Positions 1-64,000 of a stretch of DNA of 64,000 nt are shown in pieces (position 1 is the first letter of the stretch; every line of letters starts with the position of its first letter). The DNA comes from Thermococcus stetteri (GTDB lineage: Archaea > Methanobacteriota_B > Thermococci > Thermococcales > Thermococcaceae). The position numbers were made by a program, and so were the translations under genes. The notes beneath the pieces are model-generated. The model saw only the letters and a program-made list of their open reading frames with translations. It had not been told where the DNA came from and made no database searches. The stretch lies in the NCBI RefSeq assembly GCF_017873335.1, contig NZ_JAGGKB010000002.1:124001-188000 (forward strand), in the 5' to 3' direction.

Positions 1-23
1 TAGGCTATCGATCAAGGATCCCT

Positions 24-1367
24 TTAAGTAAACCGCCTCGTCTTTTCCCAGGTTAGCTTTCCTATCATGAGCTTCATAAGGCCTCTCATCGTGTATATAA
101 CTCCCGCTAGAACGAAGACCATAAAGTACAAAGGATACGCCACGACGAAACTCCAAGGAACGTAGTAGTTGTGCCTTTTCATCTCAACCCAATTTGAATA
201 CGCCACAGAGGCCCAGAACACTAAAAACGCGGTCACTGAAACTGCTAGGAAGAGCCTCGGTCTTGCCAGCATAAGGGGTATGCCACCCGAAAGGATAATG
301 TAACCGTTCAAGACAACCGAAAGGAACCAGAACACCGGGACGAGATAGCTTATGAGGTAAAAGTGCTCTATAAAACCCTCTACGATCCCTGAGCAGCTTC
401 TCAGGACGTTCCAGTAGTAATCGAGCATTACTTGGAAGTGACCCTGCGCCCATCTCGACCTCTGCTTTATGTAGTCCTTCATGGTCTCGACGGCTTCTTC
501 CCACCCGATTATTCCATGATAGTACCAGAAACGGTAGCCTGAGACCATCGCTCTAGCCCATAGGTCCGTGTCCTCCGTGACGGACTCCTCCCTAAACATG
601 CCGAGTCGGAGGAGGTGTGAAAACCTGAGGAGAGCAACGGTTCCACCGTATTTTCCGTTTTCGTTTAGCTTCATGTCCCCTTCTATGGCGACGTTGAAGC
701 CTACTAATCGTTCAAGGGTTATGAATATCGTCACGAAGCTCCTGTTCCAGTTTCTTGGCCTCACGTTACCCTGGATCCCTATGACGTACTCAGGGGCCTT
801 TTCCATTATCCCGACAAGAGTGCGAAGGGCGTTGGGCGGAATGATGTAGTCGGCATCAAGGATAAAGACGTAGTCCGGTTGCTCCCTTGACTGTCCTATC
901 ATCTCCAAAGTATAATTTAAGGCCCTCGGCTTGCTCCTACCCCTCTCTGGTGGAACGTCAATCACAACAACTCTTTTTGGGTTTTCGGACATTATCTTTC
1001 CCATGATTTCCCTTGTCGAGTCCGTTGAGTTGTCGTTTATCAGGAACAGCTTGAAGTTGTGGTAGTCCTGATTGAGCACACTCCTGGCAGTTATCTCGAT
1101 GACGTTCTCCTCGTTATGAGCTGGTACCAAAATGTAGACCACCGGTTCAAAGAATGGTTTCCTCTCCTGAGCCTTGACTTCGAAGGGATAACTCCGTCTT
1201 GATGAGATTATCAGTAGGGAGTAGAATATAGTGCCCGAAAACACAAGCAAAAACAGGAGTATAAGCACTCCTTCAAGTGCGTAGGTAGGGGGGATTATAA
1301 TGGAGAGCCCCATAACTATCAAGAGGTACAGATAGAGGGCTGATTGGAACTTCAGCGCGGGCTTCAT
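24..1367 (-). CDS. Membrane glycosyltransferase, family 2, processive type
   Basis: A 447-residue GT-A glycosyltransferase that probably builds or extends a surface polysaccharide at the cytoplasmic membrane from a nucleotide sugar. Two membrane segments lie at about 8-55. The catalytic domain starts near 76 (VYILVPAHNEE), with the DAD metal-binding motif at 171-173, the ED pair in TEDTD at 264-268 and QRSRW at 302-306. This D, DxD, D, QxxRW signature belongs to cellulose- and hyaluronan-synthase-like GT2 enzymes. Three or more membrane helices follow from about 330. It is divergent from the next gene, and both share a short AT-rich promoter region at 1368-1412. Substrate and product cannot be told from sequence. 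Confidence 0.85.
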   Translation of the reverse strand: MKPALKFQSALYLYLLIVMGLSIIIPPTYALEGVLILLFLLVFSGTIFYSLLIISSRRSYPFEVKAQERKPFFEPVVYILVPAHNEENVIEITARSVLNQDYHNFKLFLINDNSTDSTREIMGKIMSENPKRVVVIDVPPERGRSKPRALNYTLEMIGQSREQPDYVFILDADYIIPPNALRTLVGIMEKAPEYVIGIQGNVRPRNWNRSFVTIFITLERLVGFNVAIEGDMKLNENGKYGGTVALLRFSHLLRLGMFREESVTEDTDLWARAMVSGYRFWYYHGIIGWEEAVETMKDYIKQRSRWAQGHFQVMLDYYWNVLRSCSGIVEGFIEHFYLISYLVPVFWFLSVVLNGYIILSGGIPLMLARPRLFLAVSVTAFLVFWASVAYSNWVEMKRHNYYVPWSFVVAYPLYFMVFVLAGVIYTMRGLMKLMIGKLTWEKTRRFT

Positions 1368-1412
1368 GATAAAGGTTTTTATTAAGAAGCTTAAAAATGC
1401 CTACGGTTAAAA

Positions 1413-1850
1413 ATGGCAGTGGTGCAAATAAGGAACATTGCATACATCGTGAAATTCTTGGATAAGTTCATGGAAGAGAAAAGGGTTACTGCTTGGAGTG
1501 GTAGAGACAGGTATCTTGCCGAATACTCCGTTGAGGGCAGAAATGTTCGCCTTGTTGGTAACTACTCCGAGAACACAGTAACGGTATGGTTCGATCCCAG
1601 TCTGTTGAAATCAATCCTCAGTGAGGCACTTCTATATGATGAATACCTCCGAAAAGCCGTGTTCATCGGTAGCGTTGCCCTTCCAGTTAAGGGCAAGTCG
1701 AAGGGATTTATAAAGGCTTCTTGGGGGAGGGTGGAAGTTCTGAAAGTTACTAGGGGTCTCTGGCTCGGTAGCGATGGGTACTTAACGTTCTTTGCCTCGA
1801 ACCTGGAGGGGCTTGTCGAACTCGTTGAGCTCTTGGAGGGATCGTCTTGA
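1413..1850 (+). CDS. Hypothetical protein, 145 aa
   Basis: I do not recognise this family. The 145-residue protein has no signal peptide or clear membrane segment and looks like a small soluble alpha/beta protein. A TATA-like CTTAAAAATG at about 1389-1398 lies only some 20 bases before the ATG and there is no ribosome binding site, so the mRNA is probably leaderless. Its stop codon overlaps the TTG start of the large membrane protein that follows (TTGA), which implies translational coupling and a shared role, perhaps in surface polymer or lipid-linked sugar metabolism with the neighbouring glycosyltransferase. The role is an inference from position only. Confidence 0.7.
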   Translation: MAVVQIRNIAYIVKFLDKFMEEKRVTAWSGRDRYLAEYSVEGRNVRLVGNYSENTVTVWFDPSLLKSILSEALLYDEYLRKAVFIGSVALPVKGKSKGFIKASWGRVEVLKVTRGLWLGSDGYLTFFASNLEGLVELVELLEGSS

Positions 1851-4114
1851 AGAGGGCTTACTTCGTCCTGCTGGCAGTCATAGCAGTGCTGATATACCTC
1901 CCCCTCTTTACGGCGCCCTCCCCACCAGCCCTGCCCACGGATGGCAATGGTCACCTGTTTAAGATACACAAGCTCATGAGCAGCGGATGGGAGCCGTGGA
2001 TTGAAGACTGGTACTCTGGATTCCCTTTTCTCCGCTTTTATCCACCACTCTCATATCTCATTGGGGCTTTCCTGGGGTTTATCCTGGGAAGTGACATCAG
2101 GGGCTATGCGGCAACCTTGATGCTGACTTCCTTCGTTGGTGCAACTGCGCTCCACTTTTACTTAAGAAGAAGCGGACGCGAGCCATACGTGGCACCCCTT
2201 GTTTTCCTGCTTTTCCCTTGGCATCTGGGGGTAGCCTATATTGAGGCCAACTTTCCAAGGGCAAACTCAATAAACCTGTTTCCCCTCTTTATTCTCGCTC
2301 TTCTCTGGGCAGCTGAGGTGCGTGAGAGGTATTTGGCGGCGTCGGCCGTGGCGATCTCAGTTATCTCTCTAGTGCACCACTCCGCAATGGTCCCCCTTGT
2401 TATTACGGGCTTTGTTCTCCTCTTTGAGAACTTCAAGAGAACCCGCGTTCTCTCGAACTTTTTCAAGGTTGGCGGAATCTTTGTGGCCCTCACGGCTTTC
2501 TGGTACGTACCATTCTTTCTGGAGAGAAATTGGTCTAACTTCTGGGATATATACCGGCATCTCTGGCTCTTTAGGAGTTACAGCGTATCCCCTTCATATT
2601 TTCTTGAACCCGTGGGGCTTGCATCCATGCTGGTCTTCATAACTTCCCTCCTTGTCGCCTACTTTAGGGGCACACTTCGGCGCCGCACTCTGGCTCTTAT
2701 CGCGCTTTATCTCTACCTTGCGCTCGGCTATTACTCCCCGACCCCCTGGATCCATTCTCTTCCTGTGTTCTCTATGATACCTCCCTACCGATGGATGGAT
2801 ATGATCAACCTGCTGGTTCCTCTCCTCGTTGCTGACGCCTTGACTGGTGTTGAACTGAAGTGGAGGCTCATCGGTGGAGCCTTGGCCATAGGTATTTTGA
2901 TCATTGGTGCTCTACCCTACGCCAAACCAGTCTCACCGTATCCTCAGGATTTAATGGAAGTCGCCGAGTTTCTCCGTGAACAGCCAGGAAATGACTGGAG
3001 GTTTGTAGTGCATCCAGCTGTTTCACCGCATAGTTACCTGCCTGTCCTTGCTGATAAGGATACCCTGAACGGGTGGTATCACGAGGGTGATCCGGCAGAA
3101 AAAGGCCACCTTAGGATGTGGTATCTCTTATCTACTGGTCATGATGCTTCGCTCTATCTCAAAGCCTATGCCGTGAAGTTTTTGATAACTTCAACAAACA
3201 TTACCCCTGGTGATTATTCAAAACTTCTGAAAATAGGCCAGTACTGGGTGTATGCTAGTAACGTTACCTTCGTTGAACCCGTGAGGGCAGTACTTCTCGG
3301 AGACTTCTACGACCTTCCAGTGGACTATGCCTATCTTGAGGATCCGTCCGAACTCGCCATAATCCCTCCTGGCACTGTAGGTGTTGTTTACGCTGGAAAC
3401 CCGTCATCAAAAGAAGTGGAGAGCCTCCTTTGGAACTTCCTGGAGAAAGGTGGTACCGTCGTTTGGGTTCCGGATCGCGCTGGATGTCTGCTTGGGATAT
3501 GTAGCTTGATGGGGCAAATTAACGGTTCCCAGCTCAGCTCTGGGGCCTTCAACGTCTCTATCTTTGCGCCTTTTGAGTATGAGGGTATGGCCTGGTACGG
3601 ACCAGTTTTTGAGAACGTGGCCCCCATCATCTCCGCCGGGGACAGGGTTATGGTTGGCATGGTGAAGCTCGGGAACGGTACACTCTACCTTGTTGGGGGC
3701 AATCTCCTCTACCACAGCCTCTACTGGAACTCAAAGAAAGAGGCCAAGCTGGTCTTCGGTCTCGCTGAAACTAATGGAAGCCTTAATTACACGCTCCTTT
3801 CCAGATCGGACGGTGAGTACTCGCTTAAAATCTCCCCGTCGAGGCCTATTCTTGTGAGAATCTCTGAGAGCTACTATCCACACTGGAAGATTAAAGTAAA
3901 CGGGGAGCCTGTGGAACCCATCAGGGACGACCGTACGGGGCTTACGCTAATCACGGTTTCGAAGATGTCTACAGTGAACGCCGAGTTCCACGACCCGTTT
4001 ATGAGTCTGAGGGTCTACTCTGCGATTGGATGGGCTATCGTCATTGTTTATATCCTGCTCGAGTTCTCCTGGAGGCGCGGATCCTGGCCGATAATAAGGA
4101 GGTCTGACAAGTAG
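1847..4114 (+). CDS. Large polytopic membrane protein, PTPS-related / GT-C-like
   Basis: A 755-residue protein starting at TTG, coupled to the upstream gene by a 4-base overlap. The N-terminal ~340 residues hold about nine or ten membrane helices. The first extracellular loop has TDGNGHLFKIHKL followed by WYSGFPFLRFYPPLSY, typical of the archaeal membrane family named after a 6-pyruvoyl-tetrahydropterin-synthase-related domain and reminiscent of GT-C glycosyltransferases, in which an acidic residue in loop 1 is catalytic. Residues ~345-720 form a large extracellular region with several NxS/T sites, and a last helix lies at about 725-745 before a basic tail. A role in transferring sugars to a surface glycan is plausible but not shown. 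Confidence 0.7.
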   Translation: MKRAYFVLLAVIAVLIYLPLFTAPSPPALPTDGNGHLFKIHKLMSSGWEPWIEDWYSGFPFLRFYPPLSYLIGAFLGFILGSDIRGYAATLMLTSFVGATALHFYLRRSGREPYVAPLVFLLFPWHLGVAYIEANFPRANSINLFPLFILALLWAAEVRERYLAASAVAISVISLVHHSAMVPLVITGFVLLFENFKRTRVLSNFFKVGGIFVALTAFWYVPFFLERNWSNFWDIYRHLWLFRSYSVSPSYFLEPVGLASMLVFITSLLVAYFRGTLRRRTLALIALYLYLALGYYSPTPWIHSLPVFSMIPPYRWMDMINLLVPLLVADALTGVELKWRLIGGALAIGILIIGALPYAKPVSPYPQDLMEVAEFLREQPGNDWRFVVHPAVSPHSYLPVLADKDTLNGWYHEGDPAEKGHLRMWYLLSTGHDASLYLKAYAVKFLITSTNITPGDYSKLLKIGQYWVYASNVTFVEPVRAVLLGDFYDLPVDYAYLEDPSELAIIPPGTVGVVYAGNPSSKEVESLLWNFLEKGGTVVWVPDRAGCLLGICSLMGQINGSQLSSGAFNVSIFAPFEYEGMAWYGPVFENVAPIISAGDRVMVGMVKLGNGTLYLVGGNLLYHSLYWNSKKEAKLVFGLAETNGSLNYTLLSRSDGEYSLKISPSRPILVRISESYYPHWKIKVNGEPVEPIRDDRTGLTLITVSKMSTVNAEFHDPFMSLRVYSAIGWAIVIVYILLEFSWRRGSWPIIRRSDK

Positions 4115-4120
4115 GGGAAT

Positions 4121-4130
4121 TATTTTTAAG
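4121..4130 (+). promoter_or_regulatory. TATA box for the TtuA-like gene
   Basis: TATTTTTAAG lies 33-42 bases before the GTG start at 4163. Archaeal transcription starts about 22-27 bases after the TATA box, which gives a short leader that contains the GGGGGT ribosome binding site. Inferred from spacing only. Confidence 0.5.
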
Positions 4131-4162
4131 GGCTACCCTACCAGCCATCTGGGGGTCGGTAA

Positions 4163-4999
4163 GTGCTGAAGTGTTCGATCTGCATTCACGACGAGAGGAC
4201 TGCGAAGATAGACATAATCGACGGGAAGCCGATATGCCGCGAGTGTCAGGTCTATCTAAGGCACCCCCTTGACCGGGAGAAGATCAGGCGAGAGCTTGAC
4301 GAGCTGATGAGAGATGTTGATAAGGCTATAGTGGCCTACTCCGGCGGAAAGGACAGCGTTGTTGCCCTCTATCTCGCGAAGGAAGTTTACAGGGTCCCGG
4401 AGCTTGAGGCGGTGATGGTGGATCATGGCCTTATGGCAGAGGAAGCCATTGAGAACGCCCGGAGGATGGCCGAGGCCCTCGGAGTTCCCTTCAAAATCCT
4501 CCGCTATGACTACTCTGACATCTTCAGGGAGGCCTTGCTGAAGGCTCAAAGTCCCTGCAGGGCCTGTTCGAGGAGGACGATGGAGAAGCTCAGGAAGTAC
4601 GCCCTGAAAAAGGGCTACCGCTACATCATCACGGGCCACGAGCTTCCCTTCGGCCACAGACCCTACAGGATCATGAGCGGCGGAGTCGTCCAAATCAGGC
4701 TTCTCTCTCTGATGACCGAGCGCGAGAGATTTGAAATCCTGAAGAAGCTTCCCTTTGAGTTCCCGGAGCTTCCGGGCTATACTACCAACTGCCTCGTCCT
4801 CGGCCCGGCACTCGAGCTTTACTATAAAAAGCACGGCCACTCCTTTGAACACAGAAGAATTGCGGCCCTCGTGAGGTACGGCCTGATGGAGAGGGAAAGG
4901 GCAGAGAAGCTTACGGAGCCGCCGAAAGTCTCCAGGAAGCAGTGGGAAATAGTCCTGAAAAAGCTGAACCTTGAAGGAAAGATTGAAGTGCCTGAGTAG
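4163..4999 (+). CDS. TtuA/Ncs6-like tRNA 2-thiolation PP-loop protein
   Basis: A 278-residue adenine-nucleotide alpha hydrolase of the TtuA/NcsA group, which adenylates a uridine in tRNA and inserts sulfur. An N-terminal zinc knuckle uses C4, C7, C25 and C28. The PP-loop SGGKDS is at 60-65. C132 and C135 (PCRAC) with C210 (TTNC) match the three cysteines that hold the [4Fe-4S] cluster in TtuA. Unlike TtuA as I recall it (about 310 residues), the chain ends at EVPE without a C-terminal CxxC zinc knuckle, so this may be the shorter Thermococcales paralogue. The start is GTG, preceded by GGGGGTCGG. It converges on asnA with only four bases between stops. Confidence 0.82.
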   Translation: MLKCSICIHDERTAKIDIIDGKPICRECQVYLRHPLDREKIRRELDELMRDVDKAIVAYSGGKDSVVALYLAKEVYRVPELEAVMVDHGLMAEEAIENARRMAEALGVPFKILRYDYSDIFREALLKAQSPCRACSRRTMEKLRKYALKKGYRYIITGHELPFGHRPYRIMSGGVVQIRLLSLMTERERFEILKKLPFEFPELPGYTTNCLVLGPALELYYKKHGHSFEHRRIAALVRYGLMERERAEKLTEPPKVSRKQWEIVLKKLNLEGKIEVPE

Positions 5000-5003
5000 G
5001 GAG

Positions 5004-5903
5004 TCATATAACAGCCGGAACCCCCGGCACTCTCGGAAACGGCTGAACTTCCGCGATGTGCCTTGCCCCAACGACGTAGCGGACGAGCCTCTCGACGCCT
5101 ATTCCAGCCCCTGCGCTCGGCTTGAGCATCCCGGCCTTGGCAACCTCTAAGTAGGGTCTGAAGGCCTCCTCGCTCAGCCCCGCTTCTCTGATCTTCCTCA
5201 GTATCTTCTCGTACTCCCACTCCCTCTCGCCGCCGCTGGAGACCTCACCGTACCCCTCCGGGAGGTAGAGGTCGTAGTTCCTCCAGACCCCATCAACTTC
5301 CCTGTCGTAGAACTCCCTGGGTATGCCGGTTATCCAGAAGGGTTCCTCAAGCTCTCTGCTGGCTTCTTCTTCGCTCCCGAACTCCTCGATGACCTCTTCG
5401 AGGGTAAAGCGTTTGAAAGGCCACCTCACCCGCGGCAGTTCCCTCTCGAAGGTCTCCCAGACAGGGCCTCTGAGCTCTCTAAATAGGCCCACGATGAGCT
5501 CTTCTATGAGCTTCATGACATCATCCATGCTCGCCCCCTCTATCTCGAAGTCTAGCTGGGTGAACTCGTAGGCGTGCCTTCCGTCATCGTTTTCCCTTTC
5601 CTCAAGCCTGATGTTTGGCGATAGGACGAATATCTTTTCCAGACCCATCGCTATGGCAAGCTGCTTATGGAGTATCATGCTGTGCATGAGCTTCAGCCTC
5701 GATCCATAGGCTTCGATCTCCGGCGCCCTCATCTTGCTCGCCGCCGGGTCAGGCCAGAGCGGGTCGGTTATCGAGCTGAGCATTACTGGCAGTAGCCACT
5801 TGAACCCTCTGGAAGTCAGTTCCCCGGTTAGGTATCTTATGGCCTCGGTCTGAACCTTCACAACGGGCTCTATTCTCCTGCTTACCATCTGAACCGCGTT
5901 CAT
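5004..5903 (-). CDS. asnA: Archaeal asparagine synthetase A (AsnRS/AspRS-related)
   Basis: A 299-residue class II aminoacyl-tRNA-synthetase-like protein with no tRNA-binding domain. It matches the archaeal asparagine synthetase related to asparaginyl-tRNA synthetase, which makes asparagine from aspartate, ATP and ammonia. Visible class II elements are the motif 2 region (FVLSPNIRLE then DGRHAYEFTQLDFEIEG) and motif 3 (GAGIGVERLVRYVVG) near the C-terminus, followed by HIAEVQPFPRVPG. I chose ATG at 5903 (MNAVQMVSRR) because GGTGATT lies just upstream; an upstream GTG at 5915 would overlap that site. The gene converges with the TtuA-like gene. Confidence 0.88.
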   Translation of the reverse strand: MNAVQMVSRRIEPVVKVQTEAIRYLTGELTSRGFKWLLPVMLSSITDPLWPDPAASKMRAPEIEAYGSRLKLMHSMILHKQLAIAMGLEKIFVLSPNIRLEERENDDGRHAYEFTQLDFEIEGASMDDVMKLIEELIVGLFRELRGPVWETFERELPRVRWPFKRFTLEEVIEEFGSEEEASRELEEPFWITGIPREFYDREVDGVWRNYDLYLPEGYGEVSSGGEREWEYEKILRKIREAGLSEEAFRPYLEVAKAGMLKPSAGAGIGVERLVRYVVGARHIAEVQPFPRVPGVPAVI

Positions 5904-6110
5904 GAGAATCACCAATACTCAGTGAGCACTTCTCCTTTATGTCTTTTATCCAAAAATAGATGTCATTTTGGTAAATTTTAACAAATTTTTAGATAACTTT
6001 TTGGTATTATGTCAAAACACTGGGCTGGTTGATTGCTGATTTCCAATTGTTTTAAAGTTTCAAGCTCGATATCGTTATAACCGCTGAGGAGAAACTAAAC
6101 TGGTGGTATC

Positions 6111-6692
6111 ATGGGAGTCTACATCTTCACCCCCGACGATCTCGTCAGGTACGGCTCCGCAAGGCCCGAACAGCTGGAAGTCCTCAGGGAGGCCGTCCTC
6201 GAGAGAAAGGACATCCTCATAGTCGGAACGAGCAGGAGCGGAAAGACTAAGCTCGTTGAGGCTCTACTTCACTACGTTCCCGATGACTGGAAGATCGCCG
6301 TTATCACTGCCTACGGCGAGTTTAAGCCCTTCAGGCCCAACATCGAGGTCATTGACACGGAATTCGACAGGCGTTCTACTGACGTGAGGACGTCTGAGGT
6401 AATCGAGAAGATAAGGCGCATCGAACCCGATTACGTTGTCATTGACACCCTCCACACAGTTGATGTTGCAACGATACTCAAGACCCTAATAGACGACTAT
6501 GCGTTTATCGTGACTTCTCTCGCGCTGACTGAGGATATAAAGGGCGAAGCCATGCACTGGCTTGGAATAGATGAGGGCACGTTCAACAGGTTCGACATGA
6601 TCGTTGAGCTCGCCAGGGACTGGAGAACTGGAATGAGGAAGATAAACAGGATTTACAAGGTTAAAGACGGAGAGCTGATCCAGATTCTTTAA
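6111..6692 (+). CDS. Small VirB11/PilT-like P-loop ATPase
   Basis: A 193-residue ATPase with Walker A GTSRSGKT at 39-46 and a Walker B-like DYVVID at about 104-109. The order of motifs and the start (TPDDLVRYGSARPEQLEVLREAVLERKDILIVG) resemble the C-terminal ATPase domain of type II/IV secretion and archaeal pilus/archaellum ATPases. It lacks their N-terminal domain and is about half their length. No membrane or pilin partner is next to it; it stands alone between asnA and an aminotransferase. GGTGGT precedes the ATG. Its function is unknown; it may be a soluble regulator or a reduced secretion ATPase. Confidence 0.7.
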   Translation: MGVYIFTPDDLVRYGSARPEQLEVLREAVLERKDILIVGTSRSGKTKLVEALLHYVPDDWKIAVITAYGEFKPFRPNIEVIDTEFDRRSTDVRTSEVIEKIRRIEPDYVVIDTLHTVDVATILKTLIDDYAFIVTSLALTEDIKGEAMHWLGIDEGTFNRFDMIVELARDWRTGMRKINRIYKVKDGELIQIL

Positions 6693-6761
6693 GGCTTCTG
6701 TCTTCTTATTTTCCAAATATCTCTACGTAGGGATAATCAAGAAGGGAAAAGAGGAGTAAAA

Positions 6762-7919
6762 TCACTTCTTCCTGAGCTCCTCGATGACTTCCCTGAGGTT
6801 GTCGAGCATCTCCCTTATGTCGTCGAAGGTCATGTAGCCCATGTTCCCAATCCTGAAGGTCTTCTCGGCGACGCTTCCGTAGCCTTTAGCCAATTCGAAG
6901 CCTCTCTCGCGCATCGCGTTGTAGACGTCAACGCCCTTCATGCCTTCCGGAACGACCACGGCGGTGATCGTCGGGCTCTCGTGGCCAGGCTCGGCGAGGA
7001 TTCCAAGGCCCATCTCCTTTACCCCTTCCCTTATCATCTCGCTCCTCTTCCTGTACATCTCGAGCCAGGCTTCCTTACCGCCCATCTTCTCAACTATCCT
7101 GAGAACGACGTTGAGGCCGAATATCTGCGGGAGTGGTGGAGTCGAGGGCGTTCCCTGCTTCTTCTCGTTGAACTTCTTGTAGAGAGGTAGGTCAAAGTAC
7201 CAGCCGCGCTCGGGCATCTTCTCGGCTATCTCGAAAACGCGCTCGCTGACGGCCGCCACTGCCAGTCCAGGCGGGACGCCGAAGGCTTTCTGGCTGCTCG
7301 CGAAGACGAGGTCGATCCCCCACTCGTCGAACTTAATGTCCGCCCCGCCCATGGCCGAGACGGCATCGACGAAGAGGAGCTTGTCGTGTTCCTTAACGAC
7401 CTTCGCCAGCTCCGGGAGCGGGTTGAGGACGCCCGTGGAGGTCTCGTTGTAGGTTATCGTCACCGCGTGAACGTCCGGGTTCTTCTTAAGTGCCTCGTCG
7501 AGCTCCTCCGGCTTAATTGCCTTTCCAGGCTCCTTCTCGAGGACAACGGCTTTTCTTCCGTTGGCCTCGACAACGTCTGCGAAGCGCTTTCCGAAGGCCC
7601 CGATGACGGTTACGAGAACCTTTCCGCCGCGTGGAATCGTGTTCCTGACGGCTGCCTCCATGAAGCCCGTCCCGGAGCTCGGGAAGAGGATTATCTCCCC
7701 CTTGTCTGCCTCAAGGAAGGCCTTGAGCCTGTTGAGAGTGTCAACGTGGACGGCCTTAGCCTCGGCCGAGCGGTGGCTGAACATCTGGACGCTCATTATC
7801 GCGAGAACCTCCGGGAAGCACGCAACCGGGCCGGCGGTGAAGAGCTTGTACTTTGGCTTCACCATCTCGTAGACTTCCCTGTAGGCATCCTCATATTGCA
7901 TGTCAAAGTGTAGCTCCAT
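6762..7919 (-). CDS. Class V aminotransferase (alanine-glyoxylate / serine-pyruvate type)
   Basis: A 385-residue PLP enzyme of fold type I, class V. The internal aldimine lysine is K211 in FASSQKAFGVPPG, with the PLP-phosphate loop at SSGTGFMEA (81-89) and the ring-stacking D185 in FVDAVSAMGG. This fits alanine:glyoxylate or serine:pyruvate transaminases and, in archaea, enzymes annotated as serine-glyoxylate aminotransferase or phosphoserine-type. The substrate is not certain. Start: ATG at 7919 (MELHFDMQ), because GAGGTGAT sits eight bases upstream and overlaps the alternative GTG at 7928. It is divergent from the MFS gene. Confidence 0.85.
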   Translation of the reverse strand: MELHFDMQYEDAYREVYEMVKPKYKLFTAGPVACFPEVLAIMSVQMFSHRSAEAKAVHVDTLNRLKAFLEADKGEIILFPSSGTGFMEAAVRNTIPRGGKVLVTVIGAFGKRFADVVEANGRKAVVLEKEPGKAIKPEELDEALKKNPDVHAVTITYNETSTGVLNPLPELAKVVKEHDKLLFVDAVSAMGGADIKFDEWGIDLVFASSQKAFGVPPGLAVAAVSERVFEIAEKMPERGWYFDLPLYKKFNEKKQGTPSTPPLPQIFGLNVVLRIVEKMGGKEAWLEMYRKRSEMIREGVKEMGLGILAEPGHESPTITAVVVPEGMKGVDVYNAMRERGFELAKGYGSVAEKTFRIGNMGYMTFDDIREMLDNLREVIEELRKK

Positions 7920-8040
7920 CACTATCACCTCGCTCTTAATTGCCCGAGGGGATAAAAAGGGTTTGCCTTAGGTATTCGAATACTGTCCGAAAGTTTATCG
8001 AAAATGCCGCCCCTAAGGGAAATTCGCTTCAGCCCTCCCA

Positions 8041-8051
8041 AGACTTTTAAA
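8041..8051 (+). promoter_or_regulatory. TATA box of the MFS transporter gene
   Basis: AGACTTTTAAA lies about 32-40 bases before the ATG at 8082 and fits the Thermococcales TATA consensus; GGTGATCTA before the ATG supplies the ribosome binding site. Confidence 0.5.
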
Positions 8052-8081
8052 CAGAAACTCTAACGTTCAGTCGGTGATCTA

Positions 8082-9242
8082 ATGGAAGGAAGGAGACTCA
8101 CCGGTATAGTTCTCCTCATCATCTCTGCCTTCACGGGCACCCTCGCCTTCCGCCTCGCGACGCCTGCTATAGCCTTCTACACGAGGGACACACTCAGCGC
8201 GAGCATGCTCGCCGTCTCCATCGTCTCAATGTCGTTCGTTCTCGCGAGGGCGTTTTCTTCGGTCTTCGGAGGATTTATCCTTGAGAAAAGGAAGTCACTC
8301 CTCCACATCGGCGGGATTGCGATGATGGGAAACGCGCTTGCGGTTCACCTCTATCCCCTCACGTCGAGCTGGTTTCAAGTTGCTGGAATAAAGCTCCTCA
8401 ACGGGTTTCTCAACGGCCTCAGCTGGCCGATGGCGCAGTTCGTCGTTGCCGTGGCCACTCCTAAGGATATAAGGGCGAGGGTTACGGCAGTTTACTTCTT
8501 CTTCGGCAGTATTGCTTCCCTTCTTGGGAACTACGCTTATGCCTACACGATAGATATCGGCCTGTCTGGCCAGATGTGGATTTCCTCAGTGTTCTTCGTC
8601 CTTACGGGGCTGATAATGATAACCTCTTACCTCCTCCTGAACAACTGGGTGGTACCGAGAAGGGAGAAGAAGGGCTCTCAAGGGCCTTCCCTTGACCCCA
8701 GGAAAGTTCTCGTTATAGCCTCTCTTATGGCGGTCATAGTGGCCTTTACCTCCGGTGAGATAACCTACGTCTACGTCTCCGAGGCGCTCGGTCTTGAGAA
8801 GGGGGAGACCGCTACCCTTCTCGGATGGGTTGGCTTTTTTGCCTCCCTCATGAGCTATTTTGCATCCTGGTTCGCGGACAGGGTCAGTGAAGTTGGGATG
8901 ATAAAGCTGACGACCGTGCTTGCCGGGATTTCACCGCTTCTCGCCGCCGTCAAGAGCGCGCCAACGGTGTTCCTGGGCATCTTCCTAGCCCTCTTCGCCT
9001 TCCAGAGCTTTAGGCCTATCTCCAGAAAAGTCCTTGCCAGCTACCACCGTTCTTCCCTTGCCATAGGTGGTGTGAACGGCGTCCAGAACCTGTCGACTTT
9101 CATCGGAGGGGTCTTCTTCGGACTCGCTTATTCGGTGGGAGAAATTCACGCCGGGGTTACGTTAAACGGGGCACTTCTCGCCTTTTCACCCGTTTCCATT
9201 GCCCTGCTCCTTCAGGCCCTCAGGCTTAAGGGTGGTGGGTGA
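8082..9242 (+). CDS. Major facilitator superfamily transporter
   Basis: A 386-residue integral membrane protein with about twelve hydrophobic helices and a hydrophilic loop near 190-205 (RREKKGSQGPSLDP) that separates the two six-helix halves, as in MFS carriers. Between helices 2 and 3 the family's basic loop appears as GGFILEKRKSLLHIGG. The family moves small solutes by proton-coupled exchange or uniport; the substrate cannot be read from sequence. It is divergent from the aminotransferase and followed by the uL16 gene, which has its own promoter, so it is probably monocistronic. Confidence 0.8.
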   Translation: MEGRRLTGIVLLIISAFTGTLAFRLATPAIAFYTRDTLSASMLAVSIVSMSFVLARAFSSVFGGFILEKRKSLLHIGGIAMMGNALAVHLYPLTSSWFQVAGIKLLNGFLNGLSWPMAQFVVAVATPKDIRARVTAVYFFFGSIASLLGNYAYAYTIDIGLSGQMWISSVFFVLTGLIMITSYLLLNNWVVPRREKKGSQGPSLDPRKVLVIASLMAVIVAFTSGEITYVYVSEALGLEKGETATLLGWVGFFASLMSYFASWFADRVSEVGMIKLTTVLAGISPLLAAVKSAPTVFLGIFLALFAFQSFRPISRKVLASYHRSSLAIGGVNGVQNLSTFIGGVFFGLAYSVGEIHAGVTLNGALLAFSPVSIALLLQALRLKGGG

Positions 9243-9265
9243 GCCTTCCCGCCGGAGTGCTCCAA

Positions 9266-9277
9266 AACTTTTATAAG
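9266..9277 (+). promoter_or_regulatory. TATA box of the uL16 gene
   Basis: AACTTTTATAAG lies about 55-65 bases before the ATG at 9333. The leader that follows ends in GGAGGTGAGAAT, a near-perfect ribosome binding site. Confidence 0.55.
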
Positions 9278-9332
9278 GGACTCAACTTGCCTAGATTTAG
9301 GCTTTAACTTACGCTCATTTGGAGGTGAGAAT

Positions 9333-9881
9333 ATGGGACTTAGGCCAGCAAAGATTGATAGGGACGTTGACAAGCCCGCTTACACGAGGAGGGAATACAT
9401 CCGCGGTGCTCCCGGTCCGAAGATAACGATCTTCGACATGGGCAACCTCTCGGGAGAATTCGAGTACGAGGTCAGCCTTCACGCCGAGCAGGCCATGCAG
9501 ATAAGGCAGAACGCCCTCGAGGCCATCCGTATCCAGGTAAACAGGTACCTCCAGAAGAACGTCGGAAGGAGCAACTACCACTTCAAGATAAGGGTCTACC
9601 CGTTCCAGGTTCTCCGTGAGAACCCGATGGCAACGGGAAGGAAGGCAGACCGTTACGGGAACGGTATGAGGAGACCCTTCGGAAAGCCGATCGGATTAGC
9701 CGCTCGCGTCAGGAAGGACCAGAAGATACTTACCGTCTGGGTTAACGAGCAGCACCTCAAGTTCGCCCTCGGCGCCATGCACAGGGCCAAGATGAAGCTT
9801 CCATACAGCGCTTACTACAGGATCTACGACAAGGAAGGCAACGACGTCACCACAAAGGTTCTCTCCACGATGAAGCTCTGA
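9333..9881 (+). CDS. rpl10e: 50S ribosomal protein uL16 (L10e)
   Basis: This 182-residue protein is the archaeal/eukaryotic L10e form of uL16, which binds 23S rRNA near the A-site and the peptidyl transferase entrance. Recognisable stretches are [20 protein letters not shown] at the start, the central [20 protein letters not shown] loop and the basic [18 protein letters not shown] near the end. Length and start match the family. It is a single gene with a strong Shine-Dalgarno (GGAGGTGAG). Confidence 0.97.
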
Positions 9882-9925
9882 AGTGATTTTTTAGTCTTTT
9901 CTATATCTTATCCCTCAAGAGGACT

Positions 9926-9941
9926 CTGAACAGCAGTTCAG
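9926..9941. other. Short perfect hairpin after the uL16 gene
   Basis: CTGAAC and GTTCAG pair around an AGCA loop, 45 bases after the uL16 stop. A smaller repeat, CCTCAAGAGG, lies just before it. It could be a processing or termination aid, but no T-run follows directly. Confidence 0.3.
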
Positions 9942-10034
9942 CTTTCATGCCCTTTCGTTGTTATGTTCTGTCCTGTGGAATATAGATTCATAATGATTAT
10001 TAACGATGCCACCTTATCCTTTGACGGTGAGAGG

Positions 10035-11177
10035 ATGGTAAGCTCGTACTTCAGGAACCTGCTCCTCAAGCTGGGCCTTCCAGAGGACAGGTTGGAAGTC
10101 CTTGAGGGGAAGGGGGCCTTAGTCGAGGACGAGTTTGAAGGGATAAGGTACGTCCGCTTCAGGGACTCCGCCAAGAACTTCAGGAGGGGAACCGTTGTAT
10201 TCGAGACCGGTGAAGTTGTTCCCGGATTCCCTCACATAAAGCGCGTCGTTCAGCTTGAAAACGGTATAAGGCGCGTTTTCAAGAACAAACCGTTCTACGT
10301 GGAGGAGAAGGTTGACGGCTACAACGTCCGCGTTGTCAAGGTCAGGGATAAAGTCCTTGCAATAACGAGGGGCGGCTTCGTCTGTCCCTTCACGACCGAG
10401 AGGATTGAAGATTTCGTGAACTTCGACTTCTTCAGGGACTATCCAAACCTTATCCTCGTCGGCGAAATGGCCGGGCCTGAAAGCCCTTACCTCGTCGAGG
10501 GGCCGCCCTACGTGAGTGAGGACATAGAGTTCTTCCTCTTCGACATTCAGGAGAAGGGAACCGGGAGGAGCCTTCCTGCTGAAGAACGGTACAGGCTGGC
10601 CGAAGAATACGGAATCCCGCAGGTAGAGCGCTTCGGCCTCTACGATGCTTCCAAGATTGGGGAGCTGAAGGAGCTGATAGAGAGGCTCAGCGAAGAGAGA
10701 CGAGAGGGCATAGTCATGAAGAGCCCCGACATGAAGAGAATAGCAAAGTACGTCACTCCCTACTCCAACATCAACGACATAAAGATAGGCTCCCACATCT
10801 TCTTCGACTTACCTCACGGCTACTTCATGCAGAGGATAAAGAGGCTCGCCTTCTATCTCGCCGAAAACCACATCAGGGGAGAGAAGTTCGAGGAGTACTC
10901 AAAAGCCCTCGGCACTGCCCTTCTGGGGCCCTTCGTCGAGAGCATCCACGACGTTGCCAACGGCGGCGAGGTTGACGAGACCTTCACCGTCAGGGTCAAG
11001 AACATAACCACGGCCCACAGGATGGTCACCCACTTCGAGAGGTTGGGGGTTAAAATCCACATCGAGGACATCGAAGACCTGAAGAACGGCTACTGGAGGA
11101 TAACCTTCAAGCGGGTCTATCCAGACGCGACGAAGGAGATTAGAGAACTGTGGAACGGGCTGGCGTTTGTGGACTGA
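10035..11177 (+). CDS. Archaeal Rnl3-family RNA ligase
   Basis: A 380-residue ATP-dependent RNA ligase of the archaeal Rnl3 family (Methanothermobacter Rnl, P. abyssi Pab1020), which joins or circularises single-stranded RNA through enzyme-AMP and RNA-adenylate intermediates. The adenylated lysine is K92 in motif I (EEKVDGYN). Further motifs are EGIVMKSP (motif IV-like) and a C-terminal dimerisation domain rich in basic residues. I chose ATG 10035 (MVSSYFRNLL) because GGTGAGAGG precedes it and the length then fits the family; earlier in-frame starts add 24 residues with no conserved look. Confidence 0.88.
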   Translation: MVSSYFRNLLLKLGLPEDRLEVLEGKGALVEDEFEGIRYVRFRDSAKNFRRGTVVFETGEVVPGFPHIKRVVQLENGIRRVFKNKPFYVEEKVDGYNVRVVKVRDKVLAITRGGFVCPFTTERIEDFVNFDFFRDYPNLILVGEMAGPESPYLVEGPPYVSEDIEFFLFDIQEKGTGRSLPAEERYRLAEEYGIPQVERFGLYDASKIGELKELIERLSEERREGIVMKSPDMKRIAKYVTPYSNINDIKIGSHIFFDLPHGYFMQRIKRLAFYLAENHIRGEKFEEYSKALGTALLGPFVESIHDVANGGEVDETFTVRVKNITTAHRMVTHFERLGVKIHIEDIEDLKNGYWRITFKRVYPDATKEIRELWNGLAFVD

Positions 11178-11216
11178 GGCTTTTATCTAGCACAGGCCGT
11201 TTCCGAAACCGCTAAA

Positions 11217-11232
11217 AATGATAATTGTCATT
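11217..11232. promoter_or_regulatory. Imperfect palindrome upstream of the ATPase gene
   Basis: AATGATAATTGTCATT is a 16-base palindrome with one mismatched pair. It lies downstream of a TATA-like TTTTATCTA (about 11180-11188) and 20 bases before the ATG at 11253; related ATGATAAT and TGATTAT copies follow at once. The position is where a repressor would block transcription. The regulator is unknown. Confidence 0.4.
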
Positions 11233-11252
11233 ATGATAATGGTGATTATTAT

Positions 11253-12596
11253 ATGCGCCCATTCGTTGACAGGAGTGAGGAGCTCAAGGCCCTTAAAGAA
11301 CGTTTAACCAGTAACAACTTTGAGCTAATCGTGATTTATGGACGCAGGAGGGTGGGAAAGACCCGCCTCGTCCTCGAAGCCGTTAGAGGACTCCCCCACG
11401 TTTACTATCTGGCGGTCGAAGGCGACAACCTGCGGCACTTTCGAGAAACTGCAGAGCGCGTGTTTCCTGAGGTCAGGTACTCACGGGAAGATTGGGAGGG
11501 GACTCTGCACGCCCTGAAAGGGAAGATTATAGTCATCGACGAGTTCCCGAACCTGATAAAGGAAAACCCCCAAGTTCTCTCCCTTTTTCAGAGGGCCATA
11601 GACATAGATCTATCGGATTCTGGTACAAAGATGATTCTCCTCGGCTCCTCTGTAAGCATGATGACTGAAAAGGTGCTGAGCTACAAAAGCCCCCTCTACG
11701 GAAGGAGAACCGGATCAATGAAGCTCAAGCCAATGGGATTCTTTTCCATCAAGGAGTTCTTTCCGGAAGCGAGCTGGGAGGAGCTCGTTGAGGTCTACGG
11801 AATGACTGACGGAATCCCCTTCTACATAACTCAGGTCAGGCTTCCCTTCTGGGAGTGGCTGGAAAAAGAGCTCTCCAGTCCGGTGAGCTTCTTCAGGGAC
11901 GAGGTGGACTTCCTCCTGAGGTACGAGTTCAGCGAGGTGAGCACCTACAAGAGAATCCTTGAAGCCATAGCACTCGGCAGGACGACTCCCAGGGAGATAA
12001 GGGACTTTACCGGTCTGAGGCATTCTGACATCAGTCCATACCTCAGGAACCTCATCGAGGCTGACCTCGTGGTACGCGAGGTGCCGGTCACCAGTAAGAG
12101 GACTTCTAAGAAGGGACGCTACTACGTGGCCGATAACTTCCTGGCCTTCTGGTTCCGGTTCATCTTCCCGAACCTTTCGCGCATAGAGGATGGAACGTTC
12201 AGCGTTGAGGAGATAAGGGGATCCTACAGCCACTACCTTGGGTGGGTCTTTGAGAAAGTGGCGAGGCAGTTTCTGGTTGAGCTGAACAGGGCTGAAAAGT
12301 TGCCCTTCAGGTTCACGAAGGCTGGAAAGTGGTGGCATAAGGATATGGAGATTGATTTGGTCGCTTTAAACGAGCGGGAAAAGAAGGCCCTCTTCGTCGA
12401 GGTAAAGTGGAAAAGCCTAAGTGAGAGGGAAGCGAGGGGGATTTTGAAGGACCTGGAGGGGAAGGGTGAGTTAGTTGGTGTGGAGGGATGGGAGAAGTAC
12501 TATGGGCTTGTGGCGAAGAAGGTTAGGGGAAAGGAAGAGCTTGGAGAAGGGGGCTTTTTGGTTTGGGATTTGGAGGATTTCGAAAGTTTTATTTAA
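11253..12596 (+). CDS. Archaeal STAND/AAA-like ATPase with C-terminal DUF234 nuclease-like domain
   Basis: A 447-residue member of the archaeal ATPase family found in many copies in Thermococcales. Walker A is GRRRVGKT at 30-37, Walker B IIVIDEF at 92-98, and a sensor-like LLGSS follows. A winged-helix-like segment at about 225-285 precedes the C-terminal DUF234 region. There, EIDLVAL then FVEVKWK gives the D...ExK pattern of a PD-(D/E)xK nuclease fold. Function is unproven; these genes are mobile-associated and lineage-variable. GGTGATT eight bases before ATG is the ribosome binding site. It opens an accessory block that runs to about 15.0 kb. Confidence 0.82.
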   Translation: MRPFVDRSEELKALKERLTSNNFELIVIYGRRRVGKTRLVLEAVRGLPHVYYLAVEGDNLRHFRETAERVFPEVRYSREDWEGTLHALKGKIIVIDEFPNLIKENPQVLSLFQRAIDIDLSDSGTKMILLGSSVSMMTEKVLSYKSPLYGRRTGSMKLKPMGFFSIKEFFPEASWEELVEVYGMTDGIPFYITQVRLPFWEWLEKELSSPVSFFRDEVDFLLRYEFSEVSTYKRILEAIALGRTTPREIRDFTGLRHSDISPYLRNLIEADLVVREVPVTSKRTSKKGRYYVADNFLAFWFRFIFPNLSRIEDGTFSVEEIRGSYSHYLGWVFEKVARQFLVELNRAEKLPFRFTKAGKWWHKDMEIDLVALNEREKKALFVEVKWKSLSEREARGILKDLEGKGELVGVEGWEKYYGLVAKKVRGKEELGEGGFLVWDLEDFESFI

Positions 12597-12626
12597 GTTT
12601 CTGGCCTATTTTTTTGGGTGGGTTTT

Positions 12627-13025
12627 GTGAGGTATGGGGAGAAAGTCCATAGGGCCCTCATCCGCAAAAGTAGGGGAAGGGAACTCGTAGTCGAGGTCCC
12701 AAAAATTGTGGAGCCAGACGATGATCACAAAATGTATGAGGAGGAAGCGGCAAAGGCTGCCGGGATACCACACTTAAAGCCGCAATACATGGACCGTAAA
12801 CTCCCCAACAAAATAAAAAACAGTGGAAAAATAATAGCAAAAACTCAAAAAGATGCAATTGCTGGCGCGCATATATTATCAGCGCTCCACATGCTCTACG
12901 GCATATACAAACAGGGGATGGATAAGCATACGTATTCACCCGAAAGGCTCGCGGAAAAAATCGGACACGTGGTAGACTCAGAAGACGAAAAACACTTCAA
13001 AAAAGCCGTGGGGTTCTTCGACTGA
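12627..13025 (+). CDS. Hypothetical protein, about 132 aa, accessory region
   Basis: I do not recognise this protein. It starts with RYGEKVHRALIRKSRGRELVVEV and ends with VVDSEDEKHFKKAVGFFD; no signal peptide, membrane segment or cysteine motif is seen. I prefer GTG 12627 because GGTGGG lies five bases upstream, overlapping the alternative GTG 12618. Codon use is unlike the neighbours: many AAA, AAT and ATA codons from 12760 on. The gene follows the DUF234 ATPase by 30 bases and precedes another unknown gene by 18, so the three may form one mobile or defence-related unit. Confidence 0.6.
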   Translation: MRYGEKVHRALIRKSRGRELVVEVPKIVEPDDDHKMYEEEAAKAAGIPHLKPQYMDRKLPNKIKNSGKIIAKTQKDAIAGAHILSALHMLYGIYKQGMDKHTYSPERLAEKIGHVVDSEDEKHFKKAVGFFD

Positions 13026-13043
13026 CTCAGTGGCAGATACCCC

Positions 13044-14294
13044 ATGGAAGGTCAGATAATACTCCCATCTGTAAATGAAATGGAGGAGAACCTGGACGAT
13101 ATAGCGCTCAAGGTCGCTGCAGACCTTGGAGTGACAACCCCTGATGAAAAAGAAATGATCAAAGAATACATACGCTCAGCAGTAAAGGTCGGGAGAGCCA
13201 TTGCAACTGCGATACATGCAAGGAAGCCAAAAAACCCGGAAAGCACGGCAAGGACAGTAAACGCAGCTATAGAGATCGAAAAGGAGCACTTACTAAAGCT
13301 GTACAATATAAGGCGAAGGATCGGCATTGAAAAGAACCAAGAGGATCCGCACAAAGCATACCCTGAACATATCCGGGAGCAAATCCAGAGGATAATAGAC
13401 GCTGAAATGGAAGAGAAAAGAAGAATAGAAGAAGAGAAAAGAATGAAGGCAAAAAAGCGAGTAATTGAAAAGCTAGAAGAGGCCAAGGACCTCCTTCCTG
13501 AAAGAGCTAAAAACATCCTGAAAAAACTAGCGGAAGAAACCCCACCAGACATATGGGCAGAGGTCTTCTCAGAAAGGGATGATCTCGCGAGGGCGACCAT
13601 AGAGCACATAGAAGCCCTTTACAGGGATAAGAAAGACCCACAAACGATAGTGGAAAAACTTATGAAAGAGTACAACGTGCCGCCAGAGGTGCTGGCGAAG
13701 ATAAGGCCGGATTTGATGAAGGCGTATATTGATATGGTTGAGCGTGCCAATAAGCGGTTGAGCCCCCAAGAGATAGCGGAAGACCTTATGGGGAAACATC
13801 GCAACGTGTCGCCAGGTGTGCTGGTGAGGTTGAGGCCGGATTTGATTAGGGCGTATATTGAGAACATGGACGTGGACCCGAAGGAGCTCATAGCAAAGGA
13901 GAAAGATGAAGAACTACGGGAAGAATTGATGGAGTTCCTCGAGCAACACGGGTTCGCAAAGGAGATTGAAGAGATAAAGAAGGTTGAAGAAGAGGTAAAA
14001 AAGGTTGAAGAAGCCGGCGAAAACATAACCTTCGAGGACGCCAGGGTTGACGTCCTTTCGATAATCAGCGGCCTTGAGTTCGCGGGATTTTCTGAGGAGG
14101 CAAAGGAAAGGGCCGTTGAGATTCTATCGTCCAGGATAGCATCGCTGGTGGAAAACGAACCCACGCCCGAGAACCTTCAGGTTGTTGGCCTCTACGCCTA
14201 CGTCCTCGAGCTGATAAAGCGGGGCGAGTTTGAGCGGGTGAAGGGGATAAAGAACCTCATCCCCAACCGGCCGGACCGGGCTAAAGCTCTCTAA
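13044..14294 (+). CDS. Hypothetical coiled-coil protein with 43-residue tandem repeat
   Basis: A 416-residue highly charged, helical protein I cannot assign. Residues ~105-155 form a Glu/Lys/Arg coiled coil (EMEEKRRIEEEKRMKAKKR). At about 195-275 two copies of a 43-residue unit occur: PPEVLAKIRPDLMKAYIDM and SPGVLVRLRPDLIRAYIEN with matching flanks. A second coiled coil follows at ~280-335, and a distinct C-terminal helical domain ends at DRAKAL. The first two thirds are A+T-rich with AAA/ATA codons; from about 14030 codon use becomes Thermococcus-like, which suggests a fusion or graft. No strong Shine-Dalgarno precedes the ATG. Confidence 0.6.
   Translation: MEGQIILPSVNEMEENLDDIALKVAADLGVTTPDEKEMIKEYIRSAVKVGRAIATAIHARKPKNPESTARTVNAAIEIEKEHLLKLYNIRRRIGIEKNQEDPHKAYPEHIREQIQRIIDAEMEEKRRIEEEKRMKAKKRVIEKLEEAKDLLPERAKNILKKLAEETPPDIWAEVFSERDDLARATIEHIEALYRDKKDPQTIVEKLMKEYNVPPEVLAKIRPDLMKAYIDMVERANKRLSPQEIAEDLMGKHRNVSPGVLVRLRPDLIRAYIENMDVDPKELIAKEKDEELREELMEFLEQHGFAKEIEEIKKVEEEVKKVEEAGENITFEDARVDVLSIISGLEFAGFSEEAKERAVEILSSRIASLVENEPTPENLQVVGLYAYVLELIKRGEFERVKGIKNLIPNRPDRAKAL
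13650..13878 (+). repeat. 129-base tandem repeat inside the coiled-coil gene
   Basis: The shared AGGCCGGATTTGAT occurs at 13704 and 13833, 129 bases apart, within longer similar blocks whose translations read PPEVLAKIRPDLMKAYI and SPGVLVRLRPDLIRAYI. Two copies are visible. DNA identity is high in the core, which implies a recent duplication or conversion. Confidence 0.75.
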
Positions 14295-14350
14295 AGACCT
14301 TCTTCACCACGAGATCTGAGATTTTTACCTCCCGTTTTTCTTCTCAACCT

Positions 14351-14640
14351 GACCTCCTCCCCGCCCTGAAGGGCGAGGGTTCCAACGTTTTAACCCCTCG
14401 CCAGCGGGCGGTTCGGTTTACGGGCACTCATTCCCTACTCCTGTTGCCGGTTTCGGTTCAGCCCGAGGGCACGGTCTTGTGCCCGTTACCCTTACCGGCC
14501 AAAGCCGGATTGGGGTTATCGCTTAGAGACCGAACTCCAGTTCTTGACTGCCCAAACGGGCAGTCCTTCAGGGACGTCTGCCGGCGTCTTCCTCCCAAAG
14601 CGGGAGGACACGATGAAACCCCTCATCTCATCGGGTTGTT
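14351..14640 (-). ncRNA. Possible omega-RNA-like structured RNA in the IS605 remnant
   Basis: Read on the minus strand, the segment before the putative right end holds a chain of GC-rich hairpins: 14591-14607 (CCTCCC/GGGAGG), 14548-14563 (CTGCCC/GGGCAG), 14495-14508 (CCGGC/GCCGG), 14467-14484 (GGGCAC/GTGCCC), then the terminal one at 14359-14378. In IS605 elements the right end encodes the guide RNA of TnpB just before the transposon boundary, so this is the expected place for it. Transcription and function are inference; no tnpB is in this window. Confidence 0.35.
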
Positions 14641-14726
14641 TTGAGTGACCTCAAAGTTTAAAGGGGTTTTGACTGTTGAAAGGCTGTTGGGCGGTTTACT
14701 GCATCCCCGCCCTAAAGGGCGAAGCT
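14351..14726 (-). mobile_element. tnpB-less IS200/IS605-type element (MITE-like remnant)
   Basis: The two ends carry the same subterminal hairpin: CCCCGCCCTGAAGGGCGAGG at 14359-14378 and CCCCGCCCTAAAGGGCGAAG at 14705-14724. On the minus strand the element would begin CTTTAGGGCGGGGATG and finish with CAGGGCGGGGAGGAGGTCA, which resembles left and right ends of IS200/IS605 (IS1341-type) elements in Thermococcales. Only about 376 bases lie between them, too little for TnpA or TnpB. The element therefore seems to be an internal deletion or a non-autonomous derivative. It sits in the accessory island and seems to have landed in a now broken gene. Confidence 0.6.
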
Positions 14727-14960
14727 TTCAGAAGAAAAAACGTAACCGGACTTCACGAGGTTCTCGAGCAGAGACGAAAAGTTGGAGTCGTTGACATAGC
14801 CGGACTTTGGATACGGTGAAAGCAGCACTAACTTGCACCCTGCAGGTTGGCATCTTTGCGCGGGCACGGGTAAAACTAAAATTAGCACATCAATATCGCA
14901 CACAAATTTTCCACCATCCGTTAAGGACGCTCCCAGAACACTCGTTAAATAGATTAGACT
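14712..14960 (-). pseudogene. 3' fragment of an unknown gene, cut by the IS605 remnant
   Basis: An open frame on the minus strand from 14960 reads LTSVLGASLTDGGKFVCDID and ends KSGYVFSSE before running into the element, where it picks up SFAL and a stop. It has no good start: a TAA lies just upstream. Beyond the element the sequence GTTGAGAAGAAAAACGGGAGG then TAA would add VEKKNGR, a plausible original C-terminus. I read it as the remains of a gene interrupted by the insertion. I do not recognise the family. Confidence 0.4.
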
Positions 14961-15140
14961 TTAGCGTCTCTAATGGGAACCACAAATCTTGATCAAACTT
15001 TGTCTCCGCGGAGTCCCCTTTGCAATAATTTTTCACACTCTTCAATCTAAAAGAGGGTGGAAGGGTTCGAAAGCCTTTTAAATAGTCTCCATAGACCCCA
15101 GTTCAGCGTTGGGGCTACCACATCAAAGGATGACGGAAAA
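14961..15140. other. Gene-free spacer with superoperon promoter
   Basis: Together with the element and gene fragment, 14295-15140 has no intact gene. This last part has a TATA-like CCTTTTAAATA at 15074-15084, about 57 bases before ATG 15141, with transcription expected near 15105-15110. This is probably the promoter of the ribosomal protein superoperon. An in-frame GTG at 15057 lies upstream of the TATA box and so cannot be the start on this transcript. Confidence 0.5.
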
Positions 15141-15911
15141 ATGGCCTGGCACGTCTTCATTCCCGATTCGCTGCTTGAGGAAACCGATGACCCAAAGATC
15201 AGAACCTACAAGGTTGGACAGGTAGCCAGGGCCTGCTCAATATTCGGCGTTGAGCACATCTGGATTTACAAAGCTGGCGGCAGGGACGGAAAGTTCATCA
15301 AGACAGTCCTCGAGTACGCGGAGACCCCCCAGTACCTCAGGAAGAGGCTGTTCCCGCTGATGCCCGAGCTCAAGTACGTGGGAGTGATACCGCCGTTGAG
15401 GACGCCCCACCACAAGCTCAAGGGAAGACCGAGAATCGGCGAAATCCGAGAGGGCTTCGCCTTCAGGAAGGGAAAAAGAACTTACGCGGACATAGGCCTT
15501 GACGAGCTGGCAGTCGTTGAAGGGAACGTCGAAGGGCGCGCAACGTTCAAAATCGTCTCGACAAGACCTCTGAGGGTCGTCCCGACAAAACCGGAGGAAT
15601 ACTGGGGCTACAGGGTTCACCTCACGAGGAAGTCACTGGCGAAAACACTTAAAAAGGCCGGGCTTGATCTGGTCATCGCGACCTCGAGGAAGGGCCGCGA
15701 CATAAGAGAGGTTGAGGTCCCCCCGCTGGAGGGGGAGGTTGGGTTCGTGTTCGGCTCACCGAGGAAAGGCGTGATGGAGCTCCTCGGCGAGGAGAAGTTT
15801 GACTTCCATCTAATCCTCAACACCATTCCAAATCAGCGGACTGAAACGGTCCGCACCGAGGAGGCATTGCTTGCAACCCTCGCGATATTTAATCTCATAA
15901 GGAGGGATTGA
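15141..15911 (+). CDS. SPOUT-family RNA methyltransferase (COG2106)
   Basis: A 256-residue putative RNA methyltransferase of the archaeal/eukaryotic COG2106 SPOUT group, thought to use S-adenosylmethionine to modify rRNA. The start [14 protein letters not shown] and the C-terminal knot region ([15 protein letters not shown], then [21 protein letters not shown]) are typical; an OB-fold-like insert lies near 100-165. I chose ATG 15141 because AGGATGA lies eight bases upstream and a TATA box lies between this ATG and the GTG at 15057. It is the first gene of the uL3 superoperon, with one base before the uL3 ATG, which suggests a role in 50S assembly. Confidence 0.85.
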
Positions 15912-15912
15912 G

Positions 15913-16959
15913 ATGGGAAAAGTACACAGGCCAAGAAGAGGTTCACTCGCATTTAGCCCAAGAAAGAGGGCCAAGAGTGTAGTGCCCAGGATTAGGAGCT
16001 GGCCAAAGGACAGTGAAGTCAGGATGCTCGGTTTCGCTGGCTACAAGGCTGGCATGACCCACATCCTCATGATCGACGACAGCCCAGGGCTCACCAAGGG
16101 CAAGGAGATATTCGTGCCGGTAACCATAGTGGAAGTCCCGCCGCTCTTCGTCTACGGCATAAGGGCCTACAAGCAGGGCTACCTCGGCCTTGAAACGGCA
16201 ACGGAGGTCTGGTTCCACGGCCTCCACAAGAACGTTGCCAGGAGGATAAAGACCCTGCCGAAGAACTACAACGAGGAGGCCTTCCAGGCCAAGCTTGGGG
16301 CCCTTGAGGAGCTTATAGAGAACGGCGAGATAGCGGACGTCAGGCTCCTCGTCCACACCCAGCCCTGGCTCATCGGCCTGAAGAAGAAGCCCGAAGTTAT
16401 GGAGTACGCCATCGGTGGCGACGACGTCAAGGCCAAGTTCGACTACGCCAAGGAGAAGATCGGCAAGGAGCTCCGCGCTGGAGAGGTTCTCCACGAGGGC
16501 GAGCTCCTCGACATCATAGCCGTCACCAAGGGCAAGGGAACCCAGGGCCCGGTCAAGCGCTGGGGCGTCAAGGTGCAGTTCCACAAGGCCCAGAGGGCTG
16601 GCAAGGGCAGGCACATCGGTAACCTCGGTCCGTGGCACCCGGCCAGGGTCATGTGGACCGTTCCGCAGGCCGGTCAGATGGGCTTCCACCACAGGACCGA
16701 GTTCAACAAGAGGCTCATAGCCATAGGCGAGAACGGCAAGCTGGTTCTCAACGGAAACGAGATCGAGATCGAGATCACCCCGAAGGGTGGCTTCCCGCAC
16801 TACGGCATCGTTAGGAGCGACTTCCTCATGATCGAGGGTACGATTCCAGGCTCATTCAAGAGGATAATAAGGGTCAGGCCGGCCATAAGGCCGCCGAAGA
16901 AGAGGCCGCCGGTTGAGAGGCCGCAGATAACCTACGTCAGTAGGGAGTCCAAGCAGTGA
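15913..16959 (+). CDS. rpl3: 50S ribosomal protein uL3
   Basis: A 348-residue archaeal uL3, of the long eukaryote-like type. It is an early-assembly protein whose extension reaches the peptidyl transferase centre. Diagnostic stretches are [19 protein letters not shown] at the start, [14 protein letters not shown] and [16 protein letters not shown]. The start codon follows the previous stop directly, and AAGGAGG inside the end of that gene is the ribosome binding site, so translation is coupled. Confidence 0.98.
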
Positions 16960-16969
16960 GGTGAGATAG

Positions 16970-17737
16970 ATGAAGGTCAAGGTTTTCAATCTCGAAGGCG
17001 AGCCCGTTGAGGAGATCGAGCTTCCCAAGGTGTTCAGCACTCCCTTCAGGCCAGACCTCATAAGGAGGGCTGTCATCGCTTCCTGGACCCACAGGATTCA
17101 GCCGCAGGGTAGGGACCCGCAGGCTGGTAAGAGGCGCGTCACCGAGAACATTGGAAAGGGCCACGGAATGGCAAGGGTTGAGAGGATAAAGACCTCACCG
17201 AGGTTCGCAGCCTTCGTCCCGTTCGCGGTCGGTGGAAGGAGAACCCACCCGCCCAAGGTCGAGAAGATCATCTGGGAGGACATCAACAAGAAGGAGAGAA
17301 GGCTCGCTATAATGAGCGCCATAGCCGCAACGGCCAACTACGACCTCGTCAGGGCCAGGGGGCACGTAGTTGACAACGTCGTTCAGATCCCGCTCGTCGT
17401 TACCGACGACCTCCAGAAGGTCTTCAAGACCGCTCAGACCAGGGAGATATTCAAGAAGCTCGGTGTCTGGGACGACATCGAGAGGGCCAAGAAGAACACC
17501 AAGATCAGGGCAGGAAAGGGCAAGATGCGCGGAAGGAGGTACAAGAAGGCCAAGGGGCCGCTCATCGTCGTTGCCAAGAACGAGGGCATCGTCCAGGGAG
17601 CGAGGAACCACCCGGGTGTTGATGTAGTTACCGTTGACAACCTCAGTGCCGAGCTCCTCGCACCGGGTACCCACCCGGGAAGGCTTACCATCTGGACTAA
17701 AGGTGCCATAGAGAGGCTTAGGGAGATTTACGGGTGA
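16970..17737 (+). CDS. rpl4: 50S ribosomal protein uL4
   Basis: A 255-residue archaeal uL4, which lines the nascent-peptide exit tunnel and binds 23S rRNA. The long basic loop is seen at about 40-85 ([34 protein letters not shown]), and [11 protein letters not shown] closes the protein. GAGGTGAGATAG precedes the ATG, ten bases after the uL3 stop. Confidence 0.98.
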
Positions 17738-17743
17738 TGAGAG

Positions 17744-18004
17744 ATGGATCCGTACAAGGTCATCATAAGGCCGCTCGTTACTGAAAAGGCCGTCTCCCTC
17801 ATTGAGAGGGAGAACAAGCTCACGTTCATAGTCGACAGAAGGGCCACCAAGCAGGACATCAAGAGGGCCGTGGAAGAGATGTTCAACGTCAAGGTCGCGA
17901 AGGTCAACACCCTCATAACCATGAAGGGCGAGAAGAAGGCCTACGTTAAGCTCAAGCCTGAGTACGACGCAAGTGAGATAGCTGCCAGGTTGGGATTGTT
18001 CTGA
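17744..18004 (+). CDS. rpl23: 50S ribosomal protein uL23
   Basis: An 86-residue uL23, at the exit-tunnel mouth where SRP and other factors dock. [20 protein letters not shown] and the basic [20 protein letters not shown] end are characteristic. Six bases separate it from uL4 and 13 from uL2. Confidence 0.98.
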
Positions 18005-18017
18005 AGGGGTGAGTGAG

Positions 18018-18737
18018 ATGGGAAAGAGTCTGATCCAGCAGAGGAGAGGTAAGGGAACGACAACCTTTAGGGCTCCCTCGCACAGGTACAGGGGGGCCGT
18101 AAAGTACGTCCCGCTCAACATCGTTCAGGAGAAGACCCTCAGAGGTGTCGTTGAGGAGATCCTCCACGACCCTGGAAGAACCGCCCCGGTCGCTAGGGTT
18201 AAGTTTGAGGACGGAACCAAGAAGCTCATCATTGCCCCGGAGGGAATCCTCGTCGGGCAGGAGGTTTACATTGGACCAGAGGCCCCGATAGCAATCGGCA
18301 ACACCCTCCCGCTGGCAAAGATCCCGGAGGGTACTTACGTTTACGACATCGAGGGAGTTCCGGGCGACGGTGGAAAGTACGTCAGAGCTGGAGGAACCTA
18401 CGCGCTCGTCGTCAGCAGGGAAAAGGACAAGGTCATAGTCCAGCTCCCGAGCGGTGAGCTTAAGGCCTTCAACCCGATGTGCAGGGCTACCATCGGTGTC
18501 GTTGCCGGCGGTGGAAGGCTTGAGAAGCCGATCGTCAAGGCGGGTAAGGCCTACTACATAGCCAAGGCAAGGAACAGGTTCTGGCCGAAGCCGAGGGGTG
18601 TCAAGATGAACGCCGTCAACCACCCGCACGGTGGTAAGGAGCACCACATCGGAAGGCCCTCAACAGTTTCAAGGCGCGCTCCGCCCGGAAGGAAGGTCGG
18701 TCACATAGCCGCGAGAAGAACTGGTAGGAGGAAGTGA
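18018..18737 (+). CDS. rpl2: 50S ribosomal protein uL2
   Basis: A 239-residue uL2, needed for subunit association and the peptidyl transferase centre. The start [20 protein letters not shown] and the C-terminal [13 protein letters not shown], which holds the histidine near the catalytic centre, are clear. I chose ATG 18018 rather than GTG 18009 because the GTG is part of the GGGGTGAG ribosome binding site. Confidence 0.97.
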
Positions 18738-19144
18738 TGAAGATGGCGAGAAAGAAGGAGTTTAGGTATAGGGGCTACACCCTCGATGAGCTCCTCAACA
18801 TGTCACTGGAGGAATTCGCGAAGCTCCTCCCGAGCAGGCAGAGGAGGAGCCTCAAGAGGGGCCTCTCACCGGAGCAGAAGAAGCTCCTCAGGAAGATAAG
18901 GCTCGCTAAGAAGGGCAAGTACAGCAAGCCGATAAGGACCCACAGCAGGGACATGGTCATCCTTCCCGAGATGGTCGGCATGACCATCCACGTCCACAAC
19001 GGGAAGGAGTTCGTTCCGGTCGAGATAAAGGAGGAGATGATCGGCCACTACCTCGGCGAGTTCGCCATGACCCGGAAGATCGTCCAGCACGGCTCACCTG
19101 GTGTCGGTGCTACTAGGTCATCGATGTTCGTTGCAGTCAAGTGA
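18737..19144 (+). CDS. rps19: 30S ribosomal protein uS19
   Basis: A 135-residue archaeal uS19 in the head of the small subunit, contacting uS13 and the A-site finger. The core is [20 protein letters not shown] and the C-terminus [21 protein letters not shown] 18737 overlaps the uL2 stop by one base with GGAGG at best spacing; ATG 18743 ([12 protein letters not shown]), the form I recall from relatives, is an alternative two codons later. Confidence 0.96.
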
Positions 19145-19154
19145 GGTGGTTTAG

Positions 19155-19625
19155 ATGAGCAGGGGCAGGTTTTCCTACTCATTCCAAAATTTTGACCCCG
19201 AGAGGATGGCGAGGGCCAGTGGAAGGGACCTCAGGATTTCGCCCAAGCACAGCGTCGAGCTCCTCAGGGAGATAAGGGGCATGATGCTCAACGACGCCCT
19301 CCGCTACCTTGATGACGTCATCGCTCTGAAGAGGCCGGTTCCGATGAAGCGCTTCAACGACAGCCAGGGCCACAAGCCGGGTAAGGGCTTTGGTCCAGGT
19401 CGCTATCCGGTCAAGGTCGCCAAGGCAGTCAAGAAGGTCCTCCTCAACGCCAAGAACAACGCCGAGCAGAAGGGTCTAGACCCAGACAGGCTCAAGATAA
19501 TCCACGCGGCAGCTCACAGGGGGCCGGTCCTCAGGGGTTACATCCCGAGGGCCTTCGGAAGGGCCACACCGTTCAACGAGCAGACCACTCACATAGAGAT
19601 AGTCGTCGAGGAGATTAGGAGGTGA
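19155..19625 (+). CDS. rpl22: 50S ribosomal protein uL22
   Basis: A 156-residue archaeal uL22 with the beta-hairpin that lines the exit tunnel. [20 protein letters not shown], the [20 protein letters not shown] helix and [20 protein letters not shown] are family features. GAGGTGG lies before the ATG; the stop overlaps the in-frame region upstream of uS3. Confidence 0.97.
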
Positions 19626-19630
19626 GACCT

Positions 19631-20260
19631 TTGGCGATCGAGAGGTACTTCATCAAGGAAGGCGTTAAGGAGATGCTCATCGACGAGTTCCTCGAGAAGG
19701 AACTCAGGAGGGCCGGCTACGGCGGCCTCGACATAAAGAAGACCCCCCTTGGAACCAAGGTCACCATCTTCGCAGCCAATCCCGGCTATGTCATCGGAAG
19801 GGGCGGTAGAAGGATAAGGGAGCTCACCAGGATACTTGAGAAGCAGTTCGGCCTTGAGAACCCGCAGATCGAGGTCGAGGAGATCAAGAACCCATACCTC
19901 AACGCCAAGGTTCAGGCTGTGAGGCTCGCCCAGGCCCTTGAGAGGGGCATTCACTTCAGGAGGGCTGCCTACTCAGCTATCAGGGCCATCATGAGGAACG
20001 GGGCTAGAGGTGTTGAGATAAGGCTCAGCGGAAAGCTCACCGGTGAGAGGGCAAAGAGTGTCCGCTTCTACCAGGGCTACCTCGCCAAGGTTGGAAACCC
20101 GGCTGAGACCCTCGTCAGCAGGGGCTACGCCCAGGCCCAGCTCAAGCTCGGTGTCATCGGTGTTAAGGTCTCCATCATGCCGCCCGACGCCAAGCTTCCG
20201 GACGAGATCGAGATTAAGGAGATCGTTGAGGAAGAGGTGAGCGCCAATGAAGCCCAGTGA
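19631..20260 (+). CDS. rps3: 30S ribosomal protein uS3
   Basis: A 209-residue archaeal uS3 at the mRNA entry channel. A KH domain is seen near 45-60 ([14 protein letters not shown]) and the C-terminal domain has [20 protein letters not shown] use the TTG at 19631 ([12 protein letters not shown]) with AGGAGGTGAG six bases upstream; the GTG at 19622 lies inside that site. The end overlaps uL29 by 14 bases. Confidence 0.96.
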
Positions 20261-20447
20261 GATTAGGGAGATGAGCATTGAGGAGATCGACAAGAAGATA
20301 AGGGAGCTCCGCCTGGAGCTTGCCAAGGAGCGTGGCGTGCTCACCATGGGGGCCTCTATGGAGAACCCCATGGTCATCCGCAACATCAGGCGCGACATCG
20401 CGCGCCTGCTTACCATAAAGAGGGAGAAGCTTAGGGAGAAAAGGTGA
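20247..20447 (+). CDS. rpl29: 50S ribosomal protein uL29
   Basis: A 66-residue uL29, a helical hairpin next to uL23 at the tunnel exit. [20 protein letters not shown] followed by the [20 protein letters not shown] turn is typical of the archaeal form. Its GAGGTGAG ribosome binding site lies in the last codons of uS3. Confidence 0.97.
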
Positions 20448-20453
20448 GGTTAA

Positions 20454-20750
20454 GTGCCAAGGATTGTGAACCCTCTGGATGAGATGCTCTTTAAGGAAGT
20501 GCTGAAGGAGCAGCAGAGGATTAGGGTCTACATTGAGAGGGCCAGATACGGAAAGCTCAAGACCATAATCGAGGGCATAGACGAGAAGGAGTTCGACCTC
20601 GAGGACATTGCAAAAAAGCTGAAGGCGAAGCTGGCATGCGGCGGAACCGTAAAGAAGGGAAGGATAGAGCTCCAGGGAGACCACAGAGACCGTATCAAGA
20701 AATTGCTCGCAGACCTTGGATTTTCCGAGGAGCTCATCGAGGTCGAGTAA
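20454..20750 (+). CDS. Translation initiation factor aIF1 (SUI1)
   Basis: A 98-residue SUI1/eIF1 homologue, which binds the small subunit P-site region and enforces start-codon choice. It begins with GTG ([12 protein letters not shown]) after GAGGTTAA. The SUI1 core is [20 protein letters not shown] then [20 protein letters not shown]. Its last 115 bases are shared in another frame with the gene for RNase P protein Rpp29. Confidence 0.95.
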
Positions 20751-21013
20751 CTCGGAAAAACATAATCTGGCACGAGCTGATAGGCCTCAAAGCAAAGGTT
20801 ATAAGGGCATCTCATCCAGAGCTGGTCGGCATCGAGGGCTACGTCCTTGACGAGACGAGGAACACCCTCACCCTGGTTGGAGACAAGGTATGGGTAATCC
20901 CGAAGGACGTGGTCGAGATCGAGTTTGACCTTGGCAATGAGAAGATCCGTATCAACGGAAAGGATCTGGTGGGAAGACCCGAGATGAGACTCAAAAAGAG
21001 GTGGCGGAAATGA
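20636..21013 (+). CDS. rnp1: RNase P protein component 1 (Rpp29/Pop4)
   Basis: A 125-residue archaeal Rpp29, a subunit of RNase P that works with Rpp21 on the specificity side to process pre-tRNA 5' ends. The conserved Sm-like core is [20 protein letters not shown] through [19 protein letters not shown], ending [13 protein letters not shown]. The only ATG, GTG or TTG upstream of the core in frame is ATG 20636, so the first 38 residues (basic, Arg/Pro-rich) are encoded inside the end of aIF1. The overlap is 115 bases. I recall that P. horikoshii Rpp29 is about 127 residues with a similar basic start, which supports this start. Confidence 0.9.
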
Positions 21014-21354
21014 GAGAGATTGGATTGAGGGTTCAGCCTCCCGCTGAGGTTTGTAACGATCCCAAGTGCCCCTGGCACGGGAACCTCAAGATACACGGCA
21101 GGTACGTTGAAGGTATAGTCGTCAGCGACAAGGGTAAGAAAACCGTCGTCGTCGAGAGGCAGTACTACCACTACCTCAAGAAATACGAGAGGTACGAGCT
21201 CAGGAAGAGCAAGGTTCACGCCCACAACCCGGAGTGCATCAACGCCAAGACCGGTGACAAGGTGCTCATCGCTGAGACCAGGCCGATAAGCAAGACCAAG
21301 AGCTGGGTTGTTGTCGCTGTCCTTGAGAGGGCAGAGAGGGCCGAGGAGGTGTGA
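21010..21354 (+). CDS. rps17: 30S ribosomal protein uS17
   Basis: A 114-residue uS17, an OB-fold protein that binds 16S rRNA early. [20 protein letters not shown], with an archaeal CxxxxC, and [20 protein letters not shown] are typical. ATG 21010 overlaps the Rpp29 stop (ATGA); GAGGTGG lies upstream and overlaps the alternative GTG 21001. Confidence 0.97.
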
Positions 21355-21357
21355 TGG

Positions 21358-21783
21358 ATGGCCAAGAAGGGTGCTGGTGCAACCAGGGGAATTAGTCCCG
21401 TCAGACCCACGCGCGCCCTCCCGATTGGGGCCTACCTCAAGGTGGCCGACAACAGCGGCGCGAAGGTCATTCAGATCATCGGTGTCGTCGGCTACAAGGG
21501 AACCAGGAGAAGGCTCGCGGCTGCTGGCGTTGGCGACATGGTCGTGGCCACAGTTAAGAAGGGAAGGCCGGATATGAGGCACCAGGTCGTCAGAGCGGTC
21601 GTCGTCAGGCAGAGGAAGGAGTACAGAAGGCTTGACGGTATGCGCGTTAAGTTCGAGGACAACGCAGCGGCTATAGTCACCCCCGAAGGCGTCCCGAGGG
21701 GAACCGAGATCAGGGGTGCGATAGCGAGGGAGGCCGCCGAGAGATGGGTCAGGCTCGGTAGTATAGCGAGCATAGTGCTGTGA
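21358..21783 (+). CDS. rpl14: 50S ribosomal protein uL14
   Basis: A 141-residue uL14 at the subunit interface, contacting helix 44 and aIF6. [20 protein letters not shown] and the C-terminal [16 protein letters not shown] are diagnostic. Three bases separate it from uS17. Confidence 0.98.
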
Positions 21784-21794
21784 GGTGAGATGAG

Positions 21795-22160
21795 ATGAAG
21801 CTTGATATGAAGCAGCCGAGGAAGCAGAGGAAGTTCCTCTACAACGCTCCCCTTCACCTGAGGGGTAAGATAATGAGCGCCCCCCTCAGCAAGGAGCTTA
21901 GGGAGAAGTACGGAGTGAGAAACCTACCCATTAGGGCTGGTGACAAGGTCAAAGTCATGCGCGGCGACTTCAAGGGCGTCGAGGGCAAGGTCGTGGAGGT
22001 GGATCTCAAGAGGTACAGGATTCACGTTGAGGGCGTTACCCACAAGAAGACCGACGGTACCGAGGTCTTCTACCCGCTTCACCCATCGAACGTCATGATT
22101 GTTGAACTCAATCTTGACGATGAGAGGAGAGAGAAGATAATTGAGAGGAGGGCTGCTTGA
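21795..22160 (+). CDS. rpl24: 50S ribosomal protein uL24
   Basis: A 121-residue archaeal uL24, a KOW-domain protein that starts 50S assembly. [20 protein letters not shown] and the KOW motif [20 protein letters not shown] are clear. Its stop overlaps the eS4 start (TTGATG). Confidence 0.97.
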
Positions 22161-22891
22161 TGGCGAGGAAGGGTCCGAAGAGGCACCTTAAGAGGCTTGC
22201 CGCTCCAACCTCCTGGTACATTCACAGGAAGGCGTACAAGTGGGCCGTCAGGCCCAGTCCAGGTCCGCACAGCATGAAGACTTCCATACCTCTGATCTAC
22301 ATAGTCAGGGACTACCTCGGCTACGCCAAGACCGCCAGGGAAGCCAGGAAGATCCTCAACGAGGGCAAGATCCTCGTTGACGGTAGGGTCAGGAAGGACT
22401 ACAAGTTCCCTGTTGGAATCATGGACGTCGTCTCAATCCCAGAGACAGGTGAGCACTACAGGGTTCTCCCGAACAGGATAGGCAAGCTCATACTCCACCC
22501 GATAAGCGAGGAAGAGGCCAAGCTCAAGCCCTTCAGAATCAACAACAAGAGGATGGTCAAGGGCGCTAAGGTTCAGCTGAACCTCCACGACGGAAGCAAC
22601 CACCTCGTCAGCCTTGCCGAGAAGGACGCCTACAAGACTTCCTACACTGTCATAATGCAGGTTCCGGAGAGGCAGATAGTCAAGGTGCTCCCCTTCGAGG
22701 TCGGCGCCTACGTCTTCGTTACCCAGGGTAAGAACGTTGCCAGGAAGGGTAAGATCGTCGAGGTCAGGCAGTTCCCAATGGGCTGGCCAGACGTCGTCAC
22801 CATTGAGGACGAGAACGGCGAACTCTTCGACACCCTGAAGGAGTATGCCTTCGTCATTGGTAAGGACAAGCCGGAGATTTCCCTTCCGTGA
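22160..22891 (+). CDS. rps4e: 30S ribosomal protein eS4
   Basis: A 243-residue eS4, an archaeal/eukaryotic small-subunit protein with an S4-like RNA-binding segment ([20 protein letters not shown]) and a KOW segment ([20 protein letters not shown]). ATG 22160 is preferred to the TTG one codon earlier. It overlaps the uL24 stop by one base. Confidence 0.97.
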
Positions 22892-22902
22892 GGTGAGATG
22901 AG

Positions 22903-23454
22903 ATGCAGATCAACAGAGAGGCAATCCTTGCAGACTGGGAAGCTCACCCGATGAGGAAGCCGAGGATAGCCAAGGTCACGATAAACATAGGTGTCGGCGA
23001 GAGCGGTGAGCGCTTAACTAAGGCCGAGACCATGCTTGAAAACCTCGTCGGTCAGAAGCCGATAAGGAGGAGGGCCAAGCAGACCAACAGGGACTTCGGA
23101 ATCAGGAGGGGTGAACCTATAGCCATCAAGGTCACCCTCCGTGGGGAGAAGGCCTACCAGATGCTCGACAGACTCCTTGAGGCCGTTGACAGGAAGCTCA
23201 GCGTCGGCAACTTCGACGAGCACGGCAACTTCTGCTTTGGAATCCAGGAGCACATCAACATACCTGGAGTTGAATACGACCCAGAGATCGGTATCTTCGG
23301 TATGGACGTCTGCGTCACCCTCGAGAGGCCAGGGTTTAGGGTCGCCAAGAGGAAGAGGCAGAGGAGGAAGATACCGACCAAGCACAAGCTGACTAAGGAA
23401 GAGGGTATAGTCTTCGCTATGGAGGAGCTTAAGGCTAAGGTGGAGGGATTGTGA
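22903..23454 (+). CDS. rpl5: 50S ribosomal protein uL5
   Basis: A 183-residue archaeal uL5, which binds 5S rRNA in the central protuberance. [20 protein letters not shown] and the [20 protein letters not shown] motif identify it. The start follows GAGGTGAGATGAG. Confidence 0.98.
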
Positions 23455-23455
23455 G

Positions 23456-23626
23456 ATGGCGAAGGCCGATTACAACAAGAGGAAGCCGAGGAAGTTTGGT
23501 AAGGGAGCGAGAAGGTGCATGCGCTGCGGCCAGTACGGGCCGATAATCAGGATACACGGCCTCATGCTCTGCAGGCACTGCTTCCGCGAGGTTGCTCCAA
23601 AACTCGGCTTCAAGAAGTATGAGTGA
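23456..23626 (+). CDS. rps14: 30S ribosomal protein uS14, zinc-binding form
   Basis: A 56-residue uS14 ([20 protein letters not shown]...). Two CxxC pairs, C21/C24 (CMRCG) and C39/C42 (CRHC), form the zinc site. The ATG lies one base after the uL5 stop. The gene is short and easily missed, but order (uL5-uS14-uS8) and sequence leave no doubt. Confidence 0.97.
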
Positions 23627-23637
23627 GGTGAGAGAAG

Positions 23638-24030
23638 ATGACTCTGCTTGACCCTCTGGCAAACGCGCTTTCACACATAACAAACAGCGAGAGAGTTGGG
23701 AAGAAGGAGGTCTACATCAAGCCTGCCTCGAAGCTCATCGGTGAGGTTCTGAGGGTTATGCTCGAGAACGGCTACATCGGCGAGTTCGAGCTCATCGACG
23801 ACGGAAGGGCGGGAATATACAGGGTTCAGCTCATAGGCAAGATCAACAAGGCTGGAGCAATAAAGCCGCGCTTCCCTGTCAAGGCCAGGGACTACGAGAA
23901 GTGGGAGAAGAGGTTCCTTCCAGCCTTCGAGTTCGGTATCCTCATCGTCTCAACGTCCCAGGGCGTTATGACCCACAAGGAAGCGCTCGAAAAGGGAATC
24001 GGCGGCAGGCTAATAGCCTACGTCTACTGA
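23638..24030 (+). CDS. rps8: 30S ribosomal protein uS8
   Basis: A 130-residue uS8 that organises the 16S rRNA central domain. [20 protein letters not shown] and the C-terminal [19 protein letters not shown] are family signatures. GAGGTGAGAG precedes the ATG. Confidence 0.98.
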
Positions 24031-24040
24031 GGTGAGAAAG

Positions 24041-24595
24041 ATGCCGGTGGACGCTTGGATTCGTGAGGAGATTAAGATACCAGAGGGAGTCGAGGTAACG
24101 GTTGAGGGCAACACCGTCAAGGTCAAGGGTCCCAAGGGAGAGCTCGAGAGGGAGCTCAAGTACCCTGGCGTTCAGATCTTCACGGAGGATGGTAAGGTAG
24201 TCATCTACAAGGAGTTCCCGAGAAAGAGAGACGTGGCGATAGCCAGAACCTTCAAGGCCCACATCAACAACATGATCAAGGGCGTTACCGAGGGCTTCAA
24301 GTACAAGCTTAAAGTGGTTTACAGCCACTTCCCGATGACCGTCAAGGTTCAGGGAGATGAGGTCATTATAGAGAACTTCCTCGGTGAGAAGAACCCGAGG
24401 AGGGCTAAGATACTCCCGGGAGTTACCGTCAAGGTCAAGGGAAGCGAGATAGAGGTTGAAGGCATCGACAAGGAGGCCGTTGGCCAGACCGCCGCCAACA
24501 TCGAGCAGGCCACGAGGATAACCAAGTGGGACAGGCGCGTCTTCCAGGATGGTATCTACATAGTTGAGAAGGCTGGCAAGCCGATAAAGTTCTGA
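24041..24595 (+). CDS. rpl6: 50S ribosomal protein uL6
   Basis: A 184-residue uL6 made of two related domains, near the sarcin-ricin loop. [20 protein letters not shown] opens it and [20 protein letters not shown] closes it. ATG 24041 ([10 protein letters not shown]) follows GAGGTGAGAAAG; a GTG at 24032 overlaps that site and is rejected. Confidence 0.97.
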
Positions 24596-24611
24596 TGGTG
24601 AGGTGTGAGAG

Positions 24612-24995
24612 ATGAACGAAAAGGCGAGACTCCTGAGGATAAGGGCCAAGCTCAAGAGGAAGAAGCCGAGGTTCCTCCGCCAGGAGTGGTGGAGGTATCC
24701 GAAGTTCAAGAACGACCCGAAGTGGAGAAGGCCTAAGGGAATCGACAGCAAGATGAGGCTCAAGAAGAAGGGCAAGCCGCGCTCACCGAGCATCGGATGG
24801 AGCTCACCCAAAGCTGTCCGCGGGCTCCACCCGAGCGGCTACGAGGAAGTCCTCGTCCACAACGTCAAGGAGCTTGAGGCAATCGACCCGACCAGGCAGG
24901 CCGCCAGGATAGCCGGAACCGTTGGTGCCAGGAAGAGAGAGATGATACTCGCCAGGGCTAAGGAGCTTGGCGTGAAGGTTCTCAACGCGAGGTGA
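24612..24995 (+). CDS. rpl32e: 50S ribosomal protein eL32
   Basis: A 127-residue eL32, absent from bacteria. [20 protein letters not shown], then [20 protein letters not shown], is unmistakable. Its last bases hold the GAGGTGAT ribosome binding site of eL19. Confidence 0.97.
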
Positions 24996-25000
24996 TGATC

Positions 25001-25447
25001 ATGCTCAAGACCCAGAGGAGGATTGCCGCCGAGCTGTTGAAGTGCGGCGAGAACAGGGTTTGGATCGACCCTGAGAGGATTGACGATGTTGCGGCTGCTA
25101 TAACAAGGGAGGACATAAAGAGGCTCATCAACGATGGCGTCATCAAGAAGAAGCCGGTTAAGGGTCAGAGCAGGGCCAGGGCGAGGGCCTTCCAGGAGGC
25201 CAGGAAGAAGGGCCGCCACCGCGGTCCCGGAAGCAAGAAGGGCAAGAAGACGGCAAGGATGGGCAAGAAGGAGCGCTGGATGATGACCATAAGGGCCCTC
25301 AGGAAGGAGCTCAGGAAGCTTAAGGCAGAGGGCAAGCTCGATGCCCACACCTACAGGAGGCTCTACATCCGTGCCAAGGGCGGCCAGTTCAAGAACAAGA
25401 GGCAGCTCTACATGTTCATGCAGGAGCACGGTATTTTGAAGGAGTGA
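25001..25447 (+). CDS. rpl19e: 50S ribosomal protein eL19
   Basis: A 148-residue eL19 with a long basic helix that forms a bridge to the 30S subunit. [20 protein letters not shown] and the [18 protein letters not shown] stretch identify it. Of three nearby starts (GTG 24992, ATG 24995, ATG 25001) only the last stands at proper distance from GAGGTGAT. Confidence 0.96.
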
Positions 25448-25457
25448 GGTGAGAGAG

Positions 25458-26063
25458 ATGGCACACGGACCGAGGTATAGGGTTCCGTTCAGGAGGAGGA
25501 GAGAGGGCAAGACTAACTATCACAAGAGGCTCAAGCTCCTCAAGAGCAAGAAGCCGAGGCTCGTAGTGAGGAAGACCCTCAACCACCACGTCGCTCAGAT
25601 AGTGGTTTACGACCCGAAGGGAGACAGGACGATAGTCTCAGCCCACACTAGGGAGCTCATGAGGGACTTCGGCTGGAAGGGCCACGGAGGAAACACGCCT
25701 TCCGCTTACCTGCTCGGTCTCCTCATCGGCTACAAGGCCAAGCAGGCTGGTATAGAGGATGCAATCCTCGACATAGGCCTTCACCCGCCGACCAGGGGTT
25801 CGAGCATCTTCGCGGTCCTCAAGGGGGCCGTTGACGCTGGACTCAACGTTCCTCACAGCGAGGAGATCTATCCGGAAGATTACAGGATAAACGGCGAGCA
25901 CATAGCCAACTACGCCAAGGCCCTCAAGGAGGAGGACGAGACCCTCTATAGGAAGCAGTTTGGAGGATACCTCGTCAAGGGCCTCGAGCCGGAGAAGCTC
26001 CCGGAGCACTTTGAAGAGGTTAAGGCCAAGATAATCGAGAAGTTTGAGGGGGCGAGAGAATGA
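25458..26063 (+). CDS. rpl18: 50S ribosomal protein uL18
   Basis: A 201-residue archaeal uL18, a 5S rRNA binder with the eukaryote-like C-terminal extension. [20 protein letters not shown] and the [19 protein letters not shown] helix are typical. ATG 25458 follows GAGGTGAGAG; the stop overlaps the uS5 start (ATGA). Confidence 0.97.
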
Positions 26064-26767
26064 GCGACCCGAGAGAGATAGCCCAGAGGGTTCTTGAGGA
26101 GTGGGAGCCGAAGACCAAGCTCGGCAGGCTCGTTAAGGAAGGTCAGATAACTGACATTCACGAGATATTCAGGAAGGGCTACCAGATAAAGGAGCCCGAG
26201 ATCGTTGACGTACTCCTTCCGGAAGTCAACCTCAGGGAGAATCAAGAGGTCCTCGACATAGCCCTCACCGTTAGAATGACCGACAGCGGCAGGAGGATCC
26301 GCTTCAGGGTTCTCGCAGCAGTCGGCAACAGGGACGGCTACGTCGGCCTTGGAATCGGCCACGGAAGGGAAGTCGGCATAGCCATCAGGAAGGCCATAAG
26401 CTACGCCAAGATGAACATCATCGAGATCAAGCGCGGTTGCGGAAGCTGGGAGTGCAGGTGCAGGAGGCCGCACTCGATACCCTTCGCCGTCGAGGGTAAG
26501 GAAGGTAGCGTCCGCGTCAAGCTCATGCCCGGACCGCGTGGTCTCGGTTTAGTTATCGGTGACGTGGGCAAGAAGATACTGACCTTAGCTGGCGTCCAGG
26601 ACGTCTGGTCCCAGACCCTCGGTGAGACTAGAACCACCGTCAACTTCGCAAAGGCAGTGTTCAACGCCCTCTATAACACCAACCGCGTTGCCATCAAGCC
26701 CGAGGACATCGAGCGCTACGGTATCGTCGTTGGAAGGGCGATGCCCACGACCTTCGAGGTTGAGTGA
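26060..26767 (+). CDS. rps5: 30S ribosomal protein uS5
   Basis: A 235-residue archaeal uS5, important for decoding accuracy and mRNA entry. The double-stranded-RNA-binding-like part is [20 protein letters not shown] and the long archaeal extension holds a CGSWECRC cysteine cluster. Translation is coupled to uL18 by a 4-base overlap. Confidence 0.98.
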
Positions 26768-26778
26768 GGTGAGAGAAG

Positions 26779-27246
26779 ATGGCAAAGCTTGCGCTCATTA
26801 GGCTTAGGAGCGGGATCAGGGCGAAGGGCGAGGTTAAGGACACCCTCGCCATGCTCCGCCTTCACAGGATAAACCACCTCGTCATAGTGGACGACACACC
26901 GAGCTACAAGGGCATGATTCAGAAGGTCAAGGACTACATAACCTGGGGCGAGATAGACAAGGACACGCTCGCCAAGCTCCTCAGGAAGAGGGGCAGGCTC
27001 ATAGGAAACAGGCCGATAACCGACGAGTACGTCAAGGAGAAGCTCGGCATGAGCATCGAGGAGTTCGCCGAGAAGGTCGTCAACGGCGAGATGAAGCTCA
27101 GGGATTTGCCCAACATCAAGCCGGTCTTCAGGCTCCACCCACCGAGGGGCGGCCTTAAGGGCAGCAAGAAGCGCTCCTTCAAGGAGGGCGGAGCACTTGG
27201 TTACCGCGGCGAGAAGATAAACGAGCTCATTGAGAGAATGCTCTGA
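26779..27246 (+). CDS. rpl30: 50S ribosomal protein uL30
   Basis: A 155-residue uL30 of the longer archaeal/eukaryotic (L7-like) form. [20 protein letters not shown] and the tail [20 protein letters not shown] identify it. GAGGTGAGAG precedes the ATG. Confidence 0.97.
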
Positions 27247-27257
27247 GGTGGCGAGAG

Positions 27258-27704
27258 ATGATTAGGAGGAAGAAGAAGGTTAGGAAGCTCCGCGGAAGTC
27301 ACACTCACGGATGGGGTTGCAAGAAGAAGCACAGAGGAGGAGGAAGCAAGGGCGGTAAGGGAATGGCCGGAACCGGTAAGAGGAAGGACCAGAAGTGGAC
27401 ATGGGTCATCAAGTACGCTCCCGACAGGCTCGGTAAGAGGGGCTTTCACAGGCCGAAAGCGGTCCAGTACGTTCCCAAGGTCATAAACCTCAGCGATATA
27501 GACGAGAACTTCGAGCTCTTCAAGGACGCTGGAATAATCTACGAGGAGAACGGGAAGCTGGTCTTCGACGCAACGGCCCTCGGCGTTGACAAGGTACTCG
27601 GCACCGGTAAGCTCACCAGGGCCCTCGTTGTTAAGGCCTACTACGTTACCCCCAGGGCCGAGGAGAAGATTAAGGAAGCCGGCGGCGAGGTTCTCCTCGC
27701 CTGA
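27258..27704 (+). CDS. rpl15: 50S ribosomal protein uL15
   Basis: A 148-residue archaeal uL15, with the glycine- and lysine-rich N-terminus ([20 protein letters not shown]) that threads through 23S rRNA. It is the last ribosomal protein before secY, as in most archaea. Confidence 0.98.
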
Positions 27705-27744
27705 TTATCTTCTTTAACTTTTAACAGTTCCAAGGGTGTTGAAA

Positions 27745-29193
27745 ATGGGAGTCCGGGAAGTAGTCTACGCCATCGAGCGCTGGTTTCCAGAGGTTGAGCG
27801 GCCCAAGAGGCACGTCCCCTTAAAGGAAAAGTTCATGTGGACTGGAATCGTTCTGCTGCTGTACTTCATTCTGGCTGAAATACCCCTCTACGGAATACCC
27901 CAGCAGGTTCACGATTATTTTGCAACCCTTCGTTTCGTGCTCGCCGGTAGGAGCGGCTCGCTCCTGACCCTTGGTATCGGTCCAATCGTTACCGCCAGTA
28001 TAATCATGCAGCTCCTCGTTGGTTCTGAGATAGTTAGGCTTGACCTTTCAAATCCTGAGGACAGGCGCTTTTACCAGGCCACCCAGAGGGTATTCGCCGT
28101 CTTCATGAGCTTTTTCGAGGCGTTCATCTACGTGTTCGCCGGTGCCTTCGGAAAGGTGAACAGTGGAATAGGCGCGTTCCAGACCGTTTCAGTTCCCAAC
28201 GGACCGATCTACATAGGCGTAGGTCTCGCCCTCCTGATCGTTCTCCAGCTCGGTCTGGCATCGACACTGCTCATACTCCTGGATGAGCTTGTGAGCAAGT
28301 GGGGCATCGGAAGCGGTATCAGTCTCTTCATCGCCGCTGGTGTTTCTCAGACTGTTATCTACAAGTCTCTGGCTCCCGTTCAGAGCAATCAGTACATAGA
28401 CCCGCTTACCGGCGAACCTGCGATCGTTGGTGCCATACCGGCTTTCATCCAGCACATCCTGAAGGGAGACATAACCGGTGCTATCTACCGCGGTGGAACG
28501 TTGCCCGACATCGTAAAGCTGACTGGAACGATAATAATTTTCCTTGTGGTCGTCTACCTTGAGAGCATGCGCGTTGAGATACCCCTCAGCTACGGCCGTG
28601 TCACGGTCCGCGGCAGGTACCCGATAAGGTTCATGTACGTCAGCAACATCCCGATAATCCTCACAATGGCCCTCTACGCCAATATACAGCTCTGGGCCAG
28701 ACTGCTTGCCAACTACGGCCACCCAATCCTCGGCCAGTTTGACAGCAACGGCTATCCAGTGAGTGGCTTTGTCATATACCTCTATCCACCCAGGGACATC
28801 TTCCACGTAATCAACGACCCAGTGAGGGCGCTGGTGTACGCGCTGATGACTATATTCTGGTCACTGATCTTTGGGTTCCTGTGGGTTGAGCTTACAGGCC
28901 TTGACGCGAGGAGCATTGCGAGACAGCTCCAGAACGCCGGTCTTCAGATACCCGGTTTCAGGAGGGATCCAAGAATCCTGGAGAGGGTTCTCCAGAGGTA
29001 CATCCCGTACGTGACCTTCTGGGGCTCGTTCACCCTGGCCCTAGTGGCAGTGCTGGCGGACTTCCTCGGTGCCCTCGGTACGGGAACGGGAATCCTCCTG
29101 ACGGTGGGTATCCTCTACAGGTTCTACGAGGAGATAGCCAGGGAACAGGCAACAGAGATGTTCCCGGCCCTGAGGAAGTTCTTCGCCAGGTGA
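27745..29193 (+). CDS. secY: Protein translocase subunit SecY
   Basis: A 482-residue SecY/Sec61-alpha, the pore of the general secretion channel. About ten membrane helices are seen. The segment [20 protein letters not shown] matches the plug and helix 2 region, and [20 protein letters not shown] a late cytoplasmic loop. I chose ATG 27745 with GGGTG six bases upstream; GTG 27736 overlaps it. A 40-base spacer after uL15 has no promoter of note, and T-rich TTTTCCTTTTT at 29196-29206 after the stop probably ends the superoperon. Confidence 0.97.
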
Positions 29194-29195
29194 CC

Positions 29196-29206
29196 TTTTC
29201 CTTTTT
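29196..29206 (+). terminator. Poly-T terminator after secY
   Basis: TTTTCCTTTTT directly follows the secY stop. Archaeal RNA polymerase stops at such T-runs without a hairpin. A TATA box for adkA comes right after it, which supports an operon boundary here. Confidence 0.55.
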
Positions 29207-29211
29207 GCAAA

Positions 29212-29222
29212 ACCTTTTAAGC
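29212..29222 (+). promoter_or_regulatory. TATA box of the adkA operon
   Basis: ACCTTTTAAGC lies about 42-52 bases before the ATG at 29264, with the expected start of transcription near 29245 and GGGTGAGA as ribosome binding site in the leader. Confidence 0.55.
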
Positions 29223-29263
29223 CCGTTTTTGATTATCCTTTGAGAGACCTCTGGGTGAGAGCC

Positions 29264-29854
29264 ATGCCGTTTGTCGTCGTTATCACGGGCATTCCGGGCG
29301 TTGGAAAGAGCACCATAACGAAGCTGGCCCTTAAGAAGACCAGAGCCAAGTTTAGACTAGTCAATTTTGGAGACATAATGTTCGAAGAGGCCGTTAAGAT
29401 GGACCTGGTGAAGCACAGGGACGAAATGCGGAAGCTCGATCCACTGACTCAGAAGGAACTTCAGCTTAAAGCCGCCCAGAGGATAGTTGAGATCGCCCGG
29501 ACAGAACCCGTTCTGCTTGATACCCATGCGACTATCCGGACTCCAGCTGGATACCTTCTCGGGTTCCCAAGGGAGGTTATAGAGATCCTCAATCCAAACT
29601 TCATAGTGATCATTGAGGCTGCTCCAAGTGAGATCCTCGGAAGACGCCTCCGTGACCTCAAGAGGGATAGGGATGTTGAGACCGAGGAGCAGATAGCGAG
29701 GCATCAAGACCTGAACAGGGCCGCTGCCATAGCCTACGCAATGCACTCAAATGCGCTGATCAAAATCATTGAAAACCACGAGGATAAGGGCCTGGAAGAG
29801 GCCGTAAACGAGCTTGTTAAGGTGCTCGACCTGGCGGTGAGTGAGTATGCTTGA
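29264..29854 (+). CDS. adkA: Archaeal adenylate kinase
   Basis: A 196-residue adenylate kinase of the archaeal type, which converts ATP + AMP to 2 ADP. The P-loop GIPGVGKST is at 9-17 and [13 protein letters not shown] is the AMP-binding segment. It is unrelated in detail to bacterial Adk and lacks a zinc lid. ATG 29264 follows GGGTGAGAGCC. Order secY-adk-DUF106-eL34-cmk-eL14 is the usual archaeal one. The stop overlaps the next gene by eight bases. Confidence 0.93.
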
Positions 29855-30371
29855 GGGGATATACGCTTTCCTTGACAATATATTTGGACCGTTCATAACG
29901 GGCTACCATCCCATGTGGGTCATTACGGTAGCTGGAGCAATAATTGGTGGGACTTACACCCTGATCTACTACTTCTTCACAGATATCGAGAAGCAGTGGC
30001 ACATGCAGAAGCTCGCCAAGGAGCTCCAGAAGGAGATGCGTGAGGCCCAGAAGAGCGGGGACGAAAAGAGAATTAAAAAGGTTCAGCAGAAGCAGATGGA
30101 GCTTATGAAAATGCAGAGTGAGCTTATGCAGCAGCAGATGGTTCCAATGCTCCTAACGCTTCCCATATTCTGGATATTCTTTGGGTGGCTCAGGCGCTGG
30201 TACGTTGAGGTTGGAATAGTCAGAGCTCCCTTCGACTTTTTCCTCTTCGACTGGTTCCATAAGTGGCAGCACTCGGCACTGCCGCCCGACCAGCTCGGAT
30301 ACGTCGGCTGGTACTTCCTAACCAGCTACGCGGTCGGTATGATACTGAGGAAGTTCCTTAATATGGGATAA
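29847..30371 (+). CDS. DUF106 / EMC3-TMCO1-like membrane insertase
   Basis: A 174-residue membrane protein of the DUF106 family, the archaeal YidC/Oxa1/Get1/EMC3 relative thought to insert membrane proteins co-translationally. One helix lies at about 22-44, a cytoplasmic coiled coil rich in Met, Gln and Lys ([20 protein letters not shown]) at 75-105, then helices at ~106-122 and ~150-168. ATG 29847 ([10 protein letters not shown]) follows GGTGAGTGAG inside the end of adkA. Its place next to secY and ribosomal genes fits the role. Confidence 0.87.
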
Positions 30372-30412
30372 ATTTAAAAACGCTCTGCAAAATGAGGTTG
30401 CGAGGTGAGAGT

Positions 30413-30685
30413 ATGAAGCCCATGTACAGGTCAAGGTCATGGAGGAGGAAGTACGTCAGGACTCCCGGTGGAAGGACCGTCATCCACTTCGAGAGGAAGA
30501 AGCCCAAAGTTGCACACTGCGCCATGTGTGGTAGGCCGCTCAACGGCGTCCCGCGCGGCAGGCCAAGCGAGCTCAGGAAGCTCCCGAAGACTAAGAAGAG
30601 GCCCGAGAGGCCGTATCCAAACCTCTGCCCGAGCTGCATGAGGAAGGTCATGAAGGCCCAGGTCAGGGCCGCCATTACGGTTTAA
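30413..30685 (+). CDS. rpl34e: 50S ribosomal protein eL34
   Basis: A 90-residue eL34 with two CxxC pairs (CAMCG and CPSCM) that bind zinc. [20 protein letters not shown] is the conserved start, preceded by GAGGTGAGAGT. An in-frame ATG at 30392 lies before this site and is not used here. Confidence 0.96.
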
Positions 30686-30696
30686 CGTGGTGCGAA

Positions 30697-31266
30697 ATGC
30701 CGAAGGGCTGCCTCGTCATAACCGTCAGCGGCCTGGCAGGGTCGGGCACAACGACCCTCTGCAGGAACCTCGCCAAGCACTACGGCTTCAAGCACGTCTA
30801 CGCTGGGCTTATATTCCGGCAGATGGCGAAGGAGATGGGCATGACCCTCGAGGAGTTCCAGAAGTATGTGGAGCTCCATCCGGAGATAGACAGGGAAGTT
30901 GACAGGAGGCAGGTCGAGGCAGCCAAGGAGTGCAACGTCGTTATTGAAGGCCGGCTCGCCGGCTGGATGGTCAAGAACGCTGACTTGAAAATCTGGCTTG
31001 ACGCTCCTATAATGGAGCGGGCTAAGAGGGTTGCCAAAAGGGAAGGCATCTCCGTTGAGGAGGCCTTCGTCCAGATAGCCGAGAGGGAGAAGCAGAACAG
31101 GAAAAGGTATTTAAACCTCTATGGAATCGACATCGAGGACAAGTCAATTTATGACTTGATTATTAACACGGCCCATTGGGGCCCCGATGGCGTCTTCGAG
31201 ATCGTGAAGGCCGCCATCGACCACCTTTCCCCCGTCGGTGACGCGGGGGAGGAAGAAAAAAGATAA
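30697..31266 (+). CDS. cmk: Cytidylate kinase
   Basis: A 189-residue archaeal CMP kinase, which phosphorylates CMP and dCMP with ATP. The P-loop GLAGSGTTT lies at 12-20 and VVIEGRLAGWM is the Walker B/CMP-binding region. It lies between eL34 and eL14 as in other archaea. The C-terminal tail GDAGEEEKR is charged and probably disordered. Confidence 0.92.
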   Translation: MPKGCLVITVSGLAGSGTTTLCRNLAKHYGFKHVYAGLIFRQMAKEMGMTLEEFQKYVELHPEIDREVDRRQVEAAKECNVVIEGRLAGWMVKNADLKIWLDAPIMERAKRVAKREGISVEEAFVQIAEREKQNRKRYLNLYGIDIEDKSIYDLIINTAHWGPDGVFEIVKAAIDHLSPVGDAGEEEKR

Positions 31267-31279
31267 GGAGGTGGGATGA

Positions 31280-31531
31280 ATGCCAGCTATTGAGGTTGGA
31301 AGGATTGCCGTCGTTATCGCCGGAAGGAGGGCTGGACAGAAGGTCGTCGTTGCCGACATAATCGACAGGAACTTCGTCCTCGTTACCGGTGCTGGCCTCA
31401 ACAAGGTCAAGAGGAGAAGGATGAACGTCAAGCACCTCGAGCCCCTTCCGGAGAAGGTCAACATCCAGCGCGGCGCTTCTGACGAGGAGATTAAAGCCGC
31501 CCTCGAGCAGGCTGGAATCAGCCTTGAGTGA
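31280..31531 (+). CDS. rpl14e: 50S ribosomal protein eL14
   Basis: An 83-residue eL14 with a KOW/SH3-like fold: [20 protein letters not shown] then [33 protein letters not shown] precedes the ATG. In most Thermococcales I would expect cbf5 next; here an SDR gene intervenes. Confidence 0.96.
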
Positions 31532-31538
31532 ACTGCAG

Positions 31539-31557
31539 GAGGCCTTCTGGCCTCTTC
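31539..31557 (+). terminator. Hairpin plus T-rich end after eL14
   Basis: GAGGCC and GGCCTC pair around TTCT, followed by TTCTTACTTCC. It stands directly after the eL14 stop and before a new promoter, so it may end the adkA operon. Confidence 0.45.
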
Positions 31558-31570
31558 TTACTTCCTAACG

Positions 31571-31580
31571 CTTTTAAGTC
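31571..31580 (+). promoter_or_regulatory. TATA box of the SDR gene
   Basis: CTTTTAAGTC lies 30-39 bases before ATG 31610; transcription is expected to begin close to the GGTGGG ribosome binding site. Confidence 0.5.
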
Positions 31581-31609
31581 CCGTTTCCGAAATCCTTCTG
31601 GTGGGTTTC

Positions 31610-32320
31610 ATGAAAACCGCACTGGTGACGGGTGCAACTGGTGGTATAGGGAAGCTTCTCGTTGAGGGGCTCGTCGAGAGGGGCTATAGGGTTGTCGGTG
31701 TGGCCAGGAACGAAGAAAAACTTCGTGAACTTCAGGAAAGACTGCAGGCTTTTGAATACATAGTTGCCGACCTGACTGCGGAGGACTTTCCCAGCACGAT
31801 TTTGAAGGGGCTCGAGAGGCTCGGTGTGCAAAACATTGACCTTCTCATAAACAACGCGGGCCTTGCGGTAAGGAAGCCCCTTCTTGAGCACTCTGAGGTG
31901 GAGCTGGAGAATCTATTCCGGGTAAATGCCCTTGCACCTGTGGAGCTTACAAGGGCAGTCCTTCCAATGCTTCCGAAGGGTTCGAGTGTGGTGTTCATAA
32001 TCAGCGGCGTGGCCTTCGTCAATGTACCTGAGATTCCCTCATATTGTGCCGCCAAGGGCGCACTCCACTACCTGACTGTAAACCTTGAAAACGAGCTCAG
32101 GGTTAGGGGAATCCATATTATGAGGGTGTACCCCAAGCAGGTTAAGACAGGCTTCTGGAACGGAAAGGTTCCGAAGGGTTCGATAGAGCCGGAAAGGGTT
32201 GCAAGAGCGGTATTGAAGGGGCTTGAAAAGGGCAAGCGGGAGGTTTTCGTACCTGGCTATCTAAAACTCGTCAAGTACCTCCCGAACTGGCCGGTCTTTA
32301 CCTATCGGTTTAAATATTAA
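31610..32320 (+). CDS. Short-chain dehydrogenase/reductase
   Basis: A 236-residue SDR with an N-terminal Rossmann fold: TGATGGIG cofactor motif at about 8-15, NNAG near 82-85, and the catalytic S...YxxxK as FIISGV then SYCAAKG. This is the classical SDR set, so an NAD(P)-dependent oxidoreductase acting on a carbonyl or alcohol. The substrate is unknown. ATG 31610 (MKTALVTGA) follows GGTGGG. It has its own promoter and stands between eL14 and cbf5, an insertion in an otherwise conserved neighbourhood. Confidence 0.85.
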   Translation: MKTALVTGATGGIGKLLVEGLVERGYRVVGVARNEEKLRELQERLQAFEYIVADLTAEDFPSTILKGLERLGVQNIDLLINNAGLAVRKPLLEHSEVELENLFRVNALAPVELTRAVLPMLPKGSSVVFIISGVAFVNVPEIPSYCAAKGALHYLTVNLENELRVRGIHIMRVYPKQVKTGFWNGKVPKGSIEPERVARAVLKGLEKGKREVFVPGYLKLVKYLPNWPVFTYRFKY

Positions 32321-32379
32321 GCTCAGGTTTATAAGGCCGTATCCCGAACTTAGACCGATAACGCTCATTGGTGATGCTC

Positions 32380-33384
32380 ATGGCGAGGGACGAAGTGAGG
32401 AGAATCCTTCCCGCTGACATAAAGCGAGAGGTTCTGGTTAAGGACGAGAAGGCGGAGACGAATCCAAAGTGGGGCTTTCCGCCGGAGAAGAGGCCGATCG
32501 AGATGCACATGCAGTTTGGGATAATAAACCTCGACAAGCCCCCCGGGCCGACGAGCCATGAGGTTGTTGCCTGGATCAAGAGGCTCTTCGACCTGAACAA
32601 GGCCGGCCACGGGGGAACCCTCGACCCCAAGGTCAGCGGGGTTCTTCCGGTCGCTCTTGAGAGGGCCACGAGGGTGGTTCAGGCCCTCCTGCCCGCCGGA
32701 AAGGAGTATGTGGCTCTGATGCACCTCCACGGCGACGTCCCGGAGAACAAAATCCGTGCCGTGATGAGGGAGTTCGAGGGCGAGATAATCCAGAGGCCGC
32801 CCCTGAGGAGCGCGGTCAAGAGAAGGCTGAGGACGAGAAAGGTATACTACATCGAGATACTCGAGATAGACGGCAAGGACGTGCTCTTCCGCGTTGGAGT
32901 CGAGGCTGGTACATACATTCGTTCTCTCATTCACCACATTGGCTTAGCTCTCGGCGTCGGCGCCCACATGGCCGAGCTGAGGAGGACGAGAAGCGGCCCC
33001 TTCAAGGAGGATGAAACTTTAGTGACGCTCCACGATTTAGTTGACTACTACCACTTCTGGAAGGAGGACGGCATTGAGGAGTACTTCAGGAATGCCATCC
33101 AGCCGATGGAGAAGGCTGTTGATCACCTTCCCAAGGTGTGGATCAGGGATTCCGCGGTTGCCGCAGTTACCCACGGTGCTGATCTGGCAGTCCCAGGAAT
33201 CGTCAAGCTCCACAAGGGCATCAAGAAGGGTGACCTCGTTGCTGTGATGACACTGAAGAATGAGCTTGTTGCCCTTGGAAAGGCCATGATGACAAGCGGT
33301 GAGATGCTCAACAAAGGCAGGGGCATAGCCGTCGATGTCGACAAGGTCTTCATGCCGAGGGACTGGTACCCGAAGATGTGGTAG
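32380..33384 (+). CDS. cbf5: tRNA/rRNA pseudouridine synthase Cbf5 (TruB family)
   Basis: A 334-residue archaeal Cbf5, catalytic subunit of H/ACA RNPs (with Nop10, Gar1 and L7Ae) and also able to modify U55 of tRNA. The catalytic aspartate is D82 in HGGTLDPKVSG. GTYIRSLIHHIG and VGAHMAELRRTRSGPF are further TruB motifs. The PUA domain covers about 245-334 and ends FMPRDWYPKMW. ATG 32380 follows GGTGATGCTC. A structured intergenic region of 480 bases follows. Confidence 0.95.
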   Translation: MARDEVRRILPADIKREVLVKDEKAETNPKWGFPPEKRPIEMHMQFGIINLDKPPGPTSHEVVAWIKRLFDLNKAGHGGTLDPKVSGVLPVALERATRVVQALLPAGKEYVALMHLHGDVPENKIRAVMREFEGEIIQRPPLRSAVKRRLRTRKVYYIEILEIDGKDVLFRVGVEAGTYIRSLIHHIGLALGVGAHMAELRRTRSGPFKEDETLVTLHDLVDYYHFWKEDGIEEYFRNAIQPMEKAVDHLPKVWIRDSAVAAVTHGADLAVPGIVKLHKGIKKGDLVAVMTLKNELVALGKAMMTSGEMLNKGRGIAVDVDKVFMPRDWYPKMW

Positions 33385-33582
33385 ACCATTTGCTAAGCAA
33401 AGTTTCATCAAAGTTGGCACGTGTTCTTTCTCTTGGCGATTATTTTGTTGCTTTCCCTTAAAATTCCCTTCCTCACAAGGGGGTTTCTTTATAAGCACCC
33501 GAAGGGCGCAGGAGAGAGTAAACCCATTAAAAAGGAAAGCCCTAAAAACTTGCCCCGTAAACAGCACGTACAAACTCTCTTC

Positions 33583-33644
33583 AGCCCTTCTTAACAGTAA
33601 TTGTTTGGTCAAGCTTTGCGTAAGCAAAGGTTGCTAGGAGGGCT
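33583..33644 (+). repeat. Compound inverted repeat, possible small RNA fold
   Basis: AGCCCT (33583-33588) pairs with AGGGCT (33639-33644), enclosing the perfect hairpin CTTTGC-GTAA-GCAAAG (33614-33629). The 62-base structure lies some 70-130 bases after a TATA-like box. Function unknown. Confidence 0.4.
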
Positions 33645-33810
33645 TCACCCCTTACGCTTCGACTTTGGATCCCATAAAATGATTGTTTGTGCTCTTTTGT
33701 TCACTCTTTTACTCTGGCTTCTTTCGTTTGAATCGGCTCGGATTTTAATGGTTGTAAGTTGAAAATCCTACGAAAAAAAAAACGTTAGTTAATTCAACTA
33801 ATAAAAGAAA

Positions 33811-33821
33811 AGCTTTTAAGG
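33811..33821 (+). promoter_or_regulatory. TATA box of the Cys-rich protein cluster
   Basis: AGCTTTTAAGG lies about 43-53 bases before GTG 33864; the expected transcript starts near 33845 and includes GGAGGTG. It probably drives the small-gene cluster to 36701. Confidence 0.5.
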
Positions 33822-33863
33822 ATTTTAACGTTACATGTAGTGATATCTCCGGAGGTGTCCTCT

Positions 33864-34307
33864 GTGGAGGATTGGGCCAAAAAGGTTTGCGGGGTAGTGT
33901 TGCTAGCTATACTCCTAAGCCTGGGCTTCAACGTTGCCTACGGGGCAAGAAATACGACTGAATTGAAGCCCGAAGAGGCATACTGGGCTCTAGAACTCCA
34001 GAAAGACCTCCCTCCGATAGAGCTTAATGAAACCACAATGGCAATGATTGAAGGTTACTCGAACGAGATAGTTGAGGAGTTCAACAGTGAACTTTGTACC
34101 ATGAGTGACGAAGAAATGCTCCGTGAGGGCCTCACAAAGGAAGATATCAAAAAAGCCAGGGCGTTCTGCAGACTGCCTGATGAGGCAAAGTTGAAAATCA
34201 TCAGAAATAGACTCCTGCTCAGCGTGTACCTAACTAACGCTCGTTGCTCGGCCCTTAAACAAACAGAAATAACGCCAATAATAACTTGTGGAGCGCTGGC
34301 ACGATAA
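33864..34307 (+). CDS. Secreted hypothetical protein, 147 aa
   Basis: Unknown family. Residues 1-27 (MEDWAKKVCGVVLLAILLSL, then GFNVAYG) form a Sec signal peptide with likely cleavage after AYG. The mature part of about 120 residues is acidic and helical with four cysteines (SELC, AFC, NARC, IITC), which may form disulfides outside the cell. I chose GTG 33864 because GGAGGTG lies eight bases upstream; GTG 33840 and 33855 are inside or before that site. It is the first gene of the candidate archaeocin cluster. The mature N-terminus (LKPEEAYWAL) weakly recalls LSEYYWTL in the Cys-rich protein at 35860. Confidence 0.6.
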   Translation: MEDWAKKVCGVVLLAILLSLGFNVAYGARNTTELKPEEAYWALELQKDLPPIELNETTMAMIEGYSNEIVEEFNSELCTMSDEEMLREGLTKEDIKKARAFCRLPDEAKLKIIRNRLLLSVYLTNARCSALKQTEITPIITCGALAR

Positions 34308-34324
34308 ATGCTGAGGTGATCCGC

Positions 34325-34993
34325 GTGAAGCGTTCTAAGACTCTGTACTTCGCCCTTCTTATCTTTTTTCTGTTGATAGCTGGTGGGACATATTACCTCC
34401 ACGGCCGGAGTTCTGGCAATATGGTGGAACCCGAGATAAAGTTCAACGCCACTAACCTTAAGCCTCTCAATTCAAACCTGACACTTGTGTACAGGTCGCG
34501 CGAATATTCCAATGGGGAATTGGTTCAAAACTCGACGAGAATCTTTACGATATCCAGGAAGGGAAACGATATTATCATGGTTGAGAGGTTCAGGACGGAG
34601 TGGTGGCAACCCAGCTACTCACTTTATGAAGGAACTACTCATGCTGAAATAGCCAATTCAACTCCAATAATATATCAGCCGGACGGTTCCATCTTTGTTA
34701 AGGGAAAGCGGGCCGGGGTTGACCTTTTCAGGATTGGGTATCCCTATTCTCCCGTATTCGAGCAGCTGAAGGCTGAAAAGGGCCATACACTCAGGTTATG
34801 CTGCGCCAATCTCACTGTGGAGAATGTGAGGACTATAAATGGGAGGGAGTGTATTATAGTGAAAGCAGAAACTGAAGATGCCACCCTCAAACTTGTCATC
34901 GACGCCAAGACGCGCCTGCTCCTATGGAGATGTGGGTTGTCAGGAGACCAAAGGAGTTGCCAGTGGGAAGAGTGGCTAATCTCTTCCAAATAA
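34325..34993 (+). CDS. Membrane-anchored extracellular hypothetical protein, 222 aa
   Basis: Unknown family. A short basic start (MKRSKT) and one helix at about 7-27 anchor a ~195-residue domain outside the cell. That domain has several NxS/T sites and beta-type patterns, such as LTLVYRSREYSNG and IFTISRKGND, and five cysteines in its last third (LRLCCAN, GREC, WRCG, RSCQW). It could be an immunity or processing partner in the cluster. GTG 34325 is chosen because GAGGTGAT lies four bases upstream, 18 bases after the preceding stop. Confidence 0.6.
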   Translation: MKRSKTLYFALLIFFLLIAGGTYYLHGRSSGNMVEPEIKFNATNLKPLNSNLTLVYRSREYSNGELVQNSTRIFTISRKGNDIIMVERFRTEWWQPSYSLYEGTTHAEIANSTPIIYQPDGSIFVKGKRAGVDLFRIGYPYSPVFEQLKAEKGHTLRLCCANLTVENVRTINGRECIIVKAETEDATLKLVIDAKTRLLLWRCGLSGDQRSCQWEEWLISSK

Positions 34994-35061
34994 ATCCCTT
35001 CACCTCATTTTTGAGCATGGCTCACTACCACTCTACTCTACCTCTCTTTGGAGGGCTTCCC

Positions 35062-35385
35062 ATGCAGGGAGGAAGGGGCATCAAGCTGATAATTGAGACC
35101 GTTGTTGGCTTAATCGTCATCTTCATAGCGCTTCTCTTTTTGGTCGCCCATGGTAATGGAGAGACCATCGATGCGGGACTCCTCGTGACGATGTTTGTTC
35201 TGTTGGTTCCTTTCGGGATTTCGGCGGTCTTTTTCATTGGCCGTTATCTTAAGAAGCACGGCTATCGTAGGGAAGATGTTAAGCGGCTCCATGTAATCAT
35301 CGAAGAGAACTGGGGCAGGGACAGGTTCGCAAGGGATGTGCAGGAAATAATTGGCTATCACCTAAATCGCCTGGTGGTTTCTTGA
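35062..35385 (+). CDS. Small two-helix membrane protein, 107 aa
   Basis: No recognised family. Two hydrophobic helices at about 8-30 and 38-60 are followed by a charged cytoplasmic C-terminal helix region (RREDVKRLHVIIEENWGRDR). ATG 35062 (MQGGRGIKLI) follows TGGAGGG; a longer frame upstream has no good start. It stands one base before the next membrane gene, so the two are co-translated. A role in export of, or immunity to, the Cys-rich peptide is possible by context. Confidence 0.55.
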   Translation: MQGGRGIKLIIETVVGLIVIFIALLFLVAHGNGETIDAGLLVTMFVLLVPFGISAVFFIGRYLKKHGYRREDVKRLHVIIEENWGRDRFARDVQEIIGYHLNRLVVS

Positions 35386-35386
35386 T

Positions 35387-35863
35387 ATGGCGCTCCTTTT
35401 GACTGGAAATGCTATGGAGGCTGCAATTTCCGTGGTCGCGATGTTTCTGGAAATTTTCGCGTTTATTCCACTCTTCACGGTCATGACCCCGTGAGTAATA
35501 GGGATTCCCCTCTTGTTATACGTTCTCTTTTCTAGAAAGGATGAAAATTCCTGGGGGATAACATTGGCCAAGAACACTGGCCTATGGATTGCAAAGGCTT
35601 CCCTGTTTGGTGCTGGCTTGATAGTTGGTGTATATCTCCCGGGACACAGGGTAGAACGCTCTTCCCTTGAGATTGTCGAGCGTCTTTTGAAGCTGGGTAG
35701 AAGTGACTACCTCATCAAAGACCTTCTTCTGTCCGCCCAGAGTGTCGCCTTTGGTGCCGTTGAGGCTTACCTCTTCCCGAAGCGGAGAAATCTGAGCTTT
35801 GTTGTCCTCCTGGTTGTAGCTGCCTTGGGTGGAGTTATTGCTGGGAACATGTTTTTAAAATGA
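35387..35863 (+). pseudogene. Membrane protein gene split by an in-frame TGA
   Basis: A single reading frame of 158 codons plus stop is interrupted at codon 36 by TGA (35492-35494). Before it: MALLLTGNAMEAAISVVAMF through FTVMTP, a hydrophobic helix. After it, with no frame change: VIGIPLLLYVLFSRKDENSW and on through two more helices to IAGNMFLK. A protein of about 158 residues with four or so helices is the likely original. Only a TTG at 35513 without a ribosome binding site could restart the second half. Its stop overlaps the ATG of the Cys-rich gene (ATGA). Either a nonsense mutation, read-through, or a sequencing error. Confidence 0.6.
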
Positions 35864-36411
35864 ACATTGCTCCCAATGACGAGGGCAGAGTTGTTCCCGT
35901 TGGAGACACGATTATCACTGCCGACAACCTGACTCTTTCAGAATACTATTGGACTCTTAACAAGGTTCTCATGAAGCTCAGGCGCGGAGACGAGACGAAC
36001 TGGGTTTGGGGCAGAACTACCTATGAGCTGAGGCACTTATCGCACTTAGTGCGGCTCAAACTTTCAGAATATGATCAATACCGGACAATAGGGGTAAGTG
36101 TTAGTATGGACTCATTGACTGCGTGTGAATTTATGCTAAACCCCTTAATCTCCATAAAGTTCATATGTACCCAGCCAGAGGCCCCTTCATGGGTTATAGT
36201 AGGAGCCTGCTGTGCCTCATTATATGCAATAGTCATTGGATGCACTGCAGCTTGTGTACTGTCTGGAGGAGCTGCGTGTATAGCTTGTATCGCAGGGGGA
36301 GTCTTTGGATCATGGGCTTCACTCTCAGGATGCTATGGATACTGTCCATTAATGCAAGTATGTGTTTATGCACTTGGGTTTATTAAGGTTAAATGTGGAA
36401 CATTGTGGTAG
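35860..36411 (+). CDS. Cys-rich halocin C8-like protein, candidate archaeocin precursor
   Basis: A 183-residue protein in two parts. Residues 1-88 are hydrophilic and lack a signal peptide. Residues 89-183 contain 12 cysteines (89, 103, 117, 118, 128, 132, 140, 143, 158, 162, 168, 179) in a small, Gly/Ala-rich hydrophobic domain. The core CTAACVLSGGAACIAC has the C-x3-C-x7-C spacing close to C-x3-C-x6-C in halocin C8 (CTIGCSAAGGFIC). Halocin C8 is also made as a C-terminal Cys-rich peptide behind a long N-terminal immunity/leader part. I therefore propose an antimicrobial peptide precursor. Family membership is from memory, not a search. It is coupled to the broken membrane gene by ATGA and has no ribosome binding site. 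Confidence 0.6.
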   Translation: MNIAPNDEGRVVPVGDTIITADNLTLSEYYWTLNKVLMKLRRGDETNWVWGRTTYELRHLSHLVRLKLSEYDQYRTIGVSVSMDSLTACEFMLNPLISIKFICTQPEAPSWVIVGACCASLYAIVIGCTAACVLSGGAACIACIAGGVFGSWASLSGCYGYCPLMQVCVYALGFIKVKCGTLW

Positions 36412-36422
36412 GGTGGTAAAGC

Positions 36423-36701
36423 ATGTCTTGGATGGAGTATGGTGCATACGCGGCGATAATTGGTGGGCTTATCTACCTCTTTCTACTTTTTGCCTTCAGG
36501 GATTCTTTCGCAGGCCGTAGCAGGATCTCGTGGGCAATTCAACTGGAGATGGCGGTTTTCATGGTGCTTGCGGGCTTCATAGTCTGGGGAATCCGCAGTG
36601 GGAACATTCCGTTTTACGTGATGGGTGCGGTCGGATGGATATGGCTTGCGGTGGTTATAGTGACGGTTTTGCTGTGGTTGGGGAGCGGTTCAAAGGTATA
36701 A
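36423..36701 (+). CDS. Small three-helix membrane protein, 92 aa
   Basis: Three hydrophobic helices (about 7-25, 38-58, 65-87) with short loops; no known family. GGGTGG precedes the ATG, 11 bases after the Cys-rich gene, so it is probably in the same operon. Small polytopic proteins next to bacteriocin genes often give immunity, which is the most natural guess here. It is the last gene of the cluster. Confidence 0.55.
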   Translation: MSWMEYGAYAAIIGGLIYLFLLFAFRDSFAGRSRISWAIQLEMAVFMVLAGFIVWGIRSGNIPFYVMGAVGWIWLAVVIVTVLLWLGSGSKV

Positions 36702-36729
36702 CTGGCTGAAACCTCTTGGACATGACTTA

Positions 36730-36740
36730 CCTTTATAAAC
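36730..36740 (+). promoter_or_regulatory. TATA box of the class I methyltransferase gene
   Basis: CCTTTATAAAC is centred about 26 bases before ATG 36761. With no ribosome binding site in between, the mRNA is probably leaderless. Confidence 0.6.
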
Positions 36741-36760
36741 CCCTTTCCTTACTCCCGGTC

Positions 36761-37348
36761 ATGAGCCACTACTACTCCGAAGAGCCCAACGTCCCACTTA
36801 AGACGAAGACCATAGAGGTCTGCCTTAGGGGCTACTGCTTTAAGTTCATAACCGCCAGCGGAGTTTTTTCCTTCGGGAAGCTCGACAGGGGGACGGAACT
36901 GCTCATAGAGAGCATGGTCCTGCAGCCGGGATGGAGGGTTCTCGACCTCGGCTGCGGCTACGGCCCGATCGGAATCGTCGCATCTCGCTTCGTGGAGCAC
37001 GTGGTCATGACCGATGTGAATAGGCGGGCACTGAGCATAGCGAAGAAAAACTTAAAAATCAACGGCGTTAGGAACGCAGAGGTTCGCTGGGGAAGCCTCT
37101 ACGAGCCCGTAGCTGGAGAAAAGTTCGACTCGATAATCACGAATCCCCCGGTGCATGCCGGAAAGGAGGTATTGAGGGAAATAGTTATAAACGCTCCCCG
37201 GCATCTGAACGATGGTGGCTACCTCCAGCTGGTCATCAAGACCAAGCAGGGGGCAAAGTATATTAAGTCCTTGATGGATGAGACTTTCACCGAAGTGAGA
37301 GAGCTCGCTAAGGGGAGCGGCTATCGGGTGTATGCCGGGATCGCCTAG
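36761..37348 (+). CDS. Class I SAM methyltransferase, RsmC/PrmC-like
   Basis: A 195-residue methyltransferase with motif I LDLGCGYGPIG, acidic residue D in MTDVNRRAL and the NPPVHAGK motif, which marks enzymes that methylate an exocyclic or amide nitrogen (rRNA guanine N2 in RsmC). Substrate: probably rRNA or tRNA. I chose ATG 36761 (MSHYYSEEPNV) because the TATA box lies 26 bases upstream; an ATG at 36716 is before the promoter. The last five codons and the TAG stop fall inside the tRNA-Ser gene that follows, an overlap of 15 bases. Confidence 0.85.
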   Translation: MSHYYSEEPNVPLKTKTIEVCLRGYCFKFITASGVFSFGKLDRGTELLIESMVLQPGWRVLDLGCGYGPIGIVASRFVEHVVMTDVNRRALSIAKKNLKINGVRNAEVRWGSLYEPVAGEKFDSIITNPPVHAGKEVLREIVINAPRHLNDGGYLQLVIKTKQGAKYIKSLMDETFTEVRELAKGSGYRVYAGIA

Positions 37349-37420
37349 CCTGGGATGGCGCGGGCCTTGAGAGCCCGTGGCCTCTTGGCCACCGGGGTTC
37401 AAATCCCCGTCCCGGCGCCA
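37334..37420 (+). tRNA. tRNA-Ser (UGA anticodon)
   Basis: An 87-base type II tRNA. Acceptor GCCGGGA pairs with TCCCGGC, discriminator G, encoded CCA. The anticodon arm CGGGC-CTTGAGA-GCCCG gives anticodon TGA, and a long variable arm (TGGCCTCTTGGCCA) is typical of Ser. The T-arm is CGGGG-TTCAAAT-CCCCG. Its first 15 bases are also the 3' end of the methyltransferase gene. Confidence 0.96.
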
Positions 37421-37462
37421 AAATCCCTTACCGTATCAAAGGGATGTGGAGGTGTATTTGTA

Positions 37463-37912
37463 ATGACCGAGAACTTCAGACACATAGTCCGTGTGGCGGG
37501 AGTTGATCTCGACGGACATAAGCAGGTTAGGTGGGCCCTCACGGGCATAAAGGGTATAGGCATAAACTTCGCTACGATGGTCCTCAGGGTTGCAGGGATC
37601 GACCCGTTTATGAAGGCAGGCTACCTCACCGACGAGCAGGTTAAGAAGATAGAGGAAATCCTCTCCGATCCAGTGGCCCACGGAATCCCTGCCTGGGCAG
37701 TCAACAGGCCGAAGGACTACGAGACCGGAAAGGACATGCACCTAATCACCGCCAAGCTCGTCATGGCCTGGCGTGATGACGTCAACAGGCTCAGGAGGAT
37801 CAGGGCTTACCGCGGTATAAGGCACGAGCTTGGTCTCCCGGCCAGGGGACAGAGAACCAGGTCCAACTTCAGGCACGGTACAACCGTCGGTGTGAGCAGA
37901 AGGAAGAAGTGA
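37463..37912 (+). CDS. rps13: 30S ribosomal protein uS13
   Basis: A 149-residue archaeal uS13 in the 30S head, contacting the P-site tRNA and the 50[21 protein letters not shown] and the tail [20 protein letters not shown] are typical. ATG 37463 follows GGAGGTG. It opens the operon uS13-uS4-uS11-RpoD common to archaea. Confidence 0.97.
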
Positions 37913-37922
37913 GGTGGTGTAA

Positions 37923-38465
37923 ATGGGAGACCCGAAGAGGCAGAGGAAGAAGTACGAAACTCCCTCTCACCCGTGGATTAAGGAGAGGCTTGACCGCGAG
38001 AGGGTCTTGAAGAGGAACTACGCCCTCAAGAACAAGAAGGAGCTCTGGCGCCACGAGACCCAGCTCAAGGAGTTCAGGCGTAGAGCTAGAAGGCTCCTCG
38101 CGGCCCGTGGAAAGCAGGCCGAGATCGAGAGGCAGCAGCTCCTCCAGAGGCTCAACAGGCTCGGTCTCCTTCCGGCCGATGCAGTCCTCGATGATGTCCT
38201 CTCCCTTACCGTTGAGGACGTCCTTGAGAGGAGGCTTCAGACCATCGTTTACAGGAAGGGCCTCGCCAGGACTATGAAGCAGGCTAGGCAGCTCATAGTC
38301 CACGGCCACATCGAGGTTAACGGTCAGGTAATCCGCTCTCCTGGCTACCTCGTCCTCCGCGAAGAGGAGGACACGATAACCTACGCCAAGGGCTCACCCT
38401 TCGCCAAGGAGGGCCACCCCGAGAGAATGGTTATTGAACAGGCTAAGCAGGGTGGTGAGGCATGA
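37923..38465 (+). CDS. rps4: 30S ribosomal protein uS4
   Basis: A 180-residue uS4, a primary 16S rRNA binder with an S4 domain ([20 protein letters not shown], then [20 protein letters not shown]). [20 protein letters not shown] is the archaeal start. GAGGTGG lies before the ATG; the stop overlaps uS11. Confidence 0.97.
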
Positions 38466-38884
38466 GCGAGGAGCAGACCACTCAGGTTAACATAAAGAAG
38501 AAGGAGAAGTGGGGTGTCGCCCACATCTACTCCTCATACAACAACACCATCATCCACATCACCGACCTCACCGGGGCTGAGACCATCTCCAGGTGGAGCG
38601 GTGGTATGGTCGTCAAGGCCGACAGGGACGAGCCCTCTCCGTATGCTGCTATGATAGCGGCGAGAAGGGCAGCTGAGGAGGCCATGGAGAAGGGCATCAC
38701 CGGCGTCCACATCAAAGTTCGCGCCCCTGGAGGAAGCAAGAGCAAGAGCCCTGGTCCTGGTGCCCAGGCTGCCATCCGTGCCCTTGCTAGGGCTGGCCTC
38801 AGGATAGGAAGGGTTGAGGACGTCACCCCGATTCCGCACGACGGCACCAGGCCAAAGGGTGGAAGAAGGGGCAGGCGTGTCTGA
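38462..38884 (+). CDS. rps11: 30S ribosomal protein uS11
   Basis: A 140-residue uS11 on the 30S platform near the mRNA exit. [20 protein letters not shown] and [19 protein letters not shown] at the end are diagnostic. Coupled to uS4 by a 4-base overlap, with GGTGAGGC as binding site. Confidence 0.98.
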
Positions 38885-38914
38885 CCCCCCACAACTTCTT
38901 TTTTGGTGGTGCCA

Positions 38915-39694
38915 ATGGTAGAGTTTAAGATTCTTGAGAAGAAGCCCGACTCGATAAAGTTCATCATCAGCGGCGTTGATATACCGTTCGCAAACGCCCT
39001 GAGAAGGACTATTCTGGCCGAAGTCCCAACTTTTGCAGTGGATGAGGTCGAGTTCCTCGAGAACGATTCTGCACTCTTCGATGAGATCATCGCACACAGG
39101 CTAGCTATGATACCTCTCACAACCCCCCACGAGAGGTTCTCATTAGATGCCCTTGAGCTTGATGACTACACTGTTACCCTCTCACTTGAGGCAGAAGGGC
39201 CGGGTATGGTATACTCTGGTGACCTTAAGAGCAGTGACGATGACGTCAAACCTGCAAATCCCAACATTCCCATAGTGAAGCTTGCTGAAGGTCAGAGGCT
39301 TACCTTCAACGCGTACGCAAGACTCGGCCGTGGGAAGGACCATGCAAAGTGGCAGCCAGGCTTCGTCTATTACAAGTACCTGACCAAAATACACGTTAGC
39401 AAGAACGTCCCCGACTGGGAAGAGCTTAAAGAGCTCGCTGAGAGGCGCGGACTTCCCGTTGAGGAGAAAGAGGACGAGATAATCATCACGACAATAAAGG
39501 CCTTTTACCTGCCCAGGAAGTTCGAAGAAGAGCTTGGTAAGGGCATTAAGGAAGAGGTAGTGCCTGGTTCGTTCGTGTTTACCGTCGAAACAAACGGGGA
39601 ACTTCCCGTTGAGGAAATCGTGAGCATAGCGCTCAAAATACTCATGAGAAAGAGCGATAGATTTATAAACGAGCTCCATAAATTAGCCGACTGA
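38915..39694 (+). CDS. rpoD: DNA-directed RNA polymerase subunit D (Rpb3-like)
   Basis: A 259-residue subunit D, which with subunit L forms the assembly platform of archaeal RNA polymerase. The alpha-motif [20 protein letters not shown] is near residue 20 and the second dimerisation helix near the end. The protein has no cysteine at all, so the domain-3 iron-sulfur cluster found in some archaeal D subunits is absent. ATG 38915 follows GGTGGTGCC. One base lies between its stop and tRNA-Leu. Confidence 0.96.
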
Positions 39695-39695
39695 C

Positions 39696-39783
39696 GCGGG
39701 GGTTGCCGAGCCTGGTCAAAGGCGCGGGATTCAGGGTCCCGTCCCGCAGGGGTTCCGGGGTTCAAATCCCCGCCCCCGCACCA
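39696..39783 (+). tRNA. tRNA-Leu (CAG anticodon)
   Basis: An 88-base type II tRNA: acceptor GCGGGGG with CCCCCGC, discriminator A, encoded CCA. The anticodon loop TTCAGGG gives CAG. The long variable arm CCGTCCCGCAGGGGTT and the T-loop TTCAAAT are seen. It begins one base after rpoD and so is probably co-transcribed. Confidence 0.95.
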
Positions 39784-39844
39784 TAATTACGCTCACCCCG
39801 TCCACCTGTCGGTTTCCCTGCGAGAGCTTTGAGGAGGTAGGCTC

Positions 39845-40210
39845 ATGGTTAAGAGAACTGGACCGACCGATATTAACCTGAGAAGGCTCATCCGCACCCT
39901 CAGGAAAAAGTCAAACGAGGAAGGAGTTAATATATGGAAGGATATCGCTTGGCGTCTCGAAAGGCCCAGGAGGCAGAGGGCCGAGGTAAACATCAGCAAG
40001 ATCAACCGCTACACCAAGGAAGGTGACACCGTTATCGTCCCAGGAAGCGTCCTCGGTGCAGGAAGGCTCGAGCACAAGGTCATCGTTGCAGCTTGGAAGT
40101 TCAGCGAGGCCGCTAAACAGAAGATCATCGAGGCCGGTGGAGAGGCCATAAGCATTGAGGAGCTTATGGAGAGAAACCCGAAAGGTAGTGGAGTAATCAT
40201 AATGGAGTGA
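39845..40210 (+). CDS. rpl18e: 50S ribosomal protein eL18
   Basis: A 121-residue eL18, related to uL15. [20 protein letters not shown] and [20 protein letters not shown] identify it. GGAGGTAGGCTC precedes the ATG. Confidence 0.96.
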
Positions 40211-40216
40211 TGGGCC

Positions 40217-40645
40217 ATGAGGATAATTAACGCTGAAGGACTCATACTCGGAAGGCTCGCCTCGAAGGTCGCCAAGATGCTCCTTGAGGGCGAGGAGGTA
40301 GTCATAGTCAACGCAGAGAAGGCCGTCATCACCGGTAACAGGGAGGATATATTCGCCAAGTACAAGCAGAGGACCGAGCTTAGAACTAGAACCAACCCGA
40401 GGAGGGGTCCGTTCTATCCAAAGAGGAGCGACGAGATCGTTAGGAGGACCGTTAGGGGCATGCTCCCCTGGAAGACAGACCGCGGAAGGAAGGCCTTCAA
40501 GAGGCTCAAGGTCTACGTCGGAATCCCGAAGGAGTTCGAGGGCAAGGAGCTTGAGACCATAAGCGAGGCCCACATGTCGAGGCTCGCCACTCCAAAGTAC
40601 GTTACCGTTGGAGAGGTTGCGAAGTTCCTCGGTGGAAAGTTCTGA
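40217..40645 (+). CDS. rpl13: 50S ribosomal protein uL13
   Basis: A 142-residue uL13. [20 protein letters not shown] and [20 protein letters not shown] are characteristic. Six bases after the eL18 stop. Confidence 0.97.
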
Positions 40646-40655
40646 GGTGAGAAAA

Positions 40656-41063
40656 ATGAGGGTCATCCAGACTGCTGGTAAGAGGAAGACGGCCGTTGCG
40701 AGGGCCACCATAAGGGAAGGAAAGGGCAGAGTCAGGATCAACCACAAGCCAGTCGAGATCATCGAGCCGGAGATAGCGCGCTTCACAATCATGGAGCCGC
40801 TCGTCCTCGCCGGCGAGGAGATCGTCAGCAAGGTCGACATCGACGTCAAGGTCGAGGGTGGCGGTTTTATGGGCCAGGCGGAAGCGGCTAGGGTTGCCAT
40901 AGCGAGGGCGCTCGTCGAGTGGACCAACGACATGAACCTCAAGGAAAAGTTTATGAAGTACGACAGGACAATGCTCGTCGGCGACAGCAGGAGAACCGAG
41001 CCCCACAAGCCCAACCGCTCTACCAAGGGTCCAAGGGCCAAGAGGCAGAAGTCATACCGCTGA
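40656..41063 (+). CDS. rps9: 30S ribosomal protein uS9
   Basis: A 135-residue uS9 whose C-terminal tail ([13 protein letters not shown]) reaches the P-site t[23 protein letters not shown] is the start. ATG 40656 follows GAGGTGAG. Confidence 0.97.
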
Positions 41064-41096
41064 TGCCTTTCCTTTAACCCTTTGAGGTGTGGAAAA

Positions 41097-41294
41097 ATGA
41101 TAGTCCCCGTCAGGTGCTTCACCTGCGGAAAGGTGCTGGCCGATAAGTACTACGAGTTTAAGAAGAGGGTCGAAGCCGGGGAGGACCCTGGTAAGGTCCT
41201 CGACGACCTCGGCGTTGAGAGGTACTGTTGCAGGAGAACCCTGCTGAGCCACGTAGAGCTGATCGACCAGGTAATGGTTTATAAAGTCTACTAA
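41097..41294 (+). CDS. rpoN: DNA-directed RNA polymerase subunit N (Rpb10-like)
   Basis: A 65-residue subunit N. The atypical zinc site CX2C...CC is C7, C10, C44 and C45 ([12 protein letters not shown] and RYCCRR). It belongs to the D-L-N-P assembly subcomplex. GAGGTGTGG precedes ATG 41097. Confidence 0.97.
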
Positions 41295-41311
41295 AAACCG
41301 CATTTCTGGGC

Positions 41312-41389
41312 GGGGCCGTGGGGTAGCTTGGTCTATCCTCCCGGCTTGGGGTGCCGGAGACCCGGGTTCAAATCCCGGCGGCCCCACCA
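41312..41389 (+). tRNA. tRNA-Pro (GGG anticodon)
   Basis: A 78-base tRNA: acceptor GGGGCCG with CGGCCCC, discriminator A, encoded CCA. The anticodon arm CCGGC-TTGGGGT-GCCGG gives GGG. T-arm CCGGG-TTCAAAT-CCCGG. It stands between rpoN and rpoK inside the operon. Confidence 0.95.
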
Positions 41390-41425
41390 AAATTTGGTCT
41401 GTGCAGAGGGAGTGGGGTGGTAGTC

Positions 41426-41599
41426 GTGTTTAGGTACACCCGCTTTGAAAAGGCCCGTATCATTGGAGCTAGGGCTCTCCAGATAGCGATGGGAGCCCCG
41501 GTGCTAATCGACGTGCCCGAGGGGATCACTCCCCTTCAGGCGGCTCTCCTCGAGTTCGAAAAGGGTGTAATCCCGATCACCGTAATAAGGCCGAGCTGA
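41426..41599 (+). CDS. rpoK: DNA-directed RNA polymerase subunit K (Rpb6/omega-like)
   Basis: A 57-residue subunit K, which clamps the largest subunit like bacterial omega. [20 protein letters not shown] and [19 protein letters not shown] are diagnostic. It starts at GTG 41426, after GGGGTGG; the long frame upstream of it is tRNA-Pro sequence. Confidence 0.96.
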
Positions 41600-41605
41600 T
41601 GAAAA

Positions 41606-42631
41606 ATGACGGTTATAGAGAACATAGTCGGCAGGGTAACAGTACTCAGGGGCGGCAGGTATTCGGTTGAGGTTGACGTTATTACTAGCTCTGGTTTCGG
41701 CAGGTTTGCCGCCCCTGTAGACGAGAATCCAGAGCTCTACATCGCAGAAGCCCACAGGGCCGTCAGTGAAGTTGATGAGATAATAGGGCCGGAGCTTATC
41801 GGGTTTGACGCAACGGAGCAGGAGCTTATAGACAGCTACCTGTGGGAGATAGACGGCACTGATAACTTCAGCCACATCGGTGCTAACACAGCATTGGCCG
41901 TATCGGTTGCAACGGCAAAGGCAGCAGCCAGCGAGAAGAACCTTCCGCTGTACACATACCTCGGCGGAACATTCACCACCGAACTTCCGGTCCCAATACT
42001 TGAGTTCGCGAGCGACAGGGAGTTCGAATACTACGTAATGGTGCGCGATCTGATGGAGATAACCGACGTTGTCGATGCCGTAAACGGCGTACTCTCCAAC
42101 GTCAAGGAAGGCACTGTCGAAGGGTACTCGGAGGCAACTGAAAAAGCCAGCAGTAAGCTCGGTCTCGACGTTGCCCTAGGACTCGCCCAGAAGGTTCCCA
42201 TGGACATGGAAAAGTTGCTGACCCTTGTTGAAGACAACAACGTGGCTTACCTAAAGCCAATGGGTGATGAGGAACTCTTCCTTGAGCTTATCGCCGGGAC
42301 TCACGGTGTTTTTATAGACGGAGAGTACCTGTTCCGCGAGAAGGACGTACTCGACAGGCGCTACTACAACGCCCTGTCCATAAAGCCAATAAACCTGGGC
42401 ACGCTCACCGACTTATACAACCTTATTAACGACGCAAAGTCGGAGAGGATTGTTCCGATCCTCGCGGAGGCTCGTTTTGAGTCCTCCGACGAGGCCCTCG
42501 CCCACATGGCCGTGGGCTTTAGGTGTCCGGCGGTGGTGCTCCGCAAGGACTCCATCGCCAAGCTCAACGAGCTGATAAGGATAGCCGAAGACCTTGGTGA
42601 AAGAGGTAGGGTGATAACGTTTGAAGGATGA
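41606..42631 (+). CDS. Enolase-like protein
   Basis: A 341-residue enolase paralogue that is shorter than true enolase (about 430 residues). Similarity is clear at the start (IENIVGRVTVLRGGRYSVEV) and at DGTDNFSHIGANTALAVSVA, which copies the enolase N-terminal domain (LDGTPNKSKLGANAILGVS). The C-terminal barrel is shortened and SIKPINLGTLTDLYNLINDA recalls the IKPNQIGTLTET segment of enolase. Whether it is an active enolase is doubtful. It lies between rpoK and uS2, an arrangement conserved in Thermococcales as I recall, and might be a moonlighting or structural factor. Confidence 0.75.
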   Translation: MTVIENIVGRVTVLRGGRYSVEVDVITSSGFGRFAAPVDENPELYIAEAHRAVSEVDEIIGPELIGFDATEQELIDSYLWEIDGTDNFSHIGANTALAVSVATAKAAASEKNLPLYTYLGGTFTTELPVPILEFASDREFEYYVMVRDLMEITDVVDAVNGVLSNVKEGTVEGYSEATEKASSKLGLDVALGLAQKVPMDMEKLLTLVEDNNVAYLKPMGDEELFLELIAGTHGVFIDGEYLFREKDVLDRRYYNALSIKPINLGTLTDLYNLINDAKSERIVPILAEARFESSDEALAHMAVGFRCPAVVLRKDSIAKLNELIRIAEDLGERGRVITFEG

Positions 42632-42644
42632 GGAGGTGTGAAAG

Positions 42645-43250
42645 ATGGAGGAGTATCTCGTTCCGCTCGATCAGTACCTCGCTGCCGGTGTCCACATAGG
42701 CACCCAGCAGAAGACCAAGGACATGAAGAAGTTCATATACAGGGTAAGGCAGGACGGACTCTACGTCCTCGATGTTAGGAAGACCGATGAGAGGCTTCGC
42801 GTTGCCGGCAAGTTCCTTGCCAAGTTTGACCCTGAGAGCATACTTGCCGTAAGCGTTAGGCTCTACGGCCAGAGGCCCGTTAAGAAGTTCGGTGAGGTCA
42901 CCGGAGCCAGGGCAATTCCAGGCCGTTTCCTCCCGGGGACTATGACCAACCCGCAGGTCAAAAACTTCATCGAGCCCGACGTCCTCATAGTTACCGACCC
43001 GAGGGCCGACCACCAGGCCCTTAAGGAGGCCGTTGAGATTGGAATACCTATAGTGGCCCTCGTTGACACCGAGAACTTCCTGAGCTACGTTGACCTCGCA
43101 ATCCCGACCAACAACAAGGGTAGGAAGGCTCTCGCCCTCATCTACTGGATACTCGCTAGGGAAGTCCTCTACAACAGGAAGGAGATCGAGAGCAGGGAAG
43201 ACTTCAAGATACCGGTTGAGGACTTCGAGATGAGGATCATAAGAACCTGA
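42645..43250 (+). CDS. rps2: 30S ribosomal protein uS2
   Basis: A 201-residue archaeal uS2, which binds late near the anti-Shine-Dalgarno platform. [20 protein letters not shown] and [20 protein letters not shown] are typical. GGAGGTGTG precedes the ATG, 13 bases after the enolase-like gene. Confidence 0.97.
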
Positions 43251-43290
43251 GGGGAAAATTTTTAACGCCCCTCGCTTTACTTTCCCTCGC

Positions 43291-43593
<303 letters not shown>

Positions 43594-43923
43594 TCACTCC
43601 CCCTTCAGTTTTTCCAATGTTTCTTCGAGAAACTTTATTCCTTCTTTTAGAAGTTCTTCCCCCTTTGGCGTGAGTTTATAGTATTTCCTCGCGGGTTTTC
43701 CCCCTCTAGTTTCCTGCCATTCTGAAGTTACGTATCCCTCTTTCTCTAGCTTATACAGCACAACGTAGGAACTAACTGTGGCTGGCTCAAAGCTGAAGGC
43801 TTCCTTTATCTTCTCCTTTAGTTCGTAGGCGTACATGGGCCGTTCCTTCAAGAGTCTCAGTATGTAGAGCCACAGGACTTCCTTTGTAATCTTATTCTGC
43901 AATCTCTCCAAGGGTGTCGTCAT
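43594..43923 (-). CDS. PadR-family transcriptional regulator
   Basis: A 109-residue winged-helix regulator of the PadR family: ILRLLKERPMYAYELKEKIK is the recognition region, VLYKLEKEGYVTSEWQET the wing, and GGKPARKYYKLTPKGEELLK the usual PadR tail. A short C-terminal helix would dimerise. Targets unknown; it is divergent from the FUN14 gene at 44016, which it may control. GGTGAGAGC precedes the ATG. Confidence 0.88.
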   Translation of the reverse strand: MTTPLERLQNKITKEVLWLYILRLLKERPMYAYELKEKIKEAFSFEPATVSSYVVLYKLEKEGYVTSEWQETRGGKPARKYYKLTPKGEELLKEGIKFLEETLEKLKGE

Positions 43924-44015
43924 GCTCTCACCTGTTTTATTTTCTGTAAATATTTCAGCATCATATAATTTAAGGGTTATGGCGGAAGGTTTATTTGTCC
44001 TTCTGAGAACTAGCC

Positions 44016-44327
44016 ATGGTGGTGTCCGTGGAATTCAATACTGGGGCTATCTTTGGGGATATCGGAGTCTGGGGAGCCGTGGGATTCATCACAGGATACG
44101 CCCTCAAAAAACTCGTTAAAATAGTGCTAACACTCATTGGTGCCTATCTCCTGAGCCTGTTCTGGCTCCAACAAAAGGGTGTAATAACAATAAACACAAG
44201 CAAACTCTTTAATCTGAGTGAAAACGTTACACAACAGGTACTCGGCCTTGGCCAGAAAGTTCTTGGAATACTCCCGGGTACTGGCGCATTTGTCGCGGGC
44301 TTTTACCTGGGGTTCAAAAAGGGGTAA
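44016..44327 (+). CDS. FUN14-family membrane protein
   Basis: A 103-residue small membrane protein of the FUN14 family: GAIFGDIGVWGAVGFITGYA, a central helix with QQKGVITINTSKL, and a glycine-rich last helix (LPGTGAFVAGFYLGFKKG). The eukaryotic FUNDC proteins work in mitochondrial membranes; the archaeal role is unknown. A TATA-like GGTTTATTTG at 43987-43996 lies 20-29 bases before the ATG and no ribosome binding site is seen, so translation is probably leaderless. It is divergent from a PadR regulator. Confidence 0.75.
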   Translation: MVVSVEFNTGAIFGDIGVWGAVGFITGYALKKLVKIVLTLIGAYLLSLFWLQQKGVITINTSKLFNLSENVTQQVLGLGQKVLGILPGTGAFVAGFYLGFKKG

Positions 44328-44333
44328 AGGAAC

Positions 44334-45096
44334 TCAGACCTTTCCACGGTAGAGTATTTTAATGAGCTCTTCGGGAAGGCCCTCTTTTCTAATCTTCTCT
44401 TCTATGAGCTTTTTCTCATCTTCATAATCTACTTCTATGAACTTGGTGTGTAGCGTGTCCACATCAACGAGGGCAAAGGTTGCTTTGTGGTTCTTGCCTG
44501 GAGGATACCCAATGCTTCCGGGGCATATAACCCTACCGTAGCGGGTCATGGCGTTGACTGGATACTTCGGTGATGCAACGAAGAGTATCTCGTAGTCCTT
44601 GACCGGCCTCATAAGGGCCTCGTAATAGCTGGTTGGCTGGTCTGGCAGTACAACTCCTCCGAAGGGGTTCAGAGGGCTTCCGTACACGCCGAATATGTCG
44701 TTCTTTCCAATCTTGTCCACGAGGTATATTGGGAGGTCTCTTATGAACTCGCGTCCCTCGTGACCGAGAGCCCCCCATGTGTACTTGAGGGCCTTCTTTA
44801 TGTAATCTGGATAGTCCACCTTGTCAATGTAGTCCGGTCCTTCGGCGTGGGGGTCGCTCTCGGCTATCACTTGGTCGAACTCACCCCTGATGACCTTGAC
44901 GGTGTTGTTCCTGATGAGGTCATCGAGAGCGTCAAGAACTTCCCTTTGGGTACGGGAAGAGCCCAACGATGTTGCCCAGAACATAGTACTTTTCTATTTC
45001 ATATCCCTCATCCTTTAGGGCCTCTATCCTCTCTAGGGCCTTCGCCAATGCCGGAAGGTTGCCGTTGATGTTCGCAAGAACGGCCACGTACACCAT
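44334..45096 (-). pseudogene. Metallophosphoesterase-like gene with a frameshift and lost metal ligands
   Basis: From ATG 45096 the frame reads MVYVAVLANINGNLPALAKA to VLGNIVGLFPYPK, then meets an extra G (CCAAAGGGAAG, minus strand; + strand 44942-44944) and a quick stop. One base fewer restores EVLDALDDLIRNNTVKVIRG and on to KILYRGKV at 44334, about 250 residues in all. The fold is that of small YfcE/MJ0936-like phosphodiesterases, yet the ligand motifs are changed: DxHGN is NINGN, GDxVG is GNIVG, and GNHD is GEFDQ. So even the intact form probably had no catalysis. GGAGGTGAT precedes the start. Confidence 0.7.
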
Positions 45097-45146
45097 GGCC
45101 ATCACCTCCTTTTTCTTACCTAAAGATAATAAAAAAGTTAGGATAT

Positions 45147-45224
45147 TTAAGCCTTTCGTTTCTTCTTTCTCTTTTTCTCACCGGCAATGGCCATGAGGTA
45201 CGTGAGCACTGCGTCCTCTATCAT
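45147..45224 (-). CDS. Microprotein, 25 aa
   Basis: A tiny gene, MIEDAVLTYLMAIAGEKKRK followed by KKRKA. GGGGAGGTGAG lies four bases before the ATG, a very strong ribosome binding site for so short a frame. It has a short hydrophobic start and a strongly basic end, a layout like the 36-residue protein at 49557. Function unknown. Confidence 0.45.
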   Translation of the reverse strand: MIEDAVLTYLMAIAGEKKRKKKRKA

Positions 45225-45492
45225 AACCCTCACCTCCCCTCTCTTGTTGTTAATTATCTCTAGGTATGGGGCTCTGAGTGGGTATAGTACTGAGGGAGGT
45301 TAAGCGGAGAAACCAGAAAATAGACACTCTAAAGTTCTCTTTAACTCGCTAGCTGGTGGTGAGGGATATTGGGAGTATAAAACGGCACTGAACGTTTGTT
45401 AATGGTTCTGAATTTGAGTTTATCTTTGGCTGGAACACATGAAGGGCTTAGAACGGTGGATTGTCTTTCAAGATGTCCTCGGAGAAGTTTTG
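45225..45492. other. Spacer without a clear gene
   Basis: From 45097 to 45492 only the 25-residue microprotein looks real. The rest holds a TATA-like AGTATAAAAC at about 45374-45383, with no gene after it on the + strand, and no repeats I can see. Confidence 0.4.
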
Positions 45493-45570
45493 TGGCGGAC
45501 CGGCGGGGCTTCGAACCCCGGACCTGCGGCTTAGGAGGCCGCCGCCCTATCCTGGCTAGGCTACCGGTCC
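45493..45570 (-). tRNA. tRNA-Arg (CCU anticodon)
   Basis: A 78-base tRNA on the minus strand: acceptor GGACCGG with CCGGTCC, discriminator G, encoded CCA. Anticodon arm GCGGC-CTCCTAA-GCCGC gives CCT. T-arm CGGGG-TTCGAAG-CCCCG. Its promoter should be the AT-rich block near 45590-45610, shared with the divergent Lrp gene. Confidence 0.95.
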
Positions 45571-45596
45571 ACTGCCCGCTAATCCCTCTTAGAGAA

Positions 45597-45609
45597 GGGT
45601 ATTTAAAGT
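45597..45609 (+). promoter_or_regulatory. TATA box between tRNA-Arg and the Lrp gene
   Basis: GGGTATTTAAAGT is centred about 28 bases before ATG 45632, giving an Lrp mRNA with little or no leader. The same block is close enough to tRNA-Arg to serve it on the other strand. Confidence 0.45.
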
Positions 45610-45631
45610 TTACGGTGTATTCTCCCCGGTG

Positions 45632-46087
45632 ATGGGTGTGGTCGATGAGCTCGACATGAAGATACTAGCTTTGCTCCAGAAAAACGCAAGACTTTCCTAT
45701 AGGGAGATAGCTAAAGAGCTTGGGATAGCTGTTGGCACTGTGTACAACCGTATTAAACGCCTTGAAGAGAGCGGGATTATCAAAGGATACGCCCCGATTC
45801 TCGATTATGAAAAGCTCGGCTTTGGTTTGACTGCTTTAATAGGGATTAAAGCCCAAGGGAAAAAGATAATTGAAATCGAGAGGAAAATAGCAGAGAACGG
45901 GAGGGCTATAATGGTGTACGATATCACTGGTGAGTTTGATATATTTGTAATTGCGAAGTTCAAGGACAGGGCAGACATGAACAGTTTTGTAAAATGGCTG
46001 CTCTCCTTGGATGGGGTTGAGAAGACGAATACGAGCGTGGTCATGCAGGTTGTCAAAGAAGAGCCGAGACTATCCCTTGAGGATTAG
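45632..46087 (+). CDS. Lrp/AsnC-family transcriptional regulator
   Basis: About 151 residues. An N-terminal winged helix (LDMKILALLQKNARLSYREI, then GTVYNRIKRLEESGIIKGY) is followed by a RAM ligand-binding domain with the GxxDxxV-like turn in YDITGEFDIFVIAKF. Lrp proteins form octamers that respond to amino acids. ATG 45632 fits the TATA spacing; GTG 45638 (MVDELDMKIL) with GGTGATGG upstream is an alternative. The last 18 bases overlap the convergent gene at 46070. Confidence 0.9.
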   Translation: MGVVDELDMKILALLQKNARLSYREIAKELGIAVGTVYNRIKRLEESGIIKGYAPILDYEKLGFGLTALIGIKAQGKKIIEIERKIAENGRAIMVYDITGEFDIFVIAKFKDRADMNSFVKWLLSLDGVEKTNTSVVMQVVKEEPRLSLED

Positions 46088-46399
46088 GACCTCTTTAAGG
46101 AATCTTTCGGTGAAGTCCTGAAAGCTTTCCACGGGAAGCGCTACTTCCTTCCCGTTGACTTTTCCCCTAAAAACGAACCTTCTTGATGTTATTTCTCTGA
46201 TCTTGCCGAAGGCTGGGTTTTCCCTTATCGTGGCTTCAAGGACTCTTGTGAATTCAGCTTCATTAACCTCTTCTACTACACCCTCTATTACCACGCTCTT
46301 TCCACAATCCTCCTCAGGGCATTCAAATCTAAAGGGAACGCCGGGCGTGAACTCAACTGGGATGCTCAGCCCGGCCGCGTTGTATATAAAGCCTTTCAT
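46070..46399 (-). CDS. Hypothetical protein, 109 aa
   Basis: I do not recognise this protein. MKGFIYNAAGLSIPVEFTPG starts it and CPEEDCGKSVVIEGVVEEV holds its only two cysteines; no membrane segment. The ATG lies close behind the GfcR-like gene (9 bases) with GAGGG upstream, so the two are likely one operon. The 3' end overlaps the Lrp gene tail to tail by 18 bases. Confidence 0.6.
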   Translation of the reverse strand: MKGFIYNAAGLSIPVEFTPGVPFRFECPEEDCGKSVVIEGVVEEVNEAEFTRVLEATIRENPAFGKIREITSRRFVFRGKVNGKEVALPVESFQDFTERFLKEVLILKG

Positions 46400-46408
46400 A
46401 GGGATCCC

Positions 46409-47122
46409 TCAGAGCTTTATGAGGCTCTCGACGGGAAACGGGTACTCCCCCTTGAGCTTTTCAACTTCATCGCCAACGCTTATCAGGAAGAACATGCCAA
46501 TGGGCTTTGCACTGGCCTGGTGAACCAATTCCACAAGCGCCCTCTGTGTCTCACCGCTCCTTATTACGTCATCTACGATGAGCACGCTCTCCCCTTTCTT
46601 CAGTGCCCAGTGCGGAAGGTAGAGTGTCATAACGCTTCCCGATGCGCTGGGCACGTAGTTTACCTCGTAAAACCTCTCGACGCCTACTTCCTTCTTTTTC
46701 TTTGCGTATACTAAGTCTGCCCCAAGCTCCCTTGCTATGTGCGTTCCCAGGACAATGCCGTCAGTTTCGGCAGTGAGGACTTTGTCGATGTCCTTGTCCA
46801 TGTATTTGCTGGCAACTTCCTCCGCTATCAGGCTCATAAGCGTGGTGTCACTCAGGACTGGCATGTTATCGAAGAAGCCCCTCTCGTCGAACTTTATCCT
46901 CTTGCGCACCTCTTCTTCGATGTTAATGTAGGGTGATAGTAGCTCCATAAGCTCTTTCGTCCTCTCGGAGCTTGGAAGAACCTTTCCCCTAACGTACCTG
47001 TTGAGAACCGTTATCGGCAGTCCCGTTATGCGGGACAGCTCCTCGTACGTGTACGATTTCTTCAGGAGCCTTAGTATTCTTATCAGTCTCAGCTTTTCCT
47101 GAACTGCCTTTAACTGGCCCAC
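46409..47122 (-). CDS. GfcR-like regulator: HTH plus phosphoribosyltransferase domain
   Basis: A 237-residue protein. Residues ~1-75 form a helix-turn-helix (YTYEELSRITGLPITVLNRY), and ~85-237 a type I PRTase domain with the PRPP motif VLIVDDVIRSGET. This is the layout of archaeal GfcR, a glycolysis regulator in haloarchaea, and of PurR-like PRTase regulators; such proteins sense PRPP or nucleotides rather than catalyse. Which pathway it controls in Thermococcus is not known to me. The start is GTG with GGAGGTGAGAGA upstream. Confidence 0.85.
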   Translation of the reverse strand: MGQLKAVQEKLRLIRILRLLKKSYTYEELSRITGLPITVLNRYVRGKVLPSSERTKELMELLSPYINIEEEVRKRIKFDERGFFDNMPVLSDTTLMSLIAEEVASKYMDKDIDKVLTAETDGIVLGTHIARELGADLVYAKKKKEVGVERFYEVNYVPSASGSVMTLYLPHWALKKGESVLIVDDVIRSGETQRALVELVHQASAKPIGMFFLISVGDEVEKLKGEYPFPVESLIKL

Positions 47123-47178
47123 TCTCTCACCTCCAGGTGGCCATGGATTAACAAGAAAATGTATAAATATGTTTCGGT

Positions 47179-47709
47179 CTAAACGCTGACTTTAACTCTA
47201 TGCTTTGGGCTCTCGTGGATAACCTTCTGCCGGTACTCTTCGATGACATCCCCGTATTCTCTCAGAATGAACTCCCTGGTTATTGGCTCCCCCTCTGGGT
47301 GGTTAATGCCCGGACAAAAAGAGTCCTCTTTGACGTATATCTCCATCTTATCTCCGTGTTTCACGAAGATAAACGGATACAGCCTGCATGCGAGCGGCCT
47401 GTGGTTGTAAATTTTGCACTTCTTTGTTTCGGGATCGAGAAAGACGCATGCATCAGTAACAGGGTTCTTCTTTATTGCATACCCTAGGAACTTATCTCCC
47501 CTGTAGAAGAGCTTTTCATAGTCGACGAACTCCCAGGCGTTGTAGCCCAGTTCCTCGATTCTCTCTATGTCCTCGCCCCTGAGCGGGATTTCAAGCCTCT
47601 CACAGCAAAGTCCGCAGTTCTCAACGCACTTAAATTTAAATGTAGGGTCGGACTCGACCTCCAAAGTAACGAGGTCGATGGTCGCGACCCATCTTTTCAA
47701 GTCCTTCAC
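47179..47709 (-). CDS. YkgJ-family cysteine cluster protein
   Basis: A 176-residue metal-binding protein of the YkgJ/zinc-iron-chelating family. Cysteines occur as CVENCGLCCERL, ACVFL, KKCKIYNHRPLACRLYPF and SFCPG, a set expected to hold an Fe-S cluster or zinc. Function not established. The GTG at 47709 overlaps the upstream stop (GTGA); a TTG at 47700 has better spacing from GGGGGTGA and would shorten the protein by three residues. It is in an operon behind the RAM protein and SRP54. Confidence 0.82.
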   Translation of the reverse strand: MKDLKRWVATIDLVTLEVESDPTFKFKCVENCGLCCERLEIPLRGEDIERIEELGYNAWEFVDYEKLFYRGDKFLGYAIKKNPVTDACVFLDPETKKCKIYNHRPLACRLYPFIFVKHGDKMEIYVKEDSFCPGINHPEGEPITREFILREYGDVIEEYRQKVIHESPKHRVKVSV

Positions 47710-47945
47710 CCCCTGTAACCGCTCGCTATGAGGGTCTCCGTTACTTCAATATCCTTGATCTTCCTGAGGACAGTGTCGTGGAATCTGTCCAGCTCTTCGA
47801 TGTCCGGGACTTCGATGCGGATTATAATATCGTACTCCCCATACACCCTGTAGGCCTCTTTGACGTGGGGATCCTTTGTTATCTCTTTGTAGACCTTTTC
47901 CTCGTTCCCGGGTTTCACCACTATTAGGATGATTGCCTCTATCAT
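47706..47945 (-). CDS. Stand-alone RAM (Lrp/AsnC ligand-binding) domain protein
   Basis: A 79-residue protein that is only the RAM domain of Lrp regulators: [20 protein letters not shown], then [20 protein letters not shown] and ASGYRG. With no DNA-binding part, it may be an amino-acid sensor that pairs with full-length Lrp proteins. Its ATG overlaps the SRP54 stop (ATGA) and its stop overlaps the YkgJ-like start. Confidence 0.85.
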
Positions 47946-49288
47946 ATCCCCAACCCCCCGAAGTTAAACTTCTTGGCCATCTTCGCAAGCTTTCTCTTAT
48001 TCAAGCTCTTGAACATCTTCTTCATCTGATTGTACTGGTTGAGAAGCTCCCTTACTTCAGCTGTTGTTGCCCCCGAGCCCCTGGCTATGCGCTTTATCCT
48101 CGAGTAATTGATAATCTCTGGGTTTTCAAGCTCTTCTTCCGTCATTGAGTCCATTATGACTTTGTACCTCTTTAGCTTTTCTTCTCCCACCCTAACTGCG
48201 TCATCTGGGAGGGAGTAGCCAAGTCCAGGTATCATCTGGAGTATCTGCTTCAACGGACCCATCTTCTGCATCGCTTCGAGCTGGGCGTACATGTCCTTGA
48301 GGTTGAACTTTCCGCGCAGGAACTTCTCCATGTCCTCTTCCTTGAACTCCTGTTCCTTCTGGAGCTCCTCTATCTTCTCCAAAAGGCCCTGTATGTCACC
48401 AAGGCCGAGCAGTCTCGAAACGAAGCGCTTTGGATCAAAGGGCTCAAGGTCGTCTATCCTCTCGCCAGTTCCAATGAACTTTATCGGAGCCCCTGTTGCG
48501 GCGACTGCCGAAAGTGCACCGCCACCCTTGGCGCTTCCATCAAGCTTCGTGACGATTATTGACCCTATGGGGGTTGCCTCTTTAAAGGCCATAGCCTGGT
48601 TGTACGCCTGCTGGCCTATGGTGCCGTCTATGACGAGTATAACCTCGTGGGGCTTAATGGCCTCGCTTATCTGCCTCATCTCCTCTATGAGGCCCTTCTC
48701 CTCCTTGTGCCTTCCTGCTGAGTCGACTATTATGACGTCCACGCCCTTCTTGCGGAAGTGTTCAACACCTTCCCTTGCGAGCTTGACTGCGTCCTTCTCC
48801 TCTGGATCGCCGAAGACCTCTATGCCGAATGGGTCAAGTAGCTGCCTGAGCTGGTAGTAAGCTCCCGGTCTCCAGGTGTCGGAACAGACAACACCGACTT
48901 TGTACCCCCTCTTCTGGAGGTGGCGGGCCAGCTTTGCGACGCTCGTTGTCTTTCCAGAACCCTGGATTCCAACAGTGAGGATGACAGTGGGTTTGTGCTT
49001 TATCTCAAGGGGCTTCGCCTCTGTTCCGAGGAATTTTGTTAGCTCTTCGTACACGATCTTTATTATGTGCTCCTTCCTGCTGACTCCCGCCGGAGGCTCT
49101 TCTTCAAGTGCTCGCTTCTGTATCTGCTTTGTCAGCTGGAGGACGAGTTTGACGTTGACATCCGCCTGGAGAAGGGCCCTCTGGATGTCTCTAACTATCT
49201 CCTTGATTGTGGCCTCATCAACGGTGCTCGAGCGGGCGAGCTTTTTGAGAGCGCTGTTCAGTGCCTGGCCGAGCTTCTCAAGTGCCAT
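47942..49288 (-). CDS. srp54: Signal recognition particle 54 kDa protein
   Basis: A 448-residue SRP54/Ffh GTPase that binds signal sequences and delivers ribosomes to FtsY and SecYEG. N domain ~1-85; G domain with GIQGSGKTT near 103-111, [23 protein letters not shown] domain ~300-448, with [19 protein letters not shown] and the RNA-binding [20 protein letters not shown]. Complete. A TATA box on the minus strand (GTTTATAAGG, 49321-49330) lies upstream with GGTGAGAG before the ATG. Confidence 0.97.
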
Positions 49289-49397
49289 TTTCTCTCACCT
49301 TGTTTAGAGATGAACCGCGACCTTATAAACGGTTGGGTCTTTGAGCGCTTACAAAATGTATCCATTTTATCTAATCGGCCGTTTTGAAGCCGTTTAA

Positions 49398-49417
49398 AAT
49401 GTAGATTTTTGTACATT
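49398..49417. repeat. Palindrome between srp54 and a microprotein gene
   Basis: AATGTAGATTTTTGTACATT: AATGTA and TACATT pair perfectly. It lies in the 268-base AT-rich divergent region 49289-49556 and could be an operator. It is not directly next to either TATA box. Confidence 0.3.
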
Positions 49418-49498
49418 AAAGCTAAATCAAATTCTATGGTCTCTTCTGTTGAGTTTGGAGCTCTTTTCGGTTCATTCCTGTGGAAAAACAATCTACAA

Positions 49499-49510
49499 AA
49501 GTTTTTAAAC
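49499..49510 (+). promoter_or_regulatory. TATA box of the 36-aa microprotein gene
   Basis: AAGTTTTTAAAC lies 47-58 bases before ATG 49557, leaving a leader of about 25-30 bases that ends in GGGGGTGAGAGA. Confidence 0.5.
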
Positions 49511-49556
49511 CTAAAAAAGCTATTGACAAACGGAGAGAAAAATAGGGGGTGAGAGA

Positions 49557-49667
49557 ATGCTTCAGTGGATGCTCGTTTACGAGTACATGTTCACCAAGGA
49601 AAACGAGAGGAGAAAGAGGAGGCCAATTCCTGAGGAGCTTGAGTACCTCGAGATGCTCCGCAGATGA
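49557..49667 (+). CDS. Microprotein, 36 aa
   Basis: A 36-residue protein, MLQWMLVYEYMFTKENERRK then RRPIPEELEYLEMLRR. It has its own TATA box and a strong GGGGGTGAGAGA ribosome binding site, so it looks like a real gene and not noise. An aromatic hydrophobic start precedes a basic run and an acidic helix. No family is known to me. Confidence 0.6.
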   Translation: MLQWMLVYEYMFTKENERRKRRPIPEELEYLEMLRR

Positions 49668-49837
49668 GCTTGACTCTTTTTCTTCTTCTGTTCATTCTCC
49701 TTTGATGCTGTTCTGAGTTTTAAGGTAATGGTTTTGAATGAAACCCATTGTATCGTCGATTGTCGAATTATTTTTTAACGAATGTCTTTAGGAAAGCTTT
49801 TTATATGTTGAAGTTGTACATACTATTGGTGATACCT

Positions 49838-50047
49838 ATGCCAACTGTTATCAAGCGTGATCCCAAGAGGTTTTTGAAGGAGCTTCGCATCCATTACGGC
49901 GATGTCTGGAAGATGCCCTCGAGCCAGTACCTGGCCAGCCCGGATTTTGTTGTAGTCGATCCGAGAACTGGAAAGAAGACGAAGGTCAGCTTTGTCTCTC
50001 TTGATGACGGCGAGATTGTTGGTGTCGTGTACGACGACCTTAGCTGA
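49838..50047 (+). CDS. Hypothetical protein, 69 aa
   Basis: A 69-residue soluble protein I do not recognise: MPTVIKRDPKRFLKELRIHY at the start, GKKTKVSFVSLDDGEIVGVV near the end. It may fold as a small beta-barrel-like domain. ATG 49838 is chosen because GGTGAT lies just upstream and a TATA box (GCTTTTTATATG, about 49795-49806) precedes it; the frame continues upstream without these signals. Confidence 0.65.
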   Translation: MPTVIKRDPKRFLKELRIHYGDVWKMPSSQYLASPDFVVVDPRTGKKTKVSFVSLDDGEIVGVVYDDLS

Positions 50048-50081
50048 TCTTTATCTCTCGTTGCTATCTCTGTTTTTAGTG

Positions 50082-50114
50082 TTTCAACAACGTATAAATA
50101 CCCCTTGTTGGAAA
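50082..50114. promoter_or_regulatory. Inverted repeat flanking a TATA box
   Basis: TTTCAACAA and TTGTTGGAAA are arms of an imperfect inverted repeat with a TATA box (CGTATAAATA, 50091-50100) between them. It lies 20-52 bases before the TTG start at 50134. Such a layout suits a dimeric repressor covering the promoter. Confidence 0.45.
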
Positions 50115-50133
50115 TCCTTTTGGGTGGTGTAGT

Positions 50134-51438
50134 TTGTCCAAAGATATCTATTACGAACTGCTATCGATAGCCCGCAATATCTCCGATCCGTATCTGAGGG
50201 CCATTACGTACGCTCGAGTTGGATATTACATGCATGAGGTTAGGCATCCAAAATATAAGGACGCGTTTTCATATGCCCTACGAACTGTCGCCATGATCGA
50301 GAGCGCCCCTTTAATGGTTAACGCCCTGATTGAAATAGGAACCCTTCTGAGCAATATCAACCGTCAGAGTGCCCTCCGGGTTTTTGAGAGTGCGTATGAG
50401 GCGATTACTAAGATGCCACAGCCGCTTAAGGATGAGTTTCTCTATAGCCTTGTGAAAAGACTTGTGAAGGCCGACGCAATTGATACGGCTTTTAAGTATT
50501 CACTTGAACTTGATGATGAGATAAAGAAAAACGACGTGCTGATCCTAATTTTGAACAGTTATGTGGACAAAGGCAATCTGAGAAAGGCCCACGAGGTTTT
50601 GGATTATATACAGAGTGAACCCTGGCGTTCGCTAGCTTTGTTTAACATCCTAAGGGAGCATCTTAAGCGGGAGGAGTTCGGGACTACTCTCGGCCTGCTA
50701 TCACAGTTCCGCAGTGACTACTGGCTTGGAGAGGCGGTAAAAACTGCAGCGTTCTATCTCAAGAAAGCTGGCGTCTGGGACTCTGCGGTCTACGAAAAGT
50801 TCCTTGACGTCCTGATTGAGCTTTTGCCAAAAATGGGTGCCGAAGTTCTTCGTTCATTTTTAATTGGTCTTGCACTCCAGAACGATGTCGAGTTCGTCGC
50901 AAAATCCCTGCCCAGGATTCCCAGAGAATACCGTGATGAAGTGCTCCCCGGGATCGTCTCGTCAATAATTGATATGCCCGAGTTACTTGAGAGGTTCATC
51001 GATTTACTGCCCGAGGACGCTAGGGAACTTGTTGAGGCTCAGATCCTTGATTACCTCCTTGAGGCTGAGCCCAAGTCTGAGTACCTATCCCTTGTAAGGA
51101 AGATAGGCTCTATGGCGTCTTCTGACCGTATACTCGTCAAGGTGATAAGGTACCTCTCGAAGCTCCATGACTATGAAACGGCTTGGGAGCTGGCTTCTTC
51201 TATTAAGGATCCCCATCTGAGGTCTCTTGCTTTTGGAGGCATAGCTGTTGAGAAACTCAAGGAGGGCGACATAGATGGGGCCATAGATGCGACCTCTGAA
51301 GTAAAGGATCCGAGATGGGGGTCCTGGTTGCTGAGTGAAATTCTTGCAAAGATCGCGGAGCTCCAGGCCAGCGGAAGGGTGGTTGAAGACATCGAAGAGC
51401 GGGCTGAGGAACAAAAGCGCCTTTGGGCCAAGGAATAA
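50134..51438 (+). CDS. Helical-repeat protein, Thermococcales-specific type
   Basis: A 434-residue all-helical protein of TPR/HEAT-like repeats. Units carry a recurring ISDPYLRAITYARVGYY / SIKDPHLRSLAFGGIAVE / EVKDPRWGSWLLSEILAKI pattern, about 30-35 residues apart, mainly at both ends. The gene at 54409-55479 has the same motif (IRDPYWRSYALRWVAES), so they are paralogues. Such scaffolds bind other proteins; the partner is unknown. The start is TTG with GGGTGGTG upstream. It is followed by mtnP after 41 bases. Confidence 0.7.
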   Translation: MSKDIYYELLSIARNISDPYLRAITYARVGYYMHEVRHPKYKDAFSYALRTVAMIESAPLMVNALIEIGTLLSNINRQSALRVFESAYEAITKMPQPLKDEFLYSLVKRLVKADAIDTAFKYSLELDDEIKKNDVLILILNSYVDKGNLRKAHEVLDYIQSEPWRSLALFNILREHLKREEFGTTLGLLSQFRSDYWLGEAVKTAAFYLKKAGVWDSAVYEKFLDVLIELLPKMGAEVLRSFLIGLALQNDVEFVAKSLPRIPREYRDEVLPGIVSSIIDMPELLERFIDLLPEDARELVEAQILDYLLEAEPKSEYLSLVRKIGSMASSDRILVKVIRYLSKLHDYETAWELASSIKDPHLRSLAFGGIAVEKLKEGDIDGAIDATSEVKDPRWGSWLLSEILAKIAELQASGRVVEDIEERAEEQKRLWAKE

Positions 51439-51479
51439 CGTTTTAAGGCACGTTTCTTTTATCTTTTCTGGTGATGTGG

Positions 51480-52283
51480 ATGCCGAGGATAGCGATAATA
51501 GGCGGTTCTGGGGTTTACGACCCGGCACTCCTGACCAACATCAGGGAAGAGACAGTTGAGACACCCTACGGTTCGGTTAGGGTCAAGATCGGCGAGTACA
51601 ACGGTGAGGAAATAGCTTTTCTGCCGAGGCACGGTGAGGGACACAGCGTTCCCCCTCATAAGATAAACTACCGGGCGAACATCTGGGCCCTCCACGAGCT
51701 CGGCGTCGAGAGGATTCTCTCGACTTCAGCAGTTGGCTCCCTCAACCTGGACATGAAGCCAGGTGATTTCGTCATCCTCGACCAGCTGATGGACTTCACA
51801 AAAACGAGGCACTACACCTTCTATGACGGTGAAGATAGCCCGCACGACAGGAAGTTCGTCGCCCACGTGGACTTTACGGAACCCTACTGCCCGGAGCTGA
51901 GAAATGCTTTGATGAACGCGGCCAGGGAGCTCGGCTTTACCTACCACCCGACTGGAACGTACGCCTGCATGGAAGGACCGCGCTTCGAGACGAGGGCGGA
52001 GATAAGGGCACTCAAGATACTCGGTGCCGATGTCGTTGGCATGACCCAGTGCCCAGAAGCGGCGCTCGCCAGGGAGCTTGAGATGTGCTACGCGAGCGTT
52101 GCGATAGTTACAAACTACGCGGCCGGTATAAGCCCCAACAAGCTTACCCACACCGAGGTCGTCGAGCTGATGGAGAAGAAGTCCAACGAGATAAAGCTTC
52201 TCCTCATGAACACGATCAAGTACATTCCAAAAGAGCGGAGATGCCCCTGCAAGGACGCTCTAAAGGGCGCGACCGGTGAGTAG
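51480..52283 (+). CDS. mtnP: S-methyl-5'-thioadenosine phosphorylase
   Basis: A 267-residue trimeric-type purine nucleoside phosphorylase that splits methylthioadenosine with phosphate for methionine and adenine salvage. MPRIAIIGGSGVYDPALL, LPRHGEGHSVPPHKINYRAN and the GTYACMEGPRFETRAEIR active-site loop are clear. C-terminal CPC (ERRCPCKDAL) matches the CXC disulfide motif known to stabilise the Pyrococcus enzymes. ATG 51480 follows GGTGATG. Confidence 0.93.
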   Translation: MPRIAIIGGSGVYDPALLTNIREETVETPYGSVRVKIGEYNGEEIAFLPRHGEGHSVPPHKINYRANIWALHELGVERILSTSAVGSLNLDMKPGDFVILDQLMDFTKTRHYTFYDGEDSPHDRKFVAHVDFTEPYCPELRNALMNAARELGFTYHPTGTYACMEGPRFETRAEIRALKILGADVVGMTQCPEAALARELEMCYASVAIVTNYAAGISPNKLTHTEVVELMEKKSNEIKLLLMNTIKYIPKERRCPCKDALKGATGE

Positions 52284-52386
52284 TGTCCTTATTTGTTCTT
52301 CCTTCTTCTTTAATGTGCTTACGTTTTGAACCTTGTGTTAAAGAAAGCGTTTAATAGTCCTTTGAGAACTCTTCTTGGTGAAGTGG

Positions 52387-53730
52387 ATGAAGTACGATGT
52401 TGTCGTCATAGGAGGGAGTGCCGGAGGTCTAACGGCAACTATCTCCGCCAAGAGGTTCTATCCAGACAAGAGCGTGCTTGTGATAAAGAAGGAAGAAGTT
52501 TCCATGATCCCGTGCGGGATTCCCTACGTATTCGGCACCCTGAAGAGCGTTGACGATGATGTTCTCCCCGCTGAGAGGTTTCTCAAACCACTAGGCATTG
52601 ACATCCTGGTTGACGAGGTCACCGAGATAATCCCAAAGAACAAGACCCTCATAACCAAATCTGGAAGGGAGATTCAGTGGGAGAAGCTGGTTCTGGCGAC
52701 CGGTTCAAGGCCCCAGATCCCAGATATCCCCGGCGTTGAGCTCGACGGCGTTTATACCGTCTCCAAGGACTACAACTACCTCAAGGAGCTTAGGGAGAGA
52801 GTTGAAGAGTCGGAGAGGGTTGTCATCATTGGAGGCGGCTTCATAGCCCTTGAAGTTGGGGACGAGATAAGGAAGCTTGGGAAGGACGTTACTATAGTTG
52901 TCAGGAGCAGGCTGTTGAGGAACTCCTTCGACCCCGAATTCAGCGAAATGATCGAGAAGAGGTTAAAAGAAGTCGGGATAAACGTTGTTTACGGACACGT
53001 GGAGAGGCTCGTCGGCAGAGAGAGCGTTGAGGGCGTTAAGCTCGTCGAAGGCCAGGAAATTCCCGCCGACCTCGTGATTCTCTCAACGGGTTACAGGCCG
53101 AACGTTGAGCTGGCCGTCAAGACCGGCCTTAAGGTCACCCGCTACGGCATCTGGACGGACGAGTACATGAGGACTTCCTGCCCAGACATCTTCGCTGTAG
53201 GCGACTGCGTCGAGCACAGGGACTTCTTCACAGGAAAGCCCTTCCCGCTGATGCTGGCTTCAACGGCGACCTTCGAGGCTAGGATAGCCGGAGCGAACCT
53301 CTTCAAGCTCCAGATAGTCAGAGAGAACAGGAAAACGATAGGCGCCTACTCCACCCACGTTGCTGGGTTAACACTCGCTGCGGCGGGACTAACGGAGGAT
53401 GCTGCCAGAAGAGAGGGCTTTGAGGTCATAGTTGGCCGCGCAACCGGGCCTGACCGCCACCCCGCAAAGTTCGATGACACTTCCATGGTAACGGTCAAGC
53501 TTATATTCTCCAGGGACAGGGGGGCCATCTTGGGGGCCCAGATAGCCGGTGGAAAGAGCGTTGGCGAGATGATCAACGTCCTTGCCCTGGCCATACAGAA
53601 GAGGCTTACCGCTAGCGAGCTCTACACCCTCCAGATAGCGACTCACCCGCTTCTCACGGCTTCTCCGGTTGGCTACCAGATACTCCAGGCGGCTGAGGAC
53701 GCCCTGGCGAAGCTGAGGGCAGGGGCCTGA
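52387..53730 (+). CDS. cdr: CoA-disulfide reductase / NAD(P)H oxidase, FAD-dependent
   Basis: A 447-residue flavoprotein of the pyridine nucleotide-disulfide family. FAD-binding VVIGGSAGGLTA at 6-17, catalytic C43 in SMIPCGIPY, NAD(P)-binding VVIIGGGFIALEVG near 157-170 and FAVGDCVE for FAD ribose. The single active-site cysteine marks CoADR/NOX enzymes, which in Pyrococcus reduce CoA disulfide or sulfur species and defend against oxygen. ATG 52387 follows GGTGAAG. Alternative: an NADPH-dependent sulfur reductase (NSR), a close relative. Confidence 0.87.
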   Translation: MKYDVVVIGGSAGGLTATISAKRFYPDKSVLVIKKEEVSMIPCGIPYVFGTLKSVDDDVLPAERFLKPLGIDILVDEVTEIIPKNKTLITKSGREIQWEKLVLATGSRPQIPDIPGVELDGVYTVSKDYNYLKELRERVEESERVVIIGGGFIALEVGDEIRKLGKDVTIVVRSRLLRNSFDPEFSEMIEKRLKEVGINVVYGHVERLVGRESVEGVKLVEGQEIPADLVILSTGYRPNVELAVKTGLKVTRYGIWTDEYMRTSCPDIFAVGDCVEHRDFFTGKPFPLMLASTATFEARIAGANLFKLQIVRENRKTIGAYSTHVAGLTLAAAGLTEDAARREGFEVIVGRATGPDRHPAKFDDTSMVTVKLIFSRDRGAILGAQIAGGKSVGEMINVLALAIQKRLTASELYTLQIATHPLLTASPVGYQILQAAEDALAKLRAGA

Positions 53731-54063
53731 ATCTCTTTTCAATTTTCTAGTAAGCTTTTGGAAAAGTTGGAAAAGCTTGGCCAAAAGTGTCCCCTTCGTT
53801 ATGAACTTACCTGCTGATGAGTGTGCGCTCCACCAGAAAGCAAGTTCGCGCGGTTTACTCTCGAAATATCTCGCTAATTGTGATTTCAAACTTTTTTAGC
53901 GCTCTTCGAGCGCTATACCATGAGGAAATCCAAAAGAATAGCAACTTGGCCAAGGAAAGGCATGTTTCAAAAGCATACCAACTTTCCGCCAGCGCTCCTT
54001 GGGAGACGAAGCTTCCCGGGGTGTTAGGACTTTTGTCCCAACATGCGCAAGAAAGGGCTGTTG
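53731..54063. other. Spacer between cdr and tRNA-Arg
   Basis: I see no gene in these 333 bases. It holds a perfect hairpin AGCGCTCTTCGAGCGCT at 53898-53914, with TTTTTT before it, and an imperfect AAGCTTTTGG/CCAAAAG repeat near 53751-53788. Neither has the usual form of a terminator or promoter on the + strand. Confidence 0.4.
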
Positions 54064-54141
54064 TGGCGCCCCGGCGGGGATTTGAACCCCGGACCTCGAG
54101 GTCCGCAGCCTCGCGCCCTATCCAGACTAGGCCACCGGGGC
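54064..54141 (-). tRNA. tRNA-Arg (GCG anticodon)
   Basis: A 78-base tRNA on the minus strand: acceptor GCCCCGG with CCGGGGC, discriminator G, encoded CCA. Anticodon arm CGAGG-CTGCGGA-CCTCG gives GCG. T-arm CGGGG-TTCAAAT-CCCCG. Confidence 0.95.
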
Positions 54142-54167
54142 ACGCCCGCTAACCCTTCCTGAAGACT

Positions 54168-54180
54168 CTTTATAAATTTA
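54168..54180 (-). promoter_or_regulatory. TATA box of tRNA-Arg(GCG)
   Basis: On the minus strand, TAAATTTATAAAG lies about 27-39 bases before the tRNA 5' end at 54141, right for archaeal transcription. Confidence 0.55.
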
Positions 54181-54200
54181 ACCTTCGGGACAGACCGAAA

Positions 54201-54211
54201 GATTTATAAAC
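54201..54211 (+). promoter_or_regulatory. TATA box of tRNA-Gly(GCC)
   Basis: GATTTATAAAC lies 33-43 bases before the tRNA-Gly start at 54244, divergent from the tRNA-Arg promoter. Confidence 0.55.
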
Positions 54212-54243
54212 GAGTCCCAAATGAGTATCCTACGGGCTTGAGT

Positions 54244-54320
54244 GCGGTGGTAGTCTAGCCTGGCTAGGACAGCGGCCTGCCACGCCGCTGGCCCGGGTTC
54301 AAATCCCGGCCACCGCACCA
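54244..54320 (+). tRNA. tRNA-Gly (GCC anticodon)
   Basis: A 77-base tRNA: acceptor GCGGTGG with CCACCGC, discriminator A, encoded CCA. Anticodon arm GCGGC-CTGCCAC-GCCGC gives GCC. T-arm CCGGG-TTCAAAT-CCCGG. Confidence 0.96.
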
Positions 54321-54408
54321 CAATTCTTGAGCTTTTCCATGCATCCATAGTTTTCGAGGCGTTTTTAACATGGACAGTCTTTTGTAAGTCCCAATTGGCA
54401 ATTGTGGA

Positions 54409-55479
54409 TTAAAATGGATATTCTCCTGCCTCAACTCTCCTGCCCAGCTCAAAAAGTTCTTTGGATGTTTTTCTCAGCTCATCATCCTTCAGCTTCTTGG
54501 CCTCCTCTAGCATCTCAAAGGCCAGGAACTTGAGAACCCTGCCTATCTTGGATGGAGTCCCCCTCCAAGATAGAACCTCGATGAGTGTATCGTTTTCAAC
54601 CCCTCCTTTCTTTGCAAGTTCGTACGCTATCAGCATCCTTGGGAGTGGGTCAAACACCTTCTGGACGTATCTCAGGGCTTTTTCAGCATCGTACCCGTAA
54701 TGGTGTATCAGTGCGTATCCAAGGAGGTTGGCGACCTCCAGCTGGGAGAACATCCCTTCGGCCCTTTCAGCGTTGCCCTCTTCCAGGTACTTAACCCCTA
54801 TTCTTTCAAGGTACGCACTTCTTAAAGGCTCAGGAAGCCCTTTGGCCAGCTTCTCAGCCTCCTCGAGTTTACCTTCATCTAGGAGCCTGTCCAGGTAGCT
54901 GAGCACGTACTCGTTGGTCTGCTCCTTCCCCTCGAACTCAGGCTCTGGAGGCTTCCACTTGGGTCTCTTCTCAAAGCGCTCTACCACTCCCGTTTGAACT
55001 TCCCCCTTTATCCTGTGGAGGGTAGAGCCCGGCATCAGCTTTCCGTCCTTGTAGACGACCCCATGCGGGAGCGGCTTCAGATCCTCAATGTCCCTCTCGT
55101 CCAGCTTCAGGTCGCTGAGCCTTATTTCACTCCCGCCGCGTGCAACCGCTATTGCCAGAAGGTTGCTGACGGATCTGAAGGCCTTTTTCCTAATAAACTG
55201 GTCTTTTATTAGTCTTGCCGCTTCTATGGCTCTTTTGAACTCCCCATTTTTTGAGAAAAGGTAGGAAAGGGATGCAAGGGTCTCGTCCCTGATCGAGTGC
55301 TCTTCTATACCCTCTGCTATCTTAAGGGCCTTCTCAGGATCATGGGCATAGCTCTCGGCGACCCACCGAAGGGCGTAGGAGCGCCAGTATGGATCCCTTA
55401 TTGACCTAGCCTCTTTTAGTGCTTCCTCGAGTCTACCTTCCCTCAGCAGGGTCTTGACGATGAAAAGTCTCTCGTCCAT
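54409..55479 (-). CDS. Helical-repeat protein, paralogue of the 50134 gene
   Basis: A 356-residue helical-repeat protein. N-terminal units read ARSIRDPYWRSYALRWVAES and ARLIKDQFIRKKAFRSVSNL; C-terminal units read AKGLPEPLRSAYLERIGVKY and EKALRYVQKVFDPLPRMLIA. A middle segment (~120-190) is not repeat-like and is Pro/Lys-rich. The DPxxRSxAL motif is shared with 50134-51438. Function unknown, probably a protein-binding scaffold. The ATG lies two bases after the uridine phosphorylase stop, so the two are one operon. Confidence 0.68.
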   Translation of the reverse strand: MDERLFIVKTLLREGRLEEALKEARSIRDPYWRSYALRWVAESYAHDPEKALKIAEGIEEHSIRDETLASLSYLFSKNGEFKRAIEAARLIKDQFIRKKAFRSVSNLLAIAVARGGSEIRLSDLKLDERDIEDLKPLPHGVVYKDGKLMPGSTLHRIKGEVQTGVVERFEKRPKWKPPEPEFEGKEQTNEYVLSYLDRLLDEGKLEEAEKLAKGLPEPLRSAYLERIGVKYLEEGNAERAEGMFSQLEVANLLGYALIHHYGYDAEKALRYVQKVFDPLPRMLIAYELAKKGGVENDTLIEVLSWRGTPSKIGRVLKFLAFEMLEEAKKLKDDELRKTSKELFELGRRVEAGEYPF

Positions 55480-55480
55480 T

Positions 55481-56311
55481 TCAACCCCTCAGACCAGGGT
55501 ACCACACCTTCTTCCCGGCCCTCTCCTTCTCCTCGTCCCACTCAGAGAGTATCTTAACGGCTTCGCTCGCTACTAAGGCCGCTTCCTTCTCTCCGGCCTT
55601 GCCGAACTCGTTGGTTACCCTGTTGGCGAAGACCGCGCACACACAGCCCGCTCTCAGCCCGTAGATGTTGGCGAGCGTGTAGAGAGTTGCAGCCTCCATC
55701 TCAAAGTTCGTAACCCTCGCCTGCCTGAGGTCGTCGACGATGTTCCTTGCGAAGCTCGGGAAGTAGCCGTTCAAGCCTGGCCTGCCCTGTCCGAGGTAGA
55801 AGCTGTCGGTTGAAGCCGTTATGCCGACGTGGTAGCGCATTCCAAGTGTCTCAGCGGCCTCTATGAGGGCTAGGGTAACCTCAAGGTCGGCAACTGCAGG
55901 GTACTCTATCCTCACGTACTGCCTTGACGTCCCATCGAGCCTTACGGCGGCCTTCGCAATGATGAGGTCCCCTATCTCCATTCCCGGCTGGATTGCACCG
56001 GTTGAGCCGACGCGGATGAAGGTGTCAGCTCCAATCGCCGCCAGCTCCTCAACTGCTATCGCCGTCGAGGGCCCGCCTATCCCCGTTGAAGTGGCGCTTA
56101 TAGGAACCCCCTTGTACTTCCCAGTGTGCGTCCTGTACTCCCTGTGGAAGGCTATCTCCCTCGCCTCGTCCCAGAGGGAGCTTATCTTCGGAACCCTCTC
56201 GGGATCACCAGGAAGGAGAACGTAGCGCGCAACATCACCGGGCTTACACGCTATGTGGTACTGCATTCCCTCTTCAGTCTGCGGCCTCTCGGCTGAAACG
56301 AACCTCGTCAT
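55481..56311 (-). CDS. udp: Uridine phosphorylase
   Basis: A 276-residue NP-I family nucleoside phosphorylase. YVLLPGDPERVPKI (phosphate-binding GDP), FIRVGSTGAIQPGMEIGDLI (family signature) and TNFEMEAATLYTLANIYG (ribose-binding Glu-Met-Glu) are complete. It most resembles uridine phosphorylase, cleaving uridine to uracil and ribose-1-phosphate. Broader specificity is possible. ATG 56311 (MTRFVSAERP) follows AGGTGGTT, which overlaps the alternative GTG 56320. Divergent from threonine synthase. Confidence 0.88.
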   Translation of the reverse strand: MTRFVSAERPQTEEGMQYHIACKPGDVARYVLLPGDPERVPKISSLWDEAREIAFHREYRTHTGKYKGVPISATSTGIGGPSTAIAVEELAAIGADTFIRVGSTGAIQPGMEIGDLIIAKAAVRLDGTSRQYVRIEYPAVADLEVTLALIEAAETLGMRYHVGITASTDSFYLGQGRPGLNGYFPSFARNIVDDLRQARVTNFEMEAATLYTLANIYGLRAGCVCAVFANRVTNEFGKAGEKEAALVASEAVKILSEWDEEKERAGKKVWYPGLRG

Positions 56312-56371
56312 GGCAACCACCTTTTTAACCTGTATTCCATACTTCCCCCAAGACCTAAAAAAGGTGATGGC

Positions 56372-57436
56372 ATGCTCCGGTGCTCACGGTGCGGGAGAAC
56401 CTACCCCGAGACCTTCAGGCTCAAATGCGACTGCGGCGGAACGCTCTTCGTGGAGAGGGAGTACTTCGACTTCTTTGGGAGCCTCATGCCCTACCTGGAC
56501 GCGAGGAGGTACATTAACTTTCTGCCCGTCAGCGGGAACCTCCTTCCTCCTCCGGTACCGGTGATAACACCCACCGTTGAACTCCAGGTGGATCCAGTTA
56601 CCGCCCTCTTCAAGCTCGACTACCTCCAGCCCAGCGGTTCCTTCAAGGACAGGGGCACATGGGTAACCGTGGCAAAGCTGATGGAGGAGGGGGTAAGCGA
56701 GGTCGTTATTGACAGCTCTGGAAACGCCGCTCTGAGCATGGCTCTCTATGCCCTACCGGCTGGGATTAAGGTCCACACTTTCGTCTCCTATGGTGCAATG
56801 CCCTCAAAGGTTTCTCTGCTCCAGCGGCTGGGGGCAATCATTCACTTCGTTGATGGGGATAGAATGGAAGTCCATGAAGAGGCCGTGGAGTTCGCCGAGA
56901 GGGAGGGGATTGCCTACGTAACCCACTGGTTGAACCCTTACTTCATTGAGGGAACGAAGCTCATCGCCTACGAGGTCTATGAACAGGTTGGAGTTCCGGA
57001 CTATGCCTTCGCACCAACGGGCTCTGGAACTCTCTTCCTCGGTCTCTGGAAGGGCTTTAGGGAGCTGAGGGGTATGGGGGAAATAAACGACCTCCCGAGG
57101 CTCGTGGCCGTTCAGGCGGAAGGTTACGAAAGCCTCTGCGGGCGTTCCCTAATTAAAAACCGCCTCGCCGACGGGATAGCCATTCCCGAACCTCCTAGGA
57201 AGGAAGATATGCTCAGGGCCTTGGAAGAAACTAGGGGCCTCTGTGTGAGCGTTAGCGAGGCCGAGACGAGGGAAGCACTTGAGTGGCTAATCAACGCCGG
57301 CTTTCTCATCGAACCGACTTCGGCGGTGGTATTGGCAGGGATGTGGAAGCTCGTGGATTCCGGCGAAATTCCTCCCGGTTCAAGAGTCCTGCTTCCCCTA
57401 ACCGGCTCGGGCCTTAAACTAACCGAAGGTATTTAA
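56372..57436 (+). CDS. thrC: Threonine synthase
   Basis: A 354-residue PLP enzyme of fold type II that turns O-phosphohomoserine into threonine. It opens with a zinc-ribbon-like C4, C7, C19, C21. The PLP lysine is K92 in QPSGSFKDRG; DSSGNAALSMA binds the cofactor and LTGSGLKLT ends the barrel. It could instead be a related threonine/serine-acting enzyme, but the SGSFKDRG and GNAA motifs favour threonine synthase. GGTGATGGC precedes the ATG. Confidence 0.83.
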   Translation: MLRCSRCGRTYPETFRLKCDCGGTLFVEREYFDFFGSLMPYLDARRYINFLPVSGNLLPPPVPVITPTVELQVDPVTALFKLDYLQPSGSFKDRGTWVTVAKLMEEGVSEVVIDSSGNAALSMALYALPAGIKVHTFVSYGAMPSKVSLLQRLGAIIHFVDGDRMEVHEEAVEFAEREGIAYVTHWLNPYFIEGTKLIAYEVYEQVGVPDYAFAPTGSGTLFLGLWKGFRELRGMGEINDLPRLVAVQAEGYESLCGRSLIKNRLADGIAIPEPPRKEDMLRALEETRGLCVSVSEAETREALEWLINAGFLIEPTSAVVLAGMWKLVDSGEIPPGSRVLLPLTGSGLKLTEGI

Positions 57437-57438
57437 AC
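57428..57438 (+). promoter_or_regulatory. TATA box of the MEMO1-family gene
   Basis: AGGTATTTAAA lies at the very end of thrC, about 34-44 bases before ATG 57472; GGAGGTGG in the leader is the ribosome binding site. Confidence 0.45.
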
Positions 57439-57471
57439 TTTGGAGTATAAGCATATCCGGAGGTGGTTGGA

Positions 57472-58347
57472 ATGATAAGGTACCCGGCCGTGGCTGGAAG
57501 CTTCTATCCGGACGACAAAGAGCTCACCCTCATGCTGGAGAGGTTCTTCAGCGACCTCGGCGAGGAGGGAGATACCAGAAGGATCACCGCGGGAGTGGCT
57601 CCGCATGCTGGCTACATATTCTCCGGCTACACCGCGAGCAGAACCTACAAGGCGATCTTTGAAGATGGCCTTCCGGAAACCTTCGTGATCCTCGGGCCGA
57701 ACCACACCGGTCTCGGCTCTCCGATAGCAGTTCACCCGCCGGGCACGTGGATAACGCCGCTGGGAGAGGTGGAGGTCGACGGAGAGCTGGCGAAGGAGAT
57801 AGCGAAGATTTCCGGCATAGCAGACTTGGATGACCTTGCCCACAAGTACGAGCACTCCATAGAGGTTCAGGTTCCTTTCATTCAATACCTCGCCGAGAAG
57901 GCCGGAAAGGAAGTCAAGATCGTTCCCATAACCCTCGGAATTCAAGATGAAGACGTTGCCGAAGACCTTGGCAAGGCCATCTATGAGGCAAGCAAAGAAC
58001 TCGGCAGGGACGTAGTGGTCATAGCGAGCACTGACTTCATGCACTACGGTCCGGTCTACGGCTACGTTCCCTTCAGGGCTCACGCGGAGGAGATTCCCCA
58101 CAGGATAAAGGAGTGGGACTTCAGGGTGATAAGGAGGATCCTCGACTTCGACGTCAAGGGAATGTTCAGGGAGCTGAGGGAGATGAGGCATACGATGTGC
58201 GGACCGGGAGGGGTTGGGACGGCGATAGTCTACTCCCGCCTCGCTGGGGCAGTAGAAGCCGAGCTCCTCCACTACACGACGAGCTTCGAGGTAAGCCGTT
58301 CCACTGATGCCGTCGTTGGGTACGCGAGCATAGTATTCAGGCGTTAG
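57472..58347 (+). CDS. MEMO1-family protein
   Basis: A 291-residue MEMO1/COG1355 protein, structurally like non-heme iron class III dioxygenases. [44 protein letters not shown] and [14 protein letters not shown] carry the family's conserved histidines (H49, H92 by estimate, DFMHYG). In archaea it often sits near mevalonate-pathway genes, as here. Its biochemical role is not settled. GGAGGTGG precedes the ATG. The minus strand shows a long open frame here that is only its mirror. Confidence 0.9.
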
Positions 58348-58383
58348 CGAAAGGGTGATAAGTCCTTCTCCGTATTTTCTACC

Positions 58384-58758
58384 ATGAACCTCGACGAGGC
58401 AGTTTCCAAAATCCTTCAACTTGGTGGCGAGAAGATCAAGTTCGTAATTCTCTTCGGCTCAAGGGCGAGGGGAGAGGCCCGGAAAGACAGCGACTACGAC
58501 CTCTGCATTTATTATGATGGGGATGAAAAGGAAGCCTTCAGATTCAGGATGCTCGCGCTGGGGAACCTTCCTGACGAATATGACGTTCAGGTCTTTCAGC
58601 TCCTTCCGGTGCAGCTGAAGAAAGAATGCCTCAGGGGAAAGATTCTCTTCTGCCGCGACGAGACTTTTCTCTACGACCTCGCCTATGAAGTTCTGAAGGA
58701 GTGGGAGGACTTCAAGCGCTATTATTACGACTACCTCGGCCTGGGGGCGATAGAATGA
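58384..58758 (+). CDS. MntA-type nucleotidyltransferase antitoxin
   Basis: A 124-residue minimal nucleotidyltransferase. The catalytic motif GSRARGEARKDSDYDL has the GSx10DxD form and is intact. In type VII HEPN/MNT systems this antitoxin adds AMP to the HEPN toxin next to its active site and silences it. Its stop overlaps the start of the HEPN gene (ATGA), so the two are translated together. Confidence 0.85.
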   Translation: MNLDEAVSKILQLGGEKIKFVILFGSRARGEARKDSDYDLCIYYDGDEKEAFRFRMLALGNLPDEYDVQVFQLLPVQLKKECLRGKILFCRDETFLYDLAYEVLKEWEDFKRYYYDYLGLGAIE

Positions 58759-59177
58759 GGATTGGGCTGATACGCTCAAAGATCGAGGAGATACTCGAAA
58801 GCCTTAAGCTGGTTGAGGAGCACCTGCCAGAAGACTTCGAGACCTTCCAGTCGTTGGGTCTCATAAAGGATGGGATTTACAAGCGCGTTGAGTTTGCGAT
58901 ACAGAACGTCATCGATATCTGTGCGATCATAAACTCCGACCTAAAGCTGGGAATCCCCGAGAAGGAAGAGGACGTATTTGAAGGACTCGTTAGGGGAGGG
59001 ATTATTTCCAAGGAGATGGCCCAAAAACTGAGACTCATGAAGGGCTTTAGAAACATCTTAGTTCACAGATACGGCCGGATAAACGACGAACTTGCCTTTG
59101 AGACACTTCGCGAGCATCTGGACGACATCTATGAGTTCGTCGAGATTATAGAGAAGTTTTTGGAGGGCCAAGAATGA
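58755..59177 (+). CDS. HepT-like HEPN ribonuclease toxin (DUF86)
   Basis: A 140-residue HEPN protein of the HepT type. The RX4HXY motif is RNILVHRY, the expected metal-independent RNase active site with the tyrosine that MntA modifies. The rest is helical ([20 protein letters not shown]). It pairs with the MNT gene before it. Its stop overlaps the start of mevalonate kinase, an unusual link between a toxin-antitoxin pair and a lipid-pathway gene. Confidence 0.87.
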
Positions 59178-60184
59178 GCGCTAAAAGGGCTCTCGCTTCG
59201 GCGCCGGCTAAGATTATCCTCTTCGGGGAGCATAGCGTCGTCTATGGAAAACCCGCCATAGCCGCTGCTATAGACCTCAGAACCTACGTCAGCGCTGAGT
59301 TCAACGACACGGGAGCGATAAAGATAGAGGCCCACGACATAAGGACGCCGGGCCTAATAGTTTCCTTCACCGAGGACAGCATCTACTTCGAGAGCGACTA
59401 CGGAAAGGCCGCCGAGGTTCTCGGCTACGTCAGGCAGGCGATAGAGCTCGTGAGGGAGGAAGCCGACGCAAACGGGAGGGGAATAACGGTCTCCATAACC
59501 TCCCAGATTCCCGTCGGTGCTGGCTTGGGCAGTTCTGCGGCCGTTGCAGTGGCCACCATCGGTGCCGTTTCGAGGCTCCTCGGCCTCGAGCTGAGCAACG
59601 AGGAGGTTGGAAAGCTCGGGCATAGGGTTGAGCTCCTCGTCCAAGGTGCATCGAGCGGCATCGATCCAACGGTTTCCGCCATAGGCGGCTTCATCCACTA
59701 CCAGAAGGGCAACTTCGAGCACCTCCCGTTCATGGAGCTTCCCATCGTCGTTGGCTACACCGGTTCGAGCGGCTCAACGAAGGAGCTTGTTGCTATGGTC
59801 AGGCGGAACTATGAGGAGATGCCCGATATATTCGAGCCGATACTGAATTCGATGGGGAGGCTCGTCGAGAAGGCCAAAGACGTGATCACATCTGACCTCG
59901 ACAGGGAGCTGAAGTTCCAGACCCTCGGGAAGCTGATGAACATAAACCACGGGCTCCTCGATGCCCTCGGCGTCTCGACCAAGAAGCTCAGCGAGCTGGT
60001 GTACGCCGCGAGAACCGCGGGAGCGCTGGGGGCGAAGATAACCGGTGCCGGCGGCGGCGGATGTATGTACGCCCTCGCACCGGGGAAGCAGAGCGAGGTT
60101 GCAACGGCCATAACGATAGCCGGCGGAACGCCGATGGTGACGAGGATAAGCAGGGAAGGCCTACGGATTGAGGAAATCGAGTAA
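59174..60184 (+). CDS. mvk: Mevalonate kinase
   Basis: A 336-residue GHMP kinase that phosphorylates mevalonate on the way to isoprenoid (archaeal lipid) precursors. [20 protein letters not shown] at the start, the ATP-binding [15 protein letters not shown], the catalytic region [18 protein letters not shown] and [16 protein letters not shown] are all present. Its ATG lies within the end of the HEPN gene. Confidence 0.95.
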
Positions 60185-60280
60185 CCTTCTAATCTTTCTT
60201 TATAATGTATTTTTGGCAATTTATGGTCTTATTATCCAATTTTAATACTGCTTCATGGAGTTTATGGTTTGTTCTATCCT

Positions 60281-60318
60281 GTACAATTTTAGTCACAAAA
60301 AGTTTTAAAATGTTGTAC
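60281..60318. promoter_or_regulatory. Inverted repeat around the promoter of the DUF257 gene
   Basis: GTACAATTTTA (60281-60291) and TTTTAAAATGTTGTAC (60303-60318) form inverted arms with a two-base gap; the TATA-like AGTTTTAAAATG overlaps the right arm. Transcription would begin near 60335. Probably an operator. Confidence 0.4.
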
Positions 60319-60364
60319 GTATCTGATTCCATGAAAAGTACTTCACAATTCCAGGGGTGAGACC

Positions 60365-61019
60365 ATGGAAAGGGGTGTTCGTGAGTTCGAAAAAATACTC
60401 GATGGGATACAATTTGGGGAGAGTGTGATGATAGAGTACTCTGGATACTCAGTGCCTGCTAAGGCCCTATATCATTATGGTCAGATGGGCAAAGGAGAAG
60501 GGCCACAGAGTAGTCATTGTGGACATCCTGGACACGCTTTATCTCTACTACCAGCACATAAAACTGCACGGCAAGGAGGAAAAAATACTCAACGACGTTA
60601 CAGTAGTCAAGATAGGCGGGAGGTTTAAAGTGGGCAACGTCGTGGGACGGATTAACATAACAGGGCCAACAATAGGCGAGAGAGCTTTCTCTGAGATTTA
60701 CCAGGATCTAGTGAAGGATGGCAATGTCGTGACGATAGTGCTGGGACTTGCTAAGTTAATGATGCTATACTCGGACTCCAGAAAAGATATACTAAACATT
60801 GTTAACATAATCCTCTCCTACATCGGGGACGAAAGGTCAAAGGGCTTCCACTTCATCAACAGTGACCTTATGAAAGAAGTCTCTCCGTACATAATACCAC
60901 TAATAGCCGAGCTTATGACTACCGTTGTTAAGGTGGAGAGGGCTAACGGGATAAACGTACTCAAGATAATGAAATCCCTCAATCCAAACATTGCGAGCTT
61001 TGAAGTACAGCTCGGTTGA
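60365..61019 (+). pseudogene. DUF257 (KaiC-like) family gene with a frameshift
   Basis: Frame 1 from ATG 60365 reads MERGVREFEKILDGIQFGES, then VMIEYSGYSVPAKALYH. At about 60465-60478 the similarity passes to another frame (MVRWAKEKGHRVVIVDILDT), which continues to FEVQLG at 61019. The two parts together give a ~217-residue protein like the Thermococcales DUF257 family, whose members resemble a RecA/KaiC fold without a clear P-loop. One base too many near CCCTATATCATT explains the break. The second part could also be made alone from ATG 60477. GGGGTGAGACC precedes the first ATG. Confidence 0.65.
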
Positions 61020-61075
61020 CTGAACTTGATAAATCCTTTAAAATCTTCTTCACATTTTTACCAGGTGATTGTTGG

Positions 61076-61864
61076 ATGATACTCATCAAGATCGGCGGAA
61101 GCGTCTTCAGTGATAAGAGAGGGGAACCAGAGAACTTCAGGAGGGATGTCGTTGAGGAAATTGCAAGAGAGCTGGCTGAGTTCTATCCCGATGAAAAATT
61201 CGTTATAGTCCATGGAGGAGGTAGCTTTGGACACCATTATGCTAAGGAGTACTCCATAAGAGAGGGGCTTTCCGGGAACACCCGGATTGACAGCTGGAGA
61301 AAGCTTGGTTTTTCACTCACTCATCAGTCTATGCTTAGGGCCAACTCCAAGTTCGTTGAAATATTTACCGACCACAACCTTCCAGGGTTTTCAATATCCA
61401 CTTCATCCCTGTTCATAACGGAAAAAGGAGAAATACTCTACGCCGACATAGAGGTCATTGAGAAGCTCCTTGAGCTGGACTTCATTCCAATCCTCTTCGG
61501 TGATGTGTCCGTTGATGTCGCCCAGGGGATAGACATACTCTCCGGCGACCAGATAATGGCCTACCTCACGAAAATGCTCAAGCCGAAGAAGGCGATATTC
61601 CTCATGGACGTTGACGGCATCTACGACGGAAAACCCGGGGTGGGAACGCTCATCCAGGAGCTTACCCAGGATGAAGTTCCGGAGCTCCTTGAAAGGCTCC
61701 ACTGCACCGCCGCCGGAACGGACGTTACAGGGGGGGTATGCAACAAGCTGAGGAAGGCCTACGAGATGGCCCACTACTCCGAGGTCTGGTTCGTGAACGG
61801 TAGAATCCCCGGAAGGCTGAGCGGAGCCATAAGAGGGGACGGTTTTGGAACCGTGCTGAGGTGA
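61076..61864 (+). CDS. ipk: Isopentenyl phosphate kinase
   Basis: A 262-residue amino-acid-kinase-fold enzyme that makes isopentenyl diphosphate from isopentenyl phosphate in the archaeal mevalonate pathway. ILIKIGGSVFSDK binds ATP; HGGGSFGHHYAKEY (46-59) contains the substrate-binding histidine; TDVTGGVCNKLRKAYEMA is the C-terminal signature. ATG 61076 follows GGTGATTG; the frame runs upstream into non-coding sequence. Confidence 0.93.
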   Translation: MILIKIGGSVFSDKRGEPENFRRDVVEEIARELAEFYPDEKFVIVHGGGSFGHHYAKEYSIREGLSGNTRIDSWRKLGFSLTHQSMLRANSKFVEIFTDHNLPGFSISTSSLFITEKGEILYADIEVIEKLLELDFIPILFGDVSVDVAQGIDILSGDQIMAYLTKMLKPKKAIFLMDVDGIYDGKPGVGTLIQELTQDEVPELLERLHCTAAGTDVTGGVCNKLRKAYEMAHYSEVWFVNGRIPGRLSGAIRGDGFGTVLR

Positions 61865-61869
61865 GAAAT

Positions 61870-62625
61870 ATGTTTGCGGAAGTCTTAACTATAGGGGACG
61901 AGCTCCTGACGGGCCACACCGTTGACAGCAACTCGGCCTTCATAGCTTCCAAGCTGGTGGAGAGGGGCTACTGGATGAGAAGGATAACAACGGTCGGGGA
62001 CGACGTCGGGGAGATAAAGGCCGTTATTGGAGAGATACTCTCAAGAAAGCCGGATGTTCTCGTCATCAGCGGCGGCCTTGGGCCGACCCACGACGACGTT
62101 ACGATGGTGGCCGTTGCCCAGGCCCTCGGAAAGAGGCTGGTTCTCTGCGAGGAGTGCTTGGAGAGGATAAAGGCCTTCTACGAGAAGCTTCACCGCGAGG
62201 GCTACATCGACGACCCGACCCTGAACGAGGGGAGGAAGAAGATGGCCTACCTCCCTGAGGGGGCGGAGCCGCTTGAGAACACTGAGGGGGCCGCTCCAGG
62301 AGCCTTCATCGAGCACGAGGGCGTTAAGATATTCATCCTTCCTGGAATGCCGAGGGAAATGAAGGCCATGCTCGAGAGGGAAGTCCTGCCGAGGCTCGGA
62401 AAGAGGAAGTTCGTCCAGAGGAAGTTTTTGGCGGAGATAACCGACGAGAGCAAGCTCGCTCCAATTCTCAAGGAGGCACTTGAGAGGTTCAATGTCAGAA
62501 TTCACTCCTCTCCGAAGGGCTTCGGGAAGTACATAGGGCTAATAATCTTTGCCGACGACGAGGGTGAACTGGAAAAAACCGTTGAGTACCTCGAGAGCAG
62601 GGGAATAAAGCTGGAGGAAGCCTGA
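61870..62625 (+). CDS. CinA/MoaB-like molybdopterin-binding domain protein
   Basis: A 251-residue protein with the MoCF (MogA/MoaB) fold of the CinA N-terminal domain: TIGDELLTGHTVDSNSAFIA, VISGGLGPTHDDVTMVAVAQ, and NTEGAAPGAFIEHEGVKIFI. Bacterial CinA has a pyrophosphatase activity on ADP-ribose and NAD-related molecules; the archaeal form lacks the C-terminal deamidase domain. A role in molybdopterin is not implied by context. ATG 61870 follows GAGGTGAGAAAT at the end of ipk. Confidence 0.87.
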   Translation: MFAEVLTIGDELLTGHTVDSNSAFIASKLVERGYWMRRITTVGDDVGEIKAVIGEILSRKPDVLVISGGLGPTHDDVTMVAVAQALGKRLVLCEECLERIKAFYEKLHREGYIDDPTLNEGRKKMAYLPEGAEPLENTEGAAPGAFIEHEGVKIFILPGMPREMKAMLEREVLPRLGKRKFVQRKFLAEITDESKLAPILKEALERFNVRIHSSPKGFGKYIGLIIFADDEGELEKTVEYLESRGIKLEEA

Positions 62626-62703
62626 CTTCTACCTCTTTTTCTTGAAATTCCTTTCATTGGAAATGCTATTAACCGCTTTTGTCCAGTCTCGCTGGTGGTC
62701 TCG

Positions 62704-63381
62704 ATGAAGAGGATAGGTCTCATCGGCGGAACGACTCCAGAATCAACCTCTTACTACTACCGCAAATACATCGAGATTTCGAGGGGGCTCTTCGAGCCCT
62801 ACTTCTTCCCGGAGCTCGTCGTCTTCTCGATGAACTTCAAGGCCTTCAGGGACAACCCGCGCGCATGGGAGGGGAGGAAGGAGATGCTGATTGCGGCAGC
62901 TAGGGCCCTTGAGAAGGCAGGCGCCGAAGTGATTGGAATCGCCGCCAACACTCCCCACATAGTCTTTCCCGAAGTTCAGAGGGCCGTTGGAGCCGAGATG
63001 GTGAGCATAATCGACGCGGTCGCGGAGGAGGCCAGAAAGCGCGGCCTCAAAAGGCTCCTTCTTCTCGGAACGAAGACAACGATGGAGATGCCCTTTTACA
63101 GGGAAGCGCTCGAAAGGAAGGGCTTTCTGGTTGTAGTTCCGGACGGGGAAGAGCGCGAAAGGGTAAACTCGATCATATTCGACGAACTGGCCCTTGGGAA
63201 GCTGGAGAGCAAGCTGTATCTCGTTGAGCTAATCGAGAAGTACGCCAAGGATGGCGTAGACGGTGTGATTCTGGGCTGTACCGAACTCCCGTTGGCCATA
63301 AAGCCCGGTGACGTCAGCATAGAGGTCCTTGACAGCGCGGAGATACACATGAGGGCCCTCATCGAGCGCGCAATGGGGTAA
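62704..63381 (+). CDS. Aspartate/glutamate racemase family protein
   Basis: A 225-residue member of the PLP-independent Asp/Glu racemase family ([20 protein letters not shown]). These enzymes use two cysteines. The second is present, C192 in [10 protein letters not shown], but the first position is alanine: A81 in GIAANTPH, where relatives have CNT. Some homologues with one cysteine (E. coli YgeA with Thr) still racemise selected substrates or act as lyases. So the exact reaction is open. ATG 62704 follows GGTGGT. Confidence 0.82.
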
Positions 63382-63428
63382 CCGGAAACCTCTTTAACTC
63401 ATCTTCCCCCTTTTCTCTGGTGGTGTTA

Positions 63429-64000
63429 ATGGGAGAGTTTGATAAGGAGGAGCTCACGGTCATCAGGAAGTTTGAACACATCGAGCACTGCCTGAAGAGG
63501 AACGTGCAGGCCCACGTTACCAACGGTTTTGAGGATGTGCACTTCGTCCACATGAGCCTCCCGGAGATAGACAAGGATGAAATCGACCTGAGCGTCGAGT
63601 TCCTTGGGAGGAAGTTCGACTACCCGATTTTCATCGCTGGAATGACCGGCGGGACGAAGGGTTCACAGCTCGCGGGGAGGATAAACAAGACCCTCGCTCA
63701 AGCCGCTCAAGAGCTCAACATTCCCATGGGAGTCGGCAGTCAGAGGGCCATGATAAGGAAGCCCGAGACATGGGAGAGCTACTACGTCAGGGACGTCGCT
63801 CCCGATGTCTTCCTCGTCGGAAACCTCGGCGCCCCCCAGTTTTCCGAGACAATCAGGGAGCGCTACGGTCTCGAGGAGGCCCTTAAGGCCGTTGAGACCA
63901 TTCAGGCCGACGCTCTGGCAATCCACATGAACCCGCTCCAGGAGAGCGTCCAGCCGGAGGGGGACACCCAGTACAGGGGCGTTCTAAAGGCACTGGCAGA
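63429..64000 (+). CDS. fni: Type 2 isopentenyl-diphosphate isomerase, partial
   Basis: The first 190 codons of an FMN- and NADPH-dependent IDI-2, which interconverts isopentenyl and dimethylallyl diphosphate. It runs off the window end. [60 protein letters not shown] and [20 protein letters not shown] are typical. ATG 63429 follows GGTGTT. Together with mvk and ipk it makes a local isoprenoid group. Confidence 0.93.

Follow-up and report, generated by a model that had tools for sequence, protein, structure and literature searches.

A mobile tnpB-less IS200/IS605-type element of Thermococcus stetteri with a candidate orphan omega-RNA

The window analysed here, a stretch of 64,000 nucleotides from Thermococcus stetteri, contains on its minus strand an element of 393 bp (14349-14741), the ends of which were set from empty sites and from other copies; the initial annotation, which placed it at 14351-14726, had made it slightly short. 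When joined, the flanks of this copy match three other genomes (G040, G032, and G037) as one unbroken stretch, which gives both the extent of the element and the absence of a target duplication. Since copy and flank both start with G, the left end could be placed to within one base only. The gene around the element is represented by a 3' remnant (14712-14903 and 14296-14348), which has suffered an internal loss of about 0.9 kb compared to the same three genomes.

A 27-nt direct repeat, 85% identical, lies at the two ends of the element (14358-14384 and 14704-14730) and has a GC-rich hairpin in each unit, in agreement with the matching subterminal hairpins described earlier. The four further hairpins that had been reported before the right end are real stems, but their number was underestimated, since 13 helices, plus the hairpin termed H5, can be recognized. 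The element was rightly described as tnpB-less: it contains no tnpB, and its sole frame of at least 60 aa, one of 66 aa on the plus strand, is apparently fortuitous. The features are collected in Table 1.

Table 1. Features of the element and of its immediate flanks in the window.
Feature	Position	Strand	Basis
Whole non-autonomous IS200/IS605-type element	14349-14741	minus	Ten copies in the same genome, exact empty sites, TTAC/TCAG ends common with relatives
Target tetranucleotide TTAC, flanking the left end; presumably used by TnpA as target and by TnpB as TAM	14742-14745	minus	
Left-end subterminal hairpin	14705-14724	minus	Helix 1, conserved, with pairing in 95.5% of cells
Predicted RNA promoter with BRE and TATA box, AAAACCCC TTTAAA	14657-14670	minus	
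5' hairpin domain	14545-14652	minus	Helices 2-5 paired in 94-95% of cells, two-sided changes
H3, 3' arm only in the window copy	within the 5' hairpin domain	minus	
H4	14617-14637	minus	
H5	14591-14608	minus	
H6	14573-14588	minus	
H7	14547-14564	minus	
Putative omega-RNA scaffold (right ~170 nt)	14349-14518	minus	tnpB-only covariance model, Rfam matches, collinear tnpB-linked scaffolds
Scaffold stem I and hairpin A	14488-14516	minus	
Scaffold hairpin B	14467-14484	minus	
Scaffold stem III	14421-14465	minus	
Scaffold GGGGTT stem	14376-14397	minus	
Right-end hairpin	14362-14375	minus	
Predicted guide GTTGAGAAGAAAAACGGGAG, host DNA outside the right end	14329-14348	minus	Omega-RNA architecture

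The element had been taken for a lone remnant; it proves instead to belong to a mobile family with ten full copies, each about 393 to 417 bp long, scattered at different sites in the T. stetteri genome, and with relatives in many Thermococcaceae. In a tree of the copies, nine are closely related, and the tenth (L010) groups with copies of another species (G016). All ten end on the right in TCAG, and they are preceded by TTAC (eight copies) or TGAC (two copies); among the 60 copies delimited in all genomes, the left-flank tetranucleotide is TTAC in 46, TGAC in four, and CTAC in two. The insertion site of another T. stetteri copy, L007, is uninterrupted in G030. The site of a third, L006 (L006/L118), lies within a coding region; in G030, it has kept TTAC and the right flank, but in T. 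stetteri, 45 bp have gone from beside the left end of this copy relative to G030.

The assignment to the IS200/IS605 group is based, firstly, on the subterminal imperfect hairpins at both ends (conserved helices 1 and 13) with no terminal inverted repeats; secondly, on insertion on the 3' side of a short, fixed target that is not duplicated; and thirdly, on ends held in common with an autonomous tnpA+tnpB element (L094, in G087) and with a decayed one in T. stetteri itself (L031). The element also has the properties of a PATE, that is, near-terminal palindromes and IS605-related ends in the absence of inverted repeats, a transposase, or a target duplication. Between the alternatives first proposed, a MITE mobilized in trans or a domesticated RNA, the scattered copies and empty sites speak for the mobile element and the domestication is not upheld. 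The sole tnpA gene of the genome (Y1 type, L031:1500-1900) is frameshifted and resides in the decayed IS605, which has element-type ends; movement would therefore need a TnpA from outside, unless the frameshift is a sequencing error.

Some match to the element occurs in 80 of 94 Thermococcaceae genomes, a count that takes in tnpB elements and pieces consisting of ends only. At E <= 1e-30, a threshold that the tnpB ends inspected did not reach, matches are found in 38 genomes. Of the 60 delimited elements, an alignment was made of 57 full-length ones, which come from 28 Thermococcaceae genomes. A pattern covering the 5' domain and the scaffold matched 26 contigs, 20 from named Thermococci and six from bacteria (Pseudoalteromonas, Fibrobacter, Streptomyces, Geomonas, Prevotellaceae, and Polynucleobacter), the latter being taken as chance matches. 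Two copies from two species, L108:200-587 (G011) and L109:201-591 (G007), have an identical right flank and probably represent one old insertion kept in both. There are also terminal-only elements of about 47 bp, several per genome (L024-L027, positions 1490-1550, and L028-L030), in which TTAC is followed by TTTTTTCTTCTGAAAGCCTCGCCCTTCAGGGCGGGGAGGAGGTCAG and the left and right ends are fused at one hairpin.

The proposal that the locus encodes an orphan omega-RNA has fared well. The tnpB elements of T. stetteri (L011-L022) have their last 55-85 nt in common with the element, while those of G012, G087, and G008 (L093, L094, and L096) have about 173 nt in common, at 73-74% identity; L094, a complete IS605 with both tnpA and tnpB, matches the element at either end. 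Relatives with tnpB that share these ends, on which the initial annotation had made its proposal depend, thus exist. Moreover, the elements L092 and L110 still encode a short C-terminal remnant of tnpB and must therefore descend from, or have recombined with, tnpB elements.

A covariance model, R1, was built from 32 tnpB-linked RNAs only, and the common transposon end was cut off to avoid circularity. It matched in all 23 sources searched and in all other copies of the element tested; in the 64-kb window, it gave a single match, to the element (14414-14519, E=4.2e-10). Rfam, applied to the window at its gathering thresholds, returned tRNAs alone; an E-value scan brought in two matches to the element, HgcC (RF00062; 14336-14486, 35.2 bits, E=1.6e-6, below the gathering score of 50 bits) and sot0042 (RF02656; 14358-14523, 29.5 bits, E=6.6e-6, below the gathering score of 88). 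The tnpB-linked HgcC copies of T. kodakarensis likewise score 42-44 bits against the gathering score of 50, and the sotRNAs of Halobacterium are omega-RNAs (PMC12558985). One tnpB-linked RNA (L012:1372-1526) weakly matches the Rfam Moco riboswitch, at E=0.006 and short of the gathering score, which could lead to misannotation.

The scaffold is thus homologous, in sequence and in structure (R1 and the collinear alignment), to the 3'-terminal RNA of tnpB elements, and it ends at the GGTCAG right end, after which comes a flank specific to the site. The guide had been placed just outside the right end, a placement that agrees with the architecture of omega-RNAs, except that the guide would start after GGTCAG (from 14348 downwards) and not after GGTCA. 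In the empty sites of relatives, the predicted guide sequence follows the equivalent of the TTAC site. Taken together, these sequence data support a mobile, tnpB-less IS200/IS605 element that encodes an omega-RNA.

The left part of the element has features of its own. In each of the 57 aligned copies, a BRE/TATA-like motif follows the left end and precedes the 5' domain; 56 of the 57 have a strict TATA box, compared with four of 702 control tiles taken from other parts of the elements. Inspection of complete copies showed about 23 bp between the TATA-like motif and the beginning of the first hairpin, which is the usual distance to the start of transcription in T. kodakarensis (PMC4247193). Judged by these copies, the window copy has some slight damage of its own, a loss of about 20 nt between its TATA box and the first hairpin, and it therefore lacks the 5' arm of H3. 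The 5' domain was not found in tnpB elements, and in the T. stetteri genome no match covered this domain alone.

Folding of the minus strand gives -172 kcal/mol compared with -143 +/- 6.5 for dinucleotide shuffles (z = -4.4; none of 100 shuffles was as low). On the alignment of 57 elements, a structure of 13 helices and 66 pairs is paired in 94.5% of cells (90.1% when shuffled), a percentage favoured by the partial derivation of the structure from this same alignment; when slid by 1-3 columns, the structure is paired in 37-55% of cells. The compensatory changes that had been expected in the stems were indeed found: two-sided changes affect 28 of the 66 pairs, in 169 cells, compared with shuffled means of 15.5 pairs and 61.8 cells, and none of 500 shuffles, a statistic that ignores relatedness among copies, equalled the observed pairing or the two-sided changes. 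H5, which is out of register in the alignment, was read sequence by sequence and keeps its pairing through the variants CCTCCC/GGGAGG, CCCTCC/GGAGGG, CCACTCC/GGAGTGG, and others, as does H7 through ACTGCC/GGCAGT and ACCGCC/GGCGGT. Such variation argues that it is the RNA, and not a protein, that selection keeps, with the covariation of the 5' domain as the stronger point.

Some candidate pairings were discarded. A helix that RNAalifold proposed between the TATA region (columns 85-88) and the scaffold (columns 420-424) was dropped because the former is upstream of the predicted start of transcription, and two automatically extended helices (15-19 with 86-90 and 402-406 with 465-469) were judged spurious. 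The loop of H4 carries a conserved GATGAGATGA, for which a box C/D or k-loop character was considered and is not claimed.

Evidence related to expression comes from T. kodakarensis. The genome G024, which we take to be that of T. kodakarensis KOD1, has an 83% identical copy (G024:1474313-1474524) that has lost its left part and follows the start of a short hypothetical ORF. This copy appears to be HgcC4, and its position fits the location published for that RNA, which lies in the 5' region of TK1679 and has a start site in common with this gene (PMC4247193). HgcC4 and HgcC5 were both reported as transcribed in a dRNA-seq study, with no association to a transposase gene (PMC4247193). Since HgcC5, which adjoins a membrane metalloprotease, is one of the terminal-only elements of about 47 bp, not every HgcC match is a full omega-RNA.

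As for possible partners, the tnpB genes of T. stetteri have long open frames of 445-455 codons, and their products match solved TnpB structures in sequence. In one pairwise alignment, these products (e.g., L037:973-2289) seem to lack the RuvC-II Glu at its usual place, and the conserved Glu in (V/D)EAFTS may be the second acidic residue of RuvC, relocated. The tnpB family is present in 36 of the 38 genomes with a strong match to the element and in 28 of the 56 without (Fisher p=3e-6), a co-occurrence that may reflect overall IS load only; two genomes, G007 and G051, bear elements without a close tnpB. One Thermococcus genome, G016, has an unusually large load of 55 tnpB matches. Stem III differs between the two kinds of RNA, being CGGGC/GCCCG in the elements and GAGGGG/CCCCTC in nearly all tnpB-linked RNAs, which makes the use of the element RNA by local TnpBs uncertain. 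Among the tnpB elements compared, that of G008 alone has the CGGGC/GCCCG type, and the natural partner, going by stem III, may be a TnpB of this kind.

The reading we favour, and consider fairly probable, is that of a non-autonomous IS200/IS605 (PATE- or MITE-like) element with an orphan, or "ghost", omega-RNA that is used in trans by TnpB. Minus-strand transcription would start about 23 bp past the TATA box, and the RNA would consist of the 5' hairpin domain, the scaffold of about 170 nt, and a host-derived guide. Resident tnpB elements would supply the TnpB into which this RNA is loaded; the nuclease would then cut empty sites flanked by TTAC, such that repair restores the copy lost on excision by TnpA. 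This cut-and-repair would both keep and spread the element, with TnpA, too, being provided in trans by another element. A further step, which we hold to be rather unlikely, is that the element is a mobile RNA gene that parasitizes TnpB: its own promoter and 5' domain, the latter acting as a second RNA domain, would let it compete for the nuclease or modify what the nuclease does. The element would then regulate tnpB elements or spread at their cost, as a hyperparasite of archaeal IS605 transposons.

Another explanation is that of an inert MITE, which moves whenever TnpA is available and the RNA of which has no function, the stems being left over from tnpB ancestors. The ends of an IS200/IS605 element are sufficient for mobilization by TnpA, the tnpB remnants in L092 and L110 attest to descent from, or recombination with, tnpB elements, and recent copies would retain their stems simply by descent. 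However, helices 2-5 of the 5' domain have two-sided changes, and since this domain is absent from tnpB elements, its covariation cannot come from them; moreover, the promoter motif is present in every aligned copy, and the elements retain pairing in a stem III of their own type. An inert MITE is therefore improbable. There is still less to be said for a regulatory RNA domesticated by the host, whether as the guide of a TldR-like, nuclease-dead TnpB or as a free-standing sRNA. The 5' region and start site that HgcC4 shares with TK1679 (PMC4247193) and the right flank common to G011 and G007 are what such an RNA might lead one to expect, but the copies occupy many unrelated sites, have precise empty sites in relatives, and have multiplied within lineages, all of which fits selfish spread and makes domestication very unlikely. 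Finally, TnpA of IS200/IS605 recognizes subterminal DNA hairpins, which are present here, but the idea that the internal hairpins, too, work as single-stranded DNA in transposition is hardly credible given that the end hairpins are enough for TnpA, that elements of about 47 bp with one hairpin exist, and that the internal helices lie downstream of a conserved promoter and fit RNA models built from transcribed tnpB RNAs.

The ghost omega-RNA that we favour has counterparts in several known systems. The sotRNA of haloarchaeal IS1341-type tnpB (RF02656, sot0042) has collinear helices over 174 model positions and a right-end hairpin; sotRNAs, however, overlap the 3' end of tnpB (PMC12558985), whereas here there is no tnpB and there are a separate promoter and a 5' domain. 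HgcC (RF00062; HgcC1-5 of T. kodakarensis) matches the 3' scaffold and the terminal hairpin, although it was described as a non-coding RNA without a link to omega-RNAs (PMC4247193), its model covers part of the scaffold only, and its matches also take in tnpB-linked copies and the terminal-only elements of about 47 bp (HgcC5). No paper combining HgcC and TnpB was found in a search of the literature accessible without subscription. The element would offer a function for an archaeal RNA family that has no stated role in PMC4247193, and the use of its omega-RNA in trans could be tested in T. kodakarensis, where one copy is already reported to be transcribed. What appears to be new is a ghost-type element that is archaeal and family-wide and has both a promoter and a 5' RNA domain, the latter a conserved module apparently under selection and not seen in tnpB elements, together with the link between HgcC and omega-RNAs.

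The PATEs of Haloquadratum walsbyi likewise lack a transposase and do not duplicate their target; they have palindromes near their ends, a relationship to IS605-type transposons, and strain-specific insertions, as well as terminal-only forms due to deletion between the palindromes, comparable to the 47-bp elements here. In the parts of that description consulted, no RNA gene, promoter, or covarying stems are mentioned (PMC3119063). A close parallel is with the Fanzor ghost loci of Spizellomyces punctatus, the omega-RNAs of which work with SpuFz1 (PMC10432273). These loci, too, are multi-copy and consist of transposon ends and an omega-RNA without a nuclease gene (PMC10432273); their ends resemble those of the nuclease elements, and their scaffold is unlike the protein-linked one in one stem. 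They are, however, eukaryotic, Fanzor-linked, and about 550 nt long, with inverted repeats and a demonstrated activity with the nuclease, whereas the element described here is archaeal and TnpB-linked, with IS200/IS605 ends, a predicted promoter, and a 5' domain. It would be their prokaryotic counterpart: a transposon reduced to a guide RNA, with its nucleases encoded elsewhere.
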